DNA of 64,000 nucleotides from an uncultured Psychroflexus sp. (lineage in GTDB: Bacteria; Bacteroidota; Bacteroidia; Flavobacteriales; Flavobacteriaceae). A program made the translations under genes and the position numbers. The notes below the pieces were generated by a model. That model saw nothing but the letters and a program-made list of their open reading frames with translations, searched no databases and had not been told where the DNA came from. Location: assembly GCA_913062845.1 (NCBI GenBank), contig CAJXVZ010000001.1, forward strand, positions 1 to 64,000. Direction: 5' to 3'. Each line of letters starts with the position of its first letter. Position 1 is the stretch's first letter. This document shows, piece after piece, positions 1 to 64,000 of the stretch.

Positions 1-2
1 GC

Positions 3-1280
3 GACCCCACCTGGGTTACCGAAGCTATTGGCGGTATGTTTAGCGATGGTAGAACAAAAGTCACCAAAACATCTTTCCGTTTCTTAAATACCTTATACAA
101 CTTAGGGCCATCTCCTGAACCTAACATGACTGTGCTTTGGTCTGATGATCTACCTGAAAATTTCAAGAACTTCTGTTCAAAAGTGGCCATCGAGACCTCT
201 TCCATCCAATTTGAAAATGATGCTTTAATGCGCAAATCCAGAGGTTCTGACGACTACGGTATAGCCTGTTGTGTATCTCACCAGGATCTTGGAAAATCCA
301 TTCAGTTCTTTGGCGCGAGAACCAATTTAGCCAAAACACTGCTTTTAGCCATAAACGGTGGTCGTTGTGAATTGACTGGTAAGAAAATCTTTGATGGTGT
401 TCCGGAATACAAGGATGAATATTTGGATTATGACACGGTCATGACCAATTTCAAAATTGCCATGCAGGAAATTGCCCGTGTTTACAATGATACGATGAAC
501 ATCATTCATTATATGCACGACAAGTATTACTATGAAAAAGCGCAAATGGCATTGATTGATACCAATCCCAATGTTGATATTGCTTATGGTATTGCCGGTT
601 TGTCTATCGTAGCAGATTCGCTTTCAGCCATAAAATACGCTAAAGTCAAACCGATTAGAAATGAAGAAGGTTTAACTATAGACTTCAAAATTGAAGGTGA
701 ATTTCCAAAATACGGAAACGATGATGACCGCGTAGATTCCTTAGCGGCTAAAGCTGTTGCAGATTTCAATTACGAATTACAACAATTGCCGGTTTACAAA
801 AATGCAAAACCTACGCTTTCTGTTTTGACCATTACTTCAAATGTAGTCTATGGCAAAAAAACAGGAGCAACTCCTGATGGCCGTGCTTTGGGCGTGCCTT
901 TTGCACCTGGAGCGAACCCTATGCACGGTCGTGATGAAATGGGAGCAATCGCTTCTTTGAACTCTGTGGCCAAAATAGATTATGAAACTGCTCAAGACGG
1001 CATTTCTAATACCTTTTCTATTGTACCTAAATCTCTGGGTAATACATTAGAAACCAGAATAGAAAACCTGACCAGTATTTTAGATGGGTATTTTCATCAA
1101 AATGCTATGCACGTTAACATCAATGTACTGGACAAAGAAACCCTACTTGATGCGATGGAAAGACCGGAAGAATATCCGCAGTTAACGATCAGGGTATCCG
1201 GTTATGCGGTGATATTTACCAGATTGACCAAAGAACAGCAACTTGAAGTGATTTCAAGATCGTTTCACGAATCCATGTAA
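3..1280 (+). CDS. pflB: Formate acetyltransferase (pyruvate formate-lyase), C-terminal part, 5' end off the window
   Basis: Converts pyruvate and CoA to acetyl-CoA and formate under anoxic conditions, in the cytoplasm. The reading frame is open from base 3 and encodes the PFL sequence [11 protein letters not shown] before the first internal ATG at 36, so the gene is truncated by the window edge, not started at 36. The active-site cysteine pair (IACCVS) is encoded at 267-272. The glycyl-radical site (RVSGYAV) has its Gly codon at 1200-1202, close to the C-terminus as in the family. The motifs [11 protein letters not shown]-like, [11 protein letters not shown] and GANPMHGRD are also present. 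The activase gene and OFA-type transporters follow on the same strand, which fits a formate-producing fermentation cluster. The N-terminal part cannot be judged here. Confidence 0.97.
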
Positions 1281-1291
1281 ATTTAACTTAG

Positions 1292-1340
1292 CTTCGCCTG
1301 CCAACCTGCTCGAAAGAGTTCAAGGCAGGCGAAGTATTTT
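1292..1340 (+). terminator. Inverted repeat after pflB, possible terminator or repeat hairpin
   Basis: Perfect 11-bp arms CTTCGCCTGCC (1292-1302) and GGCAGGCGAAG (1324-1334) are separated by 21 bases and followed by TATTTTTAA. The long loop is unusual for an intrinsic terminator. GC-rich hairpins of this kind also occur as dispersed repeats, so the terminator role is an inference. Confidence 0.5.
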
Positions 1341-1413
1341 TAAGCCAGGCATAACAATATTTCTAAATTTTAAGCTTATCAAAACAGCAGATAACATATT
1401 AAACGTTCACTCG

Positions 1414-2127
1414 TTGGAATCCTTTGGCACCCATGACGGTCCCGGAATCCGGTTTGTGATTTTTTTGCAAGGCTGTAAACTGAAATGCCTGTATTGTCAC
1501 AACCCGGATACCATTGCCATGGAAGGCGGAAAAGAATACACAACCGATGCACTGTTTGAAAAAATCATTAAAGCCAAACCTTACTTTGGCAAAAAAGGTG
1601 GTGTAACCGTCTCGGGCGGTGAGCCATTATTGCAGGCTAAAGCACTCATTCCTTTATTCAGAAAGTTAAAAGAAGCAGGAATTCATACCGCTTTAGATAC
1701 AAATGGCAGGATTCTTAACCATTTTGGAAAAACCCTGATGGATAAATACACCGACCTGGTGATGCTGGATGTTAAACACATGACCGAAGAAGGTTACCAG
1801 CATATCACCGGCATGAAAAATAACCAGACGACTTTCAATTTTTCCAATTACAGGGAAAAAAGTAAAAAAACCATGTGGTTACGCTATGTTTTAATTCCCG
1901 GATTGACAGACCATCCGGAATTACTTCTAAAACTTGGTAAACACTTCAAGGACTATGAAAGCATTGAAAAAATAGAGATCCAACCTTATCATAAACTTGG
2001 TGTGCACAAATGGGAAGCATTGGGCTGGGAATACCAATTGAAAGACGCCAGAGAAAACACCAAAGAAGAGTTGGACAAAGCCCAGTCTATACTTAGACCC
2101 TATTTTAAAGAAATCTCAGTTAACTAA
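1414..2127 (+). CDS. pflA: Pyruvate formate-lyase activating enzyme (radical SAM)
   Basis: Installs the glycyl radical on PFL using S-adenosylmethionine and a [4Fe-4S] cluster. The cluster motif CX3CX2C (CKLKCLYC) starts at codon 21 of the frame given here. The family signature GTHDGPGIRF precedes it, and GGVTVSGGEPLLQ (SAM-binding GGE) and a DVKHM motif follow. The start is uncertain. Between pflB and this gene there is no ATG or GTG in any frame, and TTG at 1414 is the only common start codon, but it would remove the strand normally written as M(I/L)xVHS. The frame reads LNVHS back to an ATA codon at 1396, which is where homologues usually begin. It lies 133 bp after pflB and 10 bp before the first OFA transporter, suggesting co-transcription. 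Confidence 0.93.
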   Translation: MESFGTHDGPGIRFVIFLQGCKLKCLYCHNPDTIAMEGGKEYTTDALFEKIIKAKPYFGKKGGVTVSGGEPLLQAKALIPLFRKLKEAGIHTALDTNGRILNHFGKTLMDKYTDLVMLDVKHMTEEGYQHITGMKNNQTTFNFSNYREKSKKTMWLRYVLIPGLTDHPELLLKLGKHFKDYESIEKIEIQPYHKLGVHKWEALGWEYQLKDARENTKEELDKAQSILRPYFKEISVN

Positions 2128-2137
2128 AATCTGCACT

Positions 2138-3388
2138 ATGACCACTCCAAAACTCAAAAACCGTTGGCTGATCGCCTTATCAGCAATAGGAATTCATATT
2201 TCTATTGGTTCTGTATATGCTTATTCTGTCATGACAAATCCTGTAAAGGGTATATTTGATGTAGAAGGCAGCACTATAAAATGGGCTTTTAAAATTGCCA
2301 TTTTATTTTTAGGTTTTTCTGCTGCTTTTTTGGGTCCCTGGGTTGAAAAAGTCGGCCCGAGAGTAAGTGGAACAGCTGCAGGTATTTTATATGGCGTAGG
2401 GATTTTAGGCTCGGGTGTAGCTGTTCAAATAGAATCTTTAATTTTATTTTATGCCTGTTACGGTGTGATTGGTGGTATTGGATTGGGATTAGGATACATT
2501 ACGCCCGTTAGTACGCTTGTAAAATGGTTTCCTGACAAACGTGGTTTAGCCACAGGTATGGCTATCATGGGGTTTGGTTTATCAGCATTGATCTTTGGAC
2601 CTGTAATGCAATATTTATTTGATGGCGTTGGCGTTACTAATGCATTTTACATTCTAGGCGTCGTTTATCTGGTCTTGATTTTGTCTTCAGCAAGATATAT
2701 TGAAAGACCTCCTGTTGGCTACGCTCCACAAGGATTTGACAAATCTGCTTCAAAAACCATTAAGGAAGACATCTCAAACATCACCGCAAAAGAGGCTTTT
2801 CACTCTCGCCGTTTTTATTACATCTGGATCATGATGTTTATCAACATCAGTTGTGGTATTGCTATCATTTCTGCAGCAAGTCCATTAATGCAGGAAAAGC
2901 TGGACTATACGCCGATGGAAGCTGCAGCTGTTGTGGGACTGATTGGTGTATTTAATGGATTAGGGCGTTTGCTTTGGTCTGGTTTATCAGATTATTTAGG
3001 AAGACCAAATACATATGTACTGTTTTTTGCCTTTCAGATTCTGGCTTTTTACTTTTTGCCACAAATCAGAACAGAGCTCATCTTTCTGACAATTTTATTT
3101 ACCGTAATCACGATGTACGGAGGTGGTTTTGCTACCTTACCGGCTTTTCTTGGAGATTTGTTTGGCACTAAACAACTTGGGGCTATTCATGGCTTGGTTT
3201 TAGCGAGCTGGGCATTGGCAGGTGTAGCAGGTCCCACCATTTATGATGTTGTAAAGCAAACTACAGGTTCACTGGACATTACCCTAAAGGTATTTTCAGG
3301 ATTATTTGTTTTGGCTTTCATCATTTCCTTGCTAATGAAACATTCTGTTAATTCGGCGTATAAACTAAAGAACGAGGCGCTGGCTTAA
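2138..3388 (+). CDS. OFA-family MFS transporter, likely formate/oxalate-type carrier, copy 1
   Basis: A 416-residue inner-membrane protein with about 12 hydrophobic segments and the MFS loop signature VKWFPDKRGLATGMAIMGFG between the first segments. The N-terminus (NRWLIALSAIGIHISIGSVYAYSV) and the stretch GYITPVS are typical of the oxalate/formate antiporter (OFA) family. The family exchanges or exports small carboxylates. Formate is inferred only from position directly after pflB-pflA. The ATG at 2138 is 10 bp past the pflA stop. It is followed by a close paralogue, so the pair looks like a tandem duplication. Confidence 0.85.
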   Translation: MTTPKLKNRWLIALSAIGIHISIGSVYAYSVMTNPVKGIFDVEGSTIKWAFKIAILFLGFSAAFLGPWVEKVGPRVSGTAAGILYGVGILGSGVAVQIESLILFYACYGVIGGIGLGLGYITPVSTLVKWFPDKRGLATGMAIMGFGLSALIFGPVMQYLFDGVGVTNAFYILGVVYLVLILSSARYIERPPVGYAPQGFDKSASKTIKEDISNITAKEAFHSRRFYYIWIMMFINISCGIAIISAASPLMQEKLDYTPMEAAAVVGLIGVFNGLGRLLWSGLSDYLGRPNTYVLFFAFQILAFYFLPQIRTELIFLTILFTVITMYGGGFATLPAFLGDLFGTKQLGAIHGLVLASWALAGVAGPTIYDVVKQTTGSLDITLKVFSGLFVLAFIISLLMKHSVNSAYKLKNEALA

Positions 3389-3483
3389 TTAATTCTTAAA
3401 AAAATCATTTCTATAAACGTAAAGGTTACTTAATATTTAGTAATCTTTGCATAATATATTTTTATACATAAAAATCAAAATAA

Positions 3484-4728
3484 ATGAAGAACAGGTGGTT
3501 AATGATATTGTGCGCCATAGGCATACACATCTCAATAGGTTCAGTTTATGCCTTCTCTGTCATTACGGATCCGGTTAAAGCCATATTTGGTGTTGAATCT
3601 ACTACGGTAAAATGGGCTTTTCAGATTACTATTTTTACGATGGGGCTTTCTGCAGCATTTCTAGGTGAGTGGGTTAATAAAATCGGACCAAAAAAAAGTA
3701 CAACTTTAGCTGGGATTTGTTATGGTGTTGGTATTGCAGGTACAGGTCTTGCAATACATTTAGAGTCTTTGGCTTTGTTTTTTATTAGCTACGGCGTCAT
3801 TGCAGGTATCGGTCTTGGTGTAGGTTATATCACACCTGTAAGTGTTTTGGTCAAATGGTTTCCTGACCGCAGAGGTCTGGCCGTTGGCATTGTTGTGATG
3901 GCCTTTGGTTTATCGTCTTTGATTTTTGGTCCGTTAATGCAATTCATGTTTGAAAATATTTCCATTTCAACTACTTTTTTCATTTTAAGTGCTATCTATT
4001 TTATACTTATAATGCTATCGGCGTCATATATTGAAAATCCACCTGAAGCATATCTACCTAAAGGTTATCAACCTGATGTAAAAGACACAAAAACTTTTTC
4101 TCTGACTGAAATCACAGGTAAAGAAGCGCTGAGGGAAAAAAGATTTTACCTGATCTGGTTTATGATGTTCATCAATATCAGTTGTGGTATTGCTTTAATC
4201 TCAGAGGCCAGTCAGATCGCTCAGCAACAACTGGATTATACACCAATGCAAGCGGCGGGTATAGTTGGTTTGATTGGCGCCTTTAATGGTCTGGGCAGAT
4301 TATTCTGGTCTGCTTTTTCTGATTATTTTGGTCGACCTCTCACCTTCATTATCTTTTTTGTCATAGAAATTTTTGCATTCTTCTTTTTGGCTCAAATAGG
4401 AATAGCGGCAGTTTTCATTGGGGTACTGATGTTAATTATCAGTGTTTTCGGAGGAGCTTTTGCAACTTTACCGGCTTTTTTAAGCGACCTCTTTGGCAAT
4501 AAACAATTGGGAACAATTCTTGGCATGGTGCTGATCTCAAAAGGCTTCGCCGGTATTTTTGGCCCAAGTCTTTACAATTACGTCATGGCAGAGACCGGTT
4601 CACTGGATATTACCTTGAAAGTATTTTCCGGGCTTTTTGTGATTGCTTTGTTGCTGTCATTATTAATGAAACGTTCTGTCGGTAAAGCTTACAAAGAAAA
4701 AATTGAGCTTAACTCAACATCAGTATAG
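3484..4728 (+). CDS. OFA-family MFS transporter, copy 2
   Basis: A 414-residue paralogue of the preceding gene, colinear along its whole length and identical over long stretches (IGIHISIGSVYA, WFMMFINISCGIA versus IWIMMFINISCGIA, GSLDITLKVFSGLFV). It has 12 predicted membrane segments and the MFS loop VKWFPDRRGLAVGIVVMAFG. The 95-bp gap before it is AT-rich and may hold its own promoter. Near-matches to the TAnnTTTG box occur around 3438-3448, but none is perfect. Substrate unknown. Carriage of formate, lactate or another monocarboxylate would fit the pfl context. Convergent with the next gene, with only 6 bp between stops. Confidence 0.85.
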   Translation: MKNRWLMILCAIGIHISIGSVYAFSVITDPVKAIFGVESTTVKWAFQITIFTMGLSAAFLGEWVNKIGPKKSTTLAGICYGVGIAGTGLAIHLESLALFFISYGVIAGIGLGVGYITPVSVLVKWFPDRRGLAVGIVVMAFGLSSLIFGPLMQFMFENISISTTFFILSAIYFILIMLSASYIENPPEAYLPKGYQPDVKDTKTFSLTEITGKEALREKRFYLIWFMMFINISCGIALISEASQIAQQQLDYTPMQAAGIVGLIGAFNGLGRLFWSAFSDYFGRPLTFIIFFVIEIFAFFFLAQIGIAAVFIGVLMLIISVFGGAFATLPAFLSDLFGNKQLGTILGMVLISKGFAGIFGPSLYNYVMAETGSLDITLKVFSGLFVIALLLSLLMKRSVGKAYKEKIELNSTSV

Positions 4729-4734
4729 TTTAGG

Positions 4735-5424
4735 CTAAAAGGTCTCAGGGTAGCTTATTCTTGAAACTTTTGCTGTGGCGATTGTATCTGTTTGATCTAC
4801 AAAGTACCAGTTTAAGGCTACCGGCACTCTGTTCACCGTAATGTACTTATCGTAATGAACTGTCGCTTCATTAAATGGTGGTTCGGAAATATTAGTTTTG
4901 TAAGTTACGTTTTGAAGAATATCAGTTAACGGATGTGTAGAGATATTAAATGTTGAAGAATTTACCGATGTTTCAAAAACAGCATGATTAAAATTGTCCT
5001 GATCAGAAGTCTGTTTTTCAAATTTGTCTTCATTAAGCCAAAACCCCATACCGTATAAAGTTGCCAAGTGGTATAACTTTTTATCTAACTCTGAATTCAG
5101 ATTGTTTCTATGAACTATCCGGTCAGTATTGGAATCCAGAAATCTCGCTTTAGACCCATCTGTTTTTAAGGTAACAAATCCGTTAAAGAATATTTCATCG
5201 GTCATTGAGATTTCAAGATTGAATTTGACCTGATTTTCTTCTTTAAATTTACTGGCATTATGTGCTCTTAAAATATTCTGCAAATGCTTTTCACTTTCAC
5301 TTTGCTTATGAACAACATCATTTTCAATTTTCAGGTCCTCATTCTCCTTCTTATCAGATTTGCAAGCCACAAAGCTGATGAAAAAAAATAAAGCTGTCGT
5401 TTTTAAAATATAGGAATTCATCAC
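4735..5424 (-). CDS. Unknown lipoprotein, 229 aa
   Basis: The N-terminus has a hydrophobic signal segment ending in a lipobox (SFVAC, Cys near residue 21) followed by KSDKKENED, so it is probably an envelope lipoprotein. The rest (HLQNILRAHNASKFKEENQVKFNLEI, then alternating strands) resembles in outline the small Bacteroidota lipoproteins with a LolA-like fold such as DUF6503. This is a loose resemblance, not a firm family call. It is a single gene, convergent with the OFA transporter and divergent from the next secreted protein. Confidence 0.7.
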   Translation of the reverse strand: MMNSYILKTTALFFFISFVACKSDKKENEDLKIENDVVHKQSESEKHLQNILRAHNASKFKEENQVKFNLEISMTDEIFFNGFVTLKTDGSKARFLDSNTDRIVHRNNLNSELDKKLYHLATLYGMGFWLNEDKFEKQTSDQDNFNHAVFETSVNSSTFNISTHPLTDILQNVTYKTNISEPPFNEATVHYDKYITVNRVPVALNWYFVDQTDTIATAKVSRISYPETF

Positions 5425-5553
5425 AAAAATTTTTGTAAAATTAGCGAAATAGATTTATGCGCCAAATCGATCATCATTGAATAAAATAGCAGAAAATATT
5501 TCGATATTATTGTAGTTGAATATATTTAAACCTTGAATTCAGAAATAAATCAA

Positions 5554-6336
5554 ATGTTTAAAAAACTTTTCATTCTTACTGTGCTTATATTAACTACCAA
5601 AGTTTTTGCACAATCTGAAAACATTGAAATAAAAACTAAAAACCTCAAAAAAGCCAACTATCTCAAGGTCAACGATTTTTATTTAACGCATCACCTCTAC
5701 ATCGATATGTTTTTAAGAGAAAATCTATATCCTGAAGCAACCATAGCTGATGTTGATGCCACCATAAAAGCGATAAAGACCTATGTATCCGAAGAAAGTA
5801 GTCTTGATATAGAAATAGACAAACCGGGAAAAAGAAATTATCTCATAAGGATTGCAGTCATTAAGAAGGAAAATACTCCTGATATTTTGGTGGTTTTCAC
5901 AAACTGGGATGCGAAGGATAAACATTTTGAAAAGAAAATTTCAATCGAAAACGATTCTTACACCAGGTGGTATTATCTCGTGGATGATAAAATGACTTAC
6001 AGAAAAGATATATCCGATAAAAATGACTATTCTGAAATGTCGAAATCAGATTTGGCCAATGCTTATTTATTTGATGAAATAAAAGAAAACGACGATCAGG
6101 TAGAAAAACTCATTGAAGAAAATTTAGTGGATAATGACCTCAGTATTACTGAAGAAATTTATTCAAACCTGATTTTGCTTAAGCTCTATATTCTTCAGGG
6201 TGTAGACAAAAACATAAAGGTCATGACCGAATACCTTGATGAAAAATTTAAGGAACATGAGTTAGATAAAGGCATTAATGGACTCAAAATGGCCTATAAA
6301 GCAACACTTTTTCAAAAACAGTTGATGGATAAGTGA
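5554..6336 (+). CDS. Unknown secreted protein, 260 aa
   Basis: Starts at ATG 5554, giving a clean signal peptide (MFKKLFILTVLILTTKVFAQ) with cleavage before SENIEIK. A TTG 21 bases upstream would add a charged stretch ahead of the signal and is less likely. The mature part is charged and mixed alpha/beta. The C-terminal third reads as a helical repeat-like region (LIEENLVDNDLSITEEIYSNLILLKLYILQG). No family recognised. It stands alone, with about 120 bp on each side. Confidence 0.65.
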   Translation: MFKKLFILTVLILTTKVFAQSENIEIKTKNLKKANYLKVNDFYLTHHLYIDMFLRENLYPEATIADVDATIKAIKTYVSEESSLDIEIDKPGKRNYLIRIAVIKKENTPDILVVFTNWDAKDKHFEKKISIENDSYTRWYYLVDDKMTYRKDISDKNDYSEMSKSDLANAYLFDEIKENDDQVEKLIEENLVDNDLSITEEIYSNLILLKLYILQGVDKNIKVMTEYLDEKFKEHELDKGINGLKMAYKATLFQKQLMDK

Positions 6337-6421
6337 TTTATTTTCCGGTAGGTTATTTGTTTCATCGATCAAAAAACTAAAATAATGTATTTGCAGGTTT
6401 CCATAGCTTGAAGAAATACAC

Positions 6422-6429
6422 TAATTTTG
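6422..6429 (+). promoter_or_regulatory. Promoter -7 box of nusB
   Basis: TAATTTTG matches the Bacteroidota -7 consensus TAnnTTTG. It lies 26 bases before the nusB ATG, giving a leader of about 20 bases. No convincing TTG -33 element at standard spacing was seen. Confidence 0.45.
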
Positions 6430-6454
6430 GCGAAAATTTATAAAGTTCTACCTC

Positions 6455-7399
6455 ATGTTGACACGCCGACACATCAGGACCAAGGTTATGCAAAGCATCT
6501 ATGCTCTTAAGCATAGCAATTTGGATGGTTTAAAAAAAGAGGAAGCTTTCCTGAACAAAAGTATGCAGGATATGTTTGACCTCTTTATCGTAAACCTTAA
6601 CCTTATTACTCATATTCAAAAAAGAGCTAAGATTTTTTACGAACAAAGCCAAAAGAAATATTTTGCCAGTGAGGAAGAAAAATCGCCTAACCTAAAGTTT
6701 ATAAATAACAGGCTTATACACAAAATAAAGTCATCAAACGAACTCGATAAAATAAATCACAATAAAAAACTTGACGTCTGGGCATTTGATGATGAATATC
6801 CTGCCTTAATTTGGGAGGAACTAAAAAACAGCGATCTCTATAAAACTTACCTGGCCCAAGAAGAGGATTCTTTTGAAGCAGATAAGAAATTTGTTGTTGA
6901 TTGTTACAGTGAATTTATTGCTACAAATGACAAAATCTACGAGTATTTTGAAGATCATAAGCTGACATGGATAGACGACCTGCCGATAGTGAATACGAAT
7001 ATGGTAAGATTTCTTAAGCATATCCCTCATTATGCTAAAGAATTGAGATTCCCGGACCTTTTTAAAAACGATGACGACCATGAATTTGCTCTTGATTTAC
7101 TGCGCAAAACCATGCTTAATGAAAACGAGCTCAGTAAAGATGTTGTAAAAAACACCAAAAACTGGGAGAAAGACAGAATAGCAGACCTGGACTACATCAT
7201 GCTGATTATGGCCTGCACAGAATTGACAAGATTTTCTAGTATTCCTGTAAAAGTGACTATTAACGAGTACCTGGAAATTGCTAAAGACTATTCCACACCA
7301 AAAAGCAGCAACTTTATTAATGGTCTTTTAGATAAAATTGTAAAACAATATAAAACTGAAAAACGCCTTAATAAAAGTGGTAGAGGTTTGATAGAATAA
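6455..7399 (+). CDS. nusB: Transcription antitermination factor NusB (long Bacteroidota form)
   Basis: RNA-binding factor that acts with NusE/S10 in rRNA antitermination. The N-terminus MLTRRHIRTKVMQSIYAL is the NusB start signature. The C-terminal half holds the conserved helical bundle (DRIADLDYIMLIMACTEL, IPVKVTINEYLEIAKDYSTPKSSNFINGLLDKI). At 314 residues it is about twice the length of proteobacterial NusB because of an inserted helical, charged middle section. That length is usual in this phylum. Followed by DUF1573 and yajC, the standard Bacteroidota order. Its own TAATTTTG box lies upstream. Confidence 0.95.
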   Translation: MLTRRHIRTKVMQSIYALKHSNLDGLKKEEAFLNKSMQDMFDLFIVNLNLITHIQKRAKIFYEQSQKKYFASEEEKSPNLKFINNRLIHKIKSSNELDKINHNKKLDVWAFDDEYPALIWEELKNSDLYKTYLAQEEDSFEADKKFVVDCYSEFIATNDKIYEYFEDHKLTWIDDLPIVNTNMVRFLKHIPHYAKELRFPDLFKNDDDHEFALDLLRKTMLNENELSKDVVKNTKNWEKDRIADLDYIMLIMACTELTRFSSIPVKVTINEYLEIAKDYSTPKSSNFINGLLDKIVKQYKTEKRLNKSGRGLIE

Positions 7400-7418
7400 A
7401 TTAATTATGATATTTTTG
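7387..7418 (+). promoter_or_regulatory. Strong Bacteroidota-type promoter for DUF1573-yajC
   Basis: TTTG at 7387-7390 and TATTTTTG at 7411-7418 are separated by exactly 20 bases, a very good match to the phylum consensus TTTG-N(19-21)-TAnnTTTG. It overlaps the end of nusB. Transcription should begin near 7422, which excludes the upstream ATG at 7407 as a start and supports ATG 7440 for the next gene. Confidence 0.7.
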
Positions 7419-7439
7419 TGCAAAATTAAAATTAAGATT

Positions 7440-7931
7440 ATGAAAAAGCTATTATTATGTTTGATTGCTGCAGGCACAATGACATTTACTTCTTGTAAAG
7501 ACAATGCTGCAGACAAAGTTAAAGCAGAAAATGTTGAAGCAGCTTCTGAAAGAGATGCTCAGGAGGTGTATTATCCAACCATGGATTTCGAAGAAAAAAC
7601 ACATGATTTTGGAACAATCAATGAAGGAGATGTTGTTGAACACACCTTCACTTTCACAAACAATGGTAAAGCACCTTTAGTGATTACAAGTGCGAGAGGT
7701 AGCTGTGGTTGTACAGTACCTTCATGGACAAAAGAGCCAATTAAGCCAGGAGAAACCGGTGAAATGCTAGTAAAGTTTAACTCCAAAGGTAAACCTAACA
7801 CGCAAAACAAAACTGTAACCATTAAGGCTAACACAGAAAGCGGTACTGAAAGACTTCAGATAAAAGCTATGGTTACACCATCTGCAAACTCTAACACTGT
7901 AAATGCTAATTCAGCTATTAAAGTAAAATAA
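7440..7931 (+). CDS. DUF1573 domain lipoprotein
   Basis: A 163-residue protein starting at ATG 7440. The signal ends in a lipobox (MTFTSCKD), so it is probably lipid-anchored in the envelope. Residues about 45-140 form one immunoglobulin-like DUF1573 domain, with the family pattern FEEKTHDFGTINEGDVVEHTF, then FTNNGKAPLVI and RGSCGCTVP (the conserved CGC), and KPGETGEMLVKFNS. Function not established. The gene sits between nusB and yajC in many Bacteroidota. An ATG at 7407 in the same frame is rejected because it lies before the predicted transcription start and would bury the signal peptide. Confidence 0.9.
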   Translation: MKKLLLCLIAAGTMTFTSCKDNAADKVKAENVEAASERDAQEVYYPTMDFEEKTHDFGTINEGDVVEHTFTFTNNGKAPLVITSARGSCGCTVPSWTKEPIKPGETGEMLVKFNSKGKPNTQNKTVTIKANTESGTERLQIKAMVTPSANSNTVNANSAIKVK

Positions 7932-7938
7932 TTTATTG

Positions 7939-8235
7939 ATGGGAGATATAGGAAGCTTTTTGCCTATGATTCTGATTTTTGTGGTCATCTTTTTCTTTAT
8001 GATCAGACCACAAATGAAGAAACAAAAGGAAGAAAAAAAATTCGGTGAAAGTCTTAAGAAAGGAGACAAAATAGTCACCAAAAGTGGTTTACACGGCAAA
8101 GTTTTCGATTTCAGTGAAAAACTGGATGCTGTCATTATAGAGACAGGCGCCGGTAAGATGACTTTTGATAAGTCTGCAATTTCTTTGGAACTTTCCAAAA
8201 AACTGAATGAACCAAAAGAGAAAGCTAAATCATAA
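7939..8235 (+). CDS. yajC: Preprotein translocase subunit YajC
   Basis: A 98-residue single-pass membrane protein of the SecDF-YajC accessory complex. One membrane segment (about 5-25, FLPMILIFVVIFFFMIRPQ) is followed by the YajC signature MKKQKEEKKFGESLKKGDKIVTKSGLHGKV and the strand VIIETGAGKMTFDKSAI. Start taken at ATG 7939, directly preceded in frame by a TTG that is less likely. Only 7 bp after the DUF1573 stop, so the two are co-transcribed. A strong intrinsic terminator follows. Confidence 0.95.
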   Translation: MGDIGSFLPMILIFVVIFFFMIRPQMKKQKEEKKFGESLKKGDKIVTKSGLHGKVFDFSEKLDAVIIETGAGKMTFDKSAISLELSKKLNEPKEKAKS

Positions 8236-8255
8236 ATTTAAATCTATTACTATTT

Positions 8256-8285
8256 AAGCCAGGCAATTTGTCTGGCTTTTTTTTT
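8256..8285 (+). terminator. Intrinsic terminator after yajC
   Basis: Stem AAGCCAGGC (8256-8264) pairs with GTCTGGCTT (8270-8278), with one G-T pair and a 5-base loop. A run of T follows to 8285. It closes the nusB-DUF1573-yajC unit before crcB. Confidence 0.85.
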
Positions 8286-8318
8286 AGATTTTTTCCAACA
8301 CCTTTACTGATCAACACC

Positions 8319-8326
8319 TATATTTG
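8319..8326 (+). promoter_or_regulatory. Promoter -7 box of crcB
   Basis: TATATTTG, a perfect TAnnTTTG, ends 5 bases before the crcB ATG at 8332. The transcript would have almost no leader. No fluoride-riboswitch-like sequence fits in the 46 bp between terminator and start. Confidence 0.5.
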
Positions 8327-8331
8327 TATCT

Positions 8332-8706
8332 ATGGATGTTAAAAGCATAGGGATTGTTTTTTTAGGTGGAGGCTTAGGCAGTGTATTAAGATTTTTACTC
8401 AGCAAAAGTTTGAACCCTGTATTTTCAAATGCCATTGCAGGCACTCTCACTGTCAATGTAGTTGGTAGCTTGCTCATTGGCCTGCTCATAGGTTTTGAAA
8501 TAAAAAATATCCTGGAAAAACCACTTATGCTATTATTGGTCACCGGCTTTTGTGGTGGTTTTACAACCTTCTCTGCTTTTGCACTTGAAAATTACAATTT
8601 GATCAAATCCGGAGATTACCTACAGGCTATATTCTACACTTTAGCCAGCATATTTCTTGGATTATTATCCGTTGGATTAGGTTTTTTAATAGCCAAACAA
8701 TTTTAA
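8332..8706 (+). CDS. crcB: Fluoride ion channel CrcB/Fluc
   Basis: A 124-residue, four-segment membrane protein that exports fluoride as a dual-topology dimer. Diagnostic motifs are GGGLGSVLRFLLSK at the N-terminus, GTLTVNVVGSLLIG (the pore Asn region) and GFCGGFTTFSAFALE (the central Na+ and phenylalanine-box segment). Length is normal. It is a single copy, so it is probably a homodimer. It lies just behind the yajC terminator and has its own promoter box. Confidence 0.95.
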   Translation: MDVKSIGIVFLGGGLGSVLRFLLSKSLNPVFSNAIAGTLTVNVVGSLLIGLLIGFEIKNILEKPLMLLLVTGFCGGFTTFSAFALENYNLIKSGDYLQAIFYTLASIFLGLLSVGLGFLIAKQF

Positions 8707-8728
8707 TTTTTTCAAATAATAAAATGTT

Positions 8729-9892
8729 ATGAACATTGTATTTACAGAACCATATAGAAACCAACTCCTGCCTTTTACGTACACCAAACCCGTTTCAGAA
8801 TTGAGGTGTGGTATCCTCAAAATGAGAGAAAAATGGGAAAAGCTATTTCCCGAAGCAAGGGTTTCTCATAATACAGAACAATATCTTCAGGATACAAGAT
8901 GGCCTTTAAACCTGGAAAAAGATAACTATTTCATTAATGCTTCGGTATTTCCAAATCATAACCTGGTTAAAGAAATCAAAAACCTGCAACCAAAAGATGC
9001 TTTGTTCCATAATAATATTCTTTTGGCCTATAGATCAGCTGATTTTGAAAAGATTGAAAGAAAAATTGAAATTGATGATGAACCAATGATGCTAAAAAAC
9101 ACCTGGTATATTTTTGCCCTAAATCACAAGGCGATCGAAATGGATTTTGAATTGATTACTGAAGGACGTCAATCAGAAAATATACCTGAGCATGTTTTGG
9201 CTATTAATCCGGATCGTATATTCATAGAACCCGGAGCAAAACTTATCAATGGAACGCTCAACGCAACGGATGGACCAATTTATATAGGCAAAGATTCAGA
9301 AGTCATGGAGTCTTCTAACATTCGTGGCCCATTTGCATTATGTGAGCATGCTACCGTAAAAATGGGTGCAAAAATATACACCGGTACTACTATTGGACCT
9401 CATTCTAAAGTTGGTGGTGAAGTGAGTAATTCTGTCATACAGGGTTATTCTAATAAAGGTCATGATGGTTTTCTGGGTAATTCTGTGATTGGTGAATGGT
9501 GTAATCTTGGTGCCGACACCAATACGTCTAATCTTAAAAACAATTATGCTTCAGTAAAGCTTTGGGATTATGAGAAAGAAGGCTTTAAGGATACCGGTCT
9601 TCAATTCTGTGGCTTAATGATGGGAGACCATTCCAAATGTGGTATAAATACCATGTTCAACACAGGGACAGTTGTGGGCGTTAGTGCAAATATCTATGGC
9701 TCCGGATTTCCAAGAAACTTTATTCCAAGCTTTAGCTGGGGTGGCAGCAGCGGCTTTATCACTTACAAATTCAGTAAGGCTACTGAAGTAGCAAAGGTGG
9801 TTATGAAACGAAGAGATATAGATTTTAATGAAAAAGATGAAGCTATTCTGAATCAGGTATTCGAACTCACCCAAAAATTTAGAAAACGATAG
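8729..9892 (+). CDS. GlmU-family sugar nucleotidyltransferase (alternative Bacteroidota type)
   Basis: A 387-residue protein of the Bacteroidota GlmU-like family. Residues 1 to about 185 form a shortened nucleotidyltransferase-like region (MNIVFTEPYRNQLLPFTYTKPVSELRCGILKMREKWE). Residues about 190-350 form a left-handed beta-helix of hexapeptide repeats (GAKLINGTLNATDGPIYIG, CEHATVKMGAKIYTGTTIG, GNSVIGEWCNLGADTNTSN). By family it is thought to serve in UDP-GlcNAc or a related sugar-nucleotide pathway, but the exact substrate is not shown here. ATG 8729 is 22 bp after crcB. It ends 1 bp from the convergent barrel gene. Confidence 0.85.
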   Translation: MNIVFTEPYRNQLLPFTYTKPVSELRCGILKMREKWEKLFPEARVSHNTEQYLQDTRWPLNLEKDNYFINASVFPNHNLVKEIKNLQPKDALFHNNILLAYRSADFEKIERKIEIDDEPMMLKNTWYIFALNHKAIEMDFELITEGRQSENIPEHVLAINPDRIFIEPGAKLINGTLNATDGPIYIGKDSEVMESSNIRGPFALCEHATVKMGAKIYTGTTIGPHSKVGGEVSNSVIQGYSNKGHDGFLGNSVIGEWCNLGADTNTSNLKNNYASVKLWDYEKEGFKDTGLQFCGLMMGDHSKCGINTMFNTGTVVGVSANIYGSGFPRNFIPSFSWGGSSGFITYKFSKATEVAKVVMKRRDIDFNEKDEAILNQVFELTQKFRKR

Positions 9893-9893
9893 G

Positions 9894-10436
9894 TTAAAAC
9901 AGATTCAAACCCAGGGAAAGTGTAAAGAAACCGTCTGTGAAATTTGCCGTCTCAAAATCATTTTCAACATTAAATACATACCTGGCGCTTGCTCTTAACC
10001 CAAGCGGCAAATCCAGACCTAGGCCTGCTGTTCCGGCAAGGTCAAAAGATTCTGTCTCTACACTTTGCGATATAGCGTCAGGAATACTGTCATTTACCAA
10101 TATTCCAAATTGAGGTCCTAATTGAAAATTCAGGCCACCTACAATATAAAATTTGAACATCACCGGAATATTGATATAATTAAGATCAAAGGCTGTAATA
10201 TCAAACTGACCATCCTGTTGTGAATAAAGTAGTTCAGGCTGTATTCCAAATTTACCAAACTTCAGATCAAGGTATGCTCCGCCAACAAACCCTATTTCAT
10301 TATCAAATTGCTCAATATCGCCCAAAGTCGCAAAATTTGCCCCTAATTTTACACCAAGATCTATCTCTTGAGCGGCTACTTTTTGAAGAGACAAAAAAAG
10401 AACAAAACTGAGCAATAAAACTTTGAAGACTTTCAT
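9894..10436 (-). CDS. Small outer-membrane beta-barrel protein (PorT-like family)
   Basis: A 180-residue protein with a signal peptide (MKVFKVLLLSFVLFLSLQKVAAQ) and alternating amphipathic strands rich in Gly and aromatics (VKLGANFATL, GFVGGAYLDLKFGKFGIQPELLYSQQ, FQLGPQFGILVND). It ends in LSLGLNLF, a C-terminal Phe typical of outer-membrane barrels. It fits the Bacteroidota outer-membrane beta-barrel family (PF13568). It overlaps the end of the AstE-like gene by 4 bp, so it is the last gene of a three-gene operon. Role unknown. Confidence 0.8.
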   Translation of the reverse strand: MKVFKVLLLSFVLFLSLQKVAAQEIDLGVKLGANFATLGDIEQFDNEIGFVGGAYLDLKFGKFGIQPELLYSQQDGQFDITAFDLNYINIPVMFKFYIVGGLNFQLGPQFGILVNDSIPDAISQSVETESFDLAGTAGLGLDLPLGLRASARYVFNVENDFETANFTDGFFTLSLGLNLF

Positions 10437-11593
10437 ACTTTATACGGACTTAAAAATGATTTTAATTTTGGCAATTTACGCAATTTTCTTTCTTGTTTTG
10501 TAAAGTAAAGTTTATCACTATCTACTTCGACACTTTTCCTGTAGCCTAAAGCAAATAGAAAGCGTTTCGGAATAAACTTTACGATGGCCTTAGGTATAGA
10601 TAACGTATAAAAATTTACTTTATTGATACCGGGTAAAATTGTAAGTATTCTTTCAGCATTCCAGTTTCTTAAAATTCTTGCTATCTTTAATTTAAAGGTA
10701 TTTATTCTGCGTACATAAAAGAATCCATCTTCTCCTTTCTTTTGATAAAGTGGCATGAAAATCTGATAAGATTTAGGACTTAAAACATTCCGTCCGTTAA
10801 GGGTAGCAATACGTTCTCCTTTCTTTAATTTTTGAAAATTTAAGTAATTACCCACCATTTCAAATTGATCTGTTGGTTTAAGGTCCTGTCTGAAGATCAT
10901 TTCAAAATATTTAGCAGGTTTGGAACGAAAATATTTTTCATCTATGCCAATACTCACAAGATCTTCAGCACTCACAACACCGGAATGGTACAGTGTTTTA
11001 TAACAGAATATTTTCAATTCCTTTACAGAAGCGGCAGAGTAATGCTCACCACCTTCAAAAGCCAGGGATATGTGTCCTAAATCATTGAGAAGATTCAACA
11101 ATGCACCTTCAATATAAGACTCAACGTTAAATATAACCGGATAACCGAGATTTCTTACAAAAGCTCTGTTGTTCAGGGAGTCGTTCATCACAATAAAAGG
11201 CTTTGTAGGACCTGAAGTCGTATGCAAATCAACACTGTAAACTGTTGATCTATTTCTGGATAGTATGTCGTATAAACTGTTATAAATATCCTCCAGTTCA
11301 AAGTATTCACTGACCTTGTGATTTTGTGTAGATGCCTTGATATGAGATTTTGTCCAGATCCTGTTCAGGTCTTTATCAACAAATCTGTATTCGTGTAAAA
11401 AAGCTTCCTGATTTCCGAAAATACCGTAAATATTACCCTTTATGAGTTCTTTATGCTTTAAGATATGATCAAAAAAAGACCTTAATGCTTCATAACCCGC
11501 CTTCTCATTGCCATGGATACAACAAAAAAACAGAATGCTTGGCAGGTTAGGATCATTTTCTATAGACGCTATAAGCCTATCGGGTTTATTCAT
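10433..11593 (-). CDS. Succinylglutamate desuccinylase/aspartoacylase-like hydrolase
   Basis: A 386-residue zinc carboxypeptidase-fold hydrolase (AstE/AspA group). The metal site is visible as HGNE (residues 27-30, CCIHGNEKAGYEAL), DLNRIW and VDLHTTSGPTKPF. The catalytic Glu lies in LAFEGGEHY. The family cleaves N-acylated amino acids or related amides. The substrate here is unknown. Its ATG overlaps the end of the GCS2/CBS gene by 8 bp and its stop overlaps the barrel gene. This ordered coupling suggests the ligase and hydrolase act on the same gamma-glutamyl-like or acylated amino-acid compound. Confidence 0.88.
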   Translation of the reverse strand: MNKPDRLIASIENDPNLPSILFFCCIHGNEKAGYEALRSFFDHILKHKELIKGNIYGIFGNQEAFLHEYRFVDKDLNRIWTKSHIKASTQNHKVSEYFELEDIYNSLYDILSRNRSTVYSVDLHTTSGPTKPFIVMNDSLNNRAFVRNLGYPVIFNVESYIEGALLNLLNDLGHISLAFEGGEHYSAASVKELKIFCYKTLYHSGVVSAEDLVSIGIDEKYFRSKPAKYFEMIFRQDLKPTDQFEMVGNYLNFQKLKKGERIATLNGRNVLSPKSYQIFMPLYQKKGEDGFFYVRRINTFKLKIARILRNWNAERILTILPGINKVNFYTLSIPKAIVKFIPKRFLFALGYRKSVEVDSDKLYFTKQERKLRKLPKLKSFLSPYKV

Positions 11594-13457
11594 TTACAGA
11601 CAATTGATTTAAGTGATCTGTAGTGACAATTCCAACCAGCTTGTCGTCAGAAATTACCGGTAAAGCAAGCACCTTGTATTTTTTCATCATCTCTTCAGCT
11701 TTCACAAGCTCTACATCCGGGTTTATCGTCTTCACATCAGACTGCATAATGGTCTTTACAGACTTGGATTGATAGGCACTAGAAGTCACTAAGTTTAATT
11801 GTTGCAAAGTTACGATTCCTACAAGTTTATGCTCATTATTTTCTACCAATATTTCCTTTAAATTATTCCACTGCATCAAATGTTTGATAATAAGTATAGG
11901 GTCATTTTCATGAACAACAATAAGTTCTGATGTCATTACATCAGACACTATAAAGTCTGTGATATCACATGGTTTTTTGTTAATACTGATATTTCTCCAT
12001 TGGTAAACCGGCAGGTCTTTTTTTTGATATCTCAGCATTTGCTGCGTGATAAAAAAAGCTGTTCGCCTTTTTGTGAAATGTTTCTTTAATCTGTTGTAAT
12101 TTTTACTCATCCATTCCGAACCTGTCTTGTTCCTTTTTACCCTTTGTTTTACGATATCCAGAAAAACATTGATCTCCTCCTGGGGTATGCCACAATTTTG
12201 CAAGCCTTTTTCAGACAACGGAAGTAGTTCTTTGAGAATAAGGCTTTTTGCCGAAATGGTTTTATCAAACCATTCAAACTGTGTATTCAAGCCGTGTTTT
12301 GCAGCTTTGTAAAAATTCTGCCTGGCAGCTTTAAAATTCATCATATTTGGCAGGTCACGGTATTCTTCGGGCATTCCCTTCATCAGCCCTACCCAAAAAG
12401 CGATATTGGCTACCTCATCAATTAAAGTAGGTCCGGTAGGAATATATCGGTTTTCTATCCTTAAGTGAGGTTTACCTTCACTTACACCATAACATAAGCG
12501 GTTCCATTTGTAAATATTGCCATTGTGCATTGCCAGAGCCTTGAGTTTAGGTGGTTTGCCCTGACTCAATGCTTCCGAAGACTCTTCTTCTACATCAGCA
12601 GTGATCAAAAGCGGATAATGTGAGACATCCGCTTTAAATATCTCAGATACACAGTCCTGTACCCAGTCTTCCCCAAAAGTTACCCTGGGTCGCTGTTCGC
12701 GCAACAGGTATGTAGAATTCCTGGAATCTACTGTTTGTTGGAATAAAGCTATTCTGGTTTCTGACCATAATTCCCTGCCCAATAATAACGGAGAGTTGGT
12801 GCAAGCCGACAATACAGGACCAGAGATCATCTGTGCCCAGTTGTACTTTTCTTTAAATTCTCCTGGTTTAAGTTGAAGGTGGATTTGAAAACTGGTATTA
12901 CAGCTTTCAGCCAATATAGAATCAAGTTTGAGGGTCATCTCATCAACCCCGGAAATTCTGATTTCAAAAGTTTCTTCCTTTGTTTTCTTAAGAATTTCGT
13001 TCAACACCAAATAGCGCTGGAACGGGGTGATATTCTCTTTATTAAAATCTTTCCTTTCTATTGTTGGCAAAATTCCTGCCAGTGGATATTCTACATCAAA
13101 GGACTCGGATTTTTCACTTAAAAATTCAAGATGAGCTTTAAGCTTCTTGTGTATATTATAAAATACACCGGCTTTAAGAAGCATAGGTTCGAGGTTGATT
13201 TCTAAATTAAACTGAGAAAGTTCTGTTACAAAGAGCTCGTTGTCTACCTTATCAAGTATATCCAAAGCCTTGCAGGTAGGCTTCATTTTTTTATCAACTA
13301 TTGCTAACTCCTGCTCTGCTCCTATTCTGATATCATCTTTGGGGAACAGATCATTTTTCAACATCTGATCCAGCGTTTCTATATCTTTTAGCAAATGATA
13401 TGTGAAAGCCTTTCTTGCCTTGACGTTTACAGTAGAATTGATCGATTTTCCGGACAT
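11586..13457 (-). CDS. GCS2-type carboxylate-amine ligase fused to two CBS domains
   Basis: A 623-residue fusion. Residues about 35-470 are a glutamate-cysteine ligase family 2 domain (IRIGAEQELAIVDKKM, LSQFNLEINLEP, ESCNTSFQIHLQLKPGEF, SRNSTYLLREQRPRVTFGEDW, ENRYIPTGPTLIDEVAN). Residues about 500-623 are a CBS pair (VSDVMTSELIVVHENDP, then KSVKTIMQSDVKTINPDVELVKAEEMM), likely sensing an adenine nucleotide. Enzymes of this family join a carboxylate to an amine using ATP. The product is unknown, so glutathione synthesis should not be assumed. It is the first gene of a tight operon with an AstE-like hydrolase and a barrel protein. No ATP-grasp (RimK-like) partner is nearby. Confidence 0.85.
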   Translation of the reverse strand: MSGKSINSTVNVKARKAFTYHLLKDIETLDQMLKNDLFPKDDIRIGAEQELAIVDKKMKPTCKALDILDKVDNELFVTELSQFNLEINLEPMLLKAGVFYNIHKKLKAHLEFLSEKSESFDVEYPLAGILPTIERKDFNKENITPFQRYLVLNEILKKTKEETFEIRISGVDEMTLKLDSILAESCNTSFQIHLQLKPGEFKEKYNWAQMISGPVLSACTNSPLLLGRELWSETRIALFQQTVDSRNSTYLLREQRPRVTFGEDWVQDCVSEIFKADVSHYPLLITADVEEESSEALSQGKPPKLKALAMHNGNIYKWNRLCYGVSEGKPHLRIENRYIPTGPTLIDEVANIAFWVGLMKGMPEEYRDLPNMMNFKAARQNFYKAAKHGLNTQFEWFDKTISAKSLILKELLPLSEKGLQNCGIPQEEINVFLDIVKQRVKRNKTGSEWMSKNYNRLKKHFTKRRTAFFITQQMLRYQKKDLPVYQWRNISINKKPCDITDFIVSDVMTSELIVVHENDPILIIKHLMQWNNLKEILVENNEHKLVGIVTLQQLNLVTSSAYQSKSVKTIMQSDVKTINPDVELVKAEEMMKKYKVLALPVISDDKLVGIVTTDHLNQLSVNE

Positions 13458-13801
13458 AGCACTTCATTTTTAATAAGAATAATAAAAATAAAGATATTTT
13501 TAACATTAATCTTGAAAAATGAGGCGAAAAATTAAATGCCCGTCTAAAAAGTCATTAAAACTGAGTAATGTTAGATTTTAAATTATAATAAGACCTGTTT
13601 TGAACCTCTTGCGCTTTTAATCCTCGAACTATCAAATTTTGTAATTCAGTTTAAAGGTATTACCATTAATCTAACGGACTAAATTATTATGATATTAGGT
13701 TTTAATTAGAAACTGCTGTAAATCAAAACAATTAATTCATATTGATGTAAATTTACCAGAGCCAGGAAGTTTACATTATATATTTTTTCTAATTTAGTAT
13801 T
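13458..13801. other. Divergent intergenic region, no gene seen
   Basis: 344 bp, AT-rich, between the GCS2/CBS operon and the rel gene. It must hold both promoters. The best boxes are imperfect: TAATTTAG just before 13802 on the + strand, and TATCTTTA before 13457 on the - strand. No reading frame, RNA or repeat was recognised. Confidence 0.5.
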
Positions 13802-16015
13802 ATGCTAACAGAAGAATTTATAGCCGAAGAAAATAAGGAAATTGCAAAGCAATATAAAAAGCTGTTGCGTATCAGCTACAGGCATTTAAGCAGTGAGGAT
13901 AAAAAACAAATTCGTAAAGCCTTTGAAACTGCACTCGAAGCGCATAAGGAACAAAGAAGAAAATCGGGTGAAGCCTATATTTTCCATCCAATCAGCGTAG
14001 CTCAGATTGTTGCTTCAGAGATTGGTCTGGATGCAACTTCTATAACGGCTGCACTTCTGCATGATGTTGTTGAAGACACGGAATGTAGTCTTGCCGATAT
14101 CGAACAACTCTTCGGAGAGACTGTAGCCAAGATTGTAGATGGTCTTACTAAAATTTCAAGCTTGAAAAAAGATGGCGACATCTCACTTCAGGCCGAAAAT
14201 TTCAGAAAAATGTTGCTGACACTGAATGATGATATACGCGTGATCATCATCAAAATCGCAGACCGTCTTCACAATATGCAAACCATGGAAAGCATGCGTC
14301 CGGATAAACAGGTTAAAATAGCCTCCGAAACACTATATATTTATGCACCTCTGGCTCACAGGATAGGATTATACAACATAAAAACTGAACTCGAAGACCT
14401 CAGTTTAAAATACACTGAACCCGAAGTATATAAAGATATTGCCCAAAAATTAAAAGAAAGTAAAGAAGAACAGGACCAATACATAAAAGACTTTACAAAC
14501 AAAATCCGCGAAGCACTGGATAGCGAAGGCTTAAATTATGAAATAAAAGGACGCCCTAAGTCCATTTTTTCTATAAGACGTAAAATTTTAGCTCAAAATA
14601 TAACTTTTGAAGAGGTCTACGATAAGTTCGCAGTAAGGATTATCTACAAATCTGATCTAGAAAACGAAAAATTTCTGGCCTGGAAAATTTATTCTATTGT
14701 TACTGATCATTTTCGACCAAATCCTACACGGTTGAGAGACTGGATTTCTTCACCAAAAACAACAGGCTACGAGGCTCTCCACATAACAGTTATGGGGCCA
14801 AAAGGCCAATGGGTAGAAGTGCAAATCCGAAGTGAGCGTATGAATGAAATTGCCGAAAAAGGATATGCTGCACATTATAAGTACAAAAACAAAGAAAAGA
14901 ACAGCGACAACGGACTTGACCTGTGGCTCAACCGTTTGCAGGAAGCACTTGAAAACAATGAGACCAATGCCGTTGATTTTGTTGAACAATTCAAACTCAA
15001 CCTATATGCCAAAGAAATCTTTGTTTTCACCCCGAATGGTGATCTGAAATCTCTGCCAAAAGGGGCATCAGCGCTGGATTTTGCATTTCATATCCATACC
15101 GACGTTGGATTGACAACCCGTGGCACAAAGGTTAACGGTAAGTTAGTCCCCTTAAGCCATGAACTCAAAAGTGGTGACCAGGTGGAAGTCATCACCTCCG
15201 CTAATGCCAAACCAAGTTCAAACTGGCTCGATTTCGTAAGTACAGCAAGAGCGCGCTCAAAGATCAAATCTGCCCTAAAGGAAAAGAAAAAGCTGATAGC
15301 CGAGGAAGGCAAAGAGATCCTGAGAAGAAAATTGAGGTCTCAGAAAATTCAGTTAGATGAAAAAACAGTAAACGAAATGGTCAATCATTTCAAACTGAAA
15401 ACCAGCCTTGATCTGTTTTTCAGGGTTGGAAACGGCGTTATAGACAACAAAGAGATCAAAGGTTATGCCTCACAAAGGAATAACGCATTGGTTTCCTTCT
15501 TTAAATCAAAGATCAGAAGAGCCTCAAAGCCACAAGAGAATGTTAATGAAGATGAAATTTCTCAAAATTATGACCAATTGGTCTTCGGTGATGATGAGGA
15601 AACTTTTGACTACACACTGGCCCAATGCTGTAATCCTATTCCCGGGGACGATGTATTTGGGTTTTTGACGGTAAGCGATGGCATTAAAGTCCATAAAATG
15701 AATTGCCCCAATGCCATTCAGTTACAAAGTAATTACGCCTACAGGATTCTAAAAGCCAAATGGATAGATTCTACTCAGGAAGACTTTAGTGCAAAGGTTA
15801 AATTGTCCGGTATTGATAACTTAGGGCTTGTAAGTGAAGTTACGGATATGATCTCCAAAAGTTTACACGTAAACATGAAAAGCCTTAACTTTACCAGTAA
15901 ACATGGTATTTTTCACGGTGAGATCACCGTAACCATCAAAAACAAACACATCTTAAATCAACTCATAGACCGGCTGAAAAAAATTGATGGGATTGACAAA
16001 GTAAGCCGTGAATAA
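13802..16015 (+). CDS. rel: Bifunctional (p)ppGpp synthetase/hydrolase (Rel/SpoT family)
   Basis: A 737-residue long RSH enzyme controlling the stringent response. Domains in order: HD hydrolase (about 45-200, [10 protein letters not shown] with His62, [11 protein letters not shown] with HD at 87-88), ppGpp synthetase (about 240-350, [35 protein letters not shown]), TGS (about 400-460, [27 protein letters not shown]), a zinc-finger-like region ([18 protein letters not shown]) and a C-terminal ACT domain. The intact HD motif argues for hydrolase activity as well as synthesis. The only long RSH in the window. fur-like and purA genes follow closely, linking stringent response and purine synthesis. 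Confidence 0.96.
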
Positions 16016-16032
16016 GTCTTAAATTTGTACTT

Positions 16033-16494
16033 ATGGAAAATCTTAAAAGCATTAAACAAAACAATCAGGCTATTGTAAAGAATGTTTTTACCAAATATCT
16101 GGAAGAAAACAAACACAGAAAAACGCCTGAACGTTATGCTATACTTCAGGAGATCTATGAAAATCAAAATCATTTTGATATAGAATCGCTCTACATTACG
16201 ATGAAAAACAAGAACTATCGCGTAAGCAGAGCAACACTTTACAATACTATAGATTTGTTACAGGATTGCGGTCTGGTTCGAAAACACCAGTTTGGCAGCA
16301 ATCAGGCGCAATACGAAAAATCTTACTTTGACAAACAACATGACCATGTCATATTAGATGGTAATGAAGTGATTGAATTTTGTGACCCCAGAATAGAATC
16401 CATCAAAAAAACAATTGAAGAAGTTTTTGATATCAGTATAGATAACCATACGCTATACTTTTATGGAAAACGCAATAAACCAAAAGACCAATAA
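16033..16494 (+). CDS. Fur-family transcriptional regulator
   Basis: A 153-residue metal-dependent repressor. The winged helix lies in residues about 25-85 ([29 protein letters not shown], then [24 protein letters not shown]). The dimer/metal region has QHDHVIL (His103, His105) and EVIEFCDPR. The CxxC structural zinc site that usually follows the HDH motif (CLxCG) is absent. Here the sequence goes straight to DGNEVIEF. It lies 17 bp after rel, and its stop overlaps the purA start by 1 bp, so it is the middle gene of an operon. Whether it senses iron, peroxide or zinc cannot be told. Confidence 0.9.
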
Positions 16495-17765
16495 TGAACG
16501 TAAATTTACTACTCGGTCTCCAATGGGGAGATGAAGGCAAAGGAAAAATTGTAGATTATCTCACCAAAGAATACGACATCATAGCCAGGTTTCAGGGTGG
16601 TCCTAATGCAGGACATACACTGGAGTTCAATGGCATTAAACATGTTTTACATACCATTCCTTCCGGTATTTTTCACCCCAAAGCCATCAATGTTGTAGGC
16701 AATGGTGTAGTGATAGATCCGGTGATTTTCAAAAAAGAATTAGAAGGTCTGGACAAATACGATGTGAATTACAAAGATGCTTTGCTCATCTCCAGAAAAG
16801 CCCATCTTATTCTTCCTACGCACAGGCTGCTCGATGCCGCCTCAGAAACGGCTAAAGGAAAGGCTAAAATAGGCTCTACCCTAAAAGGTATTGGCCCGAC
16901 ATATATGGATAAAACCGGCAGAAATGGTATACGTGTAGGCGATCTTGAATTTGAAGACTGGAAAGACAAATACCGTCAGCTGGCAGACAAGCACGAAGCT
17001 ATGATCAACTTTTACAATGTTGATGTGCAATATGACCTGAATGAACTCGAAGAAGAGTTCTTTGAAGCGGTTGAAAAAATTAAAGGTCTTCAATTCATAG
17101 ATTCTGAGGAGTACCTGTTCAAAGCCATGAAAGACGGTAAAAGTATTCTGGCTGAAGGTGCCCAGGGTTCATTACTCGACATAGATTTTGGAACTTATCC
17201 TTTTGTTACTTCGTCGAACACTACAGCAGCAGGCGCTTGTACCGGTTTGGGTATTGCTCCAAATAAAATCCAGCAGGTATACGGTATTTTTAAAGCTTAT
17301 ACCACCAGGGTTGGTAGTGGTCCATTTCCGACGGAACTCTTTGATAAACACGGTAAACGTATGGCTAAAGTCGGTCATGAATTTGGAGCAACAACCGGCA
17401 GACCAAGACGCTGTGGCTGGCTGGACCTGGTGGCTTTAAAATACGCCGTTCAGGTGAATGGTGTAACCGATCTGATGATGATGAAAGCCGATGTATTAAG
17501 CGGTTTTAATGAATTAAAAGTATGTACCGCGTACCATTATAATGGTGAGGAAATTGATCACCTGCCCTATAATTTATCAGCTGAAGATCTAAAACCGGTA
17601 TATAAAACACTAAAAGGCTGGCAGGAAGATATCACTAAGATCAATAGTTTTGAGAAACTGCCGCAAACTTTAAAAGATTACATCACTTTTATTGAAGATT
17701 TTGTAGAGGTTAAGGTGAAAATAGTTTCGGTTGGACCAGACAGGAAAGAAACGATAATGCGGTAA
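16494..17765 (+). CDS. purA: Adenylosuccinate synthetase
   Basis: GTP-dependent conversion of IMP and aspartate to adenylosuccinate, the first committed step to AMP. Full length (423 residues) with the N-terminal signature QWGDEGKGKIVDYL, the IMP-binding segment FQGGPNAGHT, the mid-protein GIGPTYMDKTGRNGIRVGDL, LAEGAQGSLLDIDFGTYPFVTSS, and the GTP-site GATTGRPRRCGWLDL. ATG overlaps the last base of the Fur-family stop codon (TAATG). Translational coupling with a Fur-like regulator and rel suggests co-regulation of GTP/ATP supply and (p)ppGpp. Confidence 0.98.
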   Translation: MNVNLLLGLQWGDEGKGKIVDYLTKEYDIIARFQGGPNAGHTLEFNGIKHVLHTIPSGIFHPKAINVVGNGVVIDPVIFKKELEGLDKYDVNYKDALLISRKAHLILPTHRLLDAASETAKGKAKIGSTLKGIGPTYMDKTGRNGIRVGDLEFEDWKDKYRQLADKHEAMINFYNVDVQYDLNELEEEFFEAVEKIKGLQFIDSEEYLFKAMKDGKSILAEGAQGSLLDIDFGTYPFVTSSNTTAAGACTGLGIAPNKIQQVYGIFKAYTTRVGSGPFPTELFDKHGKRMAKVGHEFGATTGRPRRCGWLDLVALKYAVQVNGVTDLMMMKADVLSGFNELKVCTAYHYNGEEIDHLPYNLSAEDLKPVYKTLKGWQEDITKINSFEKLPQTLKDYITFIEDFVEVKVKIVSVGPDRKETIMR

Positions 17766-18098
17766 TTTCTTTACATTCATCAATTTAAACCTGAATTGGC
17801 ATTATTCCATTATCTGTGTTATATCATAGATAACAAGAATATTAATGACTATCGTTCTAAACGTATTTCCCGCCTAGAGTATAGCAATTAATATAAAAAA
17901 GGAGATTTCAAAAGCATGGTACCAAGAAAACTCTGAAGTCATTCCGAAGGAGTGTGACTCGATCGACTGAGGAATCGCATACGAATGTTCAAGTGTGACG
18001 TGAGCAAGGTGATACAATACCTCTCCCAAAGTCTCGTAATTGGCATGACATGCTACAAATAATTATGTAAATTACTATTCAAAACATTTACTGCAAAT
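17766..18098. other. Gene-free region with a MITE-like element
   Basis: 333 bp between purA and the convergent nuclease gene. The middle part (17938-18049) looks like a dispersed non-coding element and is described separately. The rest is AT-rich with no reading frame or clear terminator. Confidence 0.5.
17938..18049. repeat. Short dispersed-type element with GTCAT...ATGAC ends
   Basis: About 112 bp, bounded by GTCATTCC (17938-17945) and GGCATGAC (18042-18049), an imperfect 7-of-8 terminal inverted repeat. Inside are ATTCCGAAGGAGTGTGACTC and GAGGAATCGC, wording common in small interspersed repeats of this phylum. Only this copy is seen here, apart from a looser relative at 61253-61334. Confidence 0.4.
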
Positions 18099-19448
18099 CT
18101 AAGTCAACTCAAAAGACGGCATCAGATATGGCCTAAGTATCCGCTCGGTATCCAGATTATGCTGTTGTGGGATGAGATAGTGCTCAAAACTATCAATGTC
18201 TGTGATTTGAATCTCTTTATCTACAAAACCATAGCCTTTGTATTCACCGTTTTTGATGAGGATAAAAGCGCTTTCATCGGGTTGTCTGCCTTGTTTTTCG
18301 ATAATATGATTTTCGTCTACAGTAGTTATTTGATTGATGAATTGTTTCACCCTTTGATTGTAAGCTTCAACCGATTCTTCGTTTCGACAAATACCTTTGC
18401 AGGTCTTGATACTGAAATGGTTACAAACCTCAACCTGTTCTTGTAAATGGCAGTATTTGGGACACAATTCAAATTTGAGGCAAGCCAGTTCTAAAAAGGA
18501 CCGGCAATCTCTGATCGATTGAAAAGTCATTAAAGGTCGTAAGGTTTTACCCAGGGTGTTGTAAGCCAAATGCGTCACGCCGTTCATATCTTGATAACTA
18601 AAAATCCCGTAGCGTTTATAGAATTTTTTAGACTGCTTGTTGTAGAACGGATTGTGCTTTTTGATGGCAAAATCCTCCATCAGTAAAGCCAGCAACTCAC
18701 TGCCTGATAATTCAAAATCAATATCTCTGGTTTCTCTGCACATGCTCAGCGACTTTTTGCTTTTGGAGTAGAAATGACTCAGCACCCTTTTCCGGATATC
18801 CTTAGCTTTGCCGATGTAAATGATCTTTCCACGTTTGTCTTTAAAAAAATAAATGCCGGCTTGATGGGGTAGATTTTCAAACACAGAGGTAGGTAAATGC
18901 GACGGCAAGGTTGCTTGTTTGGATCTTGGATTTAAAAAGGTATCAATGACTGTTCTATTCTGATCTTTCTTTAGGAGCATTTCGAACAAGATCACCGTAG
19001 CTTTGGCATCGCCTTTGGCGCGGTGCCTGTCAGTGATGGGAATCTCCAAATCCCGACATAAATTGCCCAAACCATAAGACCGGTGACCCGGTAAAAGTTT
19101 TCTGGATAGCCTGACCGTACAGAGCTTCTTTCGGTTAAAACTGATGCCTATGTTTTTAAACTCATTGCGGATGATATTGTAATCGAAGTTGACATTGTGT
19201 GCGACAAACACCGCATCTTCAGTCATGTCTAATATCTGCTGAGCCACCTCTTCAAAAACCGGTGCATCTTCTACCATCTGATCATCTATTCCGGTGAGTG
19301 CGGTAATGTAATGCGGAATGCTCATCTCTGGATTGATGAGTGTGGTAAATTCATCAATCACCTCATGACCATCGTATTTAAATATAGAAATTTCAGTCAT
19401 CCTGTTGGTTCTGCCGGTAGTTTCTACATCTATAATTGTGTATGTCAT
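18099..19448 (-). CDS. DnaQ-type exonuclease fused to a GIY-YIG nuclease domain
   Basis: A 449-residue two-nuclease fusion. Residues 1-160 form a DEDDh 3'-5' exonuclease (IIDVETTG with Asp7/Glu9, FVAHNVNFDYNIIRNEF, HRAKGDAKAT). Residues about 195-275 form a UvrC/Cho-like GIY-YIG domain (GIY at 198-200, YIG at 211-213, KAKDIRKRVLSHF). The remaining C-terminal part carries a Cys-containing region (CPKYCHLQEQVEVC, CKGICRNEE). The family resembles Cho and Bacteroidota PolIII-epsilon-like proteins and probably acts in DNA repair. It lies beside the S24-dinB-dnaE cassette but is separated from it by a repeat region, so shared control is only possible. Confidence 0.88.
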   Translation of the reverse strand: MTYTIIDVETTGRTNRMTEISIFKYDGHEVIDEFTTLINPEMSIPHYITALTGIDDQMVEDAPVFEEVAQQILDMTEDAVFVAHNVNFDYNIIRNEFKNIGISFNRKKLCTVRLSRKLLPGHRSYGLGNLCRDLEIPITDRHRAKGDAKATVILFEMLLKKDQNRTVIDTFLNPRSKQATLPSHLPTSVFENLPHQAGIYFFKDKRGKIIYIGKAKDIRKRVLSHFYSKSKKSLSMCRETRDIDFELSGSELLALLMEDFAIKKHNPFYNKQSKKFYKRYGIFSYQDMNGVTHLAYNTLGKTLRPLMTFQSIRDCRSFLELACLKFELCPKYCHLQEQVEVCNHFSIKTCKGICRNEESVEAYNQRVKQFINQITTVDENHIIEKQGRQPDESAFILIKNGEYKGYGFVDKEIQITDIDSFEHYLIPQQHNLDTERILRPYLMPSFELT

Positions 19449-19465
19449 TTTATTTTTTTATTCAA

Positions 19466-19573
19466 TTTCACGCAAAGACCGCTAAGTCTTTCTCAAAGAA
19501 CGCAAATTTGTATGTAATTATTCACCAGATCTTTGCGATGCTTTGCGTTTTGCTTTGTGCACTTTGCGTGAAA
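19466..19573. repeat. Inverted-repeat element with CACGCAAAG ends
   Basis: Perfect 12-bp terminal inverted repeat TTTCACGCAAAG (19466-19477) and CTTTGCGTGAAA (19562-19573) enclosing 84 bp that hold further degenerate copies (TCTTTGCGATGC, CTTTGCGTTTTGC, CAAAGAACGCAAA). Non-coding. Looks like a small dispersed repeat or MITE between the nuclease gene and the S24 repressor. Confidence 0.5.
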
Positions 19574-19611
19574 CATAAAACATTACATATCCAAATTTCT
19601 AAATACTTGAT

Positions 19612-20382
19612 TCACTTCCTTTTTAAAGCCTCCAACTCTATCCCCAACTCATTAAACATGTTCAGAATGCTACTGATCTTTAGCTCTTCTTCGCTGTATT
19701 CCTGCGTATTAATACTACAGGTGAATTCCCAGGCTTCCAACACTTCATCGACGTGAATTTTAAAACTTTCATAGAATTTGTTATCTGAATTTAAAATCAG
19801 ACACTGGTCTTTATCGATGGTATTGGTCACGCGCTTGTACACCATACCATCATTAGTCGTGACCAAAACGTAAGTTCTTCCGGTTTTAATGTCAGTTTTA
19901 TCTTCAACAAACTTACCGATCACAAAAGAGCCATCTTTCATCGGCAACATCGAATCGCCTCTGATCGGAAATGCCCTATGCTTCCCACTGGGTAAAAAGG
20001 GCAGTTTAATTTTTTGCAACTGCTCAATGTATTCCGGGTCGTCGTATCCGGCCAGATAACCAGCTGAAGCTTTTACCGGAACGACTTCAATCAGGTTTTC
20101 ATTGTCTTCGTCAACGGTGATCGGAAACAACACGCGTTTATTCCGCAATTCAATAAATGAGGTTGTCCCTGCCTTCGAAATGTCATTTTTAATCAGTATA
20201 TCGATAGGAATTTCAAAGTATTTGGACAGCTTCAATAGAATAGGAATAGACGGCGCCGAGCTTTCCCGTTCGTAGGTAGAAACCTGGGCTCTGGTGATCT
20301 TTAAGTCTTCCGCCAGGTCTTCCTGAGACAACTTTTTCAGTCCTCTGAGGAATTTGATGTTTTTGGCAATAAAATTTTCCAT
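19612..20382 (-). CDS. XRE-type repressor with LexA-like S24 peptidase domain
   Basis: A 256-residue cI/LexA-like regulator. Residues about 5-62 form an XRE helix-turn-helix (LSQEDLAEDLKITRAQVSTYERESSAPSIPILLKL). Residues about 100-215 form an S24 self-cleaving peptidase with the Ser/Lys dyad Ser144 (RGDSMLPM) and Lys183 (MVYKRV). A likely cleavage site is Ala107-Gly108 in KASAGYLAG. It is divergent from dinB across 49 bp that hold two promoter boxes and a perfect palindrome. By analogy with LexA and UmuD it should be inactivated by RecA filaments and release the dinB-dnaE operon. That is inference. It could also be a phage-type repressor, but no phage genes are near. Confidence 0.88.
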   Translation of the reverse strand: MENFIAKNIKFLRGLKKLSQEDLAEDLKITRAQVSTYERESSAPSIPILLKLSKYFEIPIDILIKNDISKAGTTSFIELRNKRVLFPITVDEDNENLIEVVPVKASAGYLAGYDDPEYIEQLQKIKLPFLPSGKHRAFPIRGDSMLPMKDGSFVIGKFVEDKTDIKTGRTYVLVTTNDGMVYKRVTNTIDKDQCLILNSDNKFYESFKIHVDEVLEAWEFTCSINTQEYSEEELKISSILNMFNELGIELEALKRK

Positions 20383-20386
20383 GCAA

Positions 20387-20394
20387 CAAATCTA
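20387..20394 (-). promoter_or_regulatory. Promoter -7 box of the S24 repressor
   Basis: On the - strand this reads TAGATTTG, a perfect TAnnTTTG, ending 4 bases before the ATG at 20382. The transcript would be almost leaderless. The palindrome at 20407-20419 lies just upstream, where a bound repressor would block it. Confidence 0.5.
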
Positions 20395-20406
20395 TGCAAA
20401 AAATGC

Positions 20407-20419
20407 GTAATATTATTAC
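20407..20419. promoter_or_regulatory. Candidate operator of the S24 repressor
   Basis: GTAATATTATTAC is a perfect palindrome (6-bp arms around one T) in the 49-bp gap between the S24 repressor and dinB. It sits between the two TAnnTTTG boxes, 12 bases from one and directly adjoining the other, and is the only strong symmetric site there. That makes it the natural candidate for repressor binding to both genes. Confidence 0.5.
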
Positions 20420-20427
20420 TATTTTTG
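20420..20427 (+). promoter_or_regulatory. Promoter -7 box of dinB
   Basis: TATTTTTG, a perfect TAnnTTTG, ends 4 bases before the dinB ATG at 20432 and starts at the base after the palindrome. No -33 TTG is visible at normal spacing. Confidence 0.5.
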
Positions 20428-20431
20428 AAAA

Positions 20432-21646
20432 ATGAAAAAAAGTATTTTACATATGGATCTGGATACGTTTTTTGTATCCGTAGAACGCTTGCTCGACTCG
20501 AGTCTTCTCAAAAAACCCTTGCTGGTTGGAGGCACCGGCGACAGAGGTGTGGTATCTGCATGTTCATACGAAACCCGGAAATTCGGGGTGCACTCCGGCA
20601 TGTCGATGCACATGGCTAAAAAGCTCTGCCCTGAAGCCACTGTTATCCGTGGGAATTCCGGAACTTATATGAAATATTCGGCTCTGGTCACCGAAATCAT
20701 CAAATCGGAAGTCCCGCTGTTTGAAAAAACCAGCGTGGATGAATTTTACATCGACCTGACCGGCATGGATCGGTTTTACGGCAATTACAAATTCGCCAAA
20801 CACTTGCGGGAACGCATCATCAAAGATTCCGGATTACCGATCTCTTTTGGTCTTTCGACCAATAAAGTGGTGTCTAAAGTGGCTACCGGTGAAGCCAAAC
20901 CCAACAACCAAATGAAAATTGATGCCGGGTTTGAAAAACCCTTTTTAGCACCACTATCTGTGAGAAAAATCCCAATGGTAGGGAAATCGGTTGGACAAAC
21001 TTTGATGAATCTCGGTGTATTTAAAGTGCAACAACTTCAGGAGATGCCCTGTGAATTGTTGGTGTCTATTCTGGGAAAAAACGGTCAGAAGATCTGGGAA
21101 CGGGCAAACGGTATTGACACGACTCCGGTTATTCCCTACAGCGAACGTAAGTCGATTTCAATCGAAAGAACTTACGACAAAGACACCATTGATATGGTCA
21201 AACTCAAAAACACATTGACCGCTATGGGTGAAAACCTCGCCTATCAACTGCGCATGGGCAATAAACTGACCGGAAACGTGAGTGTGCGGATAAAGTATTC
21301 GGATTTCAATACCTATTCCAAACAAGCCAGGATCAATTATACGAATGTCGATCATATCCTGATCCCGTTGATCCATAAGCTGTTCGACCAACTGCATTCC
21401 AGACGGTTGTTGATTCGATTGGTTGGGGTACGGTTTGGTCATCTGGTGGAAGGGAACTACCAGATTGATATGTTTGAAGACAACGAAAAAACCACCAACC
21501 TCTACCAATCTCTGGACCATATCCGGAAACGTTTCGGGTCTGACAGTGTCTTTAGAGCGTCAACGCTTGGGGTAAAAACCATTCGGGATAACCGCAATCC
21601 ATTTAATGGCGAACCGCCGATTTTGTTAGCGCATAGGAAACAATAA
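20432..21646 (+). CDS. dinB: Y-family DNA polymerase IV
   Basis: Error-prone translesion polymerase, 404 residues. The palm carries the metal ligands in MDLDTFFVSVE (Asp9) and SVDEFYIDLTG. The finger/palm signatures VVSACSYETRKFGVHSGM and GLSTNKVVSKVATGEAKP are intact. A helix-hairpin-helix region (RKIPMVGKSVGQTLMNLGV) and a little-finger domain (SIERTYDKDTIDMVKLKNTL) follow. Start at ATG 20432. The next gene, an error-prone-type DnaE, begins 38 bp later on the same strand, and the S24 repressor is divergent, so this is a mutagenesis cassette. Base composition here is visibly richer in G+C than in the surrounding genes. Confidence 0.95.
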   Translation: MKKSILHMDLDTFFVSVERLLDSSLLKKPLLVGGTGDRGVVSACSYETRKFGVHSGMSMHMAKKLCPEATVIRGNSGTYMKYSALVTEIIKSEVPLFEKTSVDEFYIDLTGMDRFYGNYKFAKHLRERIIKDSGLPISFGLSTNKVVSKVATGEAKPNNQMKIDAGFEKPFLAPLSVRKIPMVGKSVGQTLMNLGVFKVQQLQEMPCELLVSILGKNGQKIWERANGIDTTPVIPYSERKSISIERTYDKDTIDMVKLKNTLTAMGENLAYQLRMGNKLTGNVSVRIKYSDFNTYSKQARINYTNVDHILIPLIHKLFDQLHSRRLLIRLVGVRFGHLVEGNYQIDMFEDNEKTTNLYQSLDHIRKRFGSDSVFRASTLGVKTIRDNRNPFNGEPPILLAHRKQ

Positions 21647-21684
21647 AAAATAATAACATTTCAAAATTAAATTGGCATAAAAAG

Positions 21685-24669
21685 ATGTACACTAACTGCC
21701 ATACCTATTATTCTTTGCGTTACGGGACGTTTTCTGAAACCGCCCTGCTCGACCTCGCGGTGAAACATCAGATTGATCAGCTTGCACTGACCGACATCAA
21801 TTCCACGTCTGCTTGTCTGAACTTTATCAGAGAGGCGAAATACCTCAACATCAAACCTGTGGTTGGAGTGGATTTCAGAAATGGTGCTGACCAGAAGTTT
21901 GTGGTATTGGCTAAAAATAACCATGGTTTTTACCAGATCAATGCGTATTTGTCTGAACACATTCACAACAAGCGAAAATTCCCTGACAAAGCACCAGATT
22001 TTGAAGATTGCTTTATTATCTACCCTTTTGAAAGCGTTTTGGAGCTGGAATTGAAGACCTTCAAACCCAATGAATTTATTGGTATTTCCGTAAAAAACAC
22101 CCATAAACTCAAATTTTCACATTACAAAAATTTTGAAGACAAACTGGTTATTCAGCAACCGGTCACGTTTAGGAACAAACGGGATTTTAATGCCCATCGC
22201 CTTCTCCGCGCCATCAACCTTAATATCCTATTGAGTCAATTGCCGAAGTCTGAAGAAGGCGACCTTGCCCATCAAATGTTGTCAATAGATGATTTGAAGG
22301 AAGCTTTTGCTGATTTCCCGACATGCATTTTAAACACTGAACAGATTTTAAATGCGTGTAAAGTCGATTTTCAATTTGATGAGAAAAGGGAAAACCAAAA
22401 TCAACTGACTTATCTAAACTCTAAAGACGAGGATTTTGAGTACCTGAAAAGCTTATGCCGGGAGAAACTGAAAACGCGCTACAAGGTCGTCACCCCAAAG
22501 ATTAAAAAGCGAATCACTAAGGAACTCGATGCCATCAAAAAAATGGACTTTGTCTCCTATTTTTTGATCAATAATGATATTCTGAAATACGCCAGATCCA
22601 AAGGCTATCCTTATATTGGTCGTGGAAGCGGGTCTAACAGCATTGTAGCTTATATTCTGGAGATCACCAACGTGGATCCGATTGAACTCGACCTGTATTT
22701 TGAACGCTTTATCAACGTTTATCGCAACTCTCCGCCGGACTTTGACATCGATTTTTCCTGGCGGGATCGGGACGATGTGACCCGATATATCTTTGAACGC
22801 TACCAAAATGCGGCGCTGATGGGCACCTATGTCACTTTTCAGTACCGGGCCGTCATCCGTGAACTGGGCAAAGTGTTCGGCTTACCCAAATCTGAAATCG
22901 ACAATTTTCTGAAAGGCTACCGCAGTAAAACCAATAAGGCAAATTCTGAATACCTTCGGTTGATTACGGTTTACGCCAAACTCATCCACGGGTTTCCCAA
23001 CTACCTGAGTGTACATTCCGGTGGCATCATCATTACCCAAAAGCCCACGCATTACTACACGGGCACGTTTTTACCGCCGAAGGGATTTCCAACGGTTCAG
23101 ATCGATATGAATATTGCTGAAGAGGTCGGCATCTTTAAGTATGATATCCTGGCACAACGTGGCCTATCGAAAATTAAAGACTGTATCGAGATCATACATT
23201 ACAATCATCCTGAAGCGGACATCCACGACATTGAAGATATTGAACACTTTAAACAAGACCCCAACATCAACAACCTGCTGAGAACCGGGGATTGTATGGG
23301 CGTATTTTATGTGGAATCGCCGGCCATGCGAACGCTGATGACCAAGTTGCAGACCGACAATTACCTTAACCTGGTGGCGGCGTCGAGTATTATCCGACCA
23401 GGCGTATCGAATGGCGGGATGAAAAATGAATTTATCCTGCGTCACCGCATTCCGGAAAAGCGACAAGAGGCCCATCCGGTGTTACTCCAAATTTTACACG
23501 AAACTTACGGCGTAATGGTCTATCAGGAAGATGTGTTGAAAGTGGCTCACGAATTTGCCGGCTTGTCGTTGGCAGAATCGGATATCTTAAGGCGAGGCAT
23601 GCGCGGTAAACTGAAATCCAAAGGGCAGTTTGAAAAAATTGAACGCAAATTCAAACAAAAATGCCTTCAAAAAGGCTACACCCGGGAACTGACCGAAGAA
23701 GTCTGGCAACAGATCAAATCTTTTGCCGGCTATGCCTTTGCTAAGGGACATTCCGCCTCCTATGCCGTAGAAAGTTACCAGAGTTTGTATTTAAAACACT
23801 ACTTTCCGCTGGAGTTTATGACGGCGGTATTGAACAACGGTGGCGGATTTTACAGTATAGAAACCTATACACACGAGATCACCAAAAAAGGCGGTACGGT
23901 AGAAGCGCCCTGTGTGAACCACAGCCACGGCGAATGTGTCATTAAAGGTAAAACCGTTTATCTGGGTTTGGTGATGATCAAAGGTATAGAACTATTTGCC
24001 ATAGAACGGCTCATCACTGAACGGCAGTTGCACGGCCCCTACCAAAGCTTTGATGATTTTCTGAACCGGGTTAATGTAGGTGTTGAACAAACCGTGCTTT
24101 TACTGCGCATCAATGCATTTCGGTTTACCGGCGTGGATAAGCACATGTTGCTATGGCAGGTGCACATCAAGTACAATGCAAAACCCAAGGACCAGCATTT
24201 AGGACAATTGTTTCAATTTGAAACCAAACGCTTTAAAATCCCCGAACTGAAAACCAATCCGGTGATTGAAGCTTACGACCAACTGGAATTGCTGGGATTT
24301 CCGTTGTGCGGTTATTTTGAATTGCTGGACCAGCCCATTGCCGATGACATTAAGGCCAAATACCTTAAACATTTTGTGAACCGAAGCCTGACCATTTACG
24401 GCAAACTGATCACCGCCAAACACACCAAAACCGCCAAAGGTGAACTGATGTATTTTGGGACGTTTTTAGATTCAGACGGCGAAGTGTTTGACACGGTACA
24501 TTTTCCTAAAGTCGCCAAAAAGTATTCTCTTGCCGGTAACGGCGTATATCGCATCAGAGGCAAGGTGATGGACGATTTAGGTTGCCTCAGTATCATCGCT
24601 GAAGTTGTAGAACGTTTGGCGATTGTTTCTGATCCGAGGCATGTTGAAGGGAGTCATAAGATGATTTGA
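21685..24669 (+). CDS. dnaE2: DNA polymerase III alpha-like polymerase, error-prone (DnaE2-like) type
   Basis: A 994-residue C-family polymerase, shorter than replicative DnaE (about 1150 or more). The N-terminal PHP domain has NCHTYYSLRYGTF and LALTDINST. The palm has GRGSGSNSIVAYIL and PPDFDIDFSWRDRDDV with Asp354/Asp356 as catalytic metal ligands. The fingers and beta-binding region follow (AKGHSASYAVESYQSLYLKHYFP), and a C-terminal OB fold (LTIYGKLITAKHTKTAKGELMYFGTFLDSDGE). Its length and its place after dinB and an S24 repressor point to a damage-induced translesion role like ImuC/DnaE2, not to the replicase. Ends 6 bp from the convergent Mrr gene. Hand-counted G+C of bases 23281-23340 is 32 of 60. 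Confidence 0.92.
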   Translation: MYTNCHTYYSLRYGTFSETALLDLAVKHQIDQLALTDINSTSACLNFIREAKYLNIKPVVGVDFRNGADQKFVVLAKNNHGFYQINAYLSEHIHNKRKFPDKAPDFEDCFIIYPFESVLELELKTFKPNEFIGISVKNTHKLKFSHYKNFEDKLVIQQPVTFRNKRDFNAHRLLRAINLNILLSQLPKSEEGDLAHQMLSIDDLKEAFADFPTCILNTEQILNACKVDFQFDEKRENQNQLTYLNSKDEDFEYLKSLCREKLKTRYKVVTPKIKKRITKELDAIKKMDFVSYFLINNDILKYARSKGYPYIGRGSGSNSIVAYILEITNVDPIELDLYFERFINVYRNSPPDFDIDFSWRDRDDVTRYIFERYQNAALMGTYVTFQYRAVIRELGKVFGLPKSEIDNFLKGYRSKTNKANSEYLRLITVYAKLIHGFPNYLSVHSGGIIITQKPTHYYTGTFLPPKGFPTVQIDMNIAEEVGIFKYDILAQRGLSKIKDCIEIIHYNHPEADIHDIEDIEHFKQDPNINNLLRTGDCMGVFYVESPAMRTLMTKLQTDNYLNLVAASSIIRPGVSNGGMKNEFILRHRIPEKRQEAHPVLLQILHETYGVMVYQEDVLKVAHEFAGLSLAESDILRRGMRGKLKSKGQFEKIERKFKQKCLQKGYTRELTEEVWQQIKSFAGYAFAKGHSASYAVESYQSLYLKHYFPLEFMTAVLNNGGGFYSIETYTHEITKKGGTVEAPCVNHSHGECVIKGKTVYLGLVMIKGIELFAIERLITERQLHGPYQSFDDFLNRVNVGVEQTVLLLRINAFRFTGVDKHMLLWQVHIKYNAKPKDQHLGQLFQFETKRFKIPELKTNPVIEAYDQLELLGFPLCGYFELLDQPIADDIKAKYLKHFVNRSLTIYGKLITAKHTKTAKGELMYFGTFLDSDGEVFDTVHFPKVAKKYSLAGNGVYRIRGKVMDDLGCLSIIAEVVERLAIVSDPRHVEGSHKMI

Positions 24670-24675
24670 TGATAA

Positions 24676-25572
24676 TTATTCACCTTCAAAGAAATCGTTG
24701 TCTAATTCTTTAATTTTGTAAGTTGTTTTTACTTGCACTCCAACGTCGTATTGATGCATAAGGTCAACTAATTTAGAGCCATCAATTAAGATAATGGAAT
24801 GATGAGCTTCTCGAGCCTTTTTAATTGCCAAATCATCAAATGTAGAAGTCGTAATGAAGACACCTTTTGTAGTATCACCACTCATTGCGCCAATAAAATT
24901 GCGTATATCTTTTTCTCTTACTTTATTTTCAGTGTATCTTTTTGCCTGAGTATAAATTTTTTCGAGACCTAATTTATCTTCATTAATAATACCATCCACT
25001 CCACCATCACCGGATTTGGATGTCTCTATAAAATCACCATAACCCATCCGTTTAAGCAAAATCAAAATAACTTTCTCGAAAAAATAAGGATCAAGTTCTT
25101 TAAGTTTGTCAAGTAATTCAGACTTTACCTCAGTTTCTATTGTAGCAAAACCAGTATCTATTAAATCCTGCGGTGATGCATTATCTACATCAACAGTTTC
25201 TGTTTCAATCTGATTATCTTTTTTGTTTTGAACAGATGAACGGTGATTTATAAAATCCGGATCACTCTTTAGATCGGACAACAGTAATTCACCACTATTT
25301 AAGGCTTCTTTTCCTTTATCAGTTATCTGAACACTACCTCTTTTTGGGTAATGGACAAATTTACCCATCTTCAAATAGGACTTTCCCCAAAGTATACGAT
25401 CAATTAAAACATTAGCTCCAGTGCTTGTCTTTTTATCTAAAAGCTCTTTTGGAAGGTTTGAATAATAATTATCTCTAACGCTTTTAGCTAAAGCTCTGCT
25501 ACTCATAAATCCTCCTGAACTTAAGGTTTTCAGAATTGGTATGAATGTTTCGTGATATTTTGGTAGTTCCAT
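24676..25572 (-). CDS. Mrr-type restriction endonuclease
   Basis: A 298-residue type IV-like restriction enzyme. Residues about 1-95 are a winged-helix Mrr N-terminal domain (LPKYHETFIPILKTLSSGG, LIDRILWGKSYLKMGKFVHYPKRGSVQITDKGKEAL). Residues about 155-275 are the PD-(D/E)xK core with Glu166 (DPYFFEKVILILLKRMGYGDF), Asp193 (GDGGVDGII) and Gln209-Ala-Lys211 (IYTQAKRY). It probably cuts foreign or modified DNA. No methyltransferase is nearby, as expected for a modification-dependent enzyme. It adjoins a higBA pair, making a small defence cluster, and is lower in G+C than the neighbouring dnaE (19 of 60 at 24781-24840). Confidence 0.9.
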   Translation of the reverse strand: MELPKYHETFIPILKTLSSGGFMSSRALAKSVRDNYYSNLPKELLDKKTSTGANVLIDRILWGKSYLKMGKFVHYPKRGSVQITDKGKEALNSGELLLSDLKSDPDFINHRSSVQNKKDNQIETETVDVDNASPQDLIDTGFATIETEVKSELLDKLKELDPYFFEKVILILLKRMGYGDFIETSKSGDGGVDGIINEDKLGLEKIYTQAKRYTENKVREKDIRNFIGAMSGDTTKGVFITTSTFDDLAIKKAREAHHSIILIDGSKLVDLMHQYDVGVQVKTTYKIKELDNDFFEGE

Positions 25573-25727
25573 TTTTATTATATTAATAGTAGAAGTAATG
25601 ATTTAGCTATTGGCAGTAGCTTCAAAAAAGCCATTAGGTTTTTCAAATGGAAAAATTAGAAAATAAATCCTGAAATTTTGATTTTCAGCACGAACCCAAA
25701 CTATTTCTTAAAGCTGTGTTACCTTTA

Positions 25728-26099
25728 TTATTTTTTCACGAGTTTATAATTATTCACTAAAACTGAAGCTGAAATTTGAAGTATTTGCTCCAACTCTCTA
25801 ATCATTTCTACAGTCAATTTCTTTCTCCGGTTTAAGATTTCTGAAACTCGACTTTTCCCACCAATAATGCCTACTAAATCCTTTTGGCGCATATTTAATT
25901 CTTCCATCCTAATTTTTATCGCTTCGATAGGGTCAGGTGCTTCTATAGGGTAATGCTCATTTTCGTAATTCTCAATGAGTAGTGAAAGAATTTCTGCTTC
26001 ATCGCCTTCTTTTGTATCTATTGGTGCATCAAAAATCACTTCAAGTCGCTTGAGTGCGTTTCGGTAATCTTTTTCTGTTTTAATCGGTTTCAATTCCAT
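25728..26099 (-). CDS. higA: HigA-type antitoxin (XRE family)
   Basis: A 123-residue antitoxin of the COG5499 type. The N-terminal half (PIKTEKDYRNALKRLEVIFDA, EAEILSLLIENYENEHYPIEAPDPIEAIKIRMEE) is the family's toxin-neutralising helical region. Residues about 70-110 are the DNA-binding helix-turn-helix (MRQKDLVGIIGGKSRVSEILNRRKKLTVEMIREL). It lies 11 bp after the HigB stop, so toxin precedes antitoxin, the normal higBA order. It should repress the operon together with HigB at the inverted repeat found upstream. Confidence 0.92.
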   Translation of the reverse strand: MELKPIKTEKDYRNALKRLEVIFDAPIDTKEGDEAEILSLLIENYENEHYPIEAPDPIEAIKIRMEELNMRQKDLVGIIGGKSRVSEILNRRKKLTVEMIRELEQILQISASVLVNNYKLVKK

Positions 26100-26110
26100 A
26101 ATGGTTTTAT

Positions 26111-26407
26111 TTATATTGTATCAGCGTCAATTTTATCATACTCGGCGTGCGTGCCAATAAATCGAATAAACGCCCATTGCTTTTCATAATTGAATTTTAC
26201 GACAAGTCGGTAAGAATTTCCTTTAATATTGAAAACTACTCGACCATTTTTTAGGATACTTGCTGTTATGTACGTCTGCTTTACGTCGTTTGGTGAGAAC
26301 CAATTAGCTTTTTTAGCAGTATCGTACCACGTTTTTAAATACTGTTCAGAATCAGCGTGATCTTCCCAAAATTCTCGTAATGTACTTTTCGCAATTATTC
26401 TTTTCAT
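26111..26407 (-). CDS. higB: HigB-type mRNA interferase toxin
   Basis: A 98-residue RelE-fold toxin of the HigB_toxin family (PF09907). Core motifs are IIAKSTLREFWEDHADSEQYLKTWY, ANWFSPNDVKQTYITASILKNGRVVFNIKGNSYRLVVK and the C-terminal WAFIRFIGTHAEYDKI. ATG 26407 is chosen. The frame continues upstream to an ATG at 26506, but that stretch is hydrophobic, unlike the family, and contains the promoter box at 26424-26431. By family it cleaves mRNA on the ribosome. Confidence 0.92.
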   Translation of the reverse strand: MKRIIAKSTLREFWEDHADSEQYLKTWYDTAKKANWFSPNDVKQTYITASILKNGRVVFNIKGNSYRLVVKFNYEKQWAFIRFIGTHAEYDKIDADTI

Positions 26408-26423
26408 TCGCTTAATTATAAAG

Positions 26424-26431
26424 CAAATATA
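26424..26431 (-). promoter_or_regulatory. Promoter -7 box of higBA
   Basis: Reads TATATTTG on the - strand, a perfect TAnnTTTG, 16 bases before the higB ATG at 26407. It fixes the higB start because the longer frame would begin upstream of transcription. Confidence 0.55.
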
Positions 26432-26434
26432 CAA

Positions 26435-26457
26435 ATAGTTCTCTATTAATGAACTAT
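26435..26457. promoter_or_regulatory. Candidate HigA operator
   Basis: Perfect 7-bp inverted repeat ATAGTTC (26435-26441) and GAACTAT (26451-26457) around a 9-base spacer. It begins 3 bases upstream of the higBA -7 box and covers the -33 region, the expected place for autorepression by HigA. Confidence 0.55.
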
Positions 26458-26810
26458 CGATAAGTTTTTTATAATAAAGGGTAACTATTACATTTCCCAA
26501 AACCACACTCCTATTTTAGAACCGCTAACCAAAGTCTAAAATTTCCGTGAGATTGTTGAGATTAGTCATGAAAAATTACATGGAATTGAAACCCGAATTA
26601 AAAATTAAATTGATTACATTTCTCTCTCTTCCTGATTAAATACTTTATTTTTGACAGCATAGCTTTTGGTCAAAATCATTTATCAAAAAGATGAATTGTA
26701 ATGCATAAAAACAAGTATATATGATTCCTTCAAATGGCCTTTTATTGACAGGCTTTGCATACAATTGAGAATAAATAGACTATAATAGTAATACAAATCA
26801 AAATCAAGTC

Positions 26811-27602
26811 ATGAAAATCAAAATATACCAGGTGGATGCGTTTACAGATAAGCTGTTTGGTGGAAATCCGGCTGCGGTTTGTCCCTTGAAAGAATGGTTA
26901 AGCGATGACCTTCTCCAAAATATCGCTATGGAAAATAATCTATCTGAAACGGCTTTTTACGTAAGAAACGGGAGTCATTACCAGATCAGATGGTTTACGC
27001 CTACGGTGGAAGTCGATCTGTGTGGACATGCCACTTTTGCAGCGGCTTTTGTATTGTTTCATCATGAGGGGCATTCGGGAGATGAGATTCAATTCTTGTC
27101 GCCCCGAAGTGGCGAACTCCGCGTGACCCGAAATGAGGATCAATTGACCTTAAATTTTCCTGCAGACCACATCGAACCGGTTGAACTTACCCAGGATATT
27201 CTCAATGGATTCGACATCAAACCTCAGACGGCTTTTAAAGGTCAATCAGACATTCTGTTGATCTTCAACAATGAAGAAGAGATCAGAAAAGTAAAACCCA
27301 ACTTTACTGAAATCGCTAAATTAAATGCCCGCGGAGTGATCGTTACCGCCAAAGGAAATGATGTTGACTTTGTCTCCCGGTTTTTTGGACCTCAGGTTGG
27401 TGTAGATGAAGATCCGGTCACCGGGTCGGCTCATACAACCTTAACCCCATATTGGTCAAAAACCCTGAACAAAAATAAGCTGAGTGCAAGGCAGCTTTCA
27501 AAACGAGGTGGTGTATTGCATTGTGAACTCTGTGGCGACAGGGTGGACATCAGTGGTCAGGGAAAATTGTTTATGTCGGGAGAGATTCACATCAGTGGTT
27601 AA
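26811..27602 (+). CDS. PhzF-family isomerase/epimerase-like protein
   Basis: A 263-residue cytosolic enzyme of the PhzF/diaminopimelate-epimerase fold. It has the N-terminal signature QVDAFTDKLFGGNPAAVC, the catalytic Glu46 in NNLSETAFY, the motif WFTPTVEVDLCGHATFAAAFVLF, and the second-domain signature RFFGPQVGVDEDPVTGSAHTTL. Members isomerise small metabolites. Phenazine synthesis is unlikely because no other phz genes are present. A single gene with gene-free flanks on both sides. Confidence 0.93.
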   Translation: MKIKIYQVDAFTDKLFGGNPAAVCPLKEWLSDDLLQNIAMENNLSETAFYVRNGSHYQIRWFTPTVEVDLCGHATFAAAFVLFHHEGHSGDEIQFLSPRSGELRVTRNEDQLTLNFPADHIEPVELTQDILNGFDIKPQTAFKGQSDILLIFNNEEEIRKVKPNFTEIAKLNARGVIVTAKGNDVDFVSRFFGPQVGVDEDPVTGSAHTTLTPYWSKTLNKNKLSARQLSKRGGVLHCELCGDRVDISGQGKLFMSGEIHISG

Positions 27603-28104
27603 GTGGCTGTTTAATGCGTTGCTAACCAACTCGTAATTTATTCTAAAAGTAGTTTGCTATAAATGAAACCCAAAGTATAGCTGCTTTGATAAATGCAATT
27701 AACCCATATTCAGATTATTGTAAAAAAGTAAAATTAATAGCAGATCGCAGATAAATACTCATGATTTTAATTCATTATTACATTGATAATCATAATATTA
27801 AAAAGCTTAATGTTGTGAGATCGAGCCACCGAATATTTTTCAAATTTTATTTAAGAGTTGGTGCCGTTTAAAATTATTATGATCAATAAAATTAGCGTCA
27901 GCTCGAGTGGTTTTAATTTAATTTTTAAGAAAAAAATTAAATTAAAATTGTGTCGAGAGCTCGTCAATGAATCTCGATATTTCTAATGGGCGCATTCGAC
28001 AACCATTTGTCTATTAAAAAAGGCTTCTACTATACTCAGCCTGACATATGCAATTCCATTTGAGTTTTAAGTGAGTAACCAAATACTGAGCCAAAAAAAT
28101 ATAT
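27603..28104. other. Gene-free AT-rich region with a large hairpin
   Basis: 502 bp between the convergent PhzF and serine hydrolase genes. It contains the hairpin at 27911-27947 (described separately) and scattered TCGAG-containing words (27833-27970). No reading frame of note and no known RNA recognised. Confidence 0.5.
27911..27947. terminator. Perfect 16-bp AT-only hairpin
   Basis: Arms TTTTAATTTAATTTTT (27911-27926) and AAAAATTAAATTAAAA (27932-27947) with loop AAGAA. It lies between two convergent genes, though about 160-310 bp from each, so a terminator role is only a guess. The stem has no G-C pairs, which is unlike usual intrinsic terminators. Confidence 0.35.
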
Positions 28105-29199
28105 TTACAATTCATCGAGTATAGCCGGAATTAATTCCTGAAAAAATACCTTATTAAAGTATGGACCACTACAATTCGTGACCACACTTATTGAAATATT
28201 ATTTGCTGAATTATAAAATACCATAGACTGATATTTTAATGTGCTCCCAAAATGCCCAACATACTCCTGCCCTTCGTAAGTCAGTTTCATAATGCCGTTG
28301 CCGTATTCTGAAATTTTACCGCTTCCAATCGGTATGCTCATGCTTTCCATGTTGATCCAATCGTACATTTTCGAGAGCGTAACTGGCTTTAAAATGGATT
28401 TATCTTTAAATAATTTAATCAAAAACCGATCAAGTGCTTTGGTGTCGCTGTAAGCACCACCATCAAAACCGTAGTGTTCTCTCCAGTCGGAAACATTAGA
28501 AACAGCCTGATCATTCTGTCCAAAAAAAGCCTGTAATCCATTTTCATCGTAACCTGTTTTAATACCTGGAAATCCATTAGTACTGTAAAACGTATTAAAA
28601 TAATCTTCATAGGTATGACCAGTTAGGTTTTCTACAATTTTTTGAAGAAACAAGTAATTGGTATTGCTATAGGAGAAAGAGCCATAATTGTTTAAACTGT
28701 CATTTACCAGTTTCAATTTATCGCCAAAAATATCCGGTGCATTAGCATTCATCACAGCTTTTATCCATTCAGGGTTTTTGGTATAATCGGATAGTCCACT
28801 TGTATGATTCAATAAGTGCTTTACTGTTATTTTTTCAATTCCTGTTATAGTCGGCTCCAGTTTAAAATGTTCAGTAATTTTGTCATTCAATCTTAACTTT
28901 TCATCTTCGATAAGTTTAAAAATAAGAACAGAGGAAAGCAATTTTGTTGTACTGCCAATACCGTAAACATCCTGTTTTTCAACTTTTTTGTGATGGTATT
29001 GAAAATGAGTCACATCTTCATTTCTGCTGATCTGAACCTCCAGAGAAGGAATGTTTGTTTCCTTTGCAATTCGAGTGACCTTTTTCTCAATACGTTTCGA
29101 AAAGTCTGTATTTTCAATAATGATTTTCCTATTGGCCTCTGATAGAGATAACTGGCCAACCAAAATGATGATATAAATCGTAATTGCTTTCAAAAGCAC
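28105..29199 (-). CDS. Serine hydrolase, class C beta-lactamase/penicillin-binding-protein-like
   Basis: A 364-residue exported enzyme of the beta-lactamase/PBP-like superfamily. The nucleophile motif SxxK is GSTTKLLSS (near residue 90), the second motif YxN is SYSNTNYLFL, and the third-motif position reads GHFGSTLKY. The signal segment LKAITIYIIILVGQLSLSEA places it in the periplasm or outer membrane. The substrate could be a peptide or an ester. A true beta-lactamase cannot be claimed. No ATG is available near the start. GTG at 29199 is given, but TTG at 29193 (reading MKAITIY) is as likely because an ATATTTG box runs into the GTG. Confidence 0.85.
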   Translation of the reverse strand: MLLKAITIYIIILVGQLSLSEANRKIIIENTDFSKRIEKKVTRIAKETNIPSLEVQISRNEDVTHFQYHHKKVEKQDVYGIGSTTKLLSSVLIFKLIEDEKLRLNDKITEHFKLEPTITGIEKITVKHLLNHTSGLSDYTKNPEWIKAVMNANAPDIFGDKLKLVNDSLNNYGSFSYSNTNYLFLQKIVENLTGHTYEDYFNTFYSTNGFPGIKTGYDENGLQAFFGQNDQAVSNVSDWREHYGFDGGAYSDTKALDRFLIKLFKDKSILKPVTLSKMYDWINMESMSIPIGSGKISEYGNGIMKLTYEGQEYVGHFGSTLKYQSMVFYNSANNISISVVTNCSGPYFNKVFFQELIPAILDEL

Positions 29200-29274
29200 A
29201 AATATTTAAAGTGTTAACAACCCTCCATTCCAAGCTAAAGTTAGGATAAAATCCAGGAATTATAGTGTCCAGTA

Positions 29275-30375
29275 CTACTGAATTTTTTCTACATTATATG
29301 TAATATCCGTTATTTTCAATTTCAACCAGGTCCATTTGCCGCTTTCAAGTTCCCAGCTGGCTTCACACTCAACAGGTATTTTAATACCATTCTTTTGTTC
29401 AGTTTTTTTAGCAATAACGGTCCATTGAGTTGGCTCCTCAGCATTTGAATCCTGATAACGCATAGTTGTAAGCTTTTCAAAATTCCCGTTGCTGTCAAAA
29501 TGAAACACACCTGAACCTTCAATGCCTTTATAGGTCATTGTTGCTTTTGCTGAATACTGGTCCAGAGTTTCCCATTTTATGTACTCACTCAATGCAGCTG
29601 ATGGAAACCATACAATTTCAGCCAAATATCTCTGTAAAGTCGCCTGGTCTGTTTTATTATCATTTTTTGCATTGACTACCGGAATTAGAGAAAAAAGTTT
29701 GATAATCATTTCGCCTTTTGCATCGGCAAATTTATCTCTGCCAACGACTTTCAAAAACGAATTCATTTCAGTATTTACATTCCAGATAAACGCAGGCTTT
29801 TCTATTGTAAAATATTGTTCGGCTTGGCCAAAGTTCCAGTTGTCCTGGTTAGGTTTTAATTTCATTTGTAATTCCTTAGTGAGATAGACATTAAAAATTC
29901 TTTTTGTACCAATTACGCCGCTGGTTTTCAACCATTTTTGCACTATTGGCGGTAAATTTTGTATGGCTTCAAGGCTAATTCGCTCTTCATTTTCAATTGG
30001 GGCATTTTTTAATAAAGCGATTCTGTCTTTTTTAGTTTCATTTTTAAAGTTGAAGCTTGCATAAGCCGTTAGTACGGCCAGTAAAATAATCAGGTTTAGC
30101 AGGCTTCCGAATTTTGCGTCTGACCAATATGTAAAAATCAAAGTCTGGGATACTATCACCGCAAAAAGTCCGCATAACCACCAAAATTCTGACTGAATGA
30201 GATTTAAAAGTATTGTAGCAACAAACAGCACAAATGCCAGTAACCATAACAAGCCATTAGCTCTGGATATAGGTTGTGAAATTGCATTAAATTCAGCAAA
30301 ACCAAAACCTTTGAGGAATCCAAATAAATGGATAATGCCATGTATAAGTATCAATACAATCAAAGCAGTTCTCAT
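29275..30375 (-). CDS. DUF6544-type membrane protein
   Basis: A 366-residue protein. Residues 1 to about 115 hold four membrane segments (ALIVLILIHGIIHLFGFLKGF, NGLLWLLAFVLFVATILLNL, WWLCGLFAVIVSQTLIFTYW, LLNLIILLAVLTAYASF). The soluble part matches the DUF6544 pattern: LPPIVQKWLKTSGVIG, QYFTIEKPAFIWNV, VVGRDKFADAKGEMIIKLFSLIPVV, LQRYLAEIVWFPSAAL, and a final strand-rich domain. Function unknown. No operon partner: 75 bp from the serine hydrolase and about 110 bp from the efflux operon, same strand. Confidence 0.8.
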   Translation of the reverse strand: MRTALIVLILIHGIIHLFGFLKGFGFAEFNAISQPISRANGLLWLLAFVLFVATILLNLIQSEFWWLCGLFAVIVSQTLIFTYWSDAKFGSLLNLIILLAVLTAYASFNFKNETKKDRIALLKNAPIENEERISLEAIQNLPPIVQKWLKTSGVIGTKRIFNVYLTKELQMKLKPNQDNWNFGQAEQYFTIEKPAFIWNVNTEMNSFLKVVGRDKFADAKGEMIIKLFSLIPVVNAKNDNKTDQATLQRYLAEIVWFPSAALSEYIKWETLDQYSAKATMTYKGIEGSGVFHFDSNGNFEKLTTMRYQDSNAEEPTQWTVIAKKTEQKNGIKIPVECEASWELESGKWTWLKLKITDITYNVEKIQ

Positions 30376-30483
30376 CTTTGTTAATCTTTATAATTCGAAT
30401 TATCAGATTTTCAAAAAATCACACTTATTCAACATGAAAATTTATTTAAGTCATCTCCATTCCTGTTCTTAACATAATGCTTC

Positions 30484-31617
30484 TCATTCACCCGAAACCA
30501 GATCAAAAACTCCATTCGTCAGAAAAGTTCCGTCGACCTTTGATGTCTTATCGATTTGTAAAGCTCTACGAACGTTTTGTTCAGCCGTTTCTTCAACTTT
30601 TAAAATATTGAACACATATATAGAGTCTGTTTGCTCCTTTAATTTTAAAACCACCCAATCATTGTCCTGTTTAGCAAAAGCGGTATTGGGTAAACTTAAG
30701 GCGGTCTCAGCATCGTGTTTGAAGAATGCCTCAACAAACATGCCTACGGCAAAATATTGTTTTTCGTCTACAGGATGCGCATGGACCCTGACACTGCGGT
30801 TCTCACCGATCTCTGCACCAATCAGCTTGACATATGCTTTAAATTCTTTATCATTGAGTTCAGGCACTTTAAAACTTAAAGTATCACCGGTTTTTATTTT
30901 CATGATGTCCTTTTCAAATACATCCAGCTCGAGATGGATATGGTCGGTATCCAATATCTCCATGATCATGGTGTTAGGCTGCACAAATGAACCCTGCGAG
31001 ATATTCAGTTTTGAAATTTTACCGCTGATTGGTGCATAAATGGAAATAGTTTCGGAGAAATTGCCTTTCAACACCTGATGAATATTCACGTTCATCAGTT
31101 GCAGTTTACGGCGTTGACCCTGCACTTTAGCCTTCATGCTGTTGTAATCGCTTTTGGTCTGCTGAAATACCTTTTGTGAGATCACTTTATCCTTCAACAG
31201 GTTTTGCTTTCTATGAAATTCAGATTCCAAAAATTCCAGCTGACTCGAACTTTCTGCAAATTGTTGTTGCATTTCAATAAAATCAGGATTTTGTAATTTG
31301 ATGATGAGGTCGCCTTTTTTGACCTCATCACCGACCAACAAATGCGTTTCGCTCACAAAACCACTGAAAAATGAATTCACAGATGCCCGGTTCTCCGGTG
31401 GCACATCAATCATTCCTGTGACTTTGAAGGACTTAAAAAATTCGGTTGAATCCGGTCTTGCCAATTTAAAGTTCCCGTTTTTGAATTGTGTAAGACTTAA
31501 TTCAATCTGATCGTCACGACCCTTTATTTCTTCTTTTTCCTGTTGGTCCTGTTGCTCGGAAGAACAGCTACAGATCAGGAAAAAACAGAAAAATAATATG
31601 TATAATGAAGTTTTCAT
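30484..31617 (-). CDS. czcB: Heavy-metal efflux RND periplasmic adaptor (CzcB-like)
   Basis: A 377-residue membrane-fusion lipoprotein. The signal ends in a lipobox (FFLICSC), so it is anchored by lipid. It has a barrel-sandwich/lipoyl half (VSETHLLVGDEVKKGDLIIKLQNPDF), a helical hairpin (residues about 120-180), the second lipoyl half (ISIYAPISGKISKLNISQGSFVQPNTMIMEI) and a beta-barrel domain (HLELDVFEKDIMKIKTGDTLSF). It links the inner-membrane pump to the outer-membrane channel. It follows the pump gene by 4 bp and ends the operon. Confidence 0.92.
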   Translation of the reverse strand: MKTSLYILFFCFFLICSCSSEQQDQQEKEEIKGRDDQIELSLTQFKNGNFKLARPDSTEFFKSFKVTGMIDVPPENRASVNSFFSGFVSETHLLVGDEVKKGDLIIKLQNPDFIEMQQQFAESSSQLEFLESEFHRKQNLLKDKVISQKVFQQTKSDYNSMKAKVQGQRRKLQLMNVNIHQVLKGNFSETISIYAPISGKISKLNISQGSFVQPNTMIMEILDTDHIHLELDVFEKDIMKIKTGDTLSFKVPELNDKEFKAYVKLIGAEIGENRSVRVHAHPVDEKQYFAVGMFVEAFFKHDAETALSLPNTAFAKQDNDWVVLKLKEQTDSIYVFNILKVEETAEQNVRRALQIDKTSKVDGTFLTNGVFDLVSGE

Positions 31618-31621
31618 AAGC

Positions 31622-34600
31622 TTAGTTTAAAAGTAAATAATTAAGTTGAATTACAGTTTCGTTGTATTGAGACAGCAGATCAAGGTAGTCGAGTTTGATT
31701 TGTAGCGCATGGTCTATACTTTGCACATACTGGAAAAAATTGATCTCACCATTATGGTAGCTGCTTTCAGTAGTGCTTATAATTTCTTCAGCAACCTGCA
31801 ATTGGTTCTGGCTAAAGTTATCCAGCGTTTCCGTCTGACTACTTAAGGTTTGCAGAAGTGCTTTTTGACGGGTTTCCAGATCAAGTTTAACCTGCTGATA
31901 ATTGTAATCGGCAACCTCTTTCTGAATAGACCTTGATTTGATCCTGGCCTTATCGCCGAAAAAAAGTAAGGGAACATTCAAGCCCACCTGGTAACCGTAA
32001 AAACTGGTATCCACTGAAGGATTACTTCGTATAAATGAACTGAGTGAAATCCCGGGTAACAATTCATTCTTCGCCAGTTTCCACTCCTGCTCTGCCAGTC
32101 GGATTTGCGCCTGACTCATCTGAAGCACCATTGAATTATCGAGTGAACTGATATCAATTTCCAAACGTCCGGGCTTTTCTTTTGGCAGATCTAACTCTAT
32201 ATCTGATTGTACCATATTTTGAAGCTTTATCCGGTTAGAAATCAATGCATTGTTAAAAGTAATCAATTGATTTTTGATCTGATTTTGCTTGGATTGGGCT
32301 GTGATCTTTTCAAGATAAGTGGATTCACCTTCTTCAAATCTTCGACTGGCCTTGCGGTAAAAATCAGCGTAAATGCTGTCCAGATAAGTGTAAATTTCAA
32401 GCTTCTCTGTCAATATTAAATGCTGCTGATACAGTTGTTCCAGATTTTGCATTTGCATTTGAACTTGCATCTGGTTCTGAACATCAACAATATTTGTCTG
32501 CGCCTTATTTCGTTGCAGGCGTTTGGCATAGACCGTTGGAAATTCAAAATTCTGAACAGCACCCCATTGGTAAAGTGGTCGATTGGCAATCGGATCTAGT
32601 TCAGACTCATCATAATTCTGGTAAACCTGAAGTTTTTGAAATTCAAAGGCCTCGCCTTCGGCTGTTTTTTGGCGTTCTACCGCAAGTGCTGAAGATTTAA
32701 GACCGGCATTATTGTTGAGCATCAAGGTCTTCAGACTATCGAGGTCCTGAGCTTCAGCTGAATGCCAGTTGCCAATACTGAACAGCAGGATTAGAATTCC
32801 GGTGATGCTTGACGATTTTAGTTTCATGGTTTTTTGTTCAATTGAATAATAAAGCACAGGCAAAATAATAAGAGTTAAGAGCGTGGACGTGATAAGACCA
32901 CCTATCACAACGGTTGCCAGAGGCCTTTGGACTTCAGCTCCTGCACCGGTAGAAATGGCCATTGGCAAAAACCCCAATGCTGTTGAGCTTGCCGTAAGCA
33001 AGACTGCCCGTAAACGGTCCTGCGTAGCTTTGATGATGTTGTCCCGGTTAAGGCTTTTTCCATCCTTTTGGATATCTTTAAAATATTCTACCAGGATAAT
33101 GCCGTTAAGAACTGAAATTCCAAACAAAGCAATAAACCCAACACCAGCCGAGATACTGAATGGCATATCTCTTAACCACAATAAAAATATACCACCAACC
33201 GCGGAAAATGGTATGGCTGTAAAAATGAGTAAAGTATCTTTTAAAGTTTCTAGAGCGAAATACAACAAAACAAAGATGAGAACCAGTGCAATAGGTACAA
33301 CGATTTTTAATCGTTTGGTCGCACTTTGAAGGTTTTCAAATTGTCCACCGTAAGTAATAGTGTAACCGGTTGGCAAATCTATGTTAGACTTAATAAGCTC
33401 CTGAGCGTCTTCCACAACCGATTGCAGGTCGCGGTTTCGTACATTAATACCCACATTGATCCGCCTTTGGGTCTGATCTCTGGAAATTTTTGCCGGTCCC
33501 TGACTATGACTCACCCGGGCAACTTCACCCAAAGGAATCTTCCCACTGTTTGGAGTATCGATCATTAGATTTTCAAGATCATCAATAGAATTTCTGCTGT
33601 CTTCTTTAAGTCTGACCACCAAATCGTAGCGCTTTTCCCCTTCAAAGACCACACCCAAGGTTTGTCCGGCAAATCCGGCAGTAATCAACTGATTGATATC
33701 ACTAATGTTCAGTCCGTAACGGGCGATCTTTTGCCTGTCATAATCTACGGCCATTTGTGGTAAACCCACGATCTTCTCAACAGAAATATCACCAACACCT
33801 TCCACATCTTCAACCAGTTCTTTGATCTCATTCGCTTTATCGGCCAATATGTTCAGGTCTTCACCAAAAATCTTGATGGCTATATCAGAGCGCACTCCGG
33901 TGATGAGCTCATTAAAGCGCATTTCGATAGGCTGGGTAAATTCAATTTCCATATTGGGTATGATGCTCAGCTTTTCTTTCATACGCTCAGCAAGCTCTTC
34001 CTTTGAGTCTGCTGAAGTCCATTCGTCTTTTGGCTTTAAGCGAATTATAACGTCCGAATCCTGCATCGACATTGGGTCGGTTGGCACCTCTGCAGCGCCG
34101 ATTCTCGAGACGACCTGCTCTACTTCCGGGAATTCTTTGAGCAGTATTTTTTCGATTTCTGTTGTGCGTTCGATTGTGCTTTTTAAGGATTTTCCGGTTT
34201 TTAAGATCGGCTGAATCACAAAATCACCTTCGTCTAAGGTCGGGACAAATTCACCACCCATTTTTATAAAAGTAAATACCGCAACTGCCAATAACAAAAC
34301 CGAACTCAGCAAAACAACCCTTGTGCGTTTTAAAGCCCATGAAATGCTCGGTAAATAAAGATTCTTGACGCTATCTATAATTCTGGTAGAAAAATTTTGA
34401 GCTTTCAATTTCTCAGGCTTTAAGAACCAGCTGCAAGCCACCGGAATCCAGGTAAAACATATGATGATTGCACCCAAAAGGGCAAACATAAAAGTCAAAG
34501 CCATGGGTCTGAACATTTTGCCTTCGACGCCGGTAAGGGACAAAATGGGTATAAAAACGATCAAAATAATCAGTTGGCCAAAAATGGCAGAATTCATCAT

Positions 34601-35944
34601 TTTAGAAGCTCCGGTAAAGGTGATCTTGTTTTTTAATTGTTGTATTTCAGCTGTTGAAGTATTCTGAAAATCGCTCGACTGTTGAAGCATTTTAAAAGCC
34701 ACAAATTCAACAATAATCACCGCACCATCGATGATGATCCCAAAGTCCAGTGCACCCAGACTCATTAAATTAGCATCAATATTAAAGATATACATCAAAC
34801 TGATGGCCATCAGGAAACTTAATGGAATCACAGAGGCAATAATGAGGCCGGAACGCCAGTCACCGATAAGTAAAATCACGATAAAAACCACCACTAGAAA
34901 GCCCAGAAAAAGGTTTTCAAATATGGTTGAGGTTGTCCTGCTGATGAGTTCGCTTCGGTCTAAGAAACCATTGATGTAAACACCTTCCGGTAAACTGCCT
35001 TCGATCTCTTTGAGACGTTTCTTGACATTATCTATGGTCTTTTTAGAGTCGGCACCCTTTAGCATCATCACTTGTCCCAGCACCTTCTCTCCTTCTCCAT
35101 TGCCGGTGATGGCACCAAATCGCCTGGCGTATCCAAAATCGACTTCAGCAATATCACGGATGTAAATGGGTCTGCCGTCACGGTTTTCAACCACTATATT
35201 TTCAATATCTTCGAGACTTTTCAATAAACCATCTCCGCGGATAAAATAGGCCTGCTCTTCTTTTTCAATATAACTTCCGCCGGCCACGGCATTATTAGTC
35301 TCCAGAGCCTTAAACACTTTTGAAATACTGATGTTTTTAGCCTGCAGTTGTGAAGTTGAAAAGGCCACTTCGTACTGTTTCAGATAACCGCCCCAGGTAT
35401 TGATTTCGACCACGCCTGGAATCCCGGCCAGTTGACGTTTGACGATCCAGTCCTGAACACTCCGCAATTCCATGGCCGAATAGTCTCCCTGATAATCATC
35501 TTCAACCTCAAGCGTATATTGATAGATCTCACCGAGCCCCGTTGAAATCGGCCCCATAAAAGGGGTGCCGAACTGTGCCGGAATTTTAGATTCTGCGGAT
35601 TTTAGTTTTTCTGAAATGAGCTGCCTTGGTAAATAGGTGCCCATATCGTCTTCAAAAACAATGGTGACGACCGATAAACCGAATTTGGAGGTGGAACGTA
35701 TTTCTTTTACACCAGGTAAATTTGACATTTCGAGCTCAACCGGGTAGGTGATAAATTGTTCAACATCGGCAGTTGAAAGGTTCCTGCTGGTCGTGAGCAC
35801 TTGAACCTGATTGTTGGTGACATCTGGAACAGCACCAATTGAAATGTTGTTCAGGGCAAAAATCCCAAAACCAATAATGGCAGCAACAAATAATAAAATG
35901 ATGAATTTGGATTTTAAACTAAATCCAATGAGTTTAGACAACAT
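31622..35944 (-). CDS. czcA: CzcA-type heavy-metal RND pump fused to a TolC-like outer-membrane channel
   Basis: A 1440-residue fusion. Residues 1-1039 are an HME-RND pump with 12 membrane segments and two periplasmic loops. The transmembrane-4 signature is DFGIIIDGAVIIVE, the form found in divalent-cation (Co/Zn/Cd) pumps and not the DAxxxxxE form of Cu/Ag pumps. Residues 1040-1440 form a complete TolC-like outer-membrane factor that begins with MKLKSSSITGILILLFSIG, a signal-like segment ending AEAQD. The ATG for that Met is at 32825-32827. No stop separates the parts. The channel part could be cut free by signal peptidase or also be translated separately. Such fusions are known in Bacteroidota. 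Confidence 0.93.
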   Translation of the reverse strand: MLSKLIGFSLKSKFIILLFVAAIIGFGIFALNNISIGAVPDVTNNQVQVLTTSRNLSTADVEQFITYPVELEMSNLPGVKEIRSTSKFGLSVVTIVFEDDMGTYLPRQLISEKLKSAESKIPAQFGTPFMGPISTGLGEIYQYTLEVEDDYQGDYSAMELRSVQDWIVKRQLAGIPGVVEINTWGGYLKQYEVAFSTSQLQAKNISISKVFKALETNNAVAGGSYIEKEEQAYFIRGDGLLKSLEDIENIVVENRDGRPIYIRDIAEVDFGYARRFGAITGNGEGEKVLGQVMMLKGADSKKTIDNVKKRLKEIEGSLPEGVYINGFLDRSELISRTTSTIFENLFLGFLVVVFIVILLIGDWRSGLIIASVIPLSFLMAISLMYIFNIDANLMSLGALDFGIIIDGAVIIVEFVAFKMLQQSSDFQNTSTAEIQQLKNKITFTGASKMMNSAIFGQLIILIVFIPILSLTGVEGKMFRPMALTFMFALLGAIIICFTWIPVACSWFLKPEKLKAQNFSTRIIDSVKNLYLPSISWALKRTRVVLLSSVLLLAVAVFTFIKMGGEFVPTLDEGDFVIQPILKTGKSLKSTIERTTEIEKILLKEFPEVEQVVSRIGAAEVPTDPMSMQDSDVIIRLKPKDEWTSADSKEELAERMKEKLSIIPNMEIEFTQPIEMRFNELITGVRSDIAIKIFGEDLNILADKANEIKELVEDVEGVGDISVEKIVGLPQMAVDYDRQKIARYGLNISDINQLITAGFAGQTLGVVFEGEKRYDLVVRLKEDSRNSIDDLENLMIDTPNSGKIPLGEVARVSHSQGPAKISRDQTQRRINVGINVRNRDLQSVVEDAQELIKSNIDLPTGYTITYGGQFENLQSATKRLKIVVPIALVLIFVLLYFALETLKDTLLIFTAIPFSAVGGIFLLWLRDMPFSISAGVGFIALFGISVLNGIILVEYFKDIQKDGKSLNRDNIIKATQDRLRAVLLTASSTALGFLPMAISTGAGAEVQRPLATVVIGGLITSTLLTLIILPVLYYSIEQKTMKLKSSSITGILILLFSIGNWHSAEAQDLDSLKTLMLNNNAGLKSSALAVERQKTAEGEAFEFQKLQVYQNYDESELDPIANRPLYQWGAVQNFEFPTVYAKRLQRNKAQTNIVDVQNQMQVQMQMQNLEQLYQQHLILTEKLEIYTYLDSIYADFYRKASRRFEEGESTYLEKITAQSKQNQIKNQLITFNNALISNRIKLQNMVQSDIELDLPKEKPGRLEIDISSLDNSMVLQMSQAQIRLAEQEWKLAKNELLPGISLSSFIRSNPSVDTSFYGYQVGLNVPLLFFGDKARIKSRSIQKEVADYNYQQVKLDLETRQKALLQTLSSQTETLDNFSQNQLQVAEEIISTTESSYHNGEINFFQYVQSIDHALQIKLDYLDLLSQYNETVIQLNYLLLN

Positions 35945-35988
35945 GAATTTTTAAAATTAGAAATGAACTTAAGTCTTGATATTTAGGC

Positions 35989-36372
35989 TTATACCAAAGA
36001 CTTCGGCGGTTGAAGAATGTCCGTTTCTAATAATGAATTGAATAAAACTGAATACCCGAAATTATGCTGAATATGTTCGGGAGCAGAGATGATGTCAAAG
36101 CTAAAATCTCTTGCTTCAACAAAATATGTATAATACGTATGAGAACAATGCTGTGTTGGCAGATCTTGATGTTCCGGGTGTTCATCCTGATGTTCGTGCG
36201 ATTGACTGCCATAATGCAAGTCCAGGAAAGTCAGAAAATCATCTCCTTGTTCTTCCTTATGTTCCTGATAATGTTGCCAAAGGTCGTCTAATTGCATCAG
36301 ACTGTTGATGTTAAACCCAAAACTCTGTATCAGAATTGTTAAAGATAATATGCCACTTATTATCAATCGCAT
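35989..36372 (-). CDS. Small His-rich protein leading the metal efflux operon
   Basis: A 127-residue protein with an N-terminal hydrophobic signal (MRLIISGILSLTILIQSFGF). A charged, His-rich centre follows (WQHYQEHKEEQGDDFLTFLDLHYG, SQSHEHQDEHPEHQDLPTQHCSH), likely able to bind divalent metal. It lies 44 bp ahead of czcA on the same strand and is the first gene of the operon. Similar small proteins stand before CzcA genes in other Bacteroidota. A periplasmic metal chaperone or sensor is an inference. Confidence 0.7.
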   Translation of the reverse strand: MRLIISGILSLTILIQSFGFNINSLMQLDDLWQHYQEHKEEQGDDFLTFLDLHYGSQSHEHQDEHPEHQDLPTQHCSHTYYTYFVEARDFSFDIISAPEHIQHNFGYSVLFNSLLETDILQPPKSLV

Positions 36373-36376
36373 GGCA

Positions 36377-36384
36377 CAAATATA
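36377..36384 (-). promoter_or_regulatory. Promoter -7 box of the czc operon
   Basis: Reads TATATTTG on the - strand, ending 4 bases before the ATG at 36372. The predicted transcript is close to leaderless. Confidence 0.45.
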
Positions 36385-36486
36385 GGAATGATTTGAGAGA
36401 TTATGGCTTAAGATTAGATTTATAGTAAAAAATATTGACAGAAATCAGTCTTATTTAATCAAAAAGCCAACAATTATTGATTAATT

Positions 36487-36858
36487 TTAATATGATGACT
36501 TTTTCGAATTTGAATCACTTTTTTCTATAAACTCAACCCTGGCTATTGTAACATAATCTGTATCCAAATACAATTCATAGCCTTTTAAAAATTCTATCTT
36601 TCGGGAGGTATGAGGTTTTAATTCAATTATTTCAACGATTTCCCCCTTAGATTGAAGTCTAACTGAAAAGGGTTTCTCTCCAATATTGTCAACAATAGCC
36701 ACACAATCCTGATCGGTAAATGGATTTTTCACAGCATCCTGTCCTGGACCTTTGCCTGTCATAAGCATGCTTTGTGAAGGCTCAAGTTCAAAAGTGTTTT
36801 GTGCCAATACAGGTAAGCCAGAAATAAATATCAATATCGTAAAAATGAAGTACTTCAT
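36487..36858 (-). CDS. Small secreted protein of unknown function
   Basis: A 123-residue protein with a clear signal peptide (MKYFIFTILIFISGLPVLAQ). The mature part has a conserved-looking segment GKGPGQDAVKNPFTDQDCVAIVDNIGEKPFSV, then strand-turn-strand runs (IVEIIELKPHTSRKIEFLKGYELYL), suggesting a small beta-sandwich exported to the periplasm. It ends in a Lys/Ser-rich tail. No family recognised. It stands alone between the czc operon and the Fpg gene. Confidence 0.65.
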   Translation of the reverse strand: MKYFIFTILIFISGLPVLAQNTFELEPSQSMLMTGKGPGQDAVKNPFTDQDCVAIVDNIGEKPFSVRLQSKGEIVEIIELKPHTSRKIEFLKGYELYLDTDYVTIARVEFIEKSDSNSKKSSY

Positions 36859-37018
36859 GCTTTTGGAGTATTTGAGTTTAAATAATCAATTATAAATGTA
36901 ATTTTAAAAATTCCTGATTGTTTAATATTTACCAAAAAATTATGAAGTGCTTCGAATTGTTACAAGTTTACTAAATCTGAAAACTGAGTAATTTTAAATC
37001 TTAATTTTAAAGAAAAAA

Positions 37019-37807
37019 ATGCCGGAATTACCAGAAGTTGAAAATTATAAGCGCTACATAGATCAAACCTGTTTGAAACAAAAGATCATTGAGATGGATT
37101 GCAGGGATGACAGATTACTCAAGCAACCTAAGTCTGATTTTGAAGACGTACTGATAAATGAGGAATTTACACAAACAGAAAGAATTGGCAAATACCTTTT
37201 CGTCAAAACCACAAGTGAAAAAGTTCTGGTGTTACATTTTGGGATGACTGGTCGACCGCATTACTACAGCTGTGAAGACAACCGACCGAAGTACGCTCAC
37301 ATTCAATTGAGTTTCGACAATGGGTATCATTTTGGTTTTGAAAACAAAAGAAAGTTCGGCTGGTGGAATCTGACAGACTCAGTTGACATTTTTAAAAAAG
37401 AGAACAATCTCAGTGATGATGCAAGAGAACTTAATTTCGAAGATTTTAAAACATCATTAAGCAGCAGATCTACAGATATTAAAAAAATCATCATGGATCA
37501 AAGTGTTTGCGCCGGTGTTGGTAACTGGATGGCAGATGATATTTTGTACCAGGCCAGAATTCACCCGGAACATAAGGTTGAGGACATGAGTGATACTGAA
37601 TTAAAAGCAGTATTCGATGCTATGAAAAACGTCATTGAAGTCGCCATAGACAAAGAAGCACATTATGCAGACTTTCCTGATTATTTTTTGATTCACAACC
37701 GAAAAGACGGTGGCGTTTGTCATCATTCTGGATGCGATATTGAAAAAATTAAAGTCGGTGGAAGAACAACCTACTTTTCACCGGAATGGCAAAAAAAGCC
37801 TCATTGA
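37019..37807 (+). CDS. Fpg/Nei-family DNA glycosylase
   Basis: A 262-residue base-excision repair glycosylase/AP lyase. It begins with the catalytic PELPEVENYKRYID, where Pro1 after Met removal is the nucleophile and Glu2 the partner. It has HFGMTGRPHYY, KRKFGWW, the helix-two-turns-helix VCAGVGNWMADDILYQARIHPE and the C-terminal GGRTTYF. The zinc finger is unusual. The first pair is VCHHSGC, but the second pair normally after TYF is replaced by SPEWQ, so no CxxC remains. Function may be kept by a zincless-type finger. Whether it prefers oxidised purines or pyrimidines cannot be told. Confidence 0.9.
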   Translation: MPELPEVENYKRYIDQTCLKQKIIEMDCRDDRLLKQPKSDFEDVLINEEFTQTERIGKYLFVKTTSEKVLVLHFGMTGRPHYYSCEDNRPKYAHIQLSFDNGYHFGFENKRKFGWWNLTDSVDIFKKENNLSDDARELNFEDFKTSLSSRSTDIKKIIMDQSVCAGVGNWMADDILYQARIHPEHKVEDMSDTELKAVFDAMKNVIEVAIDKEAHYADFPDYFLIHNRKDGGVCHHSGCDIEKIKVGGRTTYFSPEWQKKPH

Positions 37808-37821
37808 TAATTTGACTGTCA

Positions 37822-38009
37822 TTATTCATGAGGCTTCAAACTTTAAATTTTAAACTTTAAACGAACTCAAAAATAATTGTTTTGAAACATTAAGGCATTA
37901 AGAAAATTAAGGATTATTAGTTCGGGACGTTCAAATTTTATTTAAAACCAATAGTGCAAGAATATTTAAAAATTAAACTTGTCAACCTTATTTATGAGGC
38001 TTCAAACTT
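37822..38009 (+). repeat. Interspersed repeat R1, copy A
   Basis: A 188-bp non-coding unit bounded by two 22-base direct repeats that read TTATTCATGAGGCTTCAAAC at 37822 and TTATTTATGAGGCTTCAAAC at 37988. Its core (37869-37911, including AACATTAAGGCATTAAGAAA) and its right part (37950-38006) match, in reverse orientation, the sequence at 61017-61213, with a 3-bp indel and scattered changes. Confidence 0.75.
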
Positions 38010-38041
38010 CAAACTTCAAACTTGAAACTTGAAACTTGAAA
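38000..38041 (+). repeat. Heptanucleotide tandem array
   Basis: Six 7-bp units: CTTCAAA three times, then CTTGAAA three times, followed by a partial unit. It abuts the right end of repeat R1 copy A and lies upstream of the OstA-like gene. Array length could vary by slippage. Confidence 0.85.
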
Positions 38042-38097
38042 CTTATAAACCACATCTTAATTCTCATTCAATTAACATCTACTAAGGGCGAAATATG

Positions 38098-38105
38098 TAA
38101 TTTTG
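38098..38105 (+). promoter_or_regulatory. Promoter -7 box of the OstA-like gene
   Basis: TAATTTTG, a perfect TAnnTTTG, 15 bases before TTG 38120. It lies inside the longer open frame that runs back to 38036, so it decides for the later start. Confidence 0.5.
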
Positions 38106-38119
38106 CATCAAAAAATAAT

Positions 38120-39826
38120 TTGCAGTACAGATTTCTGTTTTTTTTATTATTGATTCCTTTAGGCCTGTGTGCTCAAAATAAAAAGATTAGGGTTGAGAGT
38201 GAACGAAATTTAATTGATGAAGAAAAGTATCCCGGTGCTTTTATTTTCTTAAAAGTCAATAAACAAGTTTATTTCGAACACGAAGGGATAGACGTTTGGT
38301 GTGATAAGGCTATTTTTTATCAGGAAGAAAATTTTTTTAAAGCCTATGGTAACGTTCGCATGAAACAAGGCGATACGGTAAATATGCGCAGCGCTTATGC
38401 AGAATACAATGGCAACACCAAATTTGCTTTTGCAAGTGACGAGGTGGTTTTAACTACACCAAGTAACAAACTGACTACCGATTCATTGTTTTTTGACCGT
38501 GTACAACAAAAAGCCTTTTACAGGAGCGGCGGAACGGTTAAGGACACAGCCAGCACTATTACCAGCATTCGAGGGACCTATGAAATGGAAAAAGAAAAGT
38601 ATGCCTTTCGACAAAACGTTAAAGTTACTAATCCGGATTACAACATAGATACTGATATTCTCGATTTTTATACGGAAAACGGACATGCTTATTTGTACGA
38701 GCCTTCAACCGTAACTACAGAAAATGGTAAAGTTTACTGTGAAAAAGGCTTTTTTGACACCAGAACAAATTTTGGCTACTTTATAAAAAATTCAAGAGTA
38801 GATTATGAACAAAGGACGTTATACGGTGATAGCATCTTCTTTGACCAAAACCAAAATTTTGCCTCTGCAACCAACAATATTGAGATTATTGATACTGTAA
38901 ACAAAACCAAAGTTTATGGTCACTATGCTGAGGTTTATAAATTGAAGGATTCAGTTATAATAACAAAAAATCCCTGGGTCGCCTCTTTTCAGGAAAATGA
39001 TTCCATATTTATAGCCAGTGATACCATGATGATCACCGGTGAGCCTGAGAAACGCATAGTCAGAGCTTTTCCGGACGCCAGACTCTATAAATCTGATTTA
39101 AGTGGAAAAGCAGATTCTATACATTCATCAGAAATTACGGGATACACCAAGCTGATAACACGCCCGGTTTTGTGGTCTTCCAACGGACAAATCACCGGAG
39201 ATACCATCAAACTGATCTCAAATGTTGAAACTGAAAAACTGGACTCTTTAAAAGTTTATTACAATAGTTTTATGGTCCAGAAAGATACCATTGAAGGCTT
39301 TAATCAAGTCAAAGGTAAAGAACTTATTGGCTTATTTGAAGACAATAAGATCAAGGAAGCAACATTTATCAAAAATGCAGAATCCCTTTACTATACCAGA
39401 AATGATGAAGGAGAACTGATAGGCATAGATAAAACGCTTTCGGCTTCACTTAAGATGGAATTTAGCGATCAGGAAGTGACCGATGTCTATTATTACAACA
39501 AAGCCAGCGGAAAAACTTATCCGGAAAATGAACTACCCCCAAATGCCAGAACACTTAAAGGAATGATATGGCGTGGTGATGAATTGATTGACAGCAAAGA
39601 AGACCTGTTTACCAACAGGCCTACATACGTTTTGCCAATAATAAAAGGTACTGAAGATATTGAAGCGAAAGACCGTATCTCAAAACCGTTTTATAAACAA
39701 AAAGACCTTAATCCAAAGTCCAATCTCAAAACTGAAACAAAAGACAGTATTCTTGAGGCCAAAAGACAGGAAAAGCTAAAAGTCATAAAACCAAAAATGA
39801 GAATTAAGGGTATAGAAAATGATTGA
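38120..39826 (+). CDS. OstA-like LPS transport protein
   Basis: A 568-residue exported protein of the OstA/LptA-like family (PF13100 type) that probably helps carry lipopolysaccharide across the periplasm. TTG 38120 gives a good signal peptide (MQYRFLFFLLLIPLGLCAQ). The frame is open back to 38036, but that part lies in a tandem repeat and upstream of the promoter box. The mature protein is a chain of OstA beta-jellyroll strands: VWCDKAIFYQEENFFKAYGNVRMKQGDTVNM, LTTDSLFFDRVQQKAFYRSGGTV, YGDSIFFDQNQNFASATNNIEI, then a long beta region. A charged tail ends it. It overlaps the aminotransferase start by 8 bp. Confidence 0.87.
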   Translation: MQYRFLFFLLLIPLGLCAQNKKIRVESERNLIDEEKYPGAFIFLKVNKQVYFEHEGIDVWCDKAIFYQEENFFKAYGNVRMKQGDTVNMRSAYAEYNGNTKFAFASDEVVLTTPSNKLTTDSLFFDRVQQKAFYRSGGTVKDTASTITSIRGTYEMEKEKYAFRQNVKVTNPDYNIDTDILDFYTENGHAYLYEPSTVTTENGKVYCEKGFFDTRTNFGYFIKNSRVDYEQRTLYGDSIFFDQNQNFASATNNIEIIDTVNKTKVYGHYAEVYKLKDSVIITKNPWVASFQENDSIFIASDTMMITGEPEKRIVRAFPDARLYKSDLSGKADSIHSSEITGYTKLITRPVLWSSNGQITGDTIKLISNVETEKLDSLKVYYNSFMVQKDTIEGFNQVKGKELIGLFEDNKIKEATFIKNAESLYYTRNDEGELIGIDKTLSASLKMEFSDQEVTDVYYYNKASGKTYPENELPPNARTLKGMIWRGDELIDSKEDLFTNRPTYVLPIIKGTEDIEAKDRISKPFYKQKDLNPKSNLKTETKDSILEAKRQEKLKVIKPKMRIKGIEND

Positions 39827-41003
39827 AGCTTTTAAAACATATCAGGCACAGACAACACCACATCCTCTCGGTCTTGAAATTGACTATGCCAAAGGCAGCT
39901 ATATTTATACCACAGATGGCAAAGTGCATTTGGATTTTGTCGCCGGTGTTTCCGCTTGCAATCTGGGACATTGCCATCCCGAAGTTGTCGAGGCTATAAA
40001 AAGTCAAACCGAACGTTATATGCATGTTATGGTCTATGGGGAGTACATTTTAGAACCCGCTCTGAAAGTTACTCAACAATTGGCCGAACTTTTACCTCAA
40101 CCATTGGAGCAAACCTATCTGGTAAACAGTGGAACAGAAGCTATTGATGCCAGCATGAAACTGGCCAGAAGGGCTACAGGTCGCACACAGATTATCTCTG
40201 CAAAAAATTGTTATCACGGTAATTCCTATGGTGCACTGAGTCTGATGGATTATGAAGAAAGGATTAAGCCCTTTAAGCCTCTTTTACCACATATTACTCA
40301 GATAGAATTTAACAATACCAATTGTCTTGGTCTGATCAATAAAAACACAGCCGCAGTCATTCTTGAAACCATTCAGGGTGGCGGTGGATTCATCATGCCG
40401 AAAGAAGATTATCTGAAAAAGATAAAACAGCGTTGTCAGGAAGTAGGCGCACTTTTGATCTTAGATGATATACAACCAGGTTTTGGAAGAACAGGTAAAT
40501 TATTTGGCTTCGAACATTTTGATGTCGTTCCTGATATTCTGGTCATGGGAAAGGCAATGGCTTCCGGCATGCCTATAGGTGCTTTGACAGCGTCAAAATC
40601 ATTGATGAGTCTGCTAAGCAACAATCCAAAACTCGGACACATTACAACCTTTGGCGGAAATCCGGTTATTGCTGTTGCGGCTTCAAAAACTTTGGATATT
40701 TTAACCAAAAGTTACATTATTTCACAAATTGAGCATAAGGAAAATTTGTTCCGATCACATTTACAACATGCTCTGATCACAGAAATAAGAGGAAAAGGCC
40801 TCATGCTTGCTGCAATAATGCAAACTGAAGAAATTGCCAACGCTGTAGTCCTTAGGGCAAAAGAAGAACAACTGATTTTGTTCTGGTTGCTCTATGAAAA
40901 AAGGGCCGTTCGTATTACACCACCTTTAAATATCTCCGATGAAGACATTATCAAAGGCTGTGCTATCATCATTAACATACTAAACACAATAAACCAAAAA
41001 TAG
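39819..41003 (+). CDS. Class-III PLP-dependent aminotransferase
   Basis: A 394-residue fold-type I aminotransferase of the acetylornithine/ornithine group. Motifs: GLEIDYAKGSYIYTTDGKVHLDF, NSGTEAIDASMKLARRATGR (PLP phosphate contact), ILETIQGGGGFIMP, LILDDIQPGFGRTGKLFGFE (the Asp that contacts the pyridine N), and the Schiff-base Lys245 in LVMGKAMASGMPIG. Substrate unknown. There are no arginine- or biotin-synthesis neighbours. ATG 39819 overlaps the OstA-like gene by 8 bp, so the two are co-translated, although no functional link is obvious. Confidence 0.92.
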   Translation: MIEAFKTYQAQTTPHPLGLEIDYAKGSYIYTTDGKVHLDFVAGVSACNLGHCHPEVVEAIKSQTERYMHVMVYGEYILEPALKVTQQLAELLPQPLEQTYLVNSGTEAIDASMKLARRATGRTQIISAKNCYHGNSYGALSLMDYEERIKPFKPLLPHITQIEFNNTNCLGLINKNTAAVILETIQGGGGFIMPKEDYLKKIKQRCQEVGALLILDDIQPGFGRTGKLFGFEHFDVVPDILVMGKAMASGMPIGALTASKSLMSLLSNNPKLGHITTFGGNPVIAVAASKTLDILTKSYIISQIEHKENLFRSHLQHALITEIRGKGLMLAAIMQTEEIANAVVLRAKEEQLILFWLLYEKRAVRITPPLNISDEDIIKGCAIIINILNTINQK

Positions 41004-41100
41004 AATTGTTGATTAATTTGTTGACAACCTCTTTTGAAAAAAACCAGATTAAATGAAAACGCTTTTAACTTTAACCAATAATTCATAAAAAGTCTCATAT

Positions 41101-42486
41101 ATGAAATTTGATTCCAACGAAGACTTTGATTTTCCCATAGAAAAATTCGAACATATGCTCAAAACCAATCACGTATTGTTTTTTGATGCGGATGAATTTG
41201 TTGAAATTGTAGAACACTACATTGACATGGGTAAATTGTCTTTAGCCAAAAAAGCTTTGGACCTTGGTTTGGACCAACACCCGAACTACAACGATCTGAA
41301 ATTGCTCAAAGCAGAAATTTATATTTTTGAAGACAAACATGCGCAAGCAGAGGAATTATTGGCTTACTTGCAACAAGTAGACCCTCAAAATGAAGAGATC
41401 TATATTCTACAGGCCAATATTTTCTCGAAACAAGATAAACACAAAAAAGCCATAAGTACTCTGGAGTATACATTAGATTTTGCTGTTGAACCTACAGAAA
41501 TCTATAACCTCATAGGCATTGAGTACCTTTTTATGGAAAACTTTGAAAAGGCCAAAGAGACTTATATAAAATGCCTTGATCAAAATCAGCAGGATTTTAC
41601 AGCTTTGTACAACATCATATATTGTTTTGATTTTCTGGATCAACAACAGGAAGGTATTGCCTTCCTAAATGACTTTCTGGATAAAAACCCTTACTGTGAA
41701 GTGGCCTGGCATCAGCTTGGCAAACTTTATTTTGATATTGGCGAAGACAAACGTGCACTCCAGGCATTCGATTTTGCCATTTATTCTGATGAATATTTCG
41801 TTGGTGCTTATTTAGAAAAAGCAAAAGTACTTGAACGCCTTAACAAGTTCAATGAAGCTATTGAAAACTATAAAATCTCTAATCAGCTTGATGATCCTAC
41901 GGCATATGCTTACCTAAGGATTGGTAAGTGTTACATGAAAATCAATAATTCTAAAGAAGCCGTAAAATATTATAAAAAAGCGGTGCATGAGGACCCTTTG
42001 ATGGATAAAGCCTGGGCAGCGCTAACAGAGTTTTATATGCGCAAGAAAGAGTACAAAACGGCACTCTCGTTTGTTAACAAGGCTTTGAATATTGATGCAG
42101 AAAATCCACACCACTGGCGAAATTACAGCATCATTAACAACGAGCTCGGCAATGAAGAAGCGAGTAAAAAAGGACTTCAGCAAGCCCTGAAGTACGGTAA
42201 TTATGAGTTCGAAAATCTCATTGCCCAGGCAGATATTTGTATTGAAGATGAACTATGGCTGGATGCTCTGGATACATTGATATATGGATCTGAATTTTAC
42301 CAGGACCATGAAGAATTCTTGTACCGAATTGCAGGTGTATATTATAAATTAAATGTTCCGGACGAGGCCTGGCTTACCTTTGAAGAAGCTTATGAAAGCG
42401 ATCCCGGATTGTGCAACATCATGTTTGAAATGTTTCCGGAAATGCAAAATGATCCTAAATACAAACCTTTTTTTGATAAAATATGA
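41101..42486 (+). CDS. TPR-repeat protein
   Basis: A 461-residue, acidic, all-helical protein made of about 10-11 tetratricopeptide repeats, for example LSLAKKALDLGLDQHPNYNDL, FEKAKETYIKCLDQNQQDF, NKFNEAIENYKISNQLDDPTAYAYLRIGKCY and NSKEAVKYYKKAVHEDPLMDKAW. There is no signal peptide, so it is probably a cytoplasmic scaffold. Its stop overlaps the menB start (ATGA), so they are translationally coupled. Its role is otherwise unknown. Confidence 0.9.
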   Translation: MKFDSNEDFDFPIEKFEHMLKTNHVLFFDADEFVEIVEHYIDMGKLSLAKKALDLGLDQHPNYNDLKLLKAEIYIFEDKHAQAEELLAYLQQVDPQNEEIYILQANIFSKQDKHKKAISTLEYTLDFAVEPTEIYNLIGIEYLFMENFEKAKETYIKCLDQNQQDFTALYNIIYCFDFLDQQQEGIAFLNDFLDKNPYCEVAWHQLGKLYFDIGEDKRALQAFDFAIYSDEYFVGAYLEKAKVLERLNKFNEAIENYKISNQLDDPTAYAYLRIGKCYMKINNSKEAVKYYKKAVHEDPLMDKAWAALTEFYMRKKEYKTALSFVNKALNIDAENPHHWRNYSIINNELGNEEASKKGLQQALKYGNYEFENLIAQADICIEDELWLDALDTLIYGSEFYQDHEEFLYRIAGVYYKLNVPDEAWLTFEEAYESDPGLCNIMFEMFPEMQNDPKYKPFFDKI

Positions 42487-43319
42487 ATTGGACAACAGTA
42501 AAAGAATATGAGGATATTACTTATAAAAAATCAGGTGATGGTGTAGCGAGAATAGCATTCAACAGACCTGAAGTGCGAAATGCCTTCAGACCTAAAACTG
42601 TAGCTGAGCTTTATGAAGCCTTTTTAGATGCCAGAGAAGACACTTCTATTGGGGTAGTGCTTTTTTCGGCTGAAGGACCATCGCCAAAGGATGGTGTTTA
42701 TAGTTTTTGCAGTGGTGGCGATCAAAATGCCCGTGGTCACCAAGGTTATGTAGATGATGATGGTATGCCAAGATTAAATATTCTTGAAGTTCAACGGTTG
42801 ATCCGATTTATGCCAAAAGTAGTTATAGCTGTAGTTCCGGGCTGGGCTGTTGGCGGAGGACATTCGCTTCATGTGGTCTGTGACCTCACTCTGGCCAGCA
42901 AGGAACATGCTATTTTTAAGCAAACAGATGCTGACGTTACAAGTTTTGATGGCGGTTACGGCTCTGCCTATCTGGCTAAAATGATTGGACAGAAGAAAGC
43001 GCGTGAGCTATTCTTTTTAGGCCGAAATTATTCGGCTGATGAAGCTGAGGCTATGGGCATGGTCAATGCCTCAATCCCGCATGACAAGCTAGAAGAAGAG
43101 GCCTATAACTGGGCTCAGGAAATTCTTGAAAAATCCCCTACATCCATAAAAATGCTAAAGTTTGCCTTTAACCTGACTGATGATGGTATGGTTGGTCAAC
43201 AAGTATTTGCCGGTGAAGCCACTAGACTGGCCTATATGACCGAAGAAGCTAAGGAAGGGCGAAATGCTTTTTTAGAAAAACGTAAACCTAACTTTAAGGA
43301 TATTAAGTGGATTCCTTAG
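42483..43319 (+). CDS. menB: 1,4-dihydroxy-2-naphthoyl-CoA synthase
   Basis: Crotonase-fold enzyme that closes the second ring in menaquinone synthesis. 278 residues, near the family length. Diagnostic segments are IAFNRPEVRNAFRPKTVAELY, FCSGGDQNARG (the MenB-specific oxyanion-hole region), VVPGWAVGGGHSLHVVCDLTLAS, FKQTDADVTSFDGGYGSAYLAKMIG and RKPNFKDIKW at the C-terminus. The other men genes are not in the window. Starts within the TPR gene's stop codon (ATGA). Menaquinone is the quinone of anaerobic and flavobacterial respiration. Confidence 0.96.
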   Translation: MNWTTVKEYEDITYKKSGDGVARIAFNRPEVRNAFRPKTVAELYEAFLDAREDTSIGVVLFSAEGPSPKDGVYSFCSGGDQNARGHQGYVDDDGMPRLNILEVQRLIRFMPKVVIAVVPGWAVGGGHSLHVVCDLTLASKEHAIFKQTDADVTSFDGGYGSAYLAKMIGQKKARELFFLGRNYSADEAEAMGMVNASIPHDKLEEEAYNWAQEILEKSPTSIKMLKFAFNLTDDGMVGQQVFAGEATRLAYMTEEAKEGRNAFLEKRKPNFKDIKWIP

Positions 43320-43623
43320 AGAAAAAATCATAACCAAGGGGATTTGAATTAAATAAAATCATTGGTTTAGTCTCAATACCTGACATTAAAAACTCATGTC
43401 GGGCTGAGATTAGTCTAATATTCTTTGGCAATTACGGCAAGCTTTTCAGGATTAAATTAAATCAAGAAGTAGGACCAGATCAGTAAAAAAAGCTTCAAGT
43501 GCTAACCAATATCATATTATAATTCAATCGGACTTTATAATTTTGTTTTACATATAAAAAAACATGCAAAAGATAGAAAATGTCTATGACAAAATATTGG
43601 CCTTTAAAAATAAAACCTAAGTC
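43320..43623. other. Gene-free region after menB
   Basis: 304 bp, AT-rich. The only coding-like item is an 18-codon ATG frame at 43564-43620 just before the next gene, which could be a leader peptide but has no other support. No terminator hairpin with T-run was found. Confidence 0.4.
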
Positions 43624-43905
43624 ATGACCTATCCAAAAAAACTGGCCCGGATTTTTCTGATTTTTAGTATTGTAATTTTTTTTTACTTCTCATTGCTCGT
43701 TTATTGGTCTTATTATCCTCCTGAATCAACAGGTGTTATAAGGTTCTTTGGGGAATTATTGACCATACCTCTTTTACTAATGTTGGTTGTAAACTTAATT
43801 TCCAGCATAGTATTTGTTTTTCTGAATAAATACCGTAAAATAAATATCATCATATTCACATTAAGTCTTGCAACCACGATCTTACTTTTTGAAGAAACAT
43901 TTTAA
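43624..43905 (+). CDS. Small membrane protein of unknown function
   Basis: A 93-residue protein with three hydrophobic segments (IFLIFSIVIFFYFSLLVYW, LLTIPLLLMLVVNLISSIVFVF, INIIIFTLSLATTILLF) and short charged links. No family recognised. Same strand as the following secreted protein, 60 bp apart. Coding character is modest, so the call rests on the open frame and membrane pattern. Confidence 0.5.
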   Translation: MTYPKKLARIFLIFSIVIFFYFSLLVYWSYYPPESTGVIRFFGELLTIPLLLMLVVNLISSIVFVFLNKYRKINIIIFTLSLATTILLFEETF

Positions 43906-43965
43906 AATAACCTTATACCATTCAAAAAATATAACAACGAATAGAATTATCCAAAAAACAATTAA

Positions 43966-44655
43966 ATGAAACATTACTTATTTCTAATGATCTTTTCAAT
44001 AAGTGCATCCATTTCTGCAAAAGAAAATTTTTTAAAATGTAAAATATTTTTTGCTAATACGAATGTTGTTGAAGGATTTGCTACACTTCCTACCAACAAA
44101 TCTATGGAAAATAAAATCAGGTACAAGGCAAAACTCAAAAGCAGTAATGTTGTTAAGATAGATGGAAGTAAATTAGACAGAATCATATATTATATTGACG
44201 ATTCTCCCAGAGTGTTTTATAACACCAAATTTTATAAGACCATGTTGGACGATAAGAATAAGATCCGGAAGAAAATATTCAGACCATATTGGGTCCTCAG
44301 TGCATTTATGGATGATGACTTATTTGTATATTGGTTATCAGAAGATTACAGGGTAAGTAACAAAGGTAAATTAGTCTGCTATTCAGACTCCAACATGGCC
44401 TTGGGAGATTATGAAACTGTTATTCTCGTTAAGAGACCTGACGAAGATATCCCGACCATGTTCAGTTTTCACAGTACAGGTTATATTACCAATGGTGATA
44501 AGTTTTTCAAAAGGATCGCACAGGCCTATTTTGAAAAGGACAAAAAAATACTTAGAAGAATCAAGAAAAATGAATTTAGTCTAGAGCGATACGATGAGTT
44601 GATCAGAGCCTATTGCAAATGTAATTATCAGGATCCATTTTATATCAGATACTGA
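43966..44655 (+). CDS. Secreted protein of unknown function, 229 aa
   Basis: A signal peptide (MKHYLFLMIFSISASISAKE) precedes a basic, strand-rich protein (CKIFFANTNVVEGFATLPTN, IRYKAKLKSSNVVKIDGSKLDRIIYYIDDSPRVFYNTKFYKT). A helical basic tail (FFKRIAQAYFEKDKKILRRIKKNEFSLERYDELI) follows and ends in CKCNYQDPFYIRY. No family recognised. It ends before a bidirectional terminator shared with infB. Confidence 0.65.
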   Translation: MKHYLFLMIFSISASISAKENFLKCKIFFANTNVVEGFATLPTNKSMENKIRYKAKLKSSNVVKIDGSKLDRIIYYIDDSPRVFYNTKFYKTMLDDKNKIRKKIFRPYWVLSAFMDDDLFVYWLSEDYRVSNKGKLVCYSDSNMALGDYETVILVKRPDEDIPTMFSFHSTGYITNGDKFFKRIAQAYFEKDKKILRRIKKNEFSLERYDELIRAYCKCNYQDPFYIRY

Positions 44656-44675
44656 TTTTACCTCGAATAAATTAT

Positions 44676-44729
44676 AATCTATCTCAAAATCTCAGGGAAT
44701 AGTCCTTAAAGTTTTGAGATAGATTCTTT
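44676..44729. terminator. Bidirectional terminator between convergent genes
   Basis: A perfect 14-bp stem, AATCTATCTCAAAA (44676-44689) and TTTTGAGATAGATT (44712-44725), with a 22-base loop, followed by CTTTT on the + strand. It lies between the secreted-protein gene (+) and infB (-), 21 and 25 bp from their stops, and can serve both. Confidence 0.75.
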
Positions 44730-44753
44730 TAATTTATGCTTTAAAATATATAT

Positions 44754-47438
44754 CTACAAAGTCTTTTTGACCTCTACCTCTTGATATGCCTCAATAATGT
44801 CACCGATCTTGATATCATTATAACCTTTGATCTGCATACCGCAATCATAACCTTTTGAAACTTCTTTTACATCGTCTTTAAAACGTTTTAAAGCTTCAAG
44901 AGTTCCTGTATGGATTACAATGCCATCTCTAATGATCCTGATATTTGATTTTCTGTATACTTTACCTGAAGTAACCATACAACCGGCAATTGTACCAACC
45001 TTAGATATTTTAAAAGTTTCTCTGATTTCAGCCGTACCGGTAACTTCTTCTTTTAGCTCAGGTGAAAGCATGCCTTCCATGGCATCTTTAATGTCATTAA
45101 TGGCATCATAGATGATTGAATAAGTTCTTATATCTATCTCCTCTTTATCGGCAAGCGTACCGGCTGTACCGGCTGGTCTTACGTTAAATCCGATAATTAC
45201 CGCATCCGATGCTGATGCCAATAAGACATCACTCTCCGTTATGGCACCAACGCCTTTATGAATGATGTTGACCTGAATTTCTTCGGTTGACAATTTCTGT
45301 AAACTATCAGAAAGTGCCTCGACAGAGCCATCCACATCAGCTTTAAGTATCACATTAAGCTCCTGGAAGTCGCCTAATGCTATTCGTCTACCAATCTCAT
45401 CAAGGGTGATATGTTTTTGTGTTCTTACATTTTGTTCACGTAACAGCTGACTTCTTCTTGAAGCAATATCCTTAGCCTCTCTTTCATCTTCCATTACTTT
45501 AAAAGTATCACCGGCTTGTGGTGCACCATCAAGTCCTAAAATAGAGACCGGAGTAGATGGTCCGGCTTCTTTTATTTTATTACCGCGCTCATCATGCATG
45601 GCCTTTATCTTTCCGGATGTTGTCCCGGCAAGGAGATAATCTCCGATTTTTAAAGTACCTGTTTGTACTAAAATAGTTGACACATAACCTTTCCCTTTGT
45701 CCAGGTAGGCTTCAACCACAGTTCCCTGTGCTAATCTATTCGGATTTGCTTTAAGCTCTAGTATTTCAGCTTCTAATAATACTTTTTCAAGTAATTCTTC
45801 AACACCGTCACCTTTTTTGGCAGAAATATCATGAGACTGGATCTTTCCACCCCAATCTTCTACAAGAAGGTTCATGTTTGCAAGAGATTCTTTAATTTTT
45901 TCAGGATTAGCTGTTGGCAGGTCAACTTTATTTATGGCAAATATAATTGGTACACCTGCCGCCTGTGCGTGAGATATAGCTTCTTTTGTTTGTGGCATGA
46001 CATCGTCGTCTGCAGCGATTACTATGATGGCAATATCCGTTACCTTAGCACCTCTTGCCCGCATTGCGGTAAAGGCTTCGTGACCCGGTGTATCTAAAAA
46101 CGCAATTTTTTGTCCGCTTTTAAGTTGAACACCATAAGCGCCTATGTGTTGCGTAATTCCACCGCTTTCTCCGGCTATCACATTTTCTTCACGTATAAAG
46201 TCCAAAAGAGAAGTTTTACCGTGATCTACGTGTCCCATAACAGTAACAATAGGTGCACGTGGCTCAAGATCTTCCTCATTTTCTTCTTCATCAAGCTCCA
46301 GCTGATTATCTTCCTCACTATCCACAAATTCTACCTCATAGCCAAATTCGTCTGCCACAATTGACAAGGTTTCAGCATCCAGTCTCTGGTTCATTGTCAC
46401 CATCATACCAAGCGACATACATGCCGATATGATTTGTGTGACAGAAACATCCATCATCGTTGCAACCTCATTAACTGTTACAAATTCTGTAACCTTAAGT
46501 GTTTTGGATTCTTTCTCTATTTGATCCAGTTCATCCTGAGACTTTTGTCTGTGCTGCTTACGCTTTTCTTTTCGGTATTTGGCTCCGCCTTTTCCTTTGT
46601 TTGATTTACCCTGAAGCTTTTCAAGCGTTTCTTTAATTTGCTTTTGTATTTCTTCCTCCGTAGGCTCTTCCTTAGTTACCCTTTTTGACTTGTTGCCTTT
46701 TCCTTTCTTTCTGTTATCAAAATTTTTGGTGTTATCGGCTTTAGAAATACGTCTCCTCTTGCGCTTTCTTGAGCTATCAGAACCGGATTTAGTCTCTTTT
46801 TTCTTTTTAGGCTTATCCTTAAACTTATCCAGATCTATTTTTTCACCGGTTACATTAAGACCCTTAAGCTTCTGGTATTTGGTTTCAATTTTTTCTTCTT
46901 TCTGTTCATCTTCCTCTTTTGAAGGTTTTTCTTCCTTCTTAGCTTCCGGTTTTGCCTTATCTTCTTTGGCTTTTTCTTTTTCAGGAGCTTTTTCTTCTCT
47001 TTTGGGTTCAGACTTTTTCTTAGGTTTTTTATCCTCAAGATCGATCTTTCCAACTTGTTTTATTCCGGAAATCTTAGATTTTTGTTCTTCTTCCTGCTTT
47101 TTCTTTTCTTCCTCCTCTTTCTCTTTTTCTCGTTTTTCTTTTTCCAGACGAGCCTTCTCCTCTAAATCTTTCTTACGCTGAAGCTCTTTCTCGCGAGCCA
47201 AACGAAGCATTTCCTTCTCTTTTTTGAGCTCTTCGCTTACCTCTTTGGATTCAACACGTTTAGATTTATCAGTTTCAAATTCTTCATAAAGAACTTCATA
47301 TATCTCATTAGATATTTTTGTTGTAGGTCTTGATTCTATCTCATACCCCTTACTACTTAAAAACTCTACAACGCGATCTAACGAAACATTGAATTCCCTT
47401 AAAACTTTATTTAATCTAATTTGTTTGACTTCAGCCAT
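44754..47438 (-). CDS. infB: Translation initiation factor IF-2
   Basis: GTPase that brings initiator tRNA to the 30S subunit. 894 residues. Residues about 1-60 are the IF2_N domain ([28 protein letters not shown]). Residues about 65-320 are a Lys/Glu-rich linker. A second IF2_N-like part follows ([22 protein letters not shown]). The G domain starts near residue 396, with [12 protein letters not shown] (G1), [15 protein letters not shown] (G3) and NKVDLP (G4). Domains II-IV follow, ending [16 protein letters not shown]. Last gene of rimP-nusA-infB. Confidence 0.98.
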
Positions 47439-47491
47439 AAAATAATTTACTAAATTCTAATTTCTAAAAATACAAATATTGGTTAAAATAC

Positions 47492-48727
47492 CTAATCTTC
47501 AAATTCTTCCTTCAAGATTTTAACCACTTCTTTTACAGTTTCTTCTTCAAGATCTGTTCTTCTTACAAGGTCTTCAACACTTTGTTCAAGAATACTTTTT
47601 GCTGTATCAAGACCAATTTTGACAAATTCCTGTATTACCCAACCTTCTATTTCATCTGAAAATTCAGATAATTCTACATCTTCCTCTTCAACGCCATCTC
47701 TAAACACTTCGATGTCATATCCTGTAAGCTTTCCGGCAAGCCTTATGTTATGTCCGCCACGACCTATGGCTTTTGAAACTTCTTCGGGCTTCAAGGTTAC
47801 TTCAGCTATTTTCTTTTCCTCATCAAGTTTTATGTTCAATACTTTTGCAGGACTTAAAGCTCTGGTAATATACAAATGAATATTGTCCGTATAGTTAATA
47901 ACATCAATATTTTCGTTTCCTAATTCCCTTACAATTCCATGGATACGTGATCCCTTCATACCAACACAGGCACCAACCGGATCTATTCTGTCATCATAGG
48001 TATCAACAGCAACTTTGGCCTTCTCGCCGGGAACCCTTACCGCCGCCTTAACGTTTATAAGACCGTCAAAAACTTCAGGGATTTCCTGTTCAAAAAGTTT
48101 TTCTAAAAATTTTGGAGATGTTCTTGAGACCACGATAATGGGTTTATTACCTCTTAACTCAACTTTTTCTATAACACCTCTCACGTTGTCACCTTTCCTG
48201 TAAAAATCAGATGGGATCTGGTGTTCTTTTGGTATGATCAATTCATTACCTTCATCATCCAAAAGAATAACCATATTTCTTCTCACATGGTGAACTTCTG
48301 CCGTATAAATTTCACCAATGAGATCTTCAAAATACTTAAAGGTGTTTGTACTGTCGTGTTCATGAATTTTTGAGATCAGATTTTGTCTTAATGCCAAAAC
48401 AGCTCTTCTTCCAAGATCTGCAAGCTTTACTTCTTCAGATACATCTTCACCTACTTCAAAATCAGGTTCTATCTTTCTGGCTTCAGACAATGAGATTTCT
48501 TGATTTTCATTTTCAACTTCGCCATCATTAACAACTATTCTGTTTCTCCATATTTCCAAATCCCCTTTATCAGGATTAATGATAATATCAAAATTATCAT
48601 CTTCACCATACTTCCTTTTTAGGGCATTTCTAAATACATCTTCAAGGATACTCATCAAGGTAACTCTGTCTATGAGCTTATCATCCTTAAATTCTGAAAA
48701 CGAATTGATTAAATCAATATTTTCCAT
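47492..48727 (-). CDS. nusA: Transcription termination/antitermination factor NusA
   Basis: RNA polymerase-binding elongation factor, 411 residues. It has an N-terminal polymerase-binding domain (LINSFSEFKDDKLIDRVTLMSILEDVFRNALKRKYG), an S1 domain (about 135-200, GEIYTAEVHHVRRNMVILLDDEGNELIIPKEHQIP) and KH1/KH2 (VGACVGMKGSRIHGIVRELGNENIDVINY, then VSKAIGRGGHNIRLAGKLTGYDIEVF). A short acidic C-terminal helical region follows. Separated by 1 bp from rimP and 53 bp from infB. Confidence 0.98.
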   Translation of the reverse strand: MENIDLINSFSEFKDDKLIDRVTLMSILEDVFRNALKRKYGEDDNFDIIINPDKGDLEIWRNRIVVNDGEVENENQEISLSEARKIEPDFEVGEDVSEEVKLADLGRRAVLALRQNLISKIHEHDSTNTFKYFEDLIGEIYTAEVHHVRRNMVILLDDEGNELIIPKEHQIPSDFYRKGDNVRGVIEKVELRGNKPIIVVSRTSPKFLEKLFEQEIPEVFDGLINVKAAVRVPGEKAKVAVDTYDDRIDPVGACVGMKGSRIHGIVRELGNENIDVINYTDNIHLYITRALSPAKVLNIKLDEEKKIAEVTLKPEEVSKAIGRGGHNIRLAGKLTGYDIEVFRDGVEEEDVELSEFSDEIEGWVIQEFVKIGLDTAKSILEQSVEDLVRRTDLEEETVKEVVKILKEEFED

Positions 48728-48728
48728 C

Positions 48729-49202
48729 TCAATTTTTATTAAATGTTATTTTAACTTTTGCTTGTTCTACTTCAGTAAAAGGAATTGACCTGTCGTACTT
48801 CACGGTTATTTTCCCTTTTCCTTTAGGTTTTTTTTCTCGGGCTTTCCAGGTAATTCTCACTTCTTCATCACCAACCTCCTCTAACTTACCTTCCAGTGTT
48901 TCTTCGGCTGTTTTTATCTCAAGTTTACGACCAATATGTTTCTTGTATTGCCTTAACATCACCAGAGGTTCATCTGCACCAGGAGACTGGACTTTAATTG
49001 AAAAATCCAACTCATCTCTGTCTAAAGCCTGCTCTATTTGTCGACTGATATCGATGCAATCTGAAATATTGACCAGCCGGTCACCATCTATTGTTAAATT
49101 AATATCCAGACCAGTAGTGATATGTTTCTTAATAATGAATAAATCACCGCGTTCAGCAAATATATTTTCAATGGTTTGGTCTATAATTTTTTCTACCTGC
49201 AT
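48729..49202 (-). CDS. rimP: Ribosome maturation factor RimP
   Basis: A 157-residue 30S assembly factor. N-terminal domain: VEKIIDQTIENIFAERGDLFIIKKHITTGLDINLTIDGDRLVNISDCIDISRQIEQALD. C-terminal SH3-like domain: YKKHIGRKLEIKTAEETLEGKLEEVGDEEVRITW. ATG 49202 (MQVEKIID) is chosen. The open frame runs back to 49256, but that stretch contains the hairpin at 49216-49236 and begins next to the promoter. First gene of rimP-nusA-infB. Confidence 0.95.
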   Translation of the reverse strand: MQVEKIIDQTIENIFAERGDLFIIKKHITTGLDINLTIDGDRLVNISDCIDISRQIEQALDRDELDFSIKVQSPGADEPLVMLRQYKKHIGRKLEIKTAEETLEGKLEEVGDEEVRITWKAREKKPKGKGKITVKYDRSIPFTEVEQAKVKITFNKN

Positions 49203-49210
49203 AAACTTAT

Positions 49211-49236
49211 AAAAAGAGGGGACAAATAGTCCCCTC
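49211..49236 (-). promoter_or_regulatory. Terminator-like hairpin in the rimP-nusA-infB leader (candidate attenuator)
   Basis: On the - strand: GAGGGGAC (49236-49229), loop TATTT, GTCCCCTC (49223-49216), then TTTTT (49215-49211), 8 bases before the rimP ATG. A perfect GC-rich stem with a T-run is an intrinsic terminator by form, yet it lies between the promoter and the first gene. This suggests attenuation, possibly by NusA acting on its own operon. Confidence 0.6.
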
Positions 49237-49253
49237 ATCTTCAAATTTGTTTG

Positions 49254-49261
49254 CAAATATA
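49254..49261 (-). promoter_or_regulatory. Promoter -7 box of rimP-nusA-infB
   Basis: Reads TATATTTG on the - strand, a perfect TAnnTTTG. Transcription would begin near 49250 and give a leader of about 48 bases that holds the hairpin. Confidence 0.5.
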
Positions 49262-49343
49262 CGATTAAAAACTAATATGAAAAACTTTTATGATTCCGAT
49301 ATTTTATTGTAGTTTTATTAACAAAATATAAGCTTTTAACATT

Positions 49344-50174
49344 ATGAAAAAAATCTTAGTACCAACCGACTTTTCCGAACAAGCCGAAAACGCATTAAAG
49401 GTAGCAGCTCAAATGGCCCGAAAATTTAAGAGTGAAATTTATCTGCTTCATATGCTCGAGCTGCCTCTGGACCTAATAGACCCTTCTCAGCCCAGCGGAA
49501 GCGGAGATCTTCCTGAGGCTATATTTTTTATGAAACTTGCACACCAAAGGTTTACGGAAGTCATGAAAAAAGATTATCTAAAAGGTATAAAAGTTCATGA
49601 AACGGTTGAGTTCCACCAGGCCTTCGAAGGTATAATGGAGATCAGTAATAAATATGACTGTGATGTAATTATCATGGGGTCAAGCGGTGCAGATGGTTTT
49701 AAAGAAATATTCATAGGTTCTAATACCGAAAAAATTGTAAGGCATTCTGAAATACCGGTATTGGTCATCAAAAAAGAAATACCCGTATTTGATGTTGAGA
49801 AATTCATATTCGCCACTGATTTGAATTTAGAAACCATTCCTACATTTGAAAAGGCCGTGGAATTTTCCCAAAAACTCAAGGCTAAAATAGAACTGGTTAT
49901 GGTAAATACACCCTCAAAGTTTATTACCACGGCAAAAATGGAAGAAAAGTTAAAAGTTTATACGGAAAATGTCAGTCAGGATGATTTTCACTTTACCTTA
50001 TATAATGATGTAAGTGTTGAAACAGGAATTTTAAATTACGGCAATAAAATCAACGCAGATCTGATTGGTATAAGTACGCATGGCAGACAGGGCATTGCTC
50101 ACTTTATAAACGGCAGTATCAGCGAAGATCTTGTCAACCATGCTAAACGACCGATTGTAACCTTTAAAATTTAG
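49344..50174 (+). CDS. Universal stress protein, tandem-domain
   Basis: A 276-residue cytoplasmic protein with two UspA domains. Domain 1 starts KKILVPTDFSEQAENALKVAAQMA and has the ATP-site motif MGSSGADGFKEIFIGSNTEKIVRHSEIPVLVI. Domain 2 (about 150-276) ends with STHGRQGIAHFINGSISEDLVNHAKRPIVTF. UspA proteins help survival during starvation and low oxygen. It is divergent from rimP and overlaps the end of the next usp gene by 4 bp. A weaker TGA-N6-type sequence (TGATTCCGATAT, 49291) lies upstream. Confidence 0.93.
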   Translation: MKKILVPTDFSEQAENALKVAAQMARKFKSEIYLLHMLELPLDLIDPSQPSGSGDLPEAIFFMKLAHQRFTEVMKKDYLKGIKVHETVEFHQAFEGIMEISNKYDCDVIIMGSSGADGFKEIFIGSNTEKIVRHSEIPVLVIKKEIPVFDVEKFIFATDLNLETIPTFEKAVEFSQKLKAKIELVMVNTPSKFITTAKMEEKLKVYTENVSQDDFHFTLYNDVSVETGILNYGNKINADLIGISTHGRQGIAHFINGSISEDLVNHAKRPIVTFKI

Positions 50175-50956
50175 GCATGAAGCACCAGTAATGGTGTTTT
50201 TTGACTTTGAGGACTTGTATCCAATTGATGGAAGATCTGATTGCTGATCGTCAGGTTTTTTGCCATGAACATAATCATATCGGCTTCTAAACAATTTTCA
50301 CAAATCGAATTATCCCCGAGAGGTTTCATGGTTTTGAAGTGATACTTTATATCATCAAAAGCCTTGGAAATCTTTTGTTTATTATTTTTTTGAAACAATG
50401 CATTGTTGAACATTTTGTTTGGAACTTCCAATATTGAAAGGTCAATATTCTTCCAGAAATCCAACTTGTTCACTGTTGAAAAATATTCTGATCTAACACT
50501 CGTGCTGTAATCTAATGGAAAAACGATGCTACCGGGTATTTTGATAACTGTATCTTCGTGTACTACCAAAATCGGACAACGTATTTTGGTTACAATATCG
50601 AATGTATTTTTTCCGAATTGTCTTTTTTCATCAGAAGTTCTGCCTTTTCCACCCATTAAAATCATATCCACATGAGATTTTTGAATGTAATTCCTAACAG
50701 AATCTACAAGGTAGTTTTTCACAAAAACTTTTGATAAGGTTTGGTTGGGTTTGAGTTGTTTTTGTAAAATATCAAAATTAAGATCCAGATTTATTTGTCT
50801 TGACATAGCACAAGAACCTTCGCAAGAAGCTGTCTTACAAGGTTTCATAGCATGAAACAATGTAAAATGCACTTCTCTGTCTCCAAAAAAATTCAGGGCA
50901 TATTCCTGCATTTTTTTGGCATTATTAGAAAAATCCGTTAGGAGTAAAACTTGCAT
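50171..50956 (-). CDS. Universal stress protein, divergent form
   Basis: A 261-residue protein with the UspA start VLLLTDFSNNAKKMQEYALNFFG and the nucleotide-site segment MGGKGRTSDEKRQFGKNTFDIVTKIRCPILVV. A second, degenerate UspA half ends QKTPLLVLHA. It has unusual cysteines in domain 1 (CKTASCEGSC) and in domain 2 (CENCLEAD) that could bind metal or act in redox sensing. It lies 73 bp downstream of the regulator gene on the same strand, with its own promoter and a Crp/Fnr-type palindrome, so it is a good candidate target of that regulator. Confidence 0.85.
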   Translation of the reverse strand: MQVLLLTDFSNNAKKMQEYALNFFGDREVHFTLFHAMKPCKTASCEGSCAMSRQINLDLNFDILQKQLKPNQTLSKVFVKNYLVDSVRNYIQKSHVDMILMGGKGRTSDEKRQFGKNTFDIVTKIRCPILVVHEDTVIKIPGSIVFPLDYSTSVRSEYFSTVNKLDFWKNIDLSILEVPNKMFNNALFQKNNKQKISKAFDDIKYHFKTMKPLGDNSICENCLEADMIMFMAKNLTISNQIFHQLDTSPQSQKTPLLVLHA

Positions 50957-50976
50957 AACCCTCTTAATATGTTATG

Positions 50977-50984
50977 CAAACTTA
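50977..50984 (-). promoter_or_regulatory. Promoter -7 box of the divergent usp gene
   Basis: Reads TAAGTTTG on the - strand, a perfect TAnnTTTG, 21 bases before the ATG. No TTG is present at the -33 position, as expected if an activator is needed. Confidence 0.55.
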
Positions 50985-51006
50985 AAATTAAAGCAACTAG
51001 TTAGAA

Positions 51007-51020
51007 ATGATATATATCAG
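51007..51020. promoter_or_regulatory. Crp/Fnr-type palindrome upstream of usp
   Basis: ATGATATATATCAG holds TGAT-N4-ATCA, the core of the FNR consensus TTGAT-N4-ATCAA, and a perfect 12-bp palindrome (51008-51019). Its centre is about 41 bases upstream of the transcription start predicted from the -7 box, the class-II activator position. The adjacent gene encodes a Crp/Fnr-domain regulator. Confidence 0.55.
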
Positions 51021-51029
51021 TTTTGAAGC

Positions 51030-52064
51030 TTATGTTATATTTTCCAGTTTTTCAAAATCAAGAACTTTTATATTTCTGCCTTCAATTTCGATAAGACCTT
51101 CTTTTTTAAGCTTAGATAAAGTCCTGATCAAACTTTCCTGAGCAATCCCCGCTACAGCTGCCAAATCTGCCCTTGAGATCCTGATCTGCCTGAGTTTATT
51201 TCTTTTTAATCTTTCGGTAAACAGCAGTATAGTCTGTGCTGTTTTTCTTTTTACAGAACTATAAGCCATATCCAGAAGCTGGTTTTTTGTATCCTGTAAA
51301 TTATGGTCTAAAACATCAATGATATCATAAAGCATTTTTGTATTACTGTCCAAATAGGTTTTAAAATCATTTTTGGGAATACAGTGAAGTTTGGTTGGCT
51401 CAAGACATTGTGCGATTTCTTTTGAAGAATTATGCTTAAAAGTAAAATCTCCAAAAACATCATCTGTTTTAAACAAGGCTGTTATCAATTCTTTTCCATT
51501 TTCATCGATCATATATGTTTTCACAACGCCCTTATCGACCATGTAAAAGTAATTATTGCCTTGATTGCTGTCATAGACAACCTCAGAGCTTTCAAAACTT
51601 TTAATTTCATAGGATTTCAGATGATTCTTGAGTTCTTCGAAATCCTTAATCTTTGGGCCTTCATCCTGTTTTTCCTGTCGTTGTTTTAAGATTGCCGTTT
51701 TTGCCAACCTGCTTTCTATAGCACTTATCAGTTCATCTTCCTCAAATGGTTTGGTAAGATAATCGTCAGCACCCATATCCATTCCTTTGCGAATATCCTT
51801 ATGGTCTGTTTTTGCAGTTAAAAAAATAAAGGGTATAAATTGAGTATCTTCATTTTCAGACAGCTTTTCCAGAACGCCATAACCATCCAGTTCCGGCATC
51901 ATAATATCGCAAACAATTATATCCGGTTTTAGGATTTTAGCTGCTTCTACGCCTTTAAGCCCGTCTGAAGCTGTATTCACTTTATAACCGGATAGTTCAA
52001 GTATTTCTGCAGTATTTTCCCTTACTGTCATATCATCTTCAATCAATAGAACTTTTTTATCCAT
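51030..52064 (-). CDS. Response regulator fused to a Crp/Fnr transcription factor
   Basis: A 344-residue fusion. Residues 1-115 form a receiver domain with the acidic pair Asp10/Asp11, phospho-acceptor Asp53 (IIVCDIMMPELDG), Thr83 and Lys105. Residues about 145-255 form a cyclic-nucleotide-binding-like domain (NYFYMVDKGVVKTYMIDENGKELITALF, DVFGDFTF). Residues about 268-335 form a Crp-type winged helix (RISRADLAAVAGIAQESLIRTLSKLKKEGLIEI). The recognition helix keeps Glu310 and Arg314, as in CRP/FNR. There are no FNR iron-sulfur cysteines, so control is presumably by phosphorylation. Its ATG overlaps the kinase stop (TGATG). A cAMP-type ligand cannot be excluded. Confidence 0.92.
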   Translation of the reverse strand: MDKKVLLIEDDMTVRENTAEILELSGYKVNTASDGLKGVEAAKILKPDIIVCDIMMPELDGYGVLEKLSENEDTQFIPFIFLTAKTDHKDIRKGMDMGADDYLTKPFEEDELISAIESRLAKTAILKQRQEKQDEGPKIKDFEELKNHLKSYEIKSFESSEVVYDSNQGNNYFYMVDKGVVKTYMIDENGKELITALFKTDDVFGDFTFKHNSSKEIAQCLEPTKLHCIPKNDFKTYLDSNTKMLYDIIDVLDHNLQDTKNQLLDMAYSSVKRKTAQTILLFTERLKRNKLRQIRISRADLAAVAGIAQESLIRTLSKLKKEGLIEIEGRNIKVLDFEKLENIT

Positions 52065-53317
52065 CAGTCTTCGTGTTTAATTGGTAATTTTACAAAAAAG
52101 GTAGATCCTTTGTTTTCAAGGCTTTCAAAATAGATATTTCCTCCCAGATTCTCTAAATGTACTTTAATTATATTTAATCCTATACCTGTGCCCTGATTCA
52201 ACAAAGCGTTTTCAGCCCTAAAGTATCTTTCAAAAATATGTTCTTTATCTTTTTCCGGAATGCCGATACCTTCATCAGAAATCTCAAAATGGATAAACTT
52301 ATCGTTTTGAGTTATTTTGAGCGTAATTGTTGTGTCCTCCTTAGAATATTTAATAGCATTATTGAGCAGATTAGACAGTATGAGTTCGACAACGTTTCTG
52401 TCCTGATACATTTCTACCTCCTCCAAATCCTGTGGGTAATTGATCTTTTGACCGGTTTTGAGGGTGACATTGGCATTGTAGACCACTTCGTTAATGAGAT
52501 TCAGTAAACTAAAGTAATCAAATTTATAAGTCACCTTACCGGATTCCAAACGCTCTATAGAAAGAAAATCATTGAGAATACTTGTCAAATAATGTACCTT
52601 ATTTTTAATGGTATTGAGATGTTTATCTCTCTTGTCCTGTTGTTCCGTTTTTGTGTACTTTGAAGCCAGAGTGGCAGATGTAAGAATACCACTTAAAGGC
52701 GTCTTAAATTCGTGAGATACCAGCGACAGGAATTTTGTTTTTAGCTCATTTAGTTCTTTTTCCTTTTGAAGCGCAGTTTTAATACGTGCCTCAGCCTGCT
52801 TTCTCCGCATGATCTCATCCTTAAACAGATCATTAAGTTCCGAAAGCTCATCTACACTGTGCTGCAGCTGTTCTGTTCGTTGTTGTACTTTTTTTTCTAA
52901 TGACTCATTCAGGGAAATTATATTTTCTTCATTTTCAACACGCTTTGTGATGTCGGTAATTATGGTCATCACGAATTTTTCACCGTCAATTTTGAAGGGG
53001 TTAAGCCCGGCTTCAATTGGGAAAACGTTATTATCTTTTTTTAAACCGAATATTTTTCGGTTTTCGCCCATTCTTCTTTTTTTGTCTTTTTTTACAAACT
53101 CCTTGACGTGCTTATCGTGAGCCTGATGATGCCTTTGCGGGATCAAGGTATTGATATGTTTTCCTTTAAGTTCTTTTATATCATAACCAAACATATTGGC
53201 AGCCGATGAATTCAATTCAACAATGATTTGATTTTGATTTACAACTAAAGCGCCTTCTGATATACCATTAAAAAGTATAGAAAACATCCTTGATTCTGAA
53301 AATGAAAAATTATTCAA
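52064..53317 (-). CDS. PAS-domain sensor histidine kinase, FixL-like PAS
   Basis: A 417-residue soluble kinase with no membrane segments. Residues about 10-125 are a PAS domain, 128-190 a coiled coil, 190-255 the dimerisation domain with His202 (LSLVSHEFKTPLSG), and 300-415 the ATPase domain (NLLNNAIKYSKED, DEGIGIP, GTGIGLNIIK). In the PAS domain His67 (AHDKH) and Arg87 (GENRKIFG) fall, without gaps, on the FixL heme ligand His200 and oxygen-contact Arg220 as I recall that sequence. Heme binding is therefore possible but not shown. Start TTG 53317 is given. ATG 53287 is the alternative. Confidence 0.9.
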   Translation of the reverse strand: MNNFSFSESRMFSILFNGISEGALVVNQNQIIVELNSSAANMFGYDIKELKGKHINTLIPQRHHQAHDKHVKEFVKKDKKRRMGENRKIFGLKKDNNVFPIEAGLNPFKIDGEKFVMTIITDITKRVENEENIISLNESLEKKVQQRTEQLQHSVDELSELNDLFKDEIMRRKQAEARIKTALQKEKELNELKTKFLSLVSHEFKTPLSGILTSATLASKYTKTEQQDKRDKHLNTIKNKVHYLTSILNDFLSIERLESGKVTYKFDYFSLLNLINEVVYNANVTLKTGQKINYPQDLEEVEMYQDRNVVELILSNLLNNAIKYSKEDTTITLKITQNDKFIHFEISDEGIGIPEKDKEHIFERYFRAENALLNQGTGIGLNIIKVHLENLGGNIYFESLENKGSTFFVKLPIKHED

Positions 53318-53334
53318 TATGCTTTTTTATTACT

Positions 53335-53342
53335 CAAAAATA
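53335..53342 (-). promoter_or_regulatory. Promoter -7 box of the kinase-regulator operon
   Basis: Reads TATTTTTG on the - strand, a perfect TAnnTTTG, 17 bases before TTG 53317. Confidence 0.45.
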
Positions 53343-53373
53343 ATAATATTTCGCTATTTTTAAAGCTCAAATA

Positions 53374-53385
53374 TGATTATTGTCA
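53374..53385. promoter_or_regulatory. TGA-N6-TCA site upstream of the kinase operon
   Basis: TGATTATTGTCA keeps the Crp/Fnr core TGA-N6-TCA, with one mismatch to TGAT-N4-ATCA. Its centre is about 48 bases upstream of the predicted kinase start site and about 74 bases before the divergent cyanophycinase-like gene. Possible autoregulation. Confidence 0.35.
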
Positions 53386-53452
53386 TTTTTTATTTAATAT
53401 ATTTTTTATAAATGTCAATCGATAAAAATATAAATATTCTAAATGCTTTAAA

Positions 53453-54742
53453 ATGAATATATTAAGAATAATAATTTTTCTCTTTATTTTCAGTAATGTT
53501 TATGCTCAGGGCTATACCAGCTTTTTCACCGGTAATTCGACTGATGCAATAACCAATCCGGAATTTGGAATTTGTTTAATGGGTGGCTCTACCGAAAATG
53601 ACGAAGCCATGCAATGGTTTTTGAATTTAGCCGATGGTGGAGACATTCTCGTTCTGAGAGCAAGTGGTACAGATGGCTATAATGATTATATGTATAATGC
53701 TCCTGGCGTAAATGTAAATTCTGTAGAAACCATAAGAATAGATCAATCTTCAGGAGCGACCTCGCCTTATGTCTTACAAAAGATATCGCAGGCAGAAGCC
53801 ATTTGGTTTGCCGGCGGTGATCAGGCAGATTACGTTAACTTTTTTAAGGATAACGCTGTTGAAAATTTATTAAATCAACATATAAATATCAAGCAATATC
53901 CCATTGGTGGTATCAGTGCCGGAATGGCTATTATGGGTGAATATTATTTTGATGCCCTGAATGGTACGATTACTTCGGCTGAGGCCTTAAGCAATCCTTT
54001 TGACAATCGAATTTCTCTGGGCACTTCAGATTTTTTAGACGCTCCATTTCTTGAAAATACCATTACGGACACACATTATGACAACCCAAACCGGGAAGGC
54101 AGACATATGACTTTTTTGGCTCGCTTACAGGCATTAGACGGAGAACGGATTTATGGTATCGGGATTGATGAATTTACTTCCGTATGTATAGATAAAGACG
54201 GAATCGCCAATATTTACGGTGAATTTCCAAATTTTAATGATTTTGCCTATTTTATTCAGGTTAATTGTCTGGATAATATGACACCTGAAAATCTATCTGC
54301 CAATCAAAACCTGGATTGGAACCTGAATCAACAGGCCGTAAAAGCTTATAAAGTTCCCGGTGTTCCGGGCGGAACAAATCAGTTTGATCTTACCACATGG
54401 AAAAATGGTATTGGCGGCGAATGGCAAAACTGGTGGATAGATCAGGGTAGTTTTCTTTCACAAATCTCAACTCCCGTAAACTGTGATACTTTTTCAACTC
54501 AGGATTTTGATGCTGTTGACGTTTTTGTGTACCCCAATCCGACTGAGGATATTGTGCATATTCAATCTGAAGCAGAATTGGAGAAAATTGAAATATTTGA
54601 CATAAAAGGCAAAAAAATTGAAGTAATTTACACGCCTTTTACAAATCGTAGTTTTAAAATGAATGCTTATCAAAAAGGCATTTATCTGCTAAAAATATTT
54701 TCTGATACCCAAACCCAGACGGTAAAGTTGATAAAAAAATGA
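53453..54742 (+). CDS. Secreted cyanophycinase-like (peptidase S51) protein with T9SS sorting domain
   Basis: A 429-residue exported protein. It has a signal peptide (MNILRIIIFLFIFSNVYAQ), then an S51/cyanophycinase-like class I glutamine-amidotransferase fold (GICLMGGSTENDEAMQWFL, IWFAGGDQADYVNFF, the nucleophile elbow GGISAGMAIMGEYYF with Ser155, and DTHYDNPNREGRHMTFLARL). Residues about 355-429 are a type IX secretion C-terminal domain (VDVFVYPNPTEDIVHIQ, EIFDIKGKKIEVI, MNAYQKGIYLLKIFSDTQTQTVKLIKK). It is therefore probably exported to the cell surface and may cut polyaspartate-like or other peptides. Substrate not shown. Confidence 0.9.
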   Translation: MNILRIIIFLFIFSNVYAQGYTSFFTGNSTDAITNPEFGICLMGGSTENDEAMQWFLNLADGGDILVLRASGTDGYNDYMYNAPGVNVNSVETIRIDQSSGATSPYVLQKISQAEAIWFAGGDQADYVNFFKDNAVENLLNQHINIKQYPIGGISAGMAIMGEYYFDALNGTITSAEALSNPFDNRISLGTSDFLDAPFLENTITDTHYDNPNREGRHMTFLARLQALDGERIYGIGIDEFTSVCIDKDGIANIYGEFPNFNDFAYFIQVNCLDNMTPENLSANQNLDWNLNQQAVKAYKVPGVPGGTNQFDLTTWKNGIGGEWQNWWIDQGSFLSQISTPVNCDTFSTQDFDAVDVFVYPNPTEDIVHIQSEAELEKIEIFDIKGKKIEVIYTPFTNRSFKMNAYQKGIYLLKIFSDTQTQTVKLIKK

Positions 54743-54780
54743 CGCCTGAAAAATGATATTTTGATATAACTATTTTGTAG

Positions 54781-55218
54781 TCATAAATCTGATTTATCAG
54801 CCCTTATCCAATCCTGTGTCCTGTAAAAAAAGGCGATGTAACCTCTGACGTGCAGAATATCCGGATTATCTTCATCTAACCAGATTTTACAATCGTAAGT
54901 TTTTCCTTTTTCAGGATCTGTGATTTGTCCACCTTTATACTCATTTCCATCTTTCACCATATCCTCCAGAATAACTAATCCTTCAATTGGCTTATCCTTT
55001 TTATCACCTTCGCATTTTGTGCATTTTCGGTCACGTTCAGATTCTTTTAAAATTCTAAAAACCTTTCCTTCTACTTTATCGTTTTCAGTTTTATAAATCC
55101 TGACAATAGACTTTGAAATTCCTTCATCATCCACAGTTTTCCATAGTCCAAAAATATCCTGAGCGTAGGTGGTTTGAATAAATAGAAAAAAAACTAATAC
55201 GGGCTTTATCAACTTCAC
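54781..55218 (-). CDS. DUF2147 secreted protein
   Basis: A 145-residue exported protein with signal MKLIKPVLVFFLFIQTTYAQ and the DUF2147 pattern DIFGLWKTVDDEGISKSIVRIYK, KVEGKVFRILKESERDRKCTKCEGDKKDKPIEGLVILEDM, YDCKIWLDEDNPDILHVRGYIAFFYRTQDW. A small beta-barrel of unknown role in the periplasm. The CTKCEG pair is typical of the family. It lies 10 bp downstream of the YihY gene on the same strand and probably belongs to the nadC-yihY operon. Confidence 0.9.
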   Translation of the reverse strand: MKLIKPVLVFFLFIQTTYAQDIFGLWKTVDDEGISKSIVRIYKTENDKVEGKVFRILKESERDRKCTKCEGDKKDKPIEGLVILEDMVKDGNEYKGGQITDPEKGKTYDCKIWLDEDNPDILHVRGYIAFFYRTQDWIRADKSDL

Positions 55219-55228
55219 TTTAAATAGA

Positions 55229-56149
55229 TTAATTTCTGTCTCTTAATTTTTGTAAACTGGCATTCAGTTCAAATCCTAACAGGAAAATGTTTGAATTTAA
55301 CCAAATGTAAATCATCAATACTAAAAGTGCTCCAATGGAACCATATAGTTTATTGTAAGATGAAAAGTTTTCTACATAAAATGAAAAGAAATAAGTTGTG
55401 ATGATTATAAGAATTGTTGTAAAAAGAGAACCAATTGAAAAAAAACGGTATTGTCTCCCTTGCTTGGTCCCAAAAAAATACAATAAAGATATACCCATAT
55501 AAAGTGCAAGTATTAAAATGGCATATCTTCCTGCCTTAGCCCAGTATAATGCATCTCCTACAATACCCAAATCTCTCAGCTTTTCTATGAGATAGGTAAA
55601 ATAAATAGTAAAAGCGACTGATAATAACAATAAGACCGCTATAACCAATGCCACTCCAACAGCGACCATGTATTGCCTGATGATGGTTCTGTTGATTTTT
55701 GTATGGTAAGAAAACTCAAAGCTGGTGAAAATGGCGTTCACACCATTGGACATCAAAAATATAGATAAAATAAAAACAAATGAGAGTAAACCCGCTCTGG
55801 GATTACTGGCTATATCTACAAAAATATCTTTAAAAAACTCTGCAGCCTGACTTGGTAGCAAATCTTCAAGAAACAATAGTACTTCAGTTTGAAAATCTTC
55901 TATAAAAGTTATAAATGGTATGAGATTAAGTATAAAAAGCAAAAAAGGGAAAATAGCCATAAAAAAGCTGAAGGCAATAGAGCTGGCTCTGGTTGAAAAT
56001 GTACCTTTTATGATACCAAAAAAATACAACTTTATCAGATCATATAAAGTCAAGCCTTCAAGCGATGGCAATTTAATTTTCTTAAAAAATACGGCGATAT
56101 TTCTGACTATAGGAATTTCAAGGACAAATTCATCTATATCTTTTGACAT
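55229..56149 (-). CDS. YihY/BrkB-family inner membrane protein
   Basis: A 306-residue protein with six membrane segments. Family motifs include FGIIKGTFSTRASSIAFSFFMAIFPFLLFILNLIPFI, LLSFVFILSIFLMSNGVNAIFTSFEFSYHTKINRTIIRQYMVAV and YNKLYGSIGALLVLMIYIWLNSNIFLLGFELNASLQ. Transport function unproven, and despite the old name it is not an RNase. It lies 1 bp after nadC, so it is co-transcribed, a common Bacteroidota neighbour pair. Confidence 0.92.
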   Translation of the reverse strand: MSKDIDEFVLEIPIVRNIAVFFKKIKLPSLEGLTLYDLIKLYFFGIIKGTFSTRASSIAFSFFMAIFPFLLFILNLIPFITFIEDFQTEVLLFLEDLLPSQAAEFFKDIFVDIASNPRAGLLSFVFILSIFLMSNGVNAIFTSFEFSYHTKINRTIIRQYMVAVGVALVIAVLLLLSVAFTIYFTYLIEKLRDLGIVGDALYWAKAGRYAILILALYMGISLLYFFGTKQGRQYRFFSIGSLFTTILIIITTYFFSFYVENFSSYNKLYGSIGALLVLMIYIWLNSNIFLLGFELNASLQKLRDRN

Positions 56150-56150
56150 A

Positions 56151-57008
56151 TCATATTGCTTTTAAGCTCATATCCATGTTATAAACGGAATGCGTTAAGG
56201 CTCCACAAGATATGAAATCCACTCCACATTCGGCATAGGCTTTTGCAGTCTTTAAGGTTATACCTCCACTGGATTCTGTGAGACACTTACCACCTATCAT
56301 ATCGACCGCTGTTTTAGTATCATCCAAATCAAAGTTATCTAAAAGAATTCTGTAAACGCCATCTTCTTTGAGTATTTCTTCCACTTCATCCAGGCTTCGA
56401 GCTTCAACTATTATTTTGAGATCATGCGCATTATTGTTAAGGTAAGATTTTGTTTTTTTAATAGCGCTGGAAATTCCGCCGGCAAAATCAATATGGTTAT
56501 CCTTAAGCATGATCATGTCGTATAAAGCGAATCTATGGTTTGTTCCACCGGCAATTTTAACAGCCCATTTTTCAAGTGCTCTAATACCTGGAGTTGTCTT
56601 TCTGGTATCTAGTATCTGTGTTTTCGTTCCCTTTAGTAAAGCAACAAATTCGTGGGTTTTTGTTGCAATTGCACTCATTCTTTGCATGGCATTGAGTACA
56701 AGACGCTCTCCCTTTAGAATAGACTGACTGGAACCGGTCACTTTGAATACAATATCACCTTTGACGACAGTATCTCCGTCATTTTTGAATATTTCTAAAT
56801 TCAAACTGGCATCGATCTTTTGAAACACCTTAATTGCAAACTCTACACCGGCTAAAACACCATTATCCTTTACTAATAAAACTGCAGCTCCTTTGGCATC
56901 GTGAGGAATACAAGCCAGTGAAGAGTGGTCGCCGTCGCCAATATCTTCACGTACGGCATTGTCAATTATAATATCTATTTCCTTATTAAATTGAGTATCG
57001 GTAATCAT
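56151..57008 (-). CDS. nadC: Nicotinate-nucleotide diphosphorylase (carboxylating), quinolinate phosphoribosyltransferase
   Basis: Converts quinolinate and PRPP to nicotinate mononucleotide in de novo NAD synthesis. 285 residues. Motifs include REDIGDGDHSSLACIP, GERLVLNAMQRMSAIATKTHEFV, ILDTRKTTPGIRALEKWAVKIAGGTNHRFALYDMIMLKDNHI (substrate and PRPP contacts), IIVEARSLDEVEEIL and ESSGGITLKTAKAYAECGVDFISCGALTHS. nadA and nadB are not in the window. A TACATTTG box (57031-57024, - strand) lies 15 bases before its ATG. yihY and DUF2147 follow. Confidence 0.97.
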   Translation of the reverse strand: MITDTQFNKEIDIIIDNAVREDIGDGDHSSLACIPHDAKGAAVLLVKDNGVLAGVEFAIKVFQKIDASLNLEIFKNDGDTVVKGDIVFKVTGSSQSILKGERLVLNAMQRMSAIATKTHEFVALLKGTKTQILDTRKTTPGIRALEKWAVKIAGGTNHRFALYDMIMLKDNHIDFAGGISSAIKKTKSYLNNNAHDLKIIVEARSLDEVEEILKEDGVYRILLDNFDLDDTKTAVDMIGGKCLTESSGGITLKTAKAYAECGVDFISCGALTHSVYNMDMSLKAI

Positions 57009-57023
57009 ATTCGGTCTTTAAAG

Positions 57024-57031
57024 CAAATGTA
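57024..57031 (-). promoter_or_regulatory. Promoter -7 box of nadC
   Basis: Reads TACATTTG on the - strand, a perfect TAnnTTTG, giving a leader of about 11 bases. It separates nadC from ackA, 62 bp upstream, as a distinct transcription unit. Confidence 0.5.
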
Positions 57032-57070
57032 ACTTAATTTAACCTAAAAACCGGTCTTCAACACTAAAGC

Positions 57071-58276
57071 TTATATATCTGATTTCGAAATCAGGTTATA
57101 AGACTGTTTCGCAATTTCGAGCTCTTCATTAGTTGGAATAACTAAGACTTTTGTTTTCGAAGATTTCAGACTTATATCTGAAATATTTTCAATTCTTTGA
57201 TCATTCATGGCATCATCAATTTCTATTCCAAGGTATTGTAAATTACTGCAGGCCATTTTTCTGATCACACTACTGTTTTCTCCGATACCGGCAGTAAACA
57301 CAATAGCATCCAGACCATTAAGTGCTGCAACATAAGATCCTATATACTTTTTTATTCTATAAGTATTCATATCAAGAGCCAGTTGGCACGCCTTATTTCC
57401 TTCTGCTGCTTTCTGTTGTATATCTCTTAAATCGTGATGCCCTGTAAGTCCCAGCATACCGCTTTCCTTTTGAATAATATTATTTACCTCATCAGGTGAA
57501 TATCCTAACTGATTAATAAGGTAAAAAATAACTGACTGGTCTATGTCACCGGAACGTGTCCCCATAATCAGGCCGTTTGCCGGACCAAAGCCCAAAGAAT
57601 GGTCAATTGCTTTACCATCTTTTATAGCCGTCATACTACAGCCGTTACCTAAATGAATAGTTATCATTTTATTACCAGGTAATTCTCTGGATGCTAAAAA
57701 TTGCTGTGCCTTTTCGCTGACATACTTATGACTCGTTCCATGAAAACCATATGCCCTGATGTCATATTTCTTGTAAAAAGAATTTGGAATGGCATATCTG
57801 AATGCTCTTTCGGGCATCTCATGAAAAAATGCCGTATCAAATACGCCCACTTGCATGGCGTTTGGAAAAACTTTCTCAGCAACTTCAATACCTTTTAAAT
57901 TATTAGGATTGTGAAGTGGAGCAAGCACCGAAAGACTTTTTATTTTTGATTTAATTTCGTCGGTAATTTCAACTGTATCAGAAAAATCTTTTCCGCCGTG
58001 CACCACACGATGACCAACCACCTGAATTTCGCTCTTGTCTTTAATGACTCCAATTTCAGAATGCATCAGAAAGCGATTCATTTCTGAAAGTCCTTTTTCA
58101 TGATCACTTATCTCAAGTTCTTTAGATATGTTTTGCTCTGAGGTTTTGTAAGAAATTACGGCATTGCTATTGCCAATTCTCTCAATTAAGCCACTGGCCA
58201 CCACGTTTTCTGATGGCATACTGATGAGCTGATATTTTATTGAAGAACTCCCTGAATTAATGACTAAAACATTCAT
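57071..58276 (-). CDS. ackA: Acetate kinase
   Basis: Makes ATP and acetate from acetyl phosphate. 401 residues, full length. Signatures: VLVINSGSSSIKYQL (N-terminal phosphate site), VGHRVVHGGKDFSDTV, FDTAFFHEMPERAFRYAIP, YGFHGTSHKYVSEKA, ITIHLGNGCSMTAIKDGKAIDHSLGFGPANGLIMGTRSGDIDQSVIFYL and FTAGIGENSSVIR. It begins 2 bp after the pta stop. With Pta, and with PFL 56 kb away in the window, it completes a pyruvate to acetate plus ATP route. Confidence 0.98.
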   Translation of the reverse strand: MNVLVINSGSSSIKYQLISMPSENVVASGLIERIGNSNAVISYKTSEQNISKELEISDHEKGLSEMNRFLMHSEIGVIKDKSEIQVVGHRVVHGGKDFSDTVEITDEIKSKIKSLSVLAPLHNPNNLKGIEVAEKVFPNAMQVGVFDTAFFHEMPERAFRYAIPNSFYKKYDIRAYGFHGTSHKYVSEKAQQFLASRELPGNKMITIHLGNGCSMTAIKDGKAIDHSLGFGPANGLIMGTRSGDIDQSVIFYLINQLGYSPDEVNNIIQKESGMLGLTGHHDLRDIQQKAAEGNKACQLALDMNTYRIKKYIGSYVAALNGLDAIVFTAGIGENSSVIRKMACSNLQYLGIEIDDAMNDQRIENISDISLKSSKTKVLVIPTNEELEIAKQSYNLISKSDI

Positions 58277-58278
58277 AT

Positions 58279-60372
58279 TTACTGGTCTTGAGCTTGAATG
58301 GCAGTGATAACTACCGTGTTAAAAATATCATCTACTGTACAACCCCGGCTCAGGTCGTTTACCGGTTTATTTAATCCCTGAAGCATTGGTCCGATGGCTA
58401 TGGCTCCTGTCTCACGCTGTACCGCTTTATAAGTATTATTACCGGTGTTCAGGTCAGGGAAAATAAGTACTGTGGCCTGACCGGCTACTTTAGAATCCGG
58501 TAATTTACTTTGACCAACAGCCATATCTACTGCTGCATCGTATTGTATTGGTCCTTCAATATTAAGATCAGGTCTCTTTTGTTTCACAATTTCTGTAGCC
58601 TTTCTCACTTTATCAACATCTTCGCCTTTTCCGGAACTTCCTGAAGAATAGGACAACATGGCTATTCTGGCTTCGATACCAAAGGCCTTGCTTGATTCTG
58701 CAGAAGATATAGCTATCTCTGCCAATTGTTCAGCATTTGGATTCGGATTGATGGCACAATCACCAAATACAGACACTCGGTCTTCCAGACACATAAAAAA
58801 CACGGAAGATACTACCGATACACCCGGCTTCATCTTGACAAACTGAAGCGCCGGCTTTATGGTGTGCTGTGTGGTATGTACTGCTCCGGAAACCATACCA
58901 TCGGCCAGGCCTTTGTGTACCATCATGGTACCAAAATAAGATACATCTATAATCAGGTCTTCAGCCACTTCAATAGTTAGCCCTTTATGTTTTCTAAGGT
59001 TATATAGTGTTTCTGCAAAATCCTGTAAATGTTCAGAATGCAATGGATTTATAATATTAATATTTTCAAAATTCATTTTCAGGCCAAGTCTGACCACACT
59101 TTCCTTGATCTTTTCTTCCTGACCAAGTAGGGTAAGGTCTACAAAATCCATCAACGACAATCTTGCTGCCGCTGTAATGATCCTGTCATCTTCACCTTCG
59201 GGCAAAACAATGTGTTTTCTTTGCCTCTTAGCTCTTTTTAAAAGGTTATATTGAAACATTCTTGGTGTCACACCATCATGTTTGAAATTGACCAGTTTTT
59301 CAGATAATTTCTCAGTTTCACAATGCTTTTCAAAGGTACTCAAGGCTAAAAGGATCTTCTCTTCATTATCCGCATACATGTGTGTACGCATGTTTCCTAT
59401 TTTATTGGCTACTTCAAAAGTTCCCTGTTCAACAGATAATATGGGTACCAGATACTTTAAACCCTCTATTAGTTTAGTTATTGAGGGCTCAGGCACTAAT
59501 CCACCTGTCAATACGATTCCTGAAATTTTAGGATAGTTACTGGATATATTGGCCTGCAATGCCCCTAAGATAATGTCGGAACGGTCTCCGGGCGTAATGA
59601 TCAGGCAGTCCTGTTCAAGGTAGTTAAGGTAATTTTCTAACTGCATGGCGCCGACTTTGAAGCTGGAACTTTGTGAATTCAATAAATCTTCGCCAAACAA
59701 AACTTTTGCGTCTATAGCTTTGGATATTTCTTTTACACTAGGATTTTTCAAATTAGAAACCAATGGAATTGCATTTACGACAACATCTTTTGCTACCTTG
59801 GTTGTGACTTCACTTACAATGGTATCTATATTTTCCTCCTGAACCTTGTTGGCAATAACGGCTGAAACTTTCACGCCTTTTTCATCATAAGAATCATAAG
59901 CCAAATGCATGGCATTAATAAATTCCTGAAGATTCTTACCAATACCACTGGTTACAATCACTGTAGGTAATCCTAGGTTTTTGGCGATATATACATTCAA
60001 ATCCAGTTCTATTGAAACCCCTTCACCGGAAAAATCGGTTCCTTCAACCAACATGAAATCATTTTGTTCTTCAAGGGTTTTGTATTTTTCTATGATGGTG
60101 TCTATAATTTCGCCATCCTTGTCAGAATTCAATTTGTTTAAGAATTCAGGTCTTGTAAAAGCATAACATTCCTCATAATCTACCTTTAAATCGAAATGGG
60201 TTAAGATGGTATTGATGTGGTTGTCTCGGTTACCATTGGCATTATAATCTATAATTGGTCTGAAGTAACCTACTTTTGGTGTTTTTGACAACAACATTTT
60301 CATTAAACCCAAAGCGACTATAGACTTTCCGCTATTAGGCTCACTTGTGGCAATGTATATCCCTTTATTCAT
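58279..60372 (-). CDS. pta: Phosphate acetyltransferase, long form
   Basis: Converts acetyl-CoA and phosphate to acetyl phosphate. 697 residues. Residues about 1-220 are a P-loop dethiobiotin-synthetase-like domain (IYIATSEPNSGKSIVALGLM), about 225-345 a DRTGG regulatory domain, and about 370-697 the catalytic PTA domain (MFQYNLLKRAKRQRKHIVLPEGEDDRIITAA, VHTTQHTIKPALQFVKMKPGVSVVSSVFFMCLEDRVSVFGDCAINPNPN, ARIAMLSYSSGSSGKGEDVDKV). A TGAT-N4-ATCA palindrome lies 92 bp upstream of its ATG. First gene of pta-ackA. Confidence 0.98.
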   Translation of the reverse strand: MNKGIYIATSEPNSGKSIVALGLMKMLLSKTPKVGYFRPIIDYNANGNRDNHINTILTHFDLKVDYEECYAFTRPEFLNKLNSDKDGEIIDTIIEKYKTLEEQNDFMLVEGTDFSGEGVSIELDLNVYIAKNLGLPTVIVTSGIGKNLQEFINAMHLAYDSYDEKGVKVSAVIANKVQEENIDTIVSEVTTKVAKDVVVNAIPLVSNLKNPSVKEISKAIDAKVLFGEDLLNSQSSSFKVGAMQLENYLNYLEQDCLIITPGDRSDIILGALQANISSNYPKISGIVLTGGLVPEPSITKLIEGLKYLVPILSVEQGTFEVANKIGNMRTHMYADNEEKILLALSTFEKHCETEKLSEKLVNFKHDGVTPRMFQYNLLKRAKRQRKHIVLPEGEDDRIITAAARLSLMDFVDLTLLGQEEKIKESVVRLGLKMNFENINIINPLHSEHLQDFAETLYNLRKHKGLTIEVAEDLIIDVSYFGTMMVHKGLADGMVSGAVHTTQHTIKPALQFVKMKPGVSVVSSVFFMCLEDRVSVFGDCAINPNPNAEQLAEIAISSAESSKAFGIEARIAMLSYSSGSSGKGEDVDKVRKATEIVKQKRPDLNIEGPIQYDAAVDMAVGQSKLPDSKVAGQATVLIFPDLNTGNNTYKAVQRETGAIAIGPMLQGLNKPVNDLSRGCTVDDIFNTVVITAIQAQDQ

Positions 60373-60463
60373 AAATGATTGTTATTTGAAATATGAGTTT
60401 GCAAAGTTTAATTATTAAGAACAAAAAACTATTAAGAGAAAAATAATTTTTGCCTGATAAAGC

Positions 60464-60475
60464 TGATTTTTATCA
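60464..60475. promoter_or_regulatory. Crp/Fnr-type palindrome between pta and rlmH
   Basis: TGATTTTTATCA has both half-sites of TGAT-N4-ATCA intact. It lies in the 146-bp divergent region, centred 97 bases before the pta ATG and about 35 bases before the predicted rlmH transcription start. The likely effector is the regulator encoded at 51030-52064. Confidence 0.45.
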
Positions 60476-60492
60476 TATTGACAGATATATTT

Positions 60493-60500
60493 TAAGTTTG
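60493..60500 (+). promoter_or_regulatory. Promoter -7 box of rlmH
   Basis: TAAGTTTG, a perfect TAnnTTTG, 18 bases before the TTG start of rlmH at 60519. Confidence 0.45.
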
Positions 60501-60518
60501 TAATCTAAATAAATCAAT

Positions 60519-60992
60519 TTGAAAATAAAATTATTACAAATCGGCGATACCAAAACCCGCGAAATTCAAACATTGGTTGACAATTATCATAACAGATTGA
60601 AACACTATGTACAATTTGAAATTGTAAGTATACCCGATATCAAAAACACTAAAAATCTTTCTGAAAAAAAACAAAAATCAAAAGAGGCTGAACTTTTTCA
60701 AAAGCAAATCAGCACATCTGATTGGGTAGTTTTACTGGATGAAAAAGGTAAAACCCTGACCTCAAGAGGTTTTGCAAAATTCTATCAGGAAAAGATGAAT
60801 GCTGGTATCAAAACCCTGTGCTTTCTTATTGGTGGTCCGTACGGCTTTTCTGAAGATATATACCGCAGATCCAATCAAAAAATTGCATTATCTGCCATGA
60901 CCTTCACGCACGAAATGATCAGACTTGTATTTATTGAGCAAACCTACAGAGCTTACTCTATCTTGAACAATTTACCATATCATCATGATTGA
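60519..60992 (+). CDS. rlmH: 23S rRNA (pseudouridine1915-N3)-methyltransferase RlmH
   Basis: A 157-residue SPOUT methyltransferase modifying helix 69 of 23S rRNA. Family motifs: KIKLLQIGDTKTREIQTLVDNYHNRLKHYVQFEI, VVLLDEKGKTLTSRGFAKF, LCFLIGGPYGFSEDIYRRSNQKIALSAMTFTHEMIRLVFIEQTYRAYSILNNLPYHHD. The trefoil-knot SAM site (GGPYGF) and C-terminal YHHD are intact. TTG 60519 is the start because it codes the first residue of the family-standard MKIKLL, and no ATG is near. Confidence 0.96.
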   Translation: MKIKLLQIGDTKTREIQTLVDNYHNRLKHYVQFEIVSIPDIKNTKNLSEKKQKSKEAELFQKQISTSDWVVLLDEKGKTLTSRGFAKFYQEKMNAGIKTLCFLIGGPYGFSEDIYRRSNQKIALSAMTFTHEMIRLVFIEQTYRAYSILNNLPYHHD

Positions 60993-61016
60993 TAGGGGTT
61001 TAATGTTTTTAGTTTA

Positions 61017-61213
61017 AAGTTTGAAGCCTCATGAATAAGGTTGACAATTTTAATTTTTAAGTATTCGTGCATTAGTGGCTTCTAAATAGAATTATATCGT
61101 CCTGTGGTTTAGAAATGCTTAATTTTCTTAATGCCTTAATGTTTCAAAACAACAATTATTTTCATGTTTTAGGTTTAAAGTTTAAAGATTGAAGCCTGAA
61201 GCCTCATAAATAA
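61017..61213 (-). repeat. Interspersed repeat R1, copy B (inverted relative to copy A)
   Basis: The reverse complement matches 37822-38009. Shared blocks include CTTAATTTTCTTAATGCCTT (61118-61137 on the + strand, core 61118-61162) and the flanking GAAGCCTCAT words at both ends (61023-61032 and 61199-61208). Orientation is opposite to copy A, 23 kb away. Confidence 0.75.
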
Positions 61214-61252
61214 GGTTGACAAGTTTATGTAAACTTAATCCAGAAACCAATT

Positions 61253-61334
61253 GTCATCCTGCATTGTGCTGCGATGCGCTAAGCCTGTCGAAGTGAGCTC
61301 AGTCAAAGTAGGTATTTCAATTAAGCTCAATGAC
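61253..61334. repeat. Short element with GTCAT...ATGAC ends
   Basis: 82 bp from GTCATCCT (61253) to AATGAC (61334), holding GCCTGTCGAAGTGAGC-type wording. It resembles in design the element at 17938-18049, with 5-bp ends only, so the match is weak. Confidence 0.25.
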
Positions 61335-61361
61335 CACGCAGTCGAAAAGAACAAAAAAACA

Positions 61362-61394
61362 GAAACAAGAAACAAGAAACAAGAAACAAGAAAC
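61362..61394 (+). repeat. Heptanucleotide tandem array
   Basis: GAAACAA repeated four times plus GAAAC, period 7. It is the second period-7 array lying near an R1 copy. Confidence 0.85.
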
Positions 61395-61471
61395 TATATA
61401 AGTCAACCTCCAAGCTTTCTTAATATTTTGTTTGAAAAAGTGCCTAATGTTTTTAACTCATCATTATTTCA

Positions 61472-61479
61472 TAAATTTG
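61472..61479 (+). promoter_or_regulatory. Promoter -7 box of lipA
   Basis: TAAATTTG, a perfect TAnnTTTG, 9 bases before ATG 61489 and 18 before ATG 61498. Confidence 0.5.
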
Positions 61480-61488
61480 TAGTATTAA

Positions 61489-62415
61489 ATGAATGATATG
61501 AGTACAGCAGTTGCTACACCAGAAGTAAAAGAAGAAAGAAAAATTATAAATAAATCTAATAACCAAACAACTACGAAGGGAAAGCCGAAGTGGTTAAGGG
61601 TTAAGTTACCTACAGGGGAAAAATACCGAAATCTACGCAAATTGGTAGATAAGTATGACCTGCACACCATATGTACCTCAGGAAGTTGTCCTAATATGGG
61701 TGAATGCTGGGGTGAAGGTACAGCAACATTCATGATTCTAGGGAATGTTTGTACACGTTCCTGTGGTTTTTGCGGTGTAAAAACCGGAAGACCTGAAGAT
61801 GTAGCCTGGGATGAGCCGGAAAAGGTAGCACGCTCCATAAAAATTATGGGCATCAAACACGCAGTTATCACAAGTGTAGATCGTGATGATCTTAAAGACA
61901 TGGGATCCATTATTTGGCAAGAAACGGTTCAGGCGATCAGGAGAATGAATCCTGAAACAACCTTGGAAACCTTAATTCCTGATTTCCAAGGTGTAAAAAG
62001 AAATATTGACCGTATCATAGAAGTTAAACCGGAAGTTGTTTCCCATAATATGGAAACCGTAAGACGTTTAACTCGTGAAGTAAGGATACAAGCCAAATAC
62101 GACAGAAGTCTTGATGTTTTAGAATATCTGAAAAAACAGGGCATCAACAGGACTAAATCTGGTATTATGTTAGGTCTTGGTGAAAAAGAAGATGAAGTTA
62201 TTCAAACGCTTAAAGATTTACGTTCAGTTGATGTTGATGTCGTGACTATCGGTCAATACTTACAACCTAGTAAACAACATTTGCCTGTTAAGCAATTCAT
62301 TACCCCTGATCAATTCAAGAAGTACGAAACTATCGGTAAAGAATTAGGATTCAGGCACGTTGAAAGTAGCGCATTGGTAAGATCTTCATATAAAGCACAG
62401 AAGCATATCAATTAA
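61489..62415 (+). CDS. lipA: Lipoyl synthase
   Basis: Radical SAM enzyme inserting two sulfurs into octanoyl-lipoyl domains, needed for pyruvate and 2-oxoglutarate dehydrogenases. 308 residues. It has the auxiliary cluster motif CTSGSCPNMGECW (CX4CX5C), the radical SAM motif CTRSCGFCGV (CX3CX2C) and the C-terminal VRSSYKA ligand serine. Other motifs: KPKWLRVKLPTGEKYRNLR, TSVDRDDLKDMGS, VSHNMETVRRLTREVR and GLGEKEDEVIQTLKDLRSVDVDVVTIGQYLQPS. Start at ATG 61489. ATG 61498 is possible and differs by three residues. Confidence 0.98.
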   Translation: MNDMSTAVATPEVKEERKIINKSNNQTTTKGKPKWLRVKLPTGEKYRNLRKLVDKYDLHTICTSGSCPNMGECWGEGTATFMILGNVCTRSCGFCGVKTGRPEDVAWDEPEKVARSIKIMGIKHAVITSVDRDDLKDMGSIIWQETVQAIRRMNPETTLETLIPDFQGVKRNIDRIIEVKPEVVSHNMETVRRLTREVRIQAKYDRSLDVLEYLKKQGINRTKSGIMLGLGEKEDEVIQTLKDLRSVDVDVVTIGQYLQPSKQHLPVKQFITPDQFKKYETIGKELGFRHVESSALVRSSYKAQKHIN

Positions 62416-62439
62416 AATTAATGTATAAAGCATTCAATC

Positions 62440-62784
62440 ATGAGAGATGAGGATTTTAAAATAAGTACAAAAATTGTTTGGTTTCTGGTTATTGGAAATA
62501 CCTTGTTAACCATTATTGGCGCACTTGCAAAAATCTATGATTGGAATTACGCAGAATTCTTTCTGACAATTGGTTTAATGACTTATTTTACGACTTGGGT
62601 CATCATATTGAATGATATCGTAAAAAGAAAAATCTACAACAAAACTTTTTGGGTTATCAGTATGATCATTACACCAAGTATTGCATCGGTTTTTTATATG
62701 ATACAAAGAAAAAGGCTGATACGTTTGGGTAATAAATTTAACCCGGATTATGCATTTGAAAGTTTTCAAACGCATAACGAATAA
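62440..62784 (+). CDS. Small membrane protein of unknown function
   Basis: A 114-residue protein with three hydrophobic segments (IVWFLVIGNTLLTIIGALAKIY, FFLTIGLMTYFTTWVIILNDIV, FWVISMIITPSIASVFYMIQ), then a basic tail (RKRLIRLGNKFNPDYAFESFQ). It lies 24 bp after lipA on the same strand, so it is probably co-transcribed. No family recognised with confidence. Confidence 0.65.
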   Translation: MRDEDFKISTKIVWFLVIGNTLLTIIGALAKIYDWNYAEFFLTIGLMTYFTTWVIILNDIVKRKIYNKTFWVISMIITPSIASVFYMIQRKRLIRLGNKFNPDYAFESFQTHNE

Positions 62785-62925
62785 GAAAACTTTTCCAATA
62801 AGTCGATTTTATCAAATCACCTTAATGGTGTTTTTCTATCTCGGGGTTAACCCTTACTAATGCTTTAATTCGGCTCATTCTTCGCCTTTTAATGCATAAG
62901 TCGGGTTTAACTAAGGCTCTAAGGC

Positions 62926-64000
62926 TTAGCTTTGATATACTTCCAGTCCAAGTGCTTTACCTTTATCCAACATAAATTTAATGGCTGCCTCTTTATCATT
63001 GGGAATTTCACCTTCCAGAATAGCTTCTTTGATAGCGGATTTGATGATACCGATCTCTTTTGAAGGCTCTATATTAAAGACCTTCATGATATCTTCACCG
63101 GAAACAGGAGGCTGAAAGTTTCTGATGTGGTCACGTTCTTCAACGTCTTTAATTTTTTGACGGACTTTCTGAAAATTATTGTAGTACTTTTCATACCGCT
63201 TTGGATTTTTGGTCGTGATGTCTGCCTCGCATAGGGTCATCAGGTCTTCAATATCATCACCGGCATCAAAAATGAGTCTTCTCACTGCAGAATCTGTAGC
63301 ATCTTCATCCACAACAGCAATGGGTCTGGAACTCATCAAAACCAGTTTTTGTACATACTTCATTTTATCGTTCAAAGGCATTTTAAGTCTTTTGAACAAT
63401 TTGTAAACCATCTTTGAACCCTTAAATTCGTGACCATGGAAGGTCCATCCGAGATTTTTATCGAATCTTTTTGTTGGGGCTTTACCAATATCGTGCAATA
63501 GTGCCGCCCATCGTAACCACAAATTTTCTGTATGCTGAGAAATATTATCAACAACTTCGAGCGTGTGCCAAAAATTCTCTTTATGGCGTTGACCATCAAC
63601 ATCATCGACACCACGTAAGGCTACCAATTCAGGCAGAAACATCTTCAGCAAATTACTTTTAAGCAATAAACCTAAACCATTTGAAGGTTTTGGCGTAAGC
63701 ATGATTTTATTGAATTCATCGATTATGCGTTCAGGTGATACAATCTTCAACCTTTTAGCTTGTTGCTGAACAGCTTTAAAGGTCTTTTCTTCTATCCAGA
63801 AACCCAGTTGAGCTGAAAATCTCACAGCGCGCATCATTCTCAATGGATCATCTGAGAATGTGATTTCAGGTTCTAAGGGAGTTTTAATGATCTTCGCTTC
63901 TAAATCTTTTATACCATCAAAAGGATCTAAAAGCTTACCAAAATTTTCAGCATTTAGTTGCAATGCCAGTGCATTTATGGTAAAATCTCTTCTGTTTTGA
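62926..64000 (-). CDS. CCA tRNA nucleotidyltransferase-family protein, 5' end off the window
   Basis: Class II nucleotidyltransferase that builds or repairs the tRNA 3' CCA end, or a poly(A)-polymerase relative. The frame is open to the right edge. Codons 63999-63964 encode RRDFTINALA, the class II signature, so the gene begins outside the window. It has the RNA-binding helices (DDPLRMMRAVRFSAQLGFWIEEKTFKAV, SPERIIDEFNKIMLTPKP) and an HD domain (HTLEVVDNI, WAALLHDIGKAPTKRFD). The HD domain suggests extra phosphohydrolase activity. The catalytic head (GxGxR, DxD) lies beyond the edge and is unseen. Confidence 0.93.
   Translation of the reverse strand, partial: QNRRDFTINALALQLNAENFGKLLDPFDGIKDLEAKIIKTPLEPEITFSDDPLRMMRAVRFSAQLGFWIEEKTFKAVQQQAKRLKIVSPERIIDEFNKIMLTPKPSNGLGLLLKSNLLKMFLPELVALRGVDDVDGQRHKENFWHTLEVVDNISQHTENLWLRWAALLHDIGKAPTKRFDKNLGWTFHGHEFKGSKMVYKLFKRLKMPLNDKMKYVQKLVLMSSRPIAVVDEDATDSAVRRLIFDAGDDIEDLMTLCEADITTKNPKRYEKYYNNFQKVRQKIKDVEERDHIRNFQPPVSGEDIMKVFNIEPSKEIGIIKSAIKEAILEGEIPNDKEAAIKFMLDKGKALGLEVYQS

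Follow-up and report, generated by a model that had tools for sequence, protein, structure and literature searches.

The window (i.e., the whole analyzed stretch, 64,000 nucleotides of a contig from an uncultured Psychroflexus sp.) carries three adjoining minus-strand genes: a universal stress protein gene (usp), a gene for a receiver-Crp regulator, and a gene for a PAS histidine kinase (Table 1). The palindrome TGATATATATCA and the -7 box TAAGTTTG lie between the stop codon of the regulator gene and the start of usp, exactly where a preliminary description of this DNA had placed them, and 23 bp separate one from the other.

Table 1. Features of the usp-regulator-kinase locus in the window
Feature	Position	Strand	Basis
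Universal stress protein gene (usp), predicted target	50171..50956	-	261 aa; Usp domain PF00582, E = 4.7e-8
usp promoter -7 box TAAGTTTG	50977..50984	-	23 bp after the palindrome; TAnnTTTG likewise in 23 of 27 loci
Palindromic activator site TGATATATATCA (predicted)	51008..51019	.	Center at -41.5; TGAYN4RTCA equally placed and spaced in 23 of 27 loci, its own included
Regulator gene (receiver, cNMP-type domain, HTH_Crp_2)	51030..52064	-	PF00072, E = 1.5e-29; PF00027, E = 8.7e-12; PF13545, E = 4.1e-13
PAS histidine kinase gene, overlapping the regulator gene	52064..53317	-	PAS domain best matches the FixL haem-PAS domain

Between the center of the palindrome (51013.5) and the leading T of the box (50984), the distance is 29.5 bp. 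According to the start-site map of Flavobacterium psychrophilum, the sigma-A box TAnnTTTG occupies positions -12 to -5 (PMC9723704), which puts the palindrome center at -41.5 and the predicted usp start at about 50972 (i.e., 16 nt before the usp ATG). No TTG is found near -33 of the usp promoter, in agreement with the preliminary description; the spacer contains a single TTG, at about -24 to -22.

The pattern TGATN4ATCA occurs eight times in the window, compared with a shuffle mean of 2.71 (none of 100 shuffles reached 8). Six of the eight fall within ORFs of at least 100 aa, and those at 51008 and 60464 lie outside. Taken alone, the box TAnnTTTG shows no enrichment across the window (91 versus 86.57 expected). 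The palindrome by itself would be weak evidence; it is the conserved spacing between site and box that raises the finding above chance.

TGATATATATCA has a single further exact copy in the window's genome, at G000:C15:28219-28230 (L002). The second intergenic palindrome of the window, TGATTTTTATCA (60464-60475), lies between ORF 60519-60992, which we take to be RlmH-like, and a divergent phosphate acetyltransferase gene (58279-60372; PF01515); on the side of the former, it is 17 bp from a box and is therefore not a class-II site. Upstream of the kinase start, TGATTATTGTCA (53374-53385) may serve autoregulation of the kinase-regulator operon, but not as a class-II site, as the nearest same-strand TAnnTTTG is 31 bp away. 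At five other loci (L092, L093, L098, L110, and L113), a site with a spacing of 23 to 25 bp stands just upstream of the kinase gene and hints at autoregulation. A terminator or RNA element was rejected as the identity of the usp palindrome: an Rfam search of the window at gathering thresholds gave no matches, and the conserved feature is the spacing of the palindrome to the -7 box.

The regulator combines an N-terminal receiver with a Crp-type half. Both of its Crp-type domains (PF00027 and PF13545) score above their cut-offs, and its PDB matches (i.e., Vfr, CRP, FNR, and FixK2) place it in the Crp/Fnr superfamily. The receiver match is accompanied by E9, D10, D53, and K105, all invariant among 14 aligned regulators, with Asp53 as the phospho-acceptor. 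The recognition helix carries Glu310 and Arg314, which we take to be the counterparts of the residues that read TGA in CRP and FNR. Identity as an Fe-S FNR was rejected because the N terminus is a receiver and the alignment of the 14 sequences (A1) contains one invariant Cys (Cys52) and no cluster. A cAMP-contacting Arg-Ser pair is not visible in the aligned stretch of the regulator when it is compared with the CRP motif. Thus, the preliminary description was right about a Crp-type regulator next door, but it had missed that the protein is a response regulator with a FixL-like kinase as partner and without an FNR-type N-terminal cysteine cluster.

The PAS domain of the kinase finds FixL as its best PDB match (1d06; E = 1.5e-13), followed by DosP. 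We compared 94 kinases (i.e., that of the window plus the best BLAST hit of each of 93 loci, some hits not being the adjacent gene and L039 and L088, the locus of Salinimicrobium catena, belonging to the same genome). Among these, 86 have His in the column of window residue His67, presumably that of the FixL haem ligand, and 64 have Arg in the column of Arg87, which we assume to be that of the distal, oxygen-contacting Arg of FixL. A FixL-related PAS domain with this His would be expected to bind haem. The kinase does not reach the cut-off of the NCBIfam FixL equivalog NF041777 (95.1 versus 850 bits).

With the regulator as query, 60 genomes (that of the window and 59 relatives) gave 30 loci. 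Three receiver-only matches (L044 to L046) were set aside, leaving 27 loci (L017 to L043, L017 being the window). In 23 of them, the window included, TGAYN4RTCA is followed by TAnnTTTG exactly 23 bp on. The next ORF in these 23 loci is usp-like, as judged from how it begins and, at 17 sites in other genomes, from its grouping with the window's gene in BLAST clustering; at L035, no ORF was listed in the range of the script, but the usp reading frame is present. At the four loci lacking the site (L022, L024, L032, and L042, the last from another genus), the regulator gene is not directly followed by a usp-like ORF, which ties the site to the usp promoter rather than to the 3' end of the regulator gene. 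The receiver-Crp gene of G010 (L020; G010:C1:1272655-1273638) is interrupted by an in-frame stop shortly before its end, so that 324 aa are read, yet the usp site and its spacing are kept; this case counts against the proposed pairing of regulator and site.

The same spacing recurs across genomes. In the genome of the window, a search for TGATN4RTCA and TAnnTTTG over spacings of 16 to 25 bp gave 10 matches, 6 of them at 23 bp (one of these intragenic), and the TGAY pattern at 23 bp gave 11 sites versus none for reversed-pattern controls. Within the genus (27 genomes), spacings of 21, 22, 23, and 24 bp were found 9, 21, 102, and 9 times (141 in total), every genome having at least one site at 23 bp, while the reversed-pattern control yielded 9 matches. 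Over all 60 genomes, the TGAY pattern at 23 bp occurs 333 times, versus 4 reversed-pattern matches (summed by hand); the genomes are related, and such counts are not independent observations, but the genes served by these promoters are many and unrelated. We also scanned 75 of 80 named Bacteroidota loci (L163 to L167 left out; about 9 kb each at most) over spacings of 0 to 119 bp. There, 42 matches fall at 23 bp, 19 at 45 bp, and at most 4 at every other spacing, and five scrambled half-sites gave none at 23 bp. A site at 23 bp is present in 28 of these loci, in 17 just after the regulator, and absent from the other 47 within those 9 kb or less.

Base frequencies reveal no TTG near -33 in the phased promoters of the genus; hence, an upstream activator is to be expected. 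The class-II arrangement proposed in the preliminary description is thus supported by a spacing of 23 bp (predicted center at -41.5) that is kept at usp, is dominant genus-wide, and goes together with the missing TTG. In view of the conserved spacing we rejected a chance palindrome, and the genome comparison supports the prediction that TGATATATATCA is a real, evolutionarily conserved Crp/Fnr-type activator site. It is very improbable that a repressor binds here instead, or that the palindrome stands beside the promoter by chance, since, for all that shuffling predicts 2.71 copies of the eight-base core in the window, site and spacing are exactly conserved at unrelated genes whose promoters lack the -33 contact.

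We examined the genes behind 101 of the 102 phased sites of the genus (the omitted one is in G005). The largest groups are usp (18, window included), HemN (13), cbb3 oxidase (13), thioredoxin-like proteins (6), and acetyl-CoA hydrolase/transferase (6). The cbb3 group was joined by BLAST to CcoN-like ORFs, with one separate ccoS-like ORF besides, and the representative of the HemN group exceeds the cut-off of TIGR00538. Smaller groups include FixH, a heavy-metal P-type ATPase, OmpW, YceI, DJ-1, DeoC, and a ribosome-hibernation-type protein. ORF calling was crude, so that four sites have no ORF by the rule applied; at least one ORF of 110 aa or more overlaps 15 of the 101 palindromes, several of these ORFs being the target itself, extended to a start codon further upstream, and the sites at L206, L244, and L259 look truly intragenic.

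In the genome of the window, the TGAY sites at 23 bp precede usp, ccoS/ccoN (COX1 by Pfam; ccoS a probable assignment), a heavy-metal P-type ATPase gene, a CoA-transferase gene, a formate-THF ligase gene, a thioredoxin-like gene, a DUF2490 gene, and an ORF without a family. A PEP carboxykinase gene begins 262 bp past a phased site, with a 62-aa ORF between, and a DUF4251 gene 392 bp past another; the eleventh site is intragenic. The enrichment at stress and fermentation promoters that had been anticipated is borne out in kind by usp, CoA-transferase, and PEP carboxykinase, with cbb3 oxidase and hemN in addition.

A low-oxygen regulon would accommodate most of the large groups. Against this stand genes that are not classical low-oxygen genes, namely DeoC, formate-THF ligase, the DUF genes, and an oxygen-dependent coproporphyrinogen oxidase (L208) behind one phased site, which runs contrary to simple expectation. 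A globin-like ORF behind a phased site is a weak match below the Pfam cut-off. At L309 (G016:C12), phased sites like TGATTCAAATCATAAA stand before a small ORF and one that is globin-like, and similar sites are found at L184 (G022), L269 (G005), and L235 (G014). G016 also has a further Crp-type gene (198 aa; helix GLRVETVIR) beside two phased sites, perhaps encoding a second regulator with an overlapping site.

The matches at 45 bp in the named loci reflect tandem sites. A second copy follows 22 bp further on (i.e., at a spacing of 23 bp), and in 17 of the 19 cases it retains at least six of the eight core positions, compared with 1.5% of 5,000 random segments. The two copies (at -63.5 and -41.5) are as a rule strict upstream and weaker downstream. 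Such loci (among them L110, L113, L116, L129, L130, L133, L142, L145, L149, L151, L157, and L159) are mostly outside Flavobacteriaceae, L117 and L151 being inside. At six Sphingobacteriaceae-type loci (L129, L130, L139, L142, L145, and L159), the ORFs next to the regulator and behind the 45-bp promoter start alike. The one tested (L159:5140-6171) encodes a D-2-hydroxyacid (lactate-type) dehydrogenase in the place of usp, and a fermentation gene at all six loci is therefore a fair guess.

Whether the code belongs to the receiver-Crp protein can be judged from its distribution. The protein occurs in 27 of the 60 genomes (as a fragment in G007 and with the internal stop in G010). A stand-alone FNR-like protein, defined by an E value under 1e-40 against the L300 protein (a cut-off chosen once the list had been viewed, with weaker matches such as those in G036, G044, G050, and G057 counted as none), occurs in 19; 2 genomes have both. 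Of the 33 genomes without the receiver-Crp protein, 17 have the FNR-like protein instead; in the genus, only G022 has such a match. The four FNR-like proteins read (L298/L308, L299, L300, and L301; 225 to 241 aa) carry CxxC near the N terminus, the cysteines having been viewed in 4 of the 19 genomes, and have the helix Glu and Arg at the same places as the receiver-Crp protein. Among genomes with either protein, 43 of 44 hold 3 to 19 phased sites, the exception being G055 (FNR-like), which has none; with neither protein, 15 of 16 hold 0 to 2, the exception being G024 with 11. G024 and G018 (2 sites) are the two genus members with neither protein, and their assemblies are incomplete (86% and 79%, respectively). 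Thirteen of the 16 genomes with neither protein are smaller than 2.5 Mb, and the contrast holds per megabase (mean, 2.37 versus 0.35). Because genomes without the receiver-Crp protein also hold phased sites when the FNR-like protein is present, the code is not specific to that regulator, and we rejected the idea that it is exclusive to it. The preliminary description, correct about the Crp-type neighbor, had missed this different protein, which apparently uses the same promoter code in other genera. We lean toward a single Bacteroidota low-oxygen code (TGAYN4RTCA-N23-TAnnTTTG) served by two interchangeable sensors: certain lineages would use a cysteine-bearing FNR-like protein, and others a two-component pathway of a FixL-like haem kinase and a receiver-Crp fusion that combines the roles of FixJ and FixK.

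The same distribution leaves room for another reader in the window's own genome, i.e., a different Crp/Fnr protein (an FNR-like [Fe-S] or a second Crp-type protein) that binds the class-II site while the response regulator does something else. Such a reading draws on the 18 of 19 genomes with the FNR-like protein that have at least three phased sites and on the identical helix residues of the proteins read, but we consider it unlikely. The best L300 match in the genome of the window is the receiver-Crp regulator itself (28% identity), and an HTH_Crp_2 search there found, besides the regulator, one other protein, at the edge of contig C9 (L048), with no Glu in its recognition helix (TSRVVISR). 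The gene for this protein may be split over two contig ends, its other half being a cNMP domain that lies at the edge of C133 (L310). Moreover, the site lies just 3' of the regulator gene in 23 of 27 loci and 17 of 75 named loci.

We propose the neighboring response regulator as the probable reader of a class-II site in a compact FixL-(FixJ+FixK) low-oxygen pathway; the FixL-like kinase and the regulator, which joins what are normally two proteins, look like a Bacteroidota low-oxygen control circuit. When oxygen falls, the haem-PAS kinase would phosphorylate the receiver of the regulator at Asp53, and the regulator would then bind, as a dimer, TGAY-N4-RTCA centered at -41.5. So placed, it could replace the missing -33 contact, recruit RNA polymerase to the TAnnTTTG -7 box, and switch on the adjoining usp together with a dispersed low-oxygen regulon. 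In the genome of the window, this regulon would comprise cbb3 oxidase, the heavy-metal P-type ATPase, CoA-transferase, the thioredoxin-like protein, and probably PEP carboxykinase; in sister species, it would include hemN.

Haem-bearing PAS domains are also able to bind NO and CO, and 30 of the 94 kinases lack the aligned Arg. The regulator could accordingly sense redox, nitric oxide, or carbon rather than oxygen through the same site and class-II mechanism, a reading with some precedent in the carbon sensing predicted for Flavobacteriales CRP/FNR homologues, as indicated in PMC8510549. We regard it as improbable: besides usp, the commonest genes behind the sites are those for cbb3 oxidase and hemN, and when oxygen is limiting, F. 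psychrophilum is described as raising haem synthesis as well as cbb3 oxidase (PMC9723704).

The proposed pathway resembles several known systems. In E. coli, class-II activation by FNR and CRP is centered at -41.5. The window resembles it in the 29.5 bp from palindrome center to box, which is also the distance in E. coli, and in similar target functions; it differs in that the regulator has no FNR-type cysteine cluster, the sigma-factor box is another, and the half-site TGAY lacks the outer T. In rhizobia, FixK2 is a Crp/Fnr-type factor and the FixK palindrome is TTGATN4ATCAA, close to TGAYN4RTCA. The rhizobial FixL-FixJ-FixK cascade shares with the window a FixL-like PAS kinase, a receiver, a Crp/Fnr-type output, and a cbb3 oxidase target; unlike that cascade, the window has receiver and Crp-type DNA-binding half in one protein, acting at Bacteroidota -7 promoters. 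The rhizobial cascade is outlined for FixLJ-FixK2 in PMC6710368. In Rhizobium leguminosarum, according to the account in PMC7888657, the hFixL kinase signals via a separate regulator, FxkR, to induce fixK. There, too, a FixL-type output is rewired onto a Crp/Fnr regulator, but through a separate protein, whereas receiver and Crp-type half are fused in the window. A further comparison is with the FNR-like proteins of other Flavobacteriales (L300 type), which have the same helix Glu and Arg and the same phased promoters (G055 excepted) but stand alone and, in the four read, carry CxxC near the N terminus.

Within open-access titles and abstract openings, no description of the receiver-Crp protein, its kinase, or the promoter code was found. 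A term search of the main text of PMC9723704 likewise returned neither "Crp" nor "Fnr". Given that F. psychrophilum induces cbb3 oxidase under oxygen limitation and that this main text names no Crp/Fnr factor, a candidate mechanism would be useful. If the proposal is true, Bacteroidota, whose promoters are unlike the E. coli type, would gain a defined class-II activation geometry like that of E. coli, and their low-oxygen regulon would be predictable from sequence alone. The regulon would have been kept while its sensor was exchanged, and the locus described here would represent a collapsed version of the FixL-FixJ-FixK cascade.
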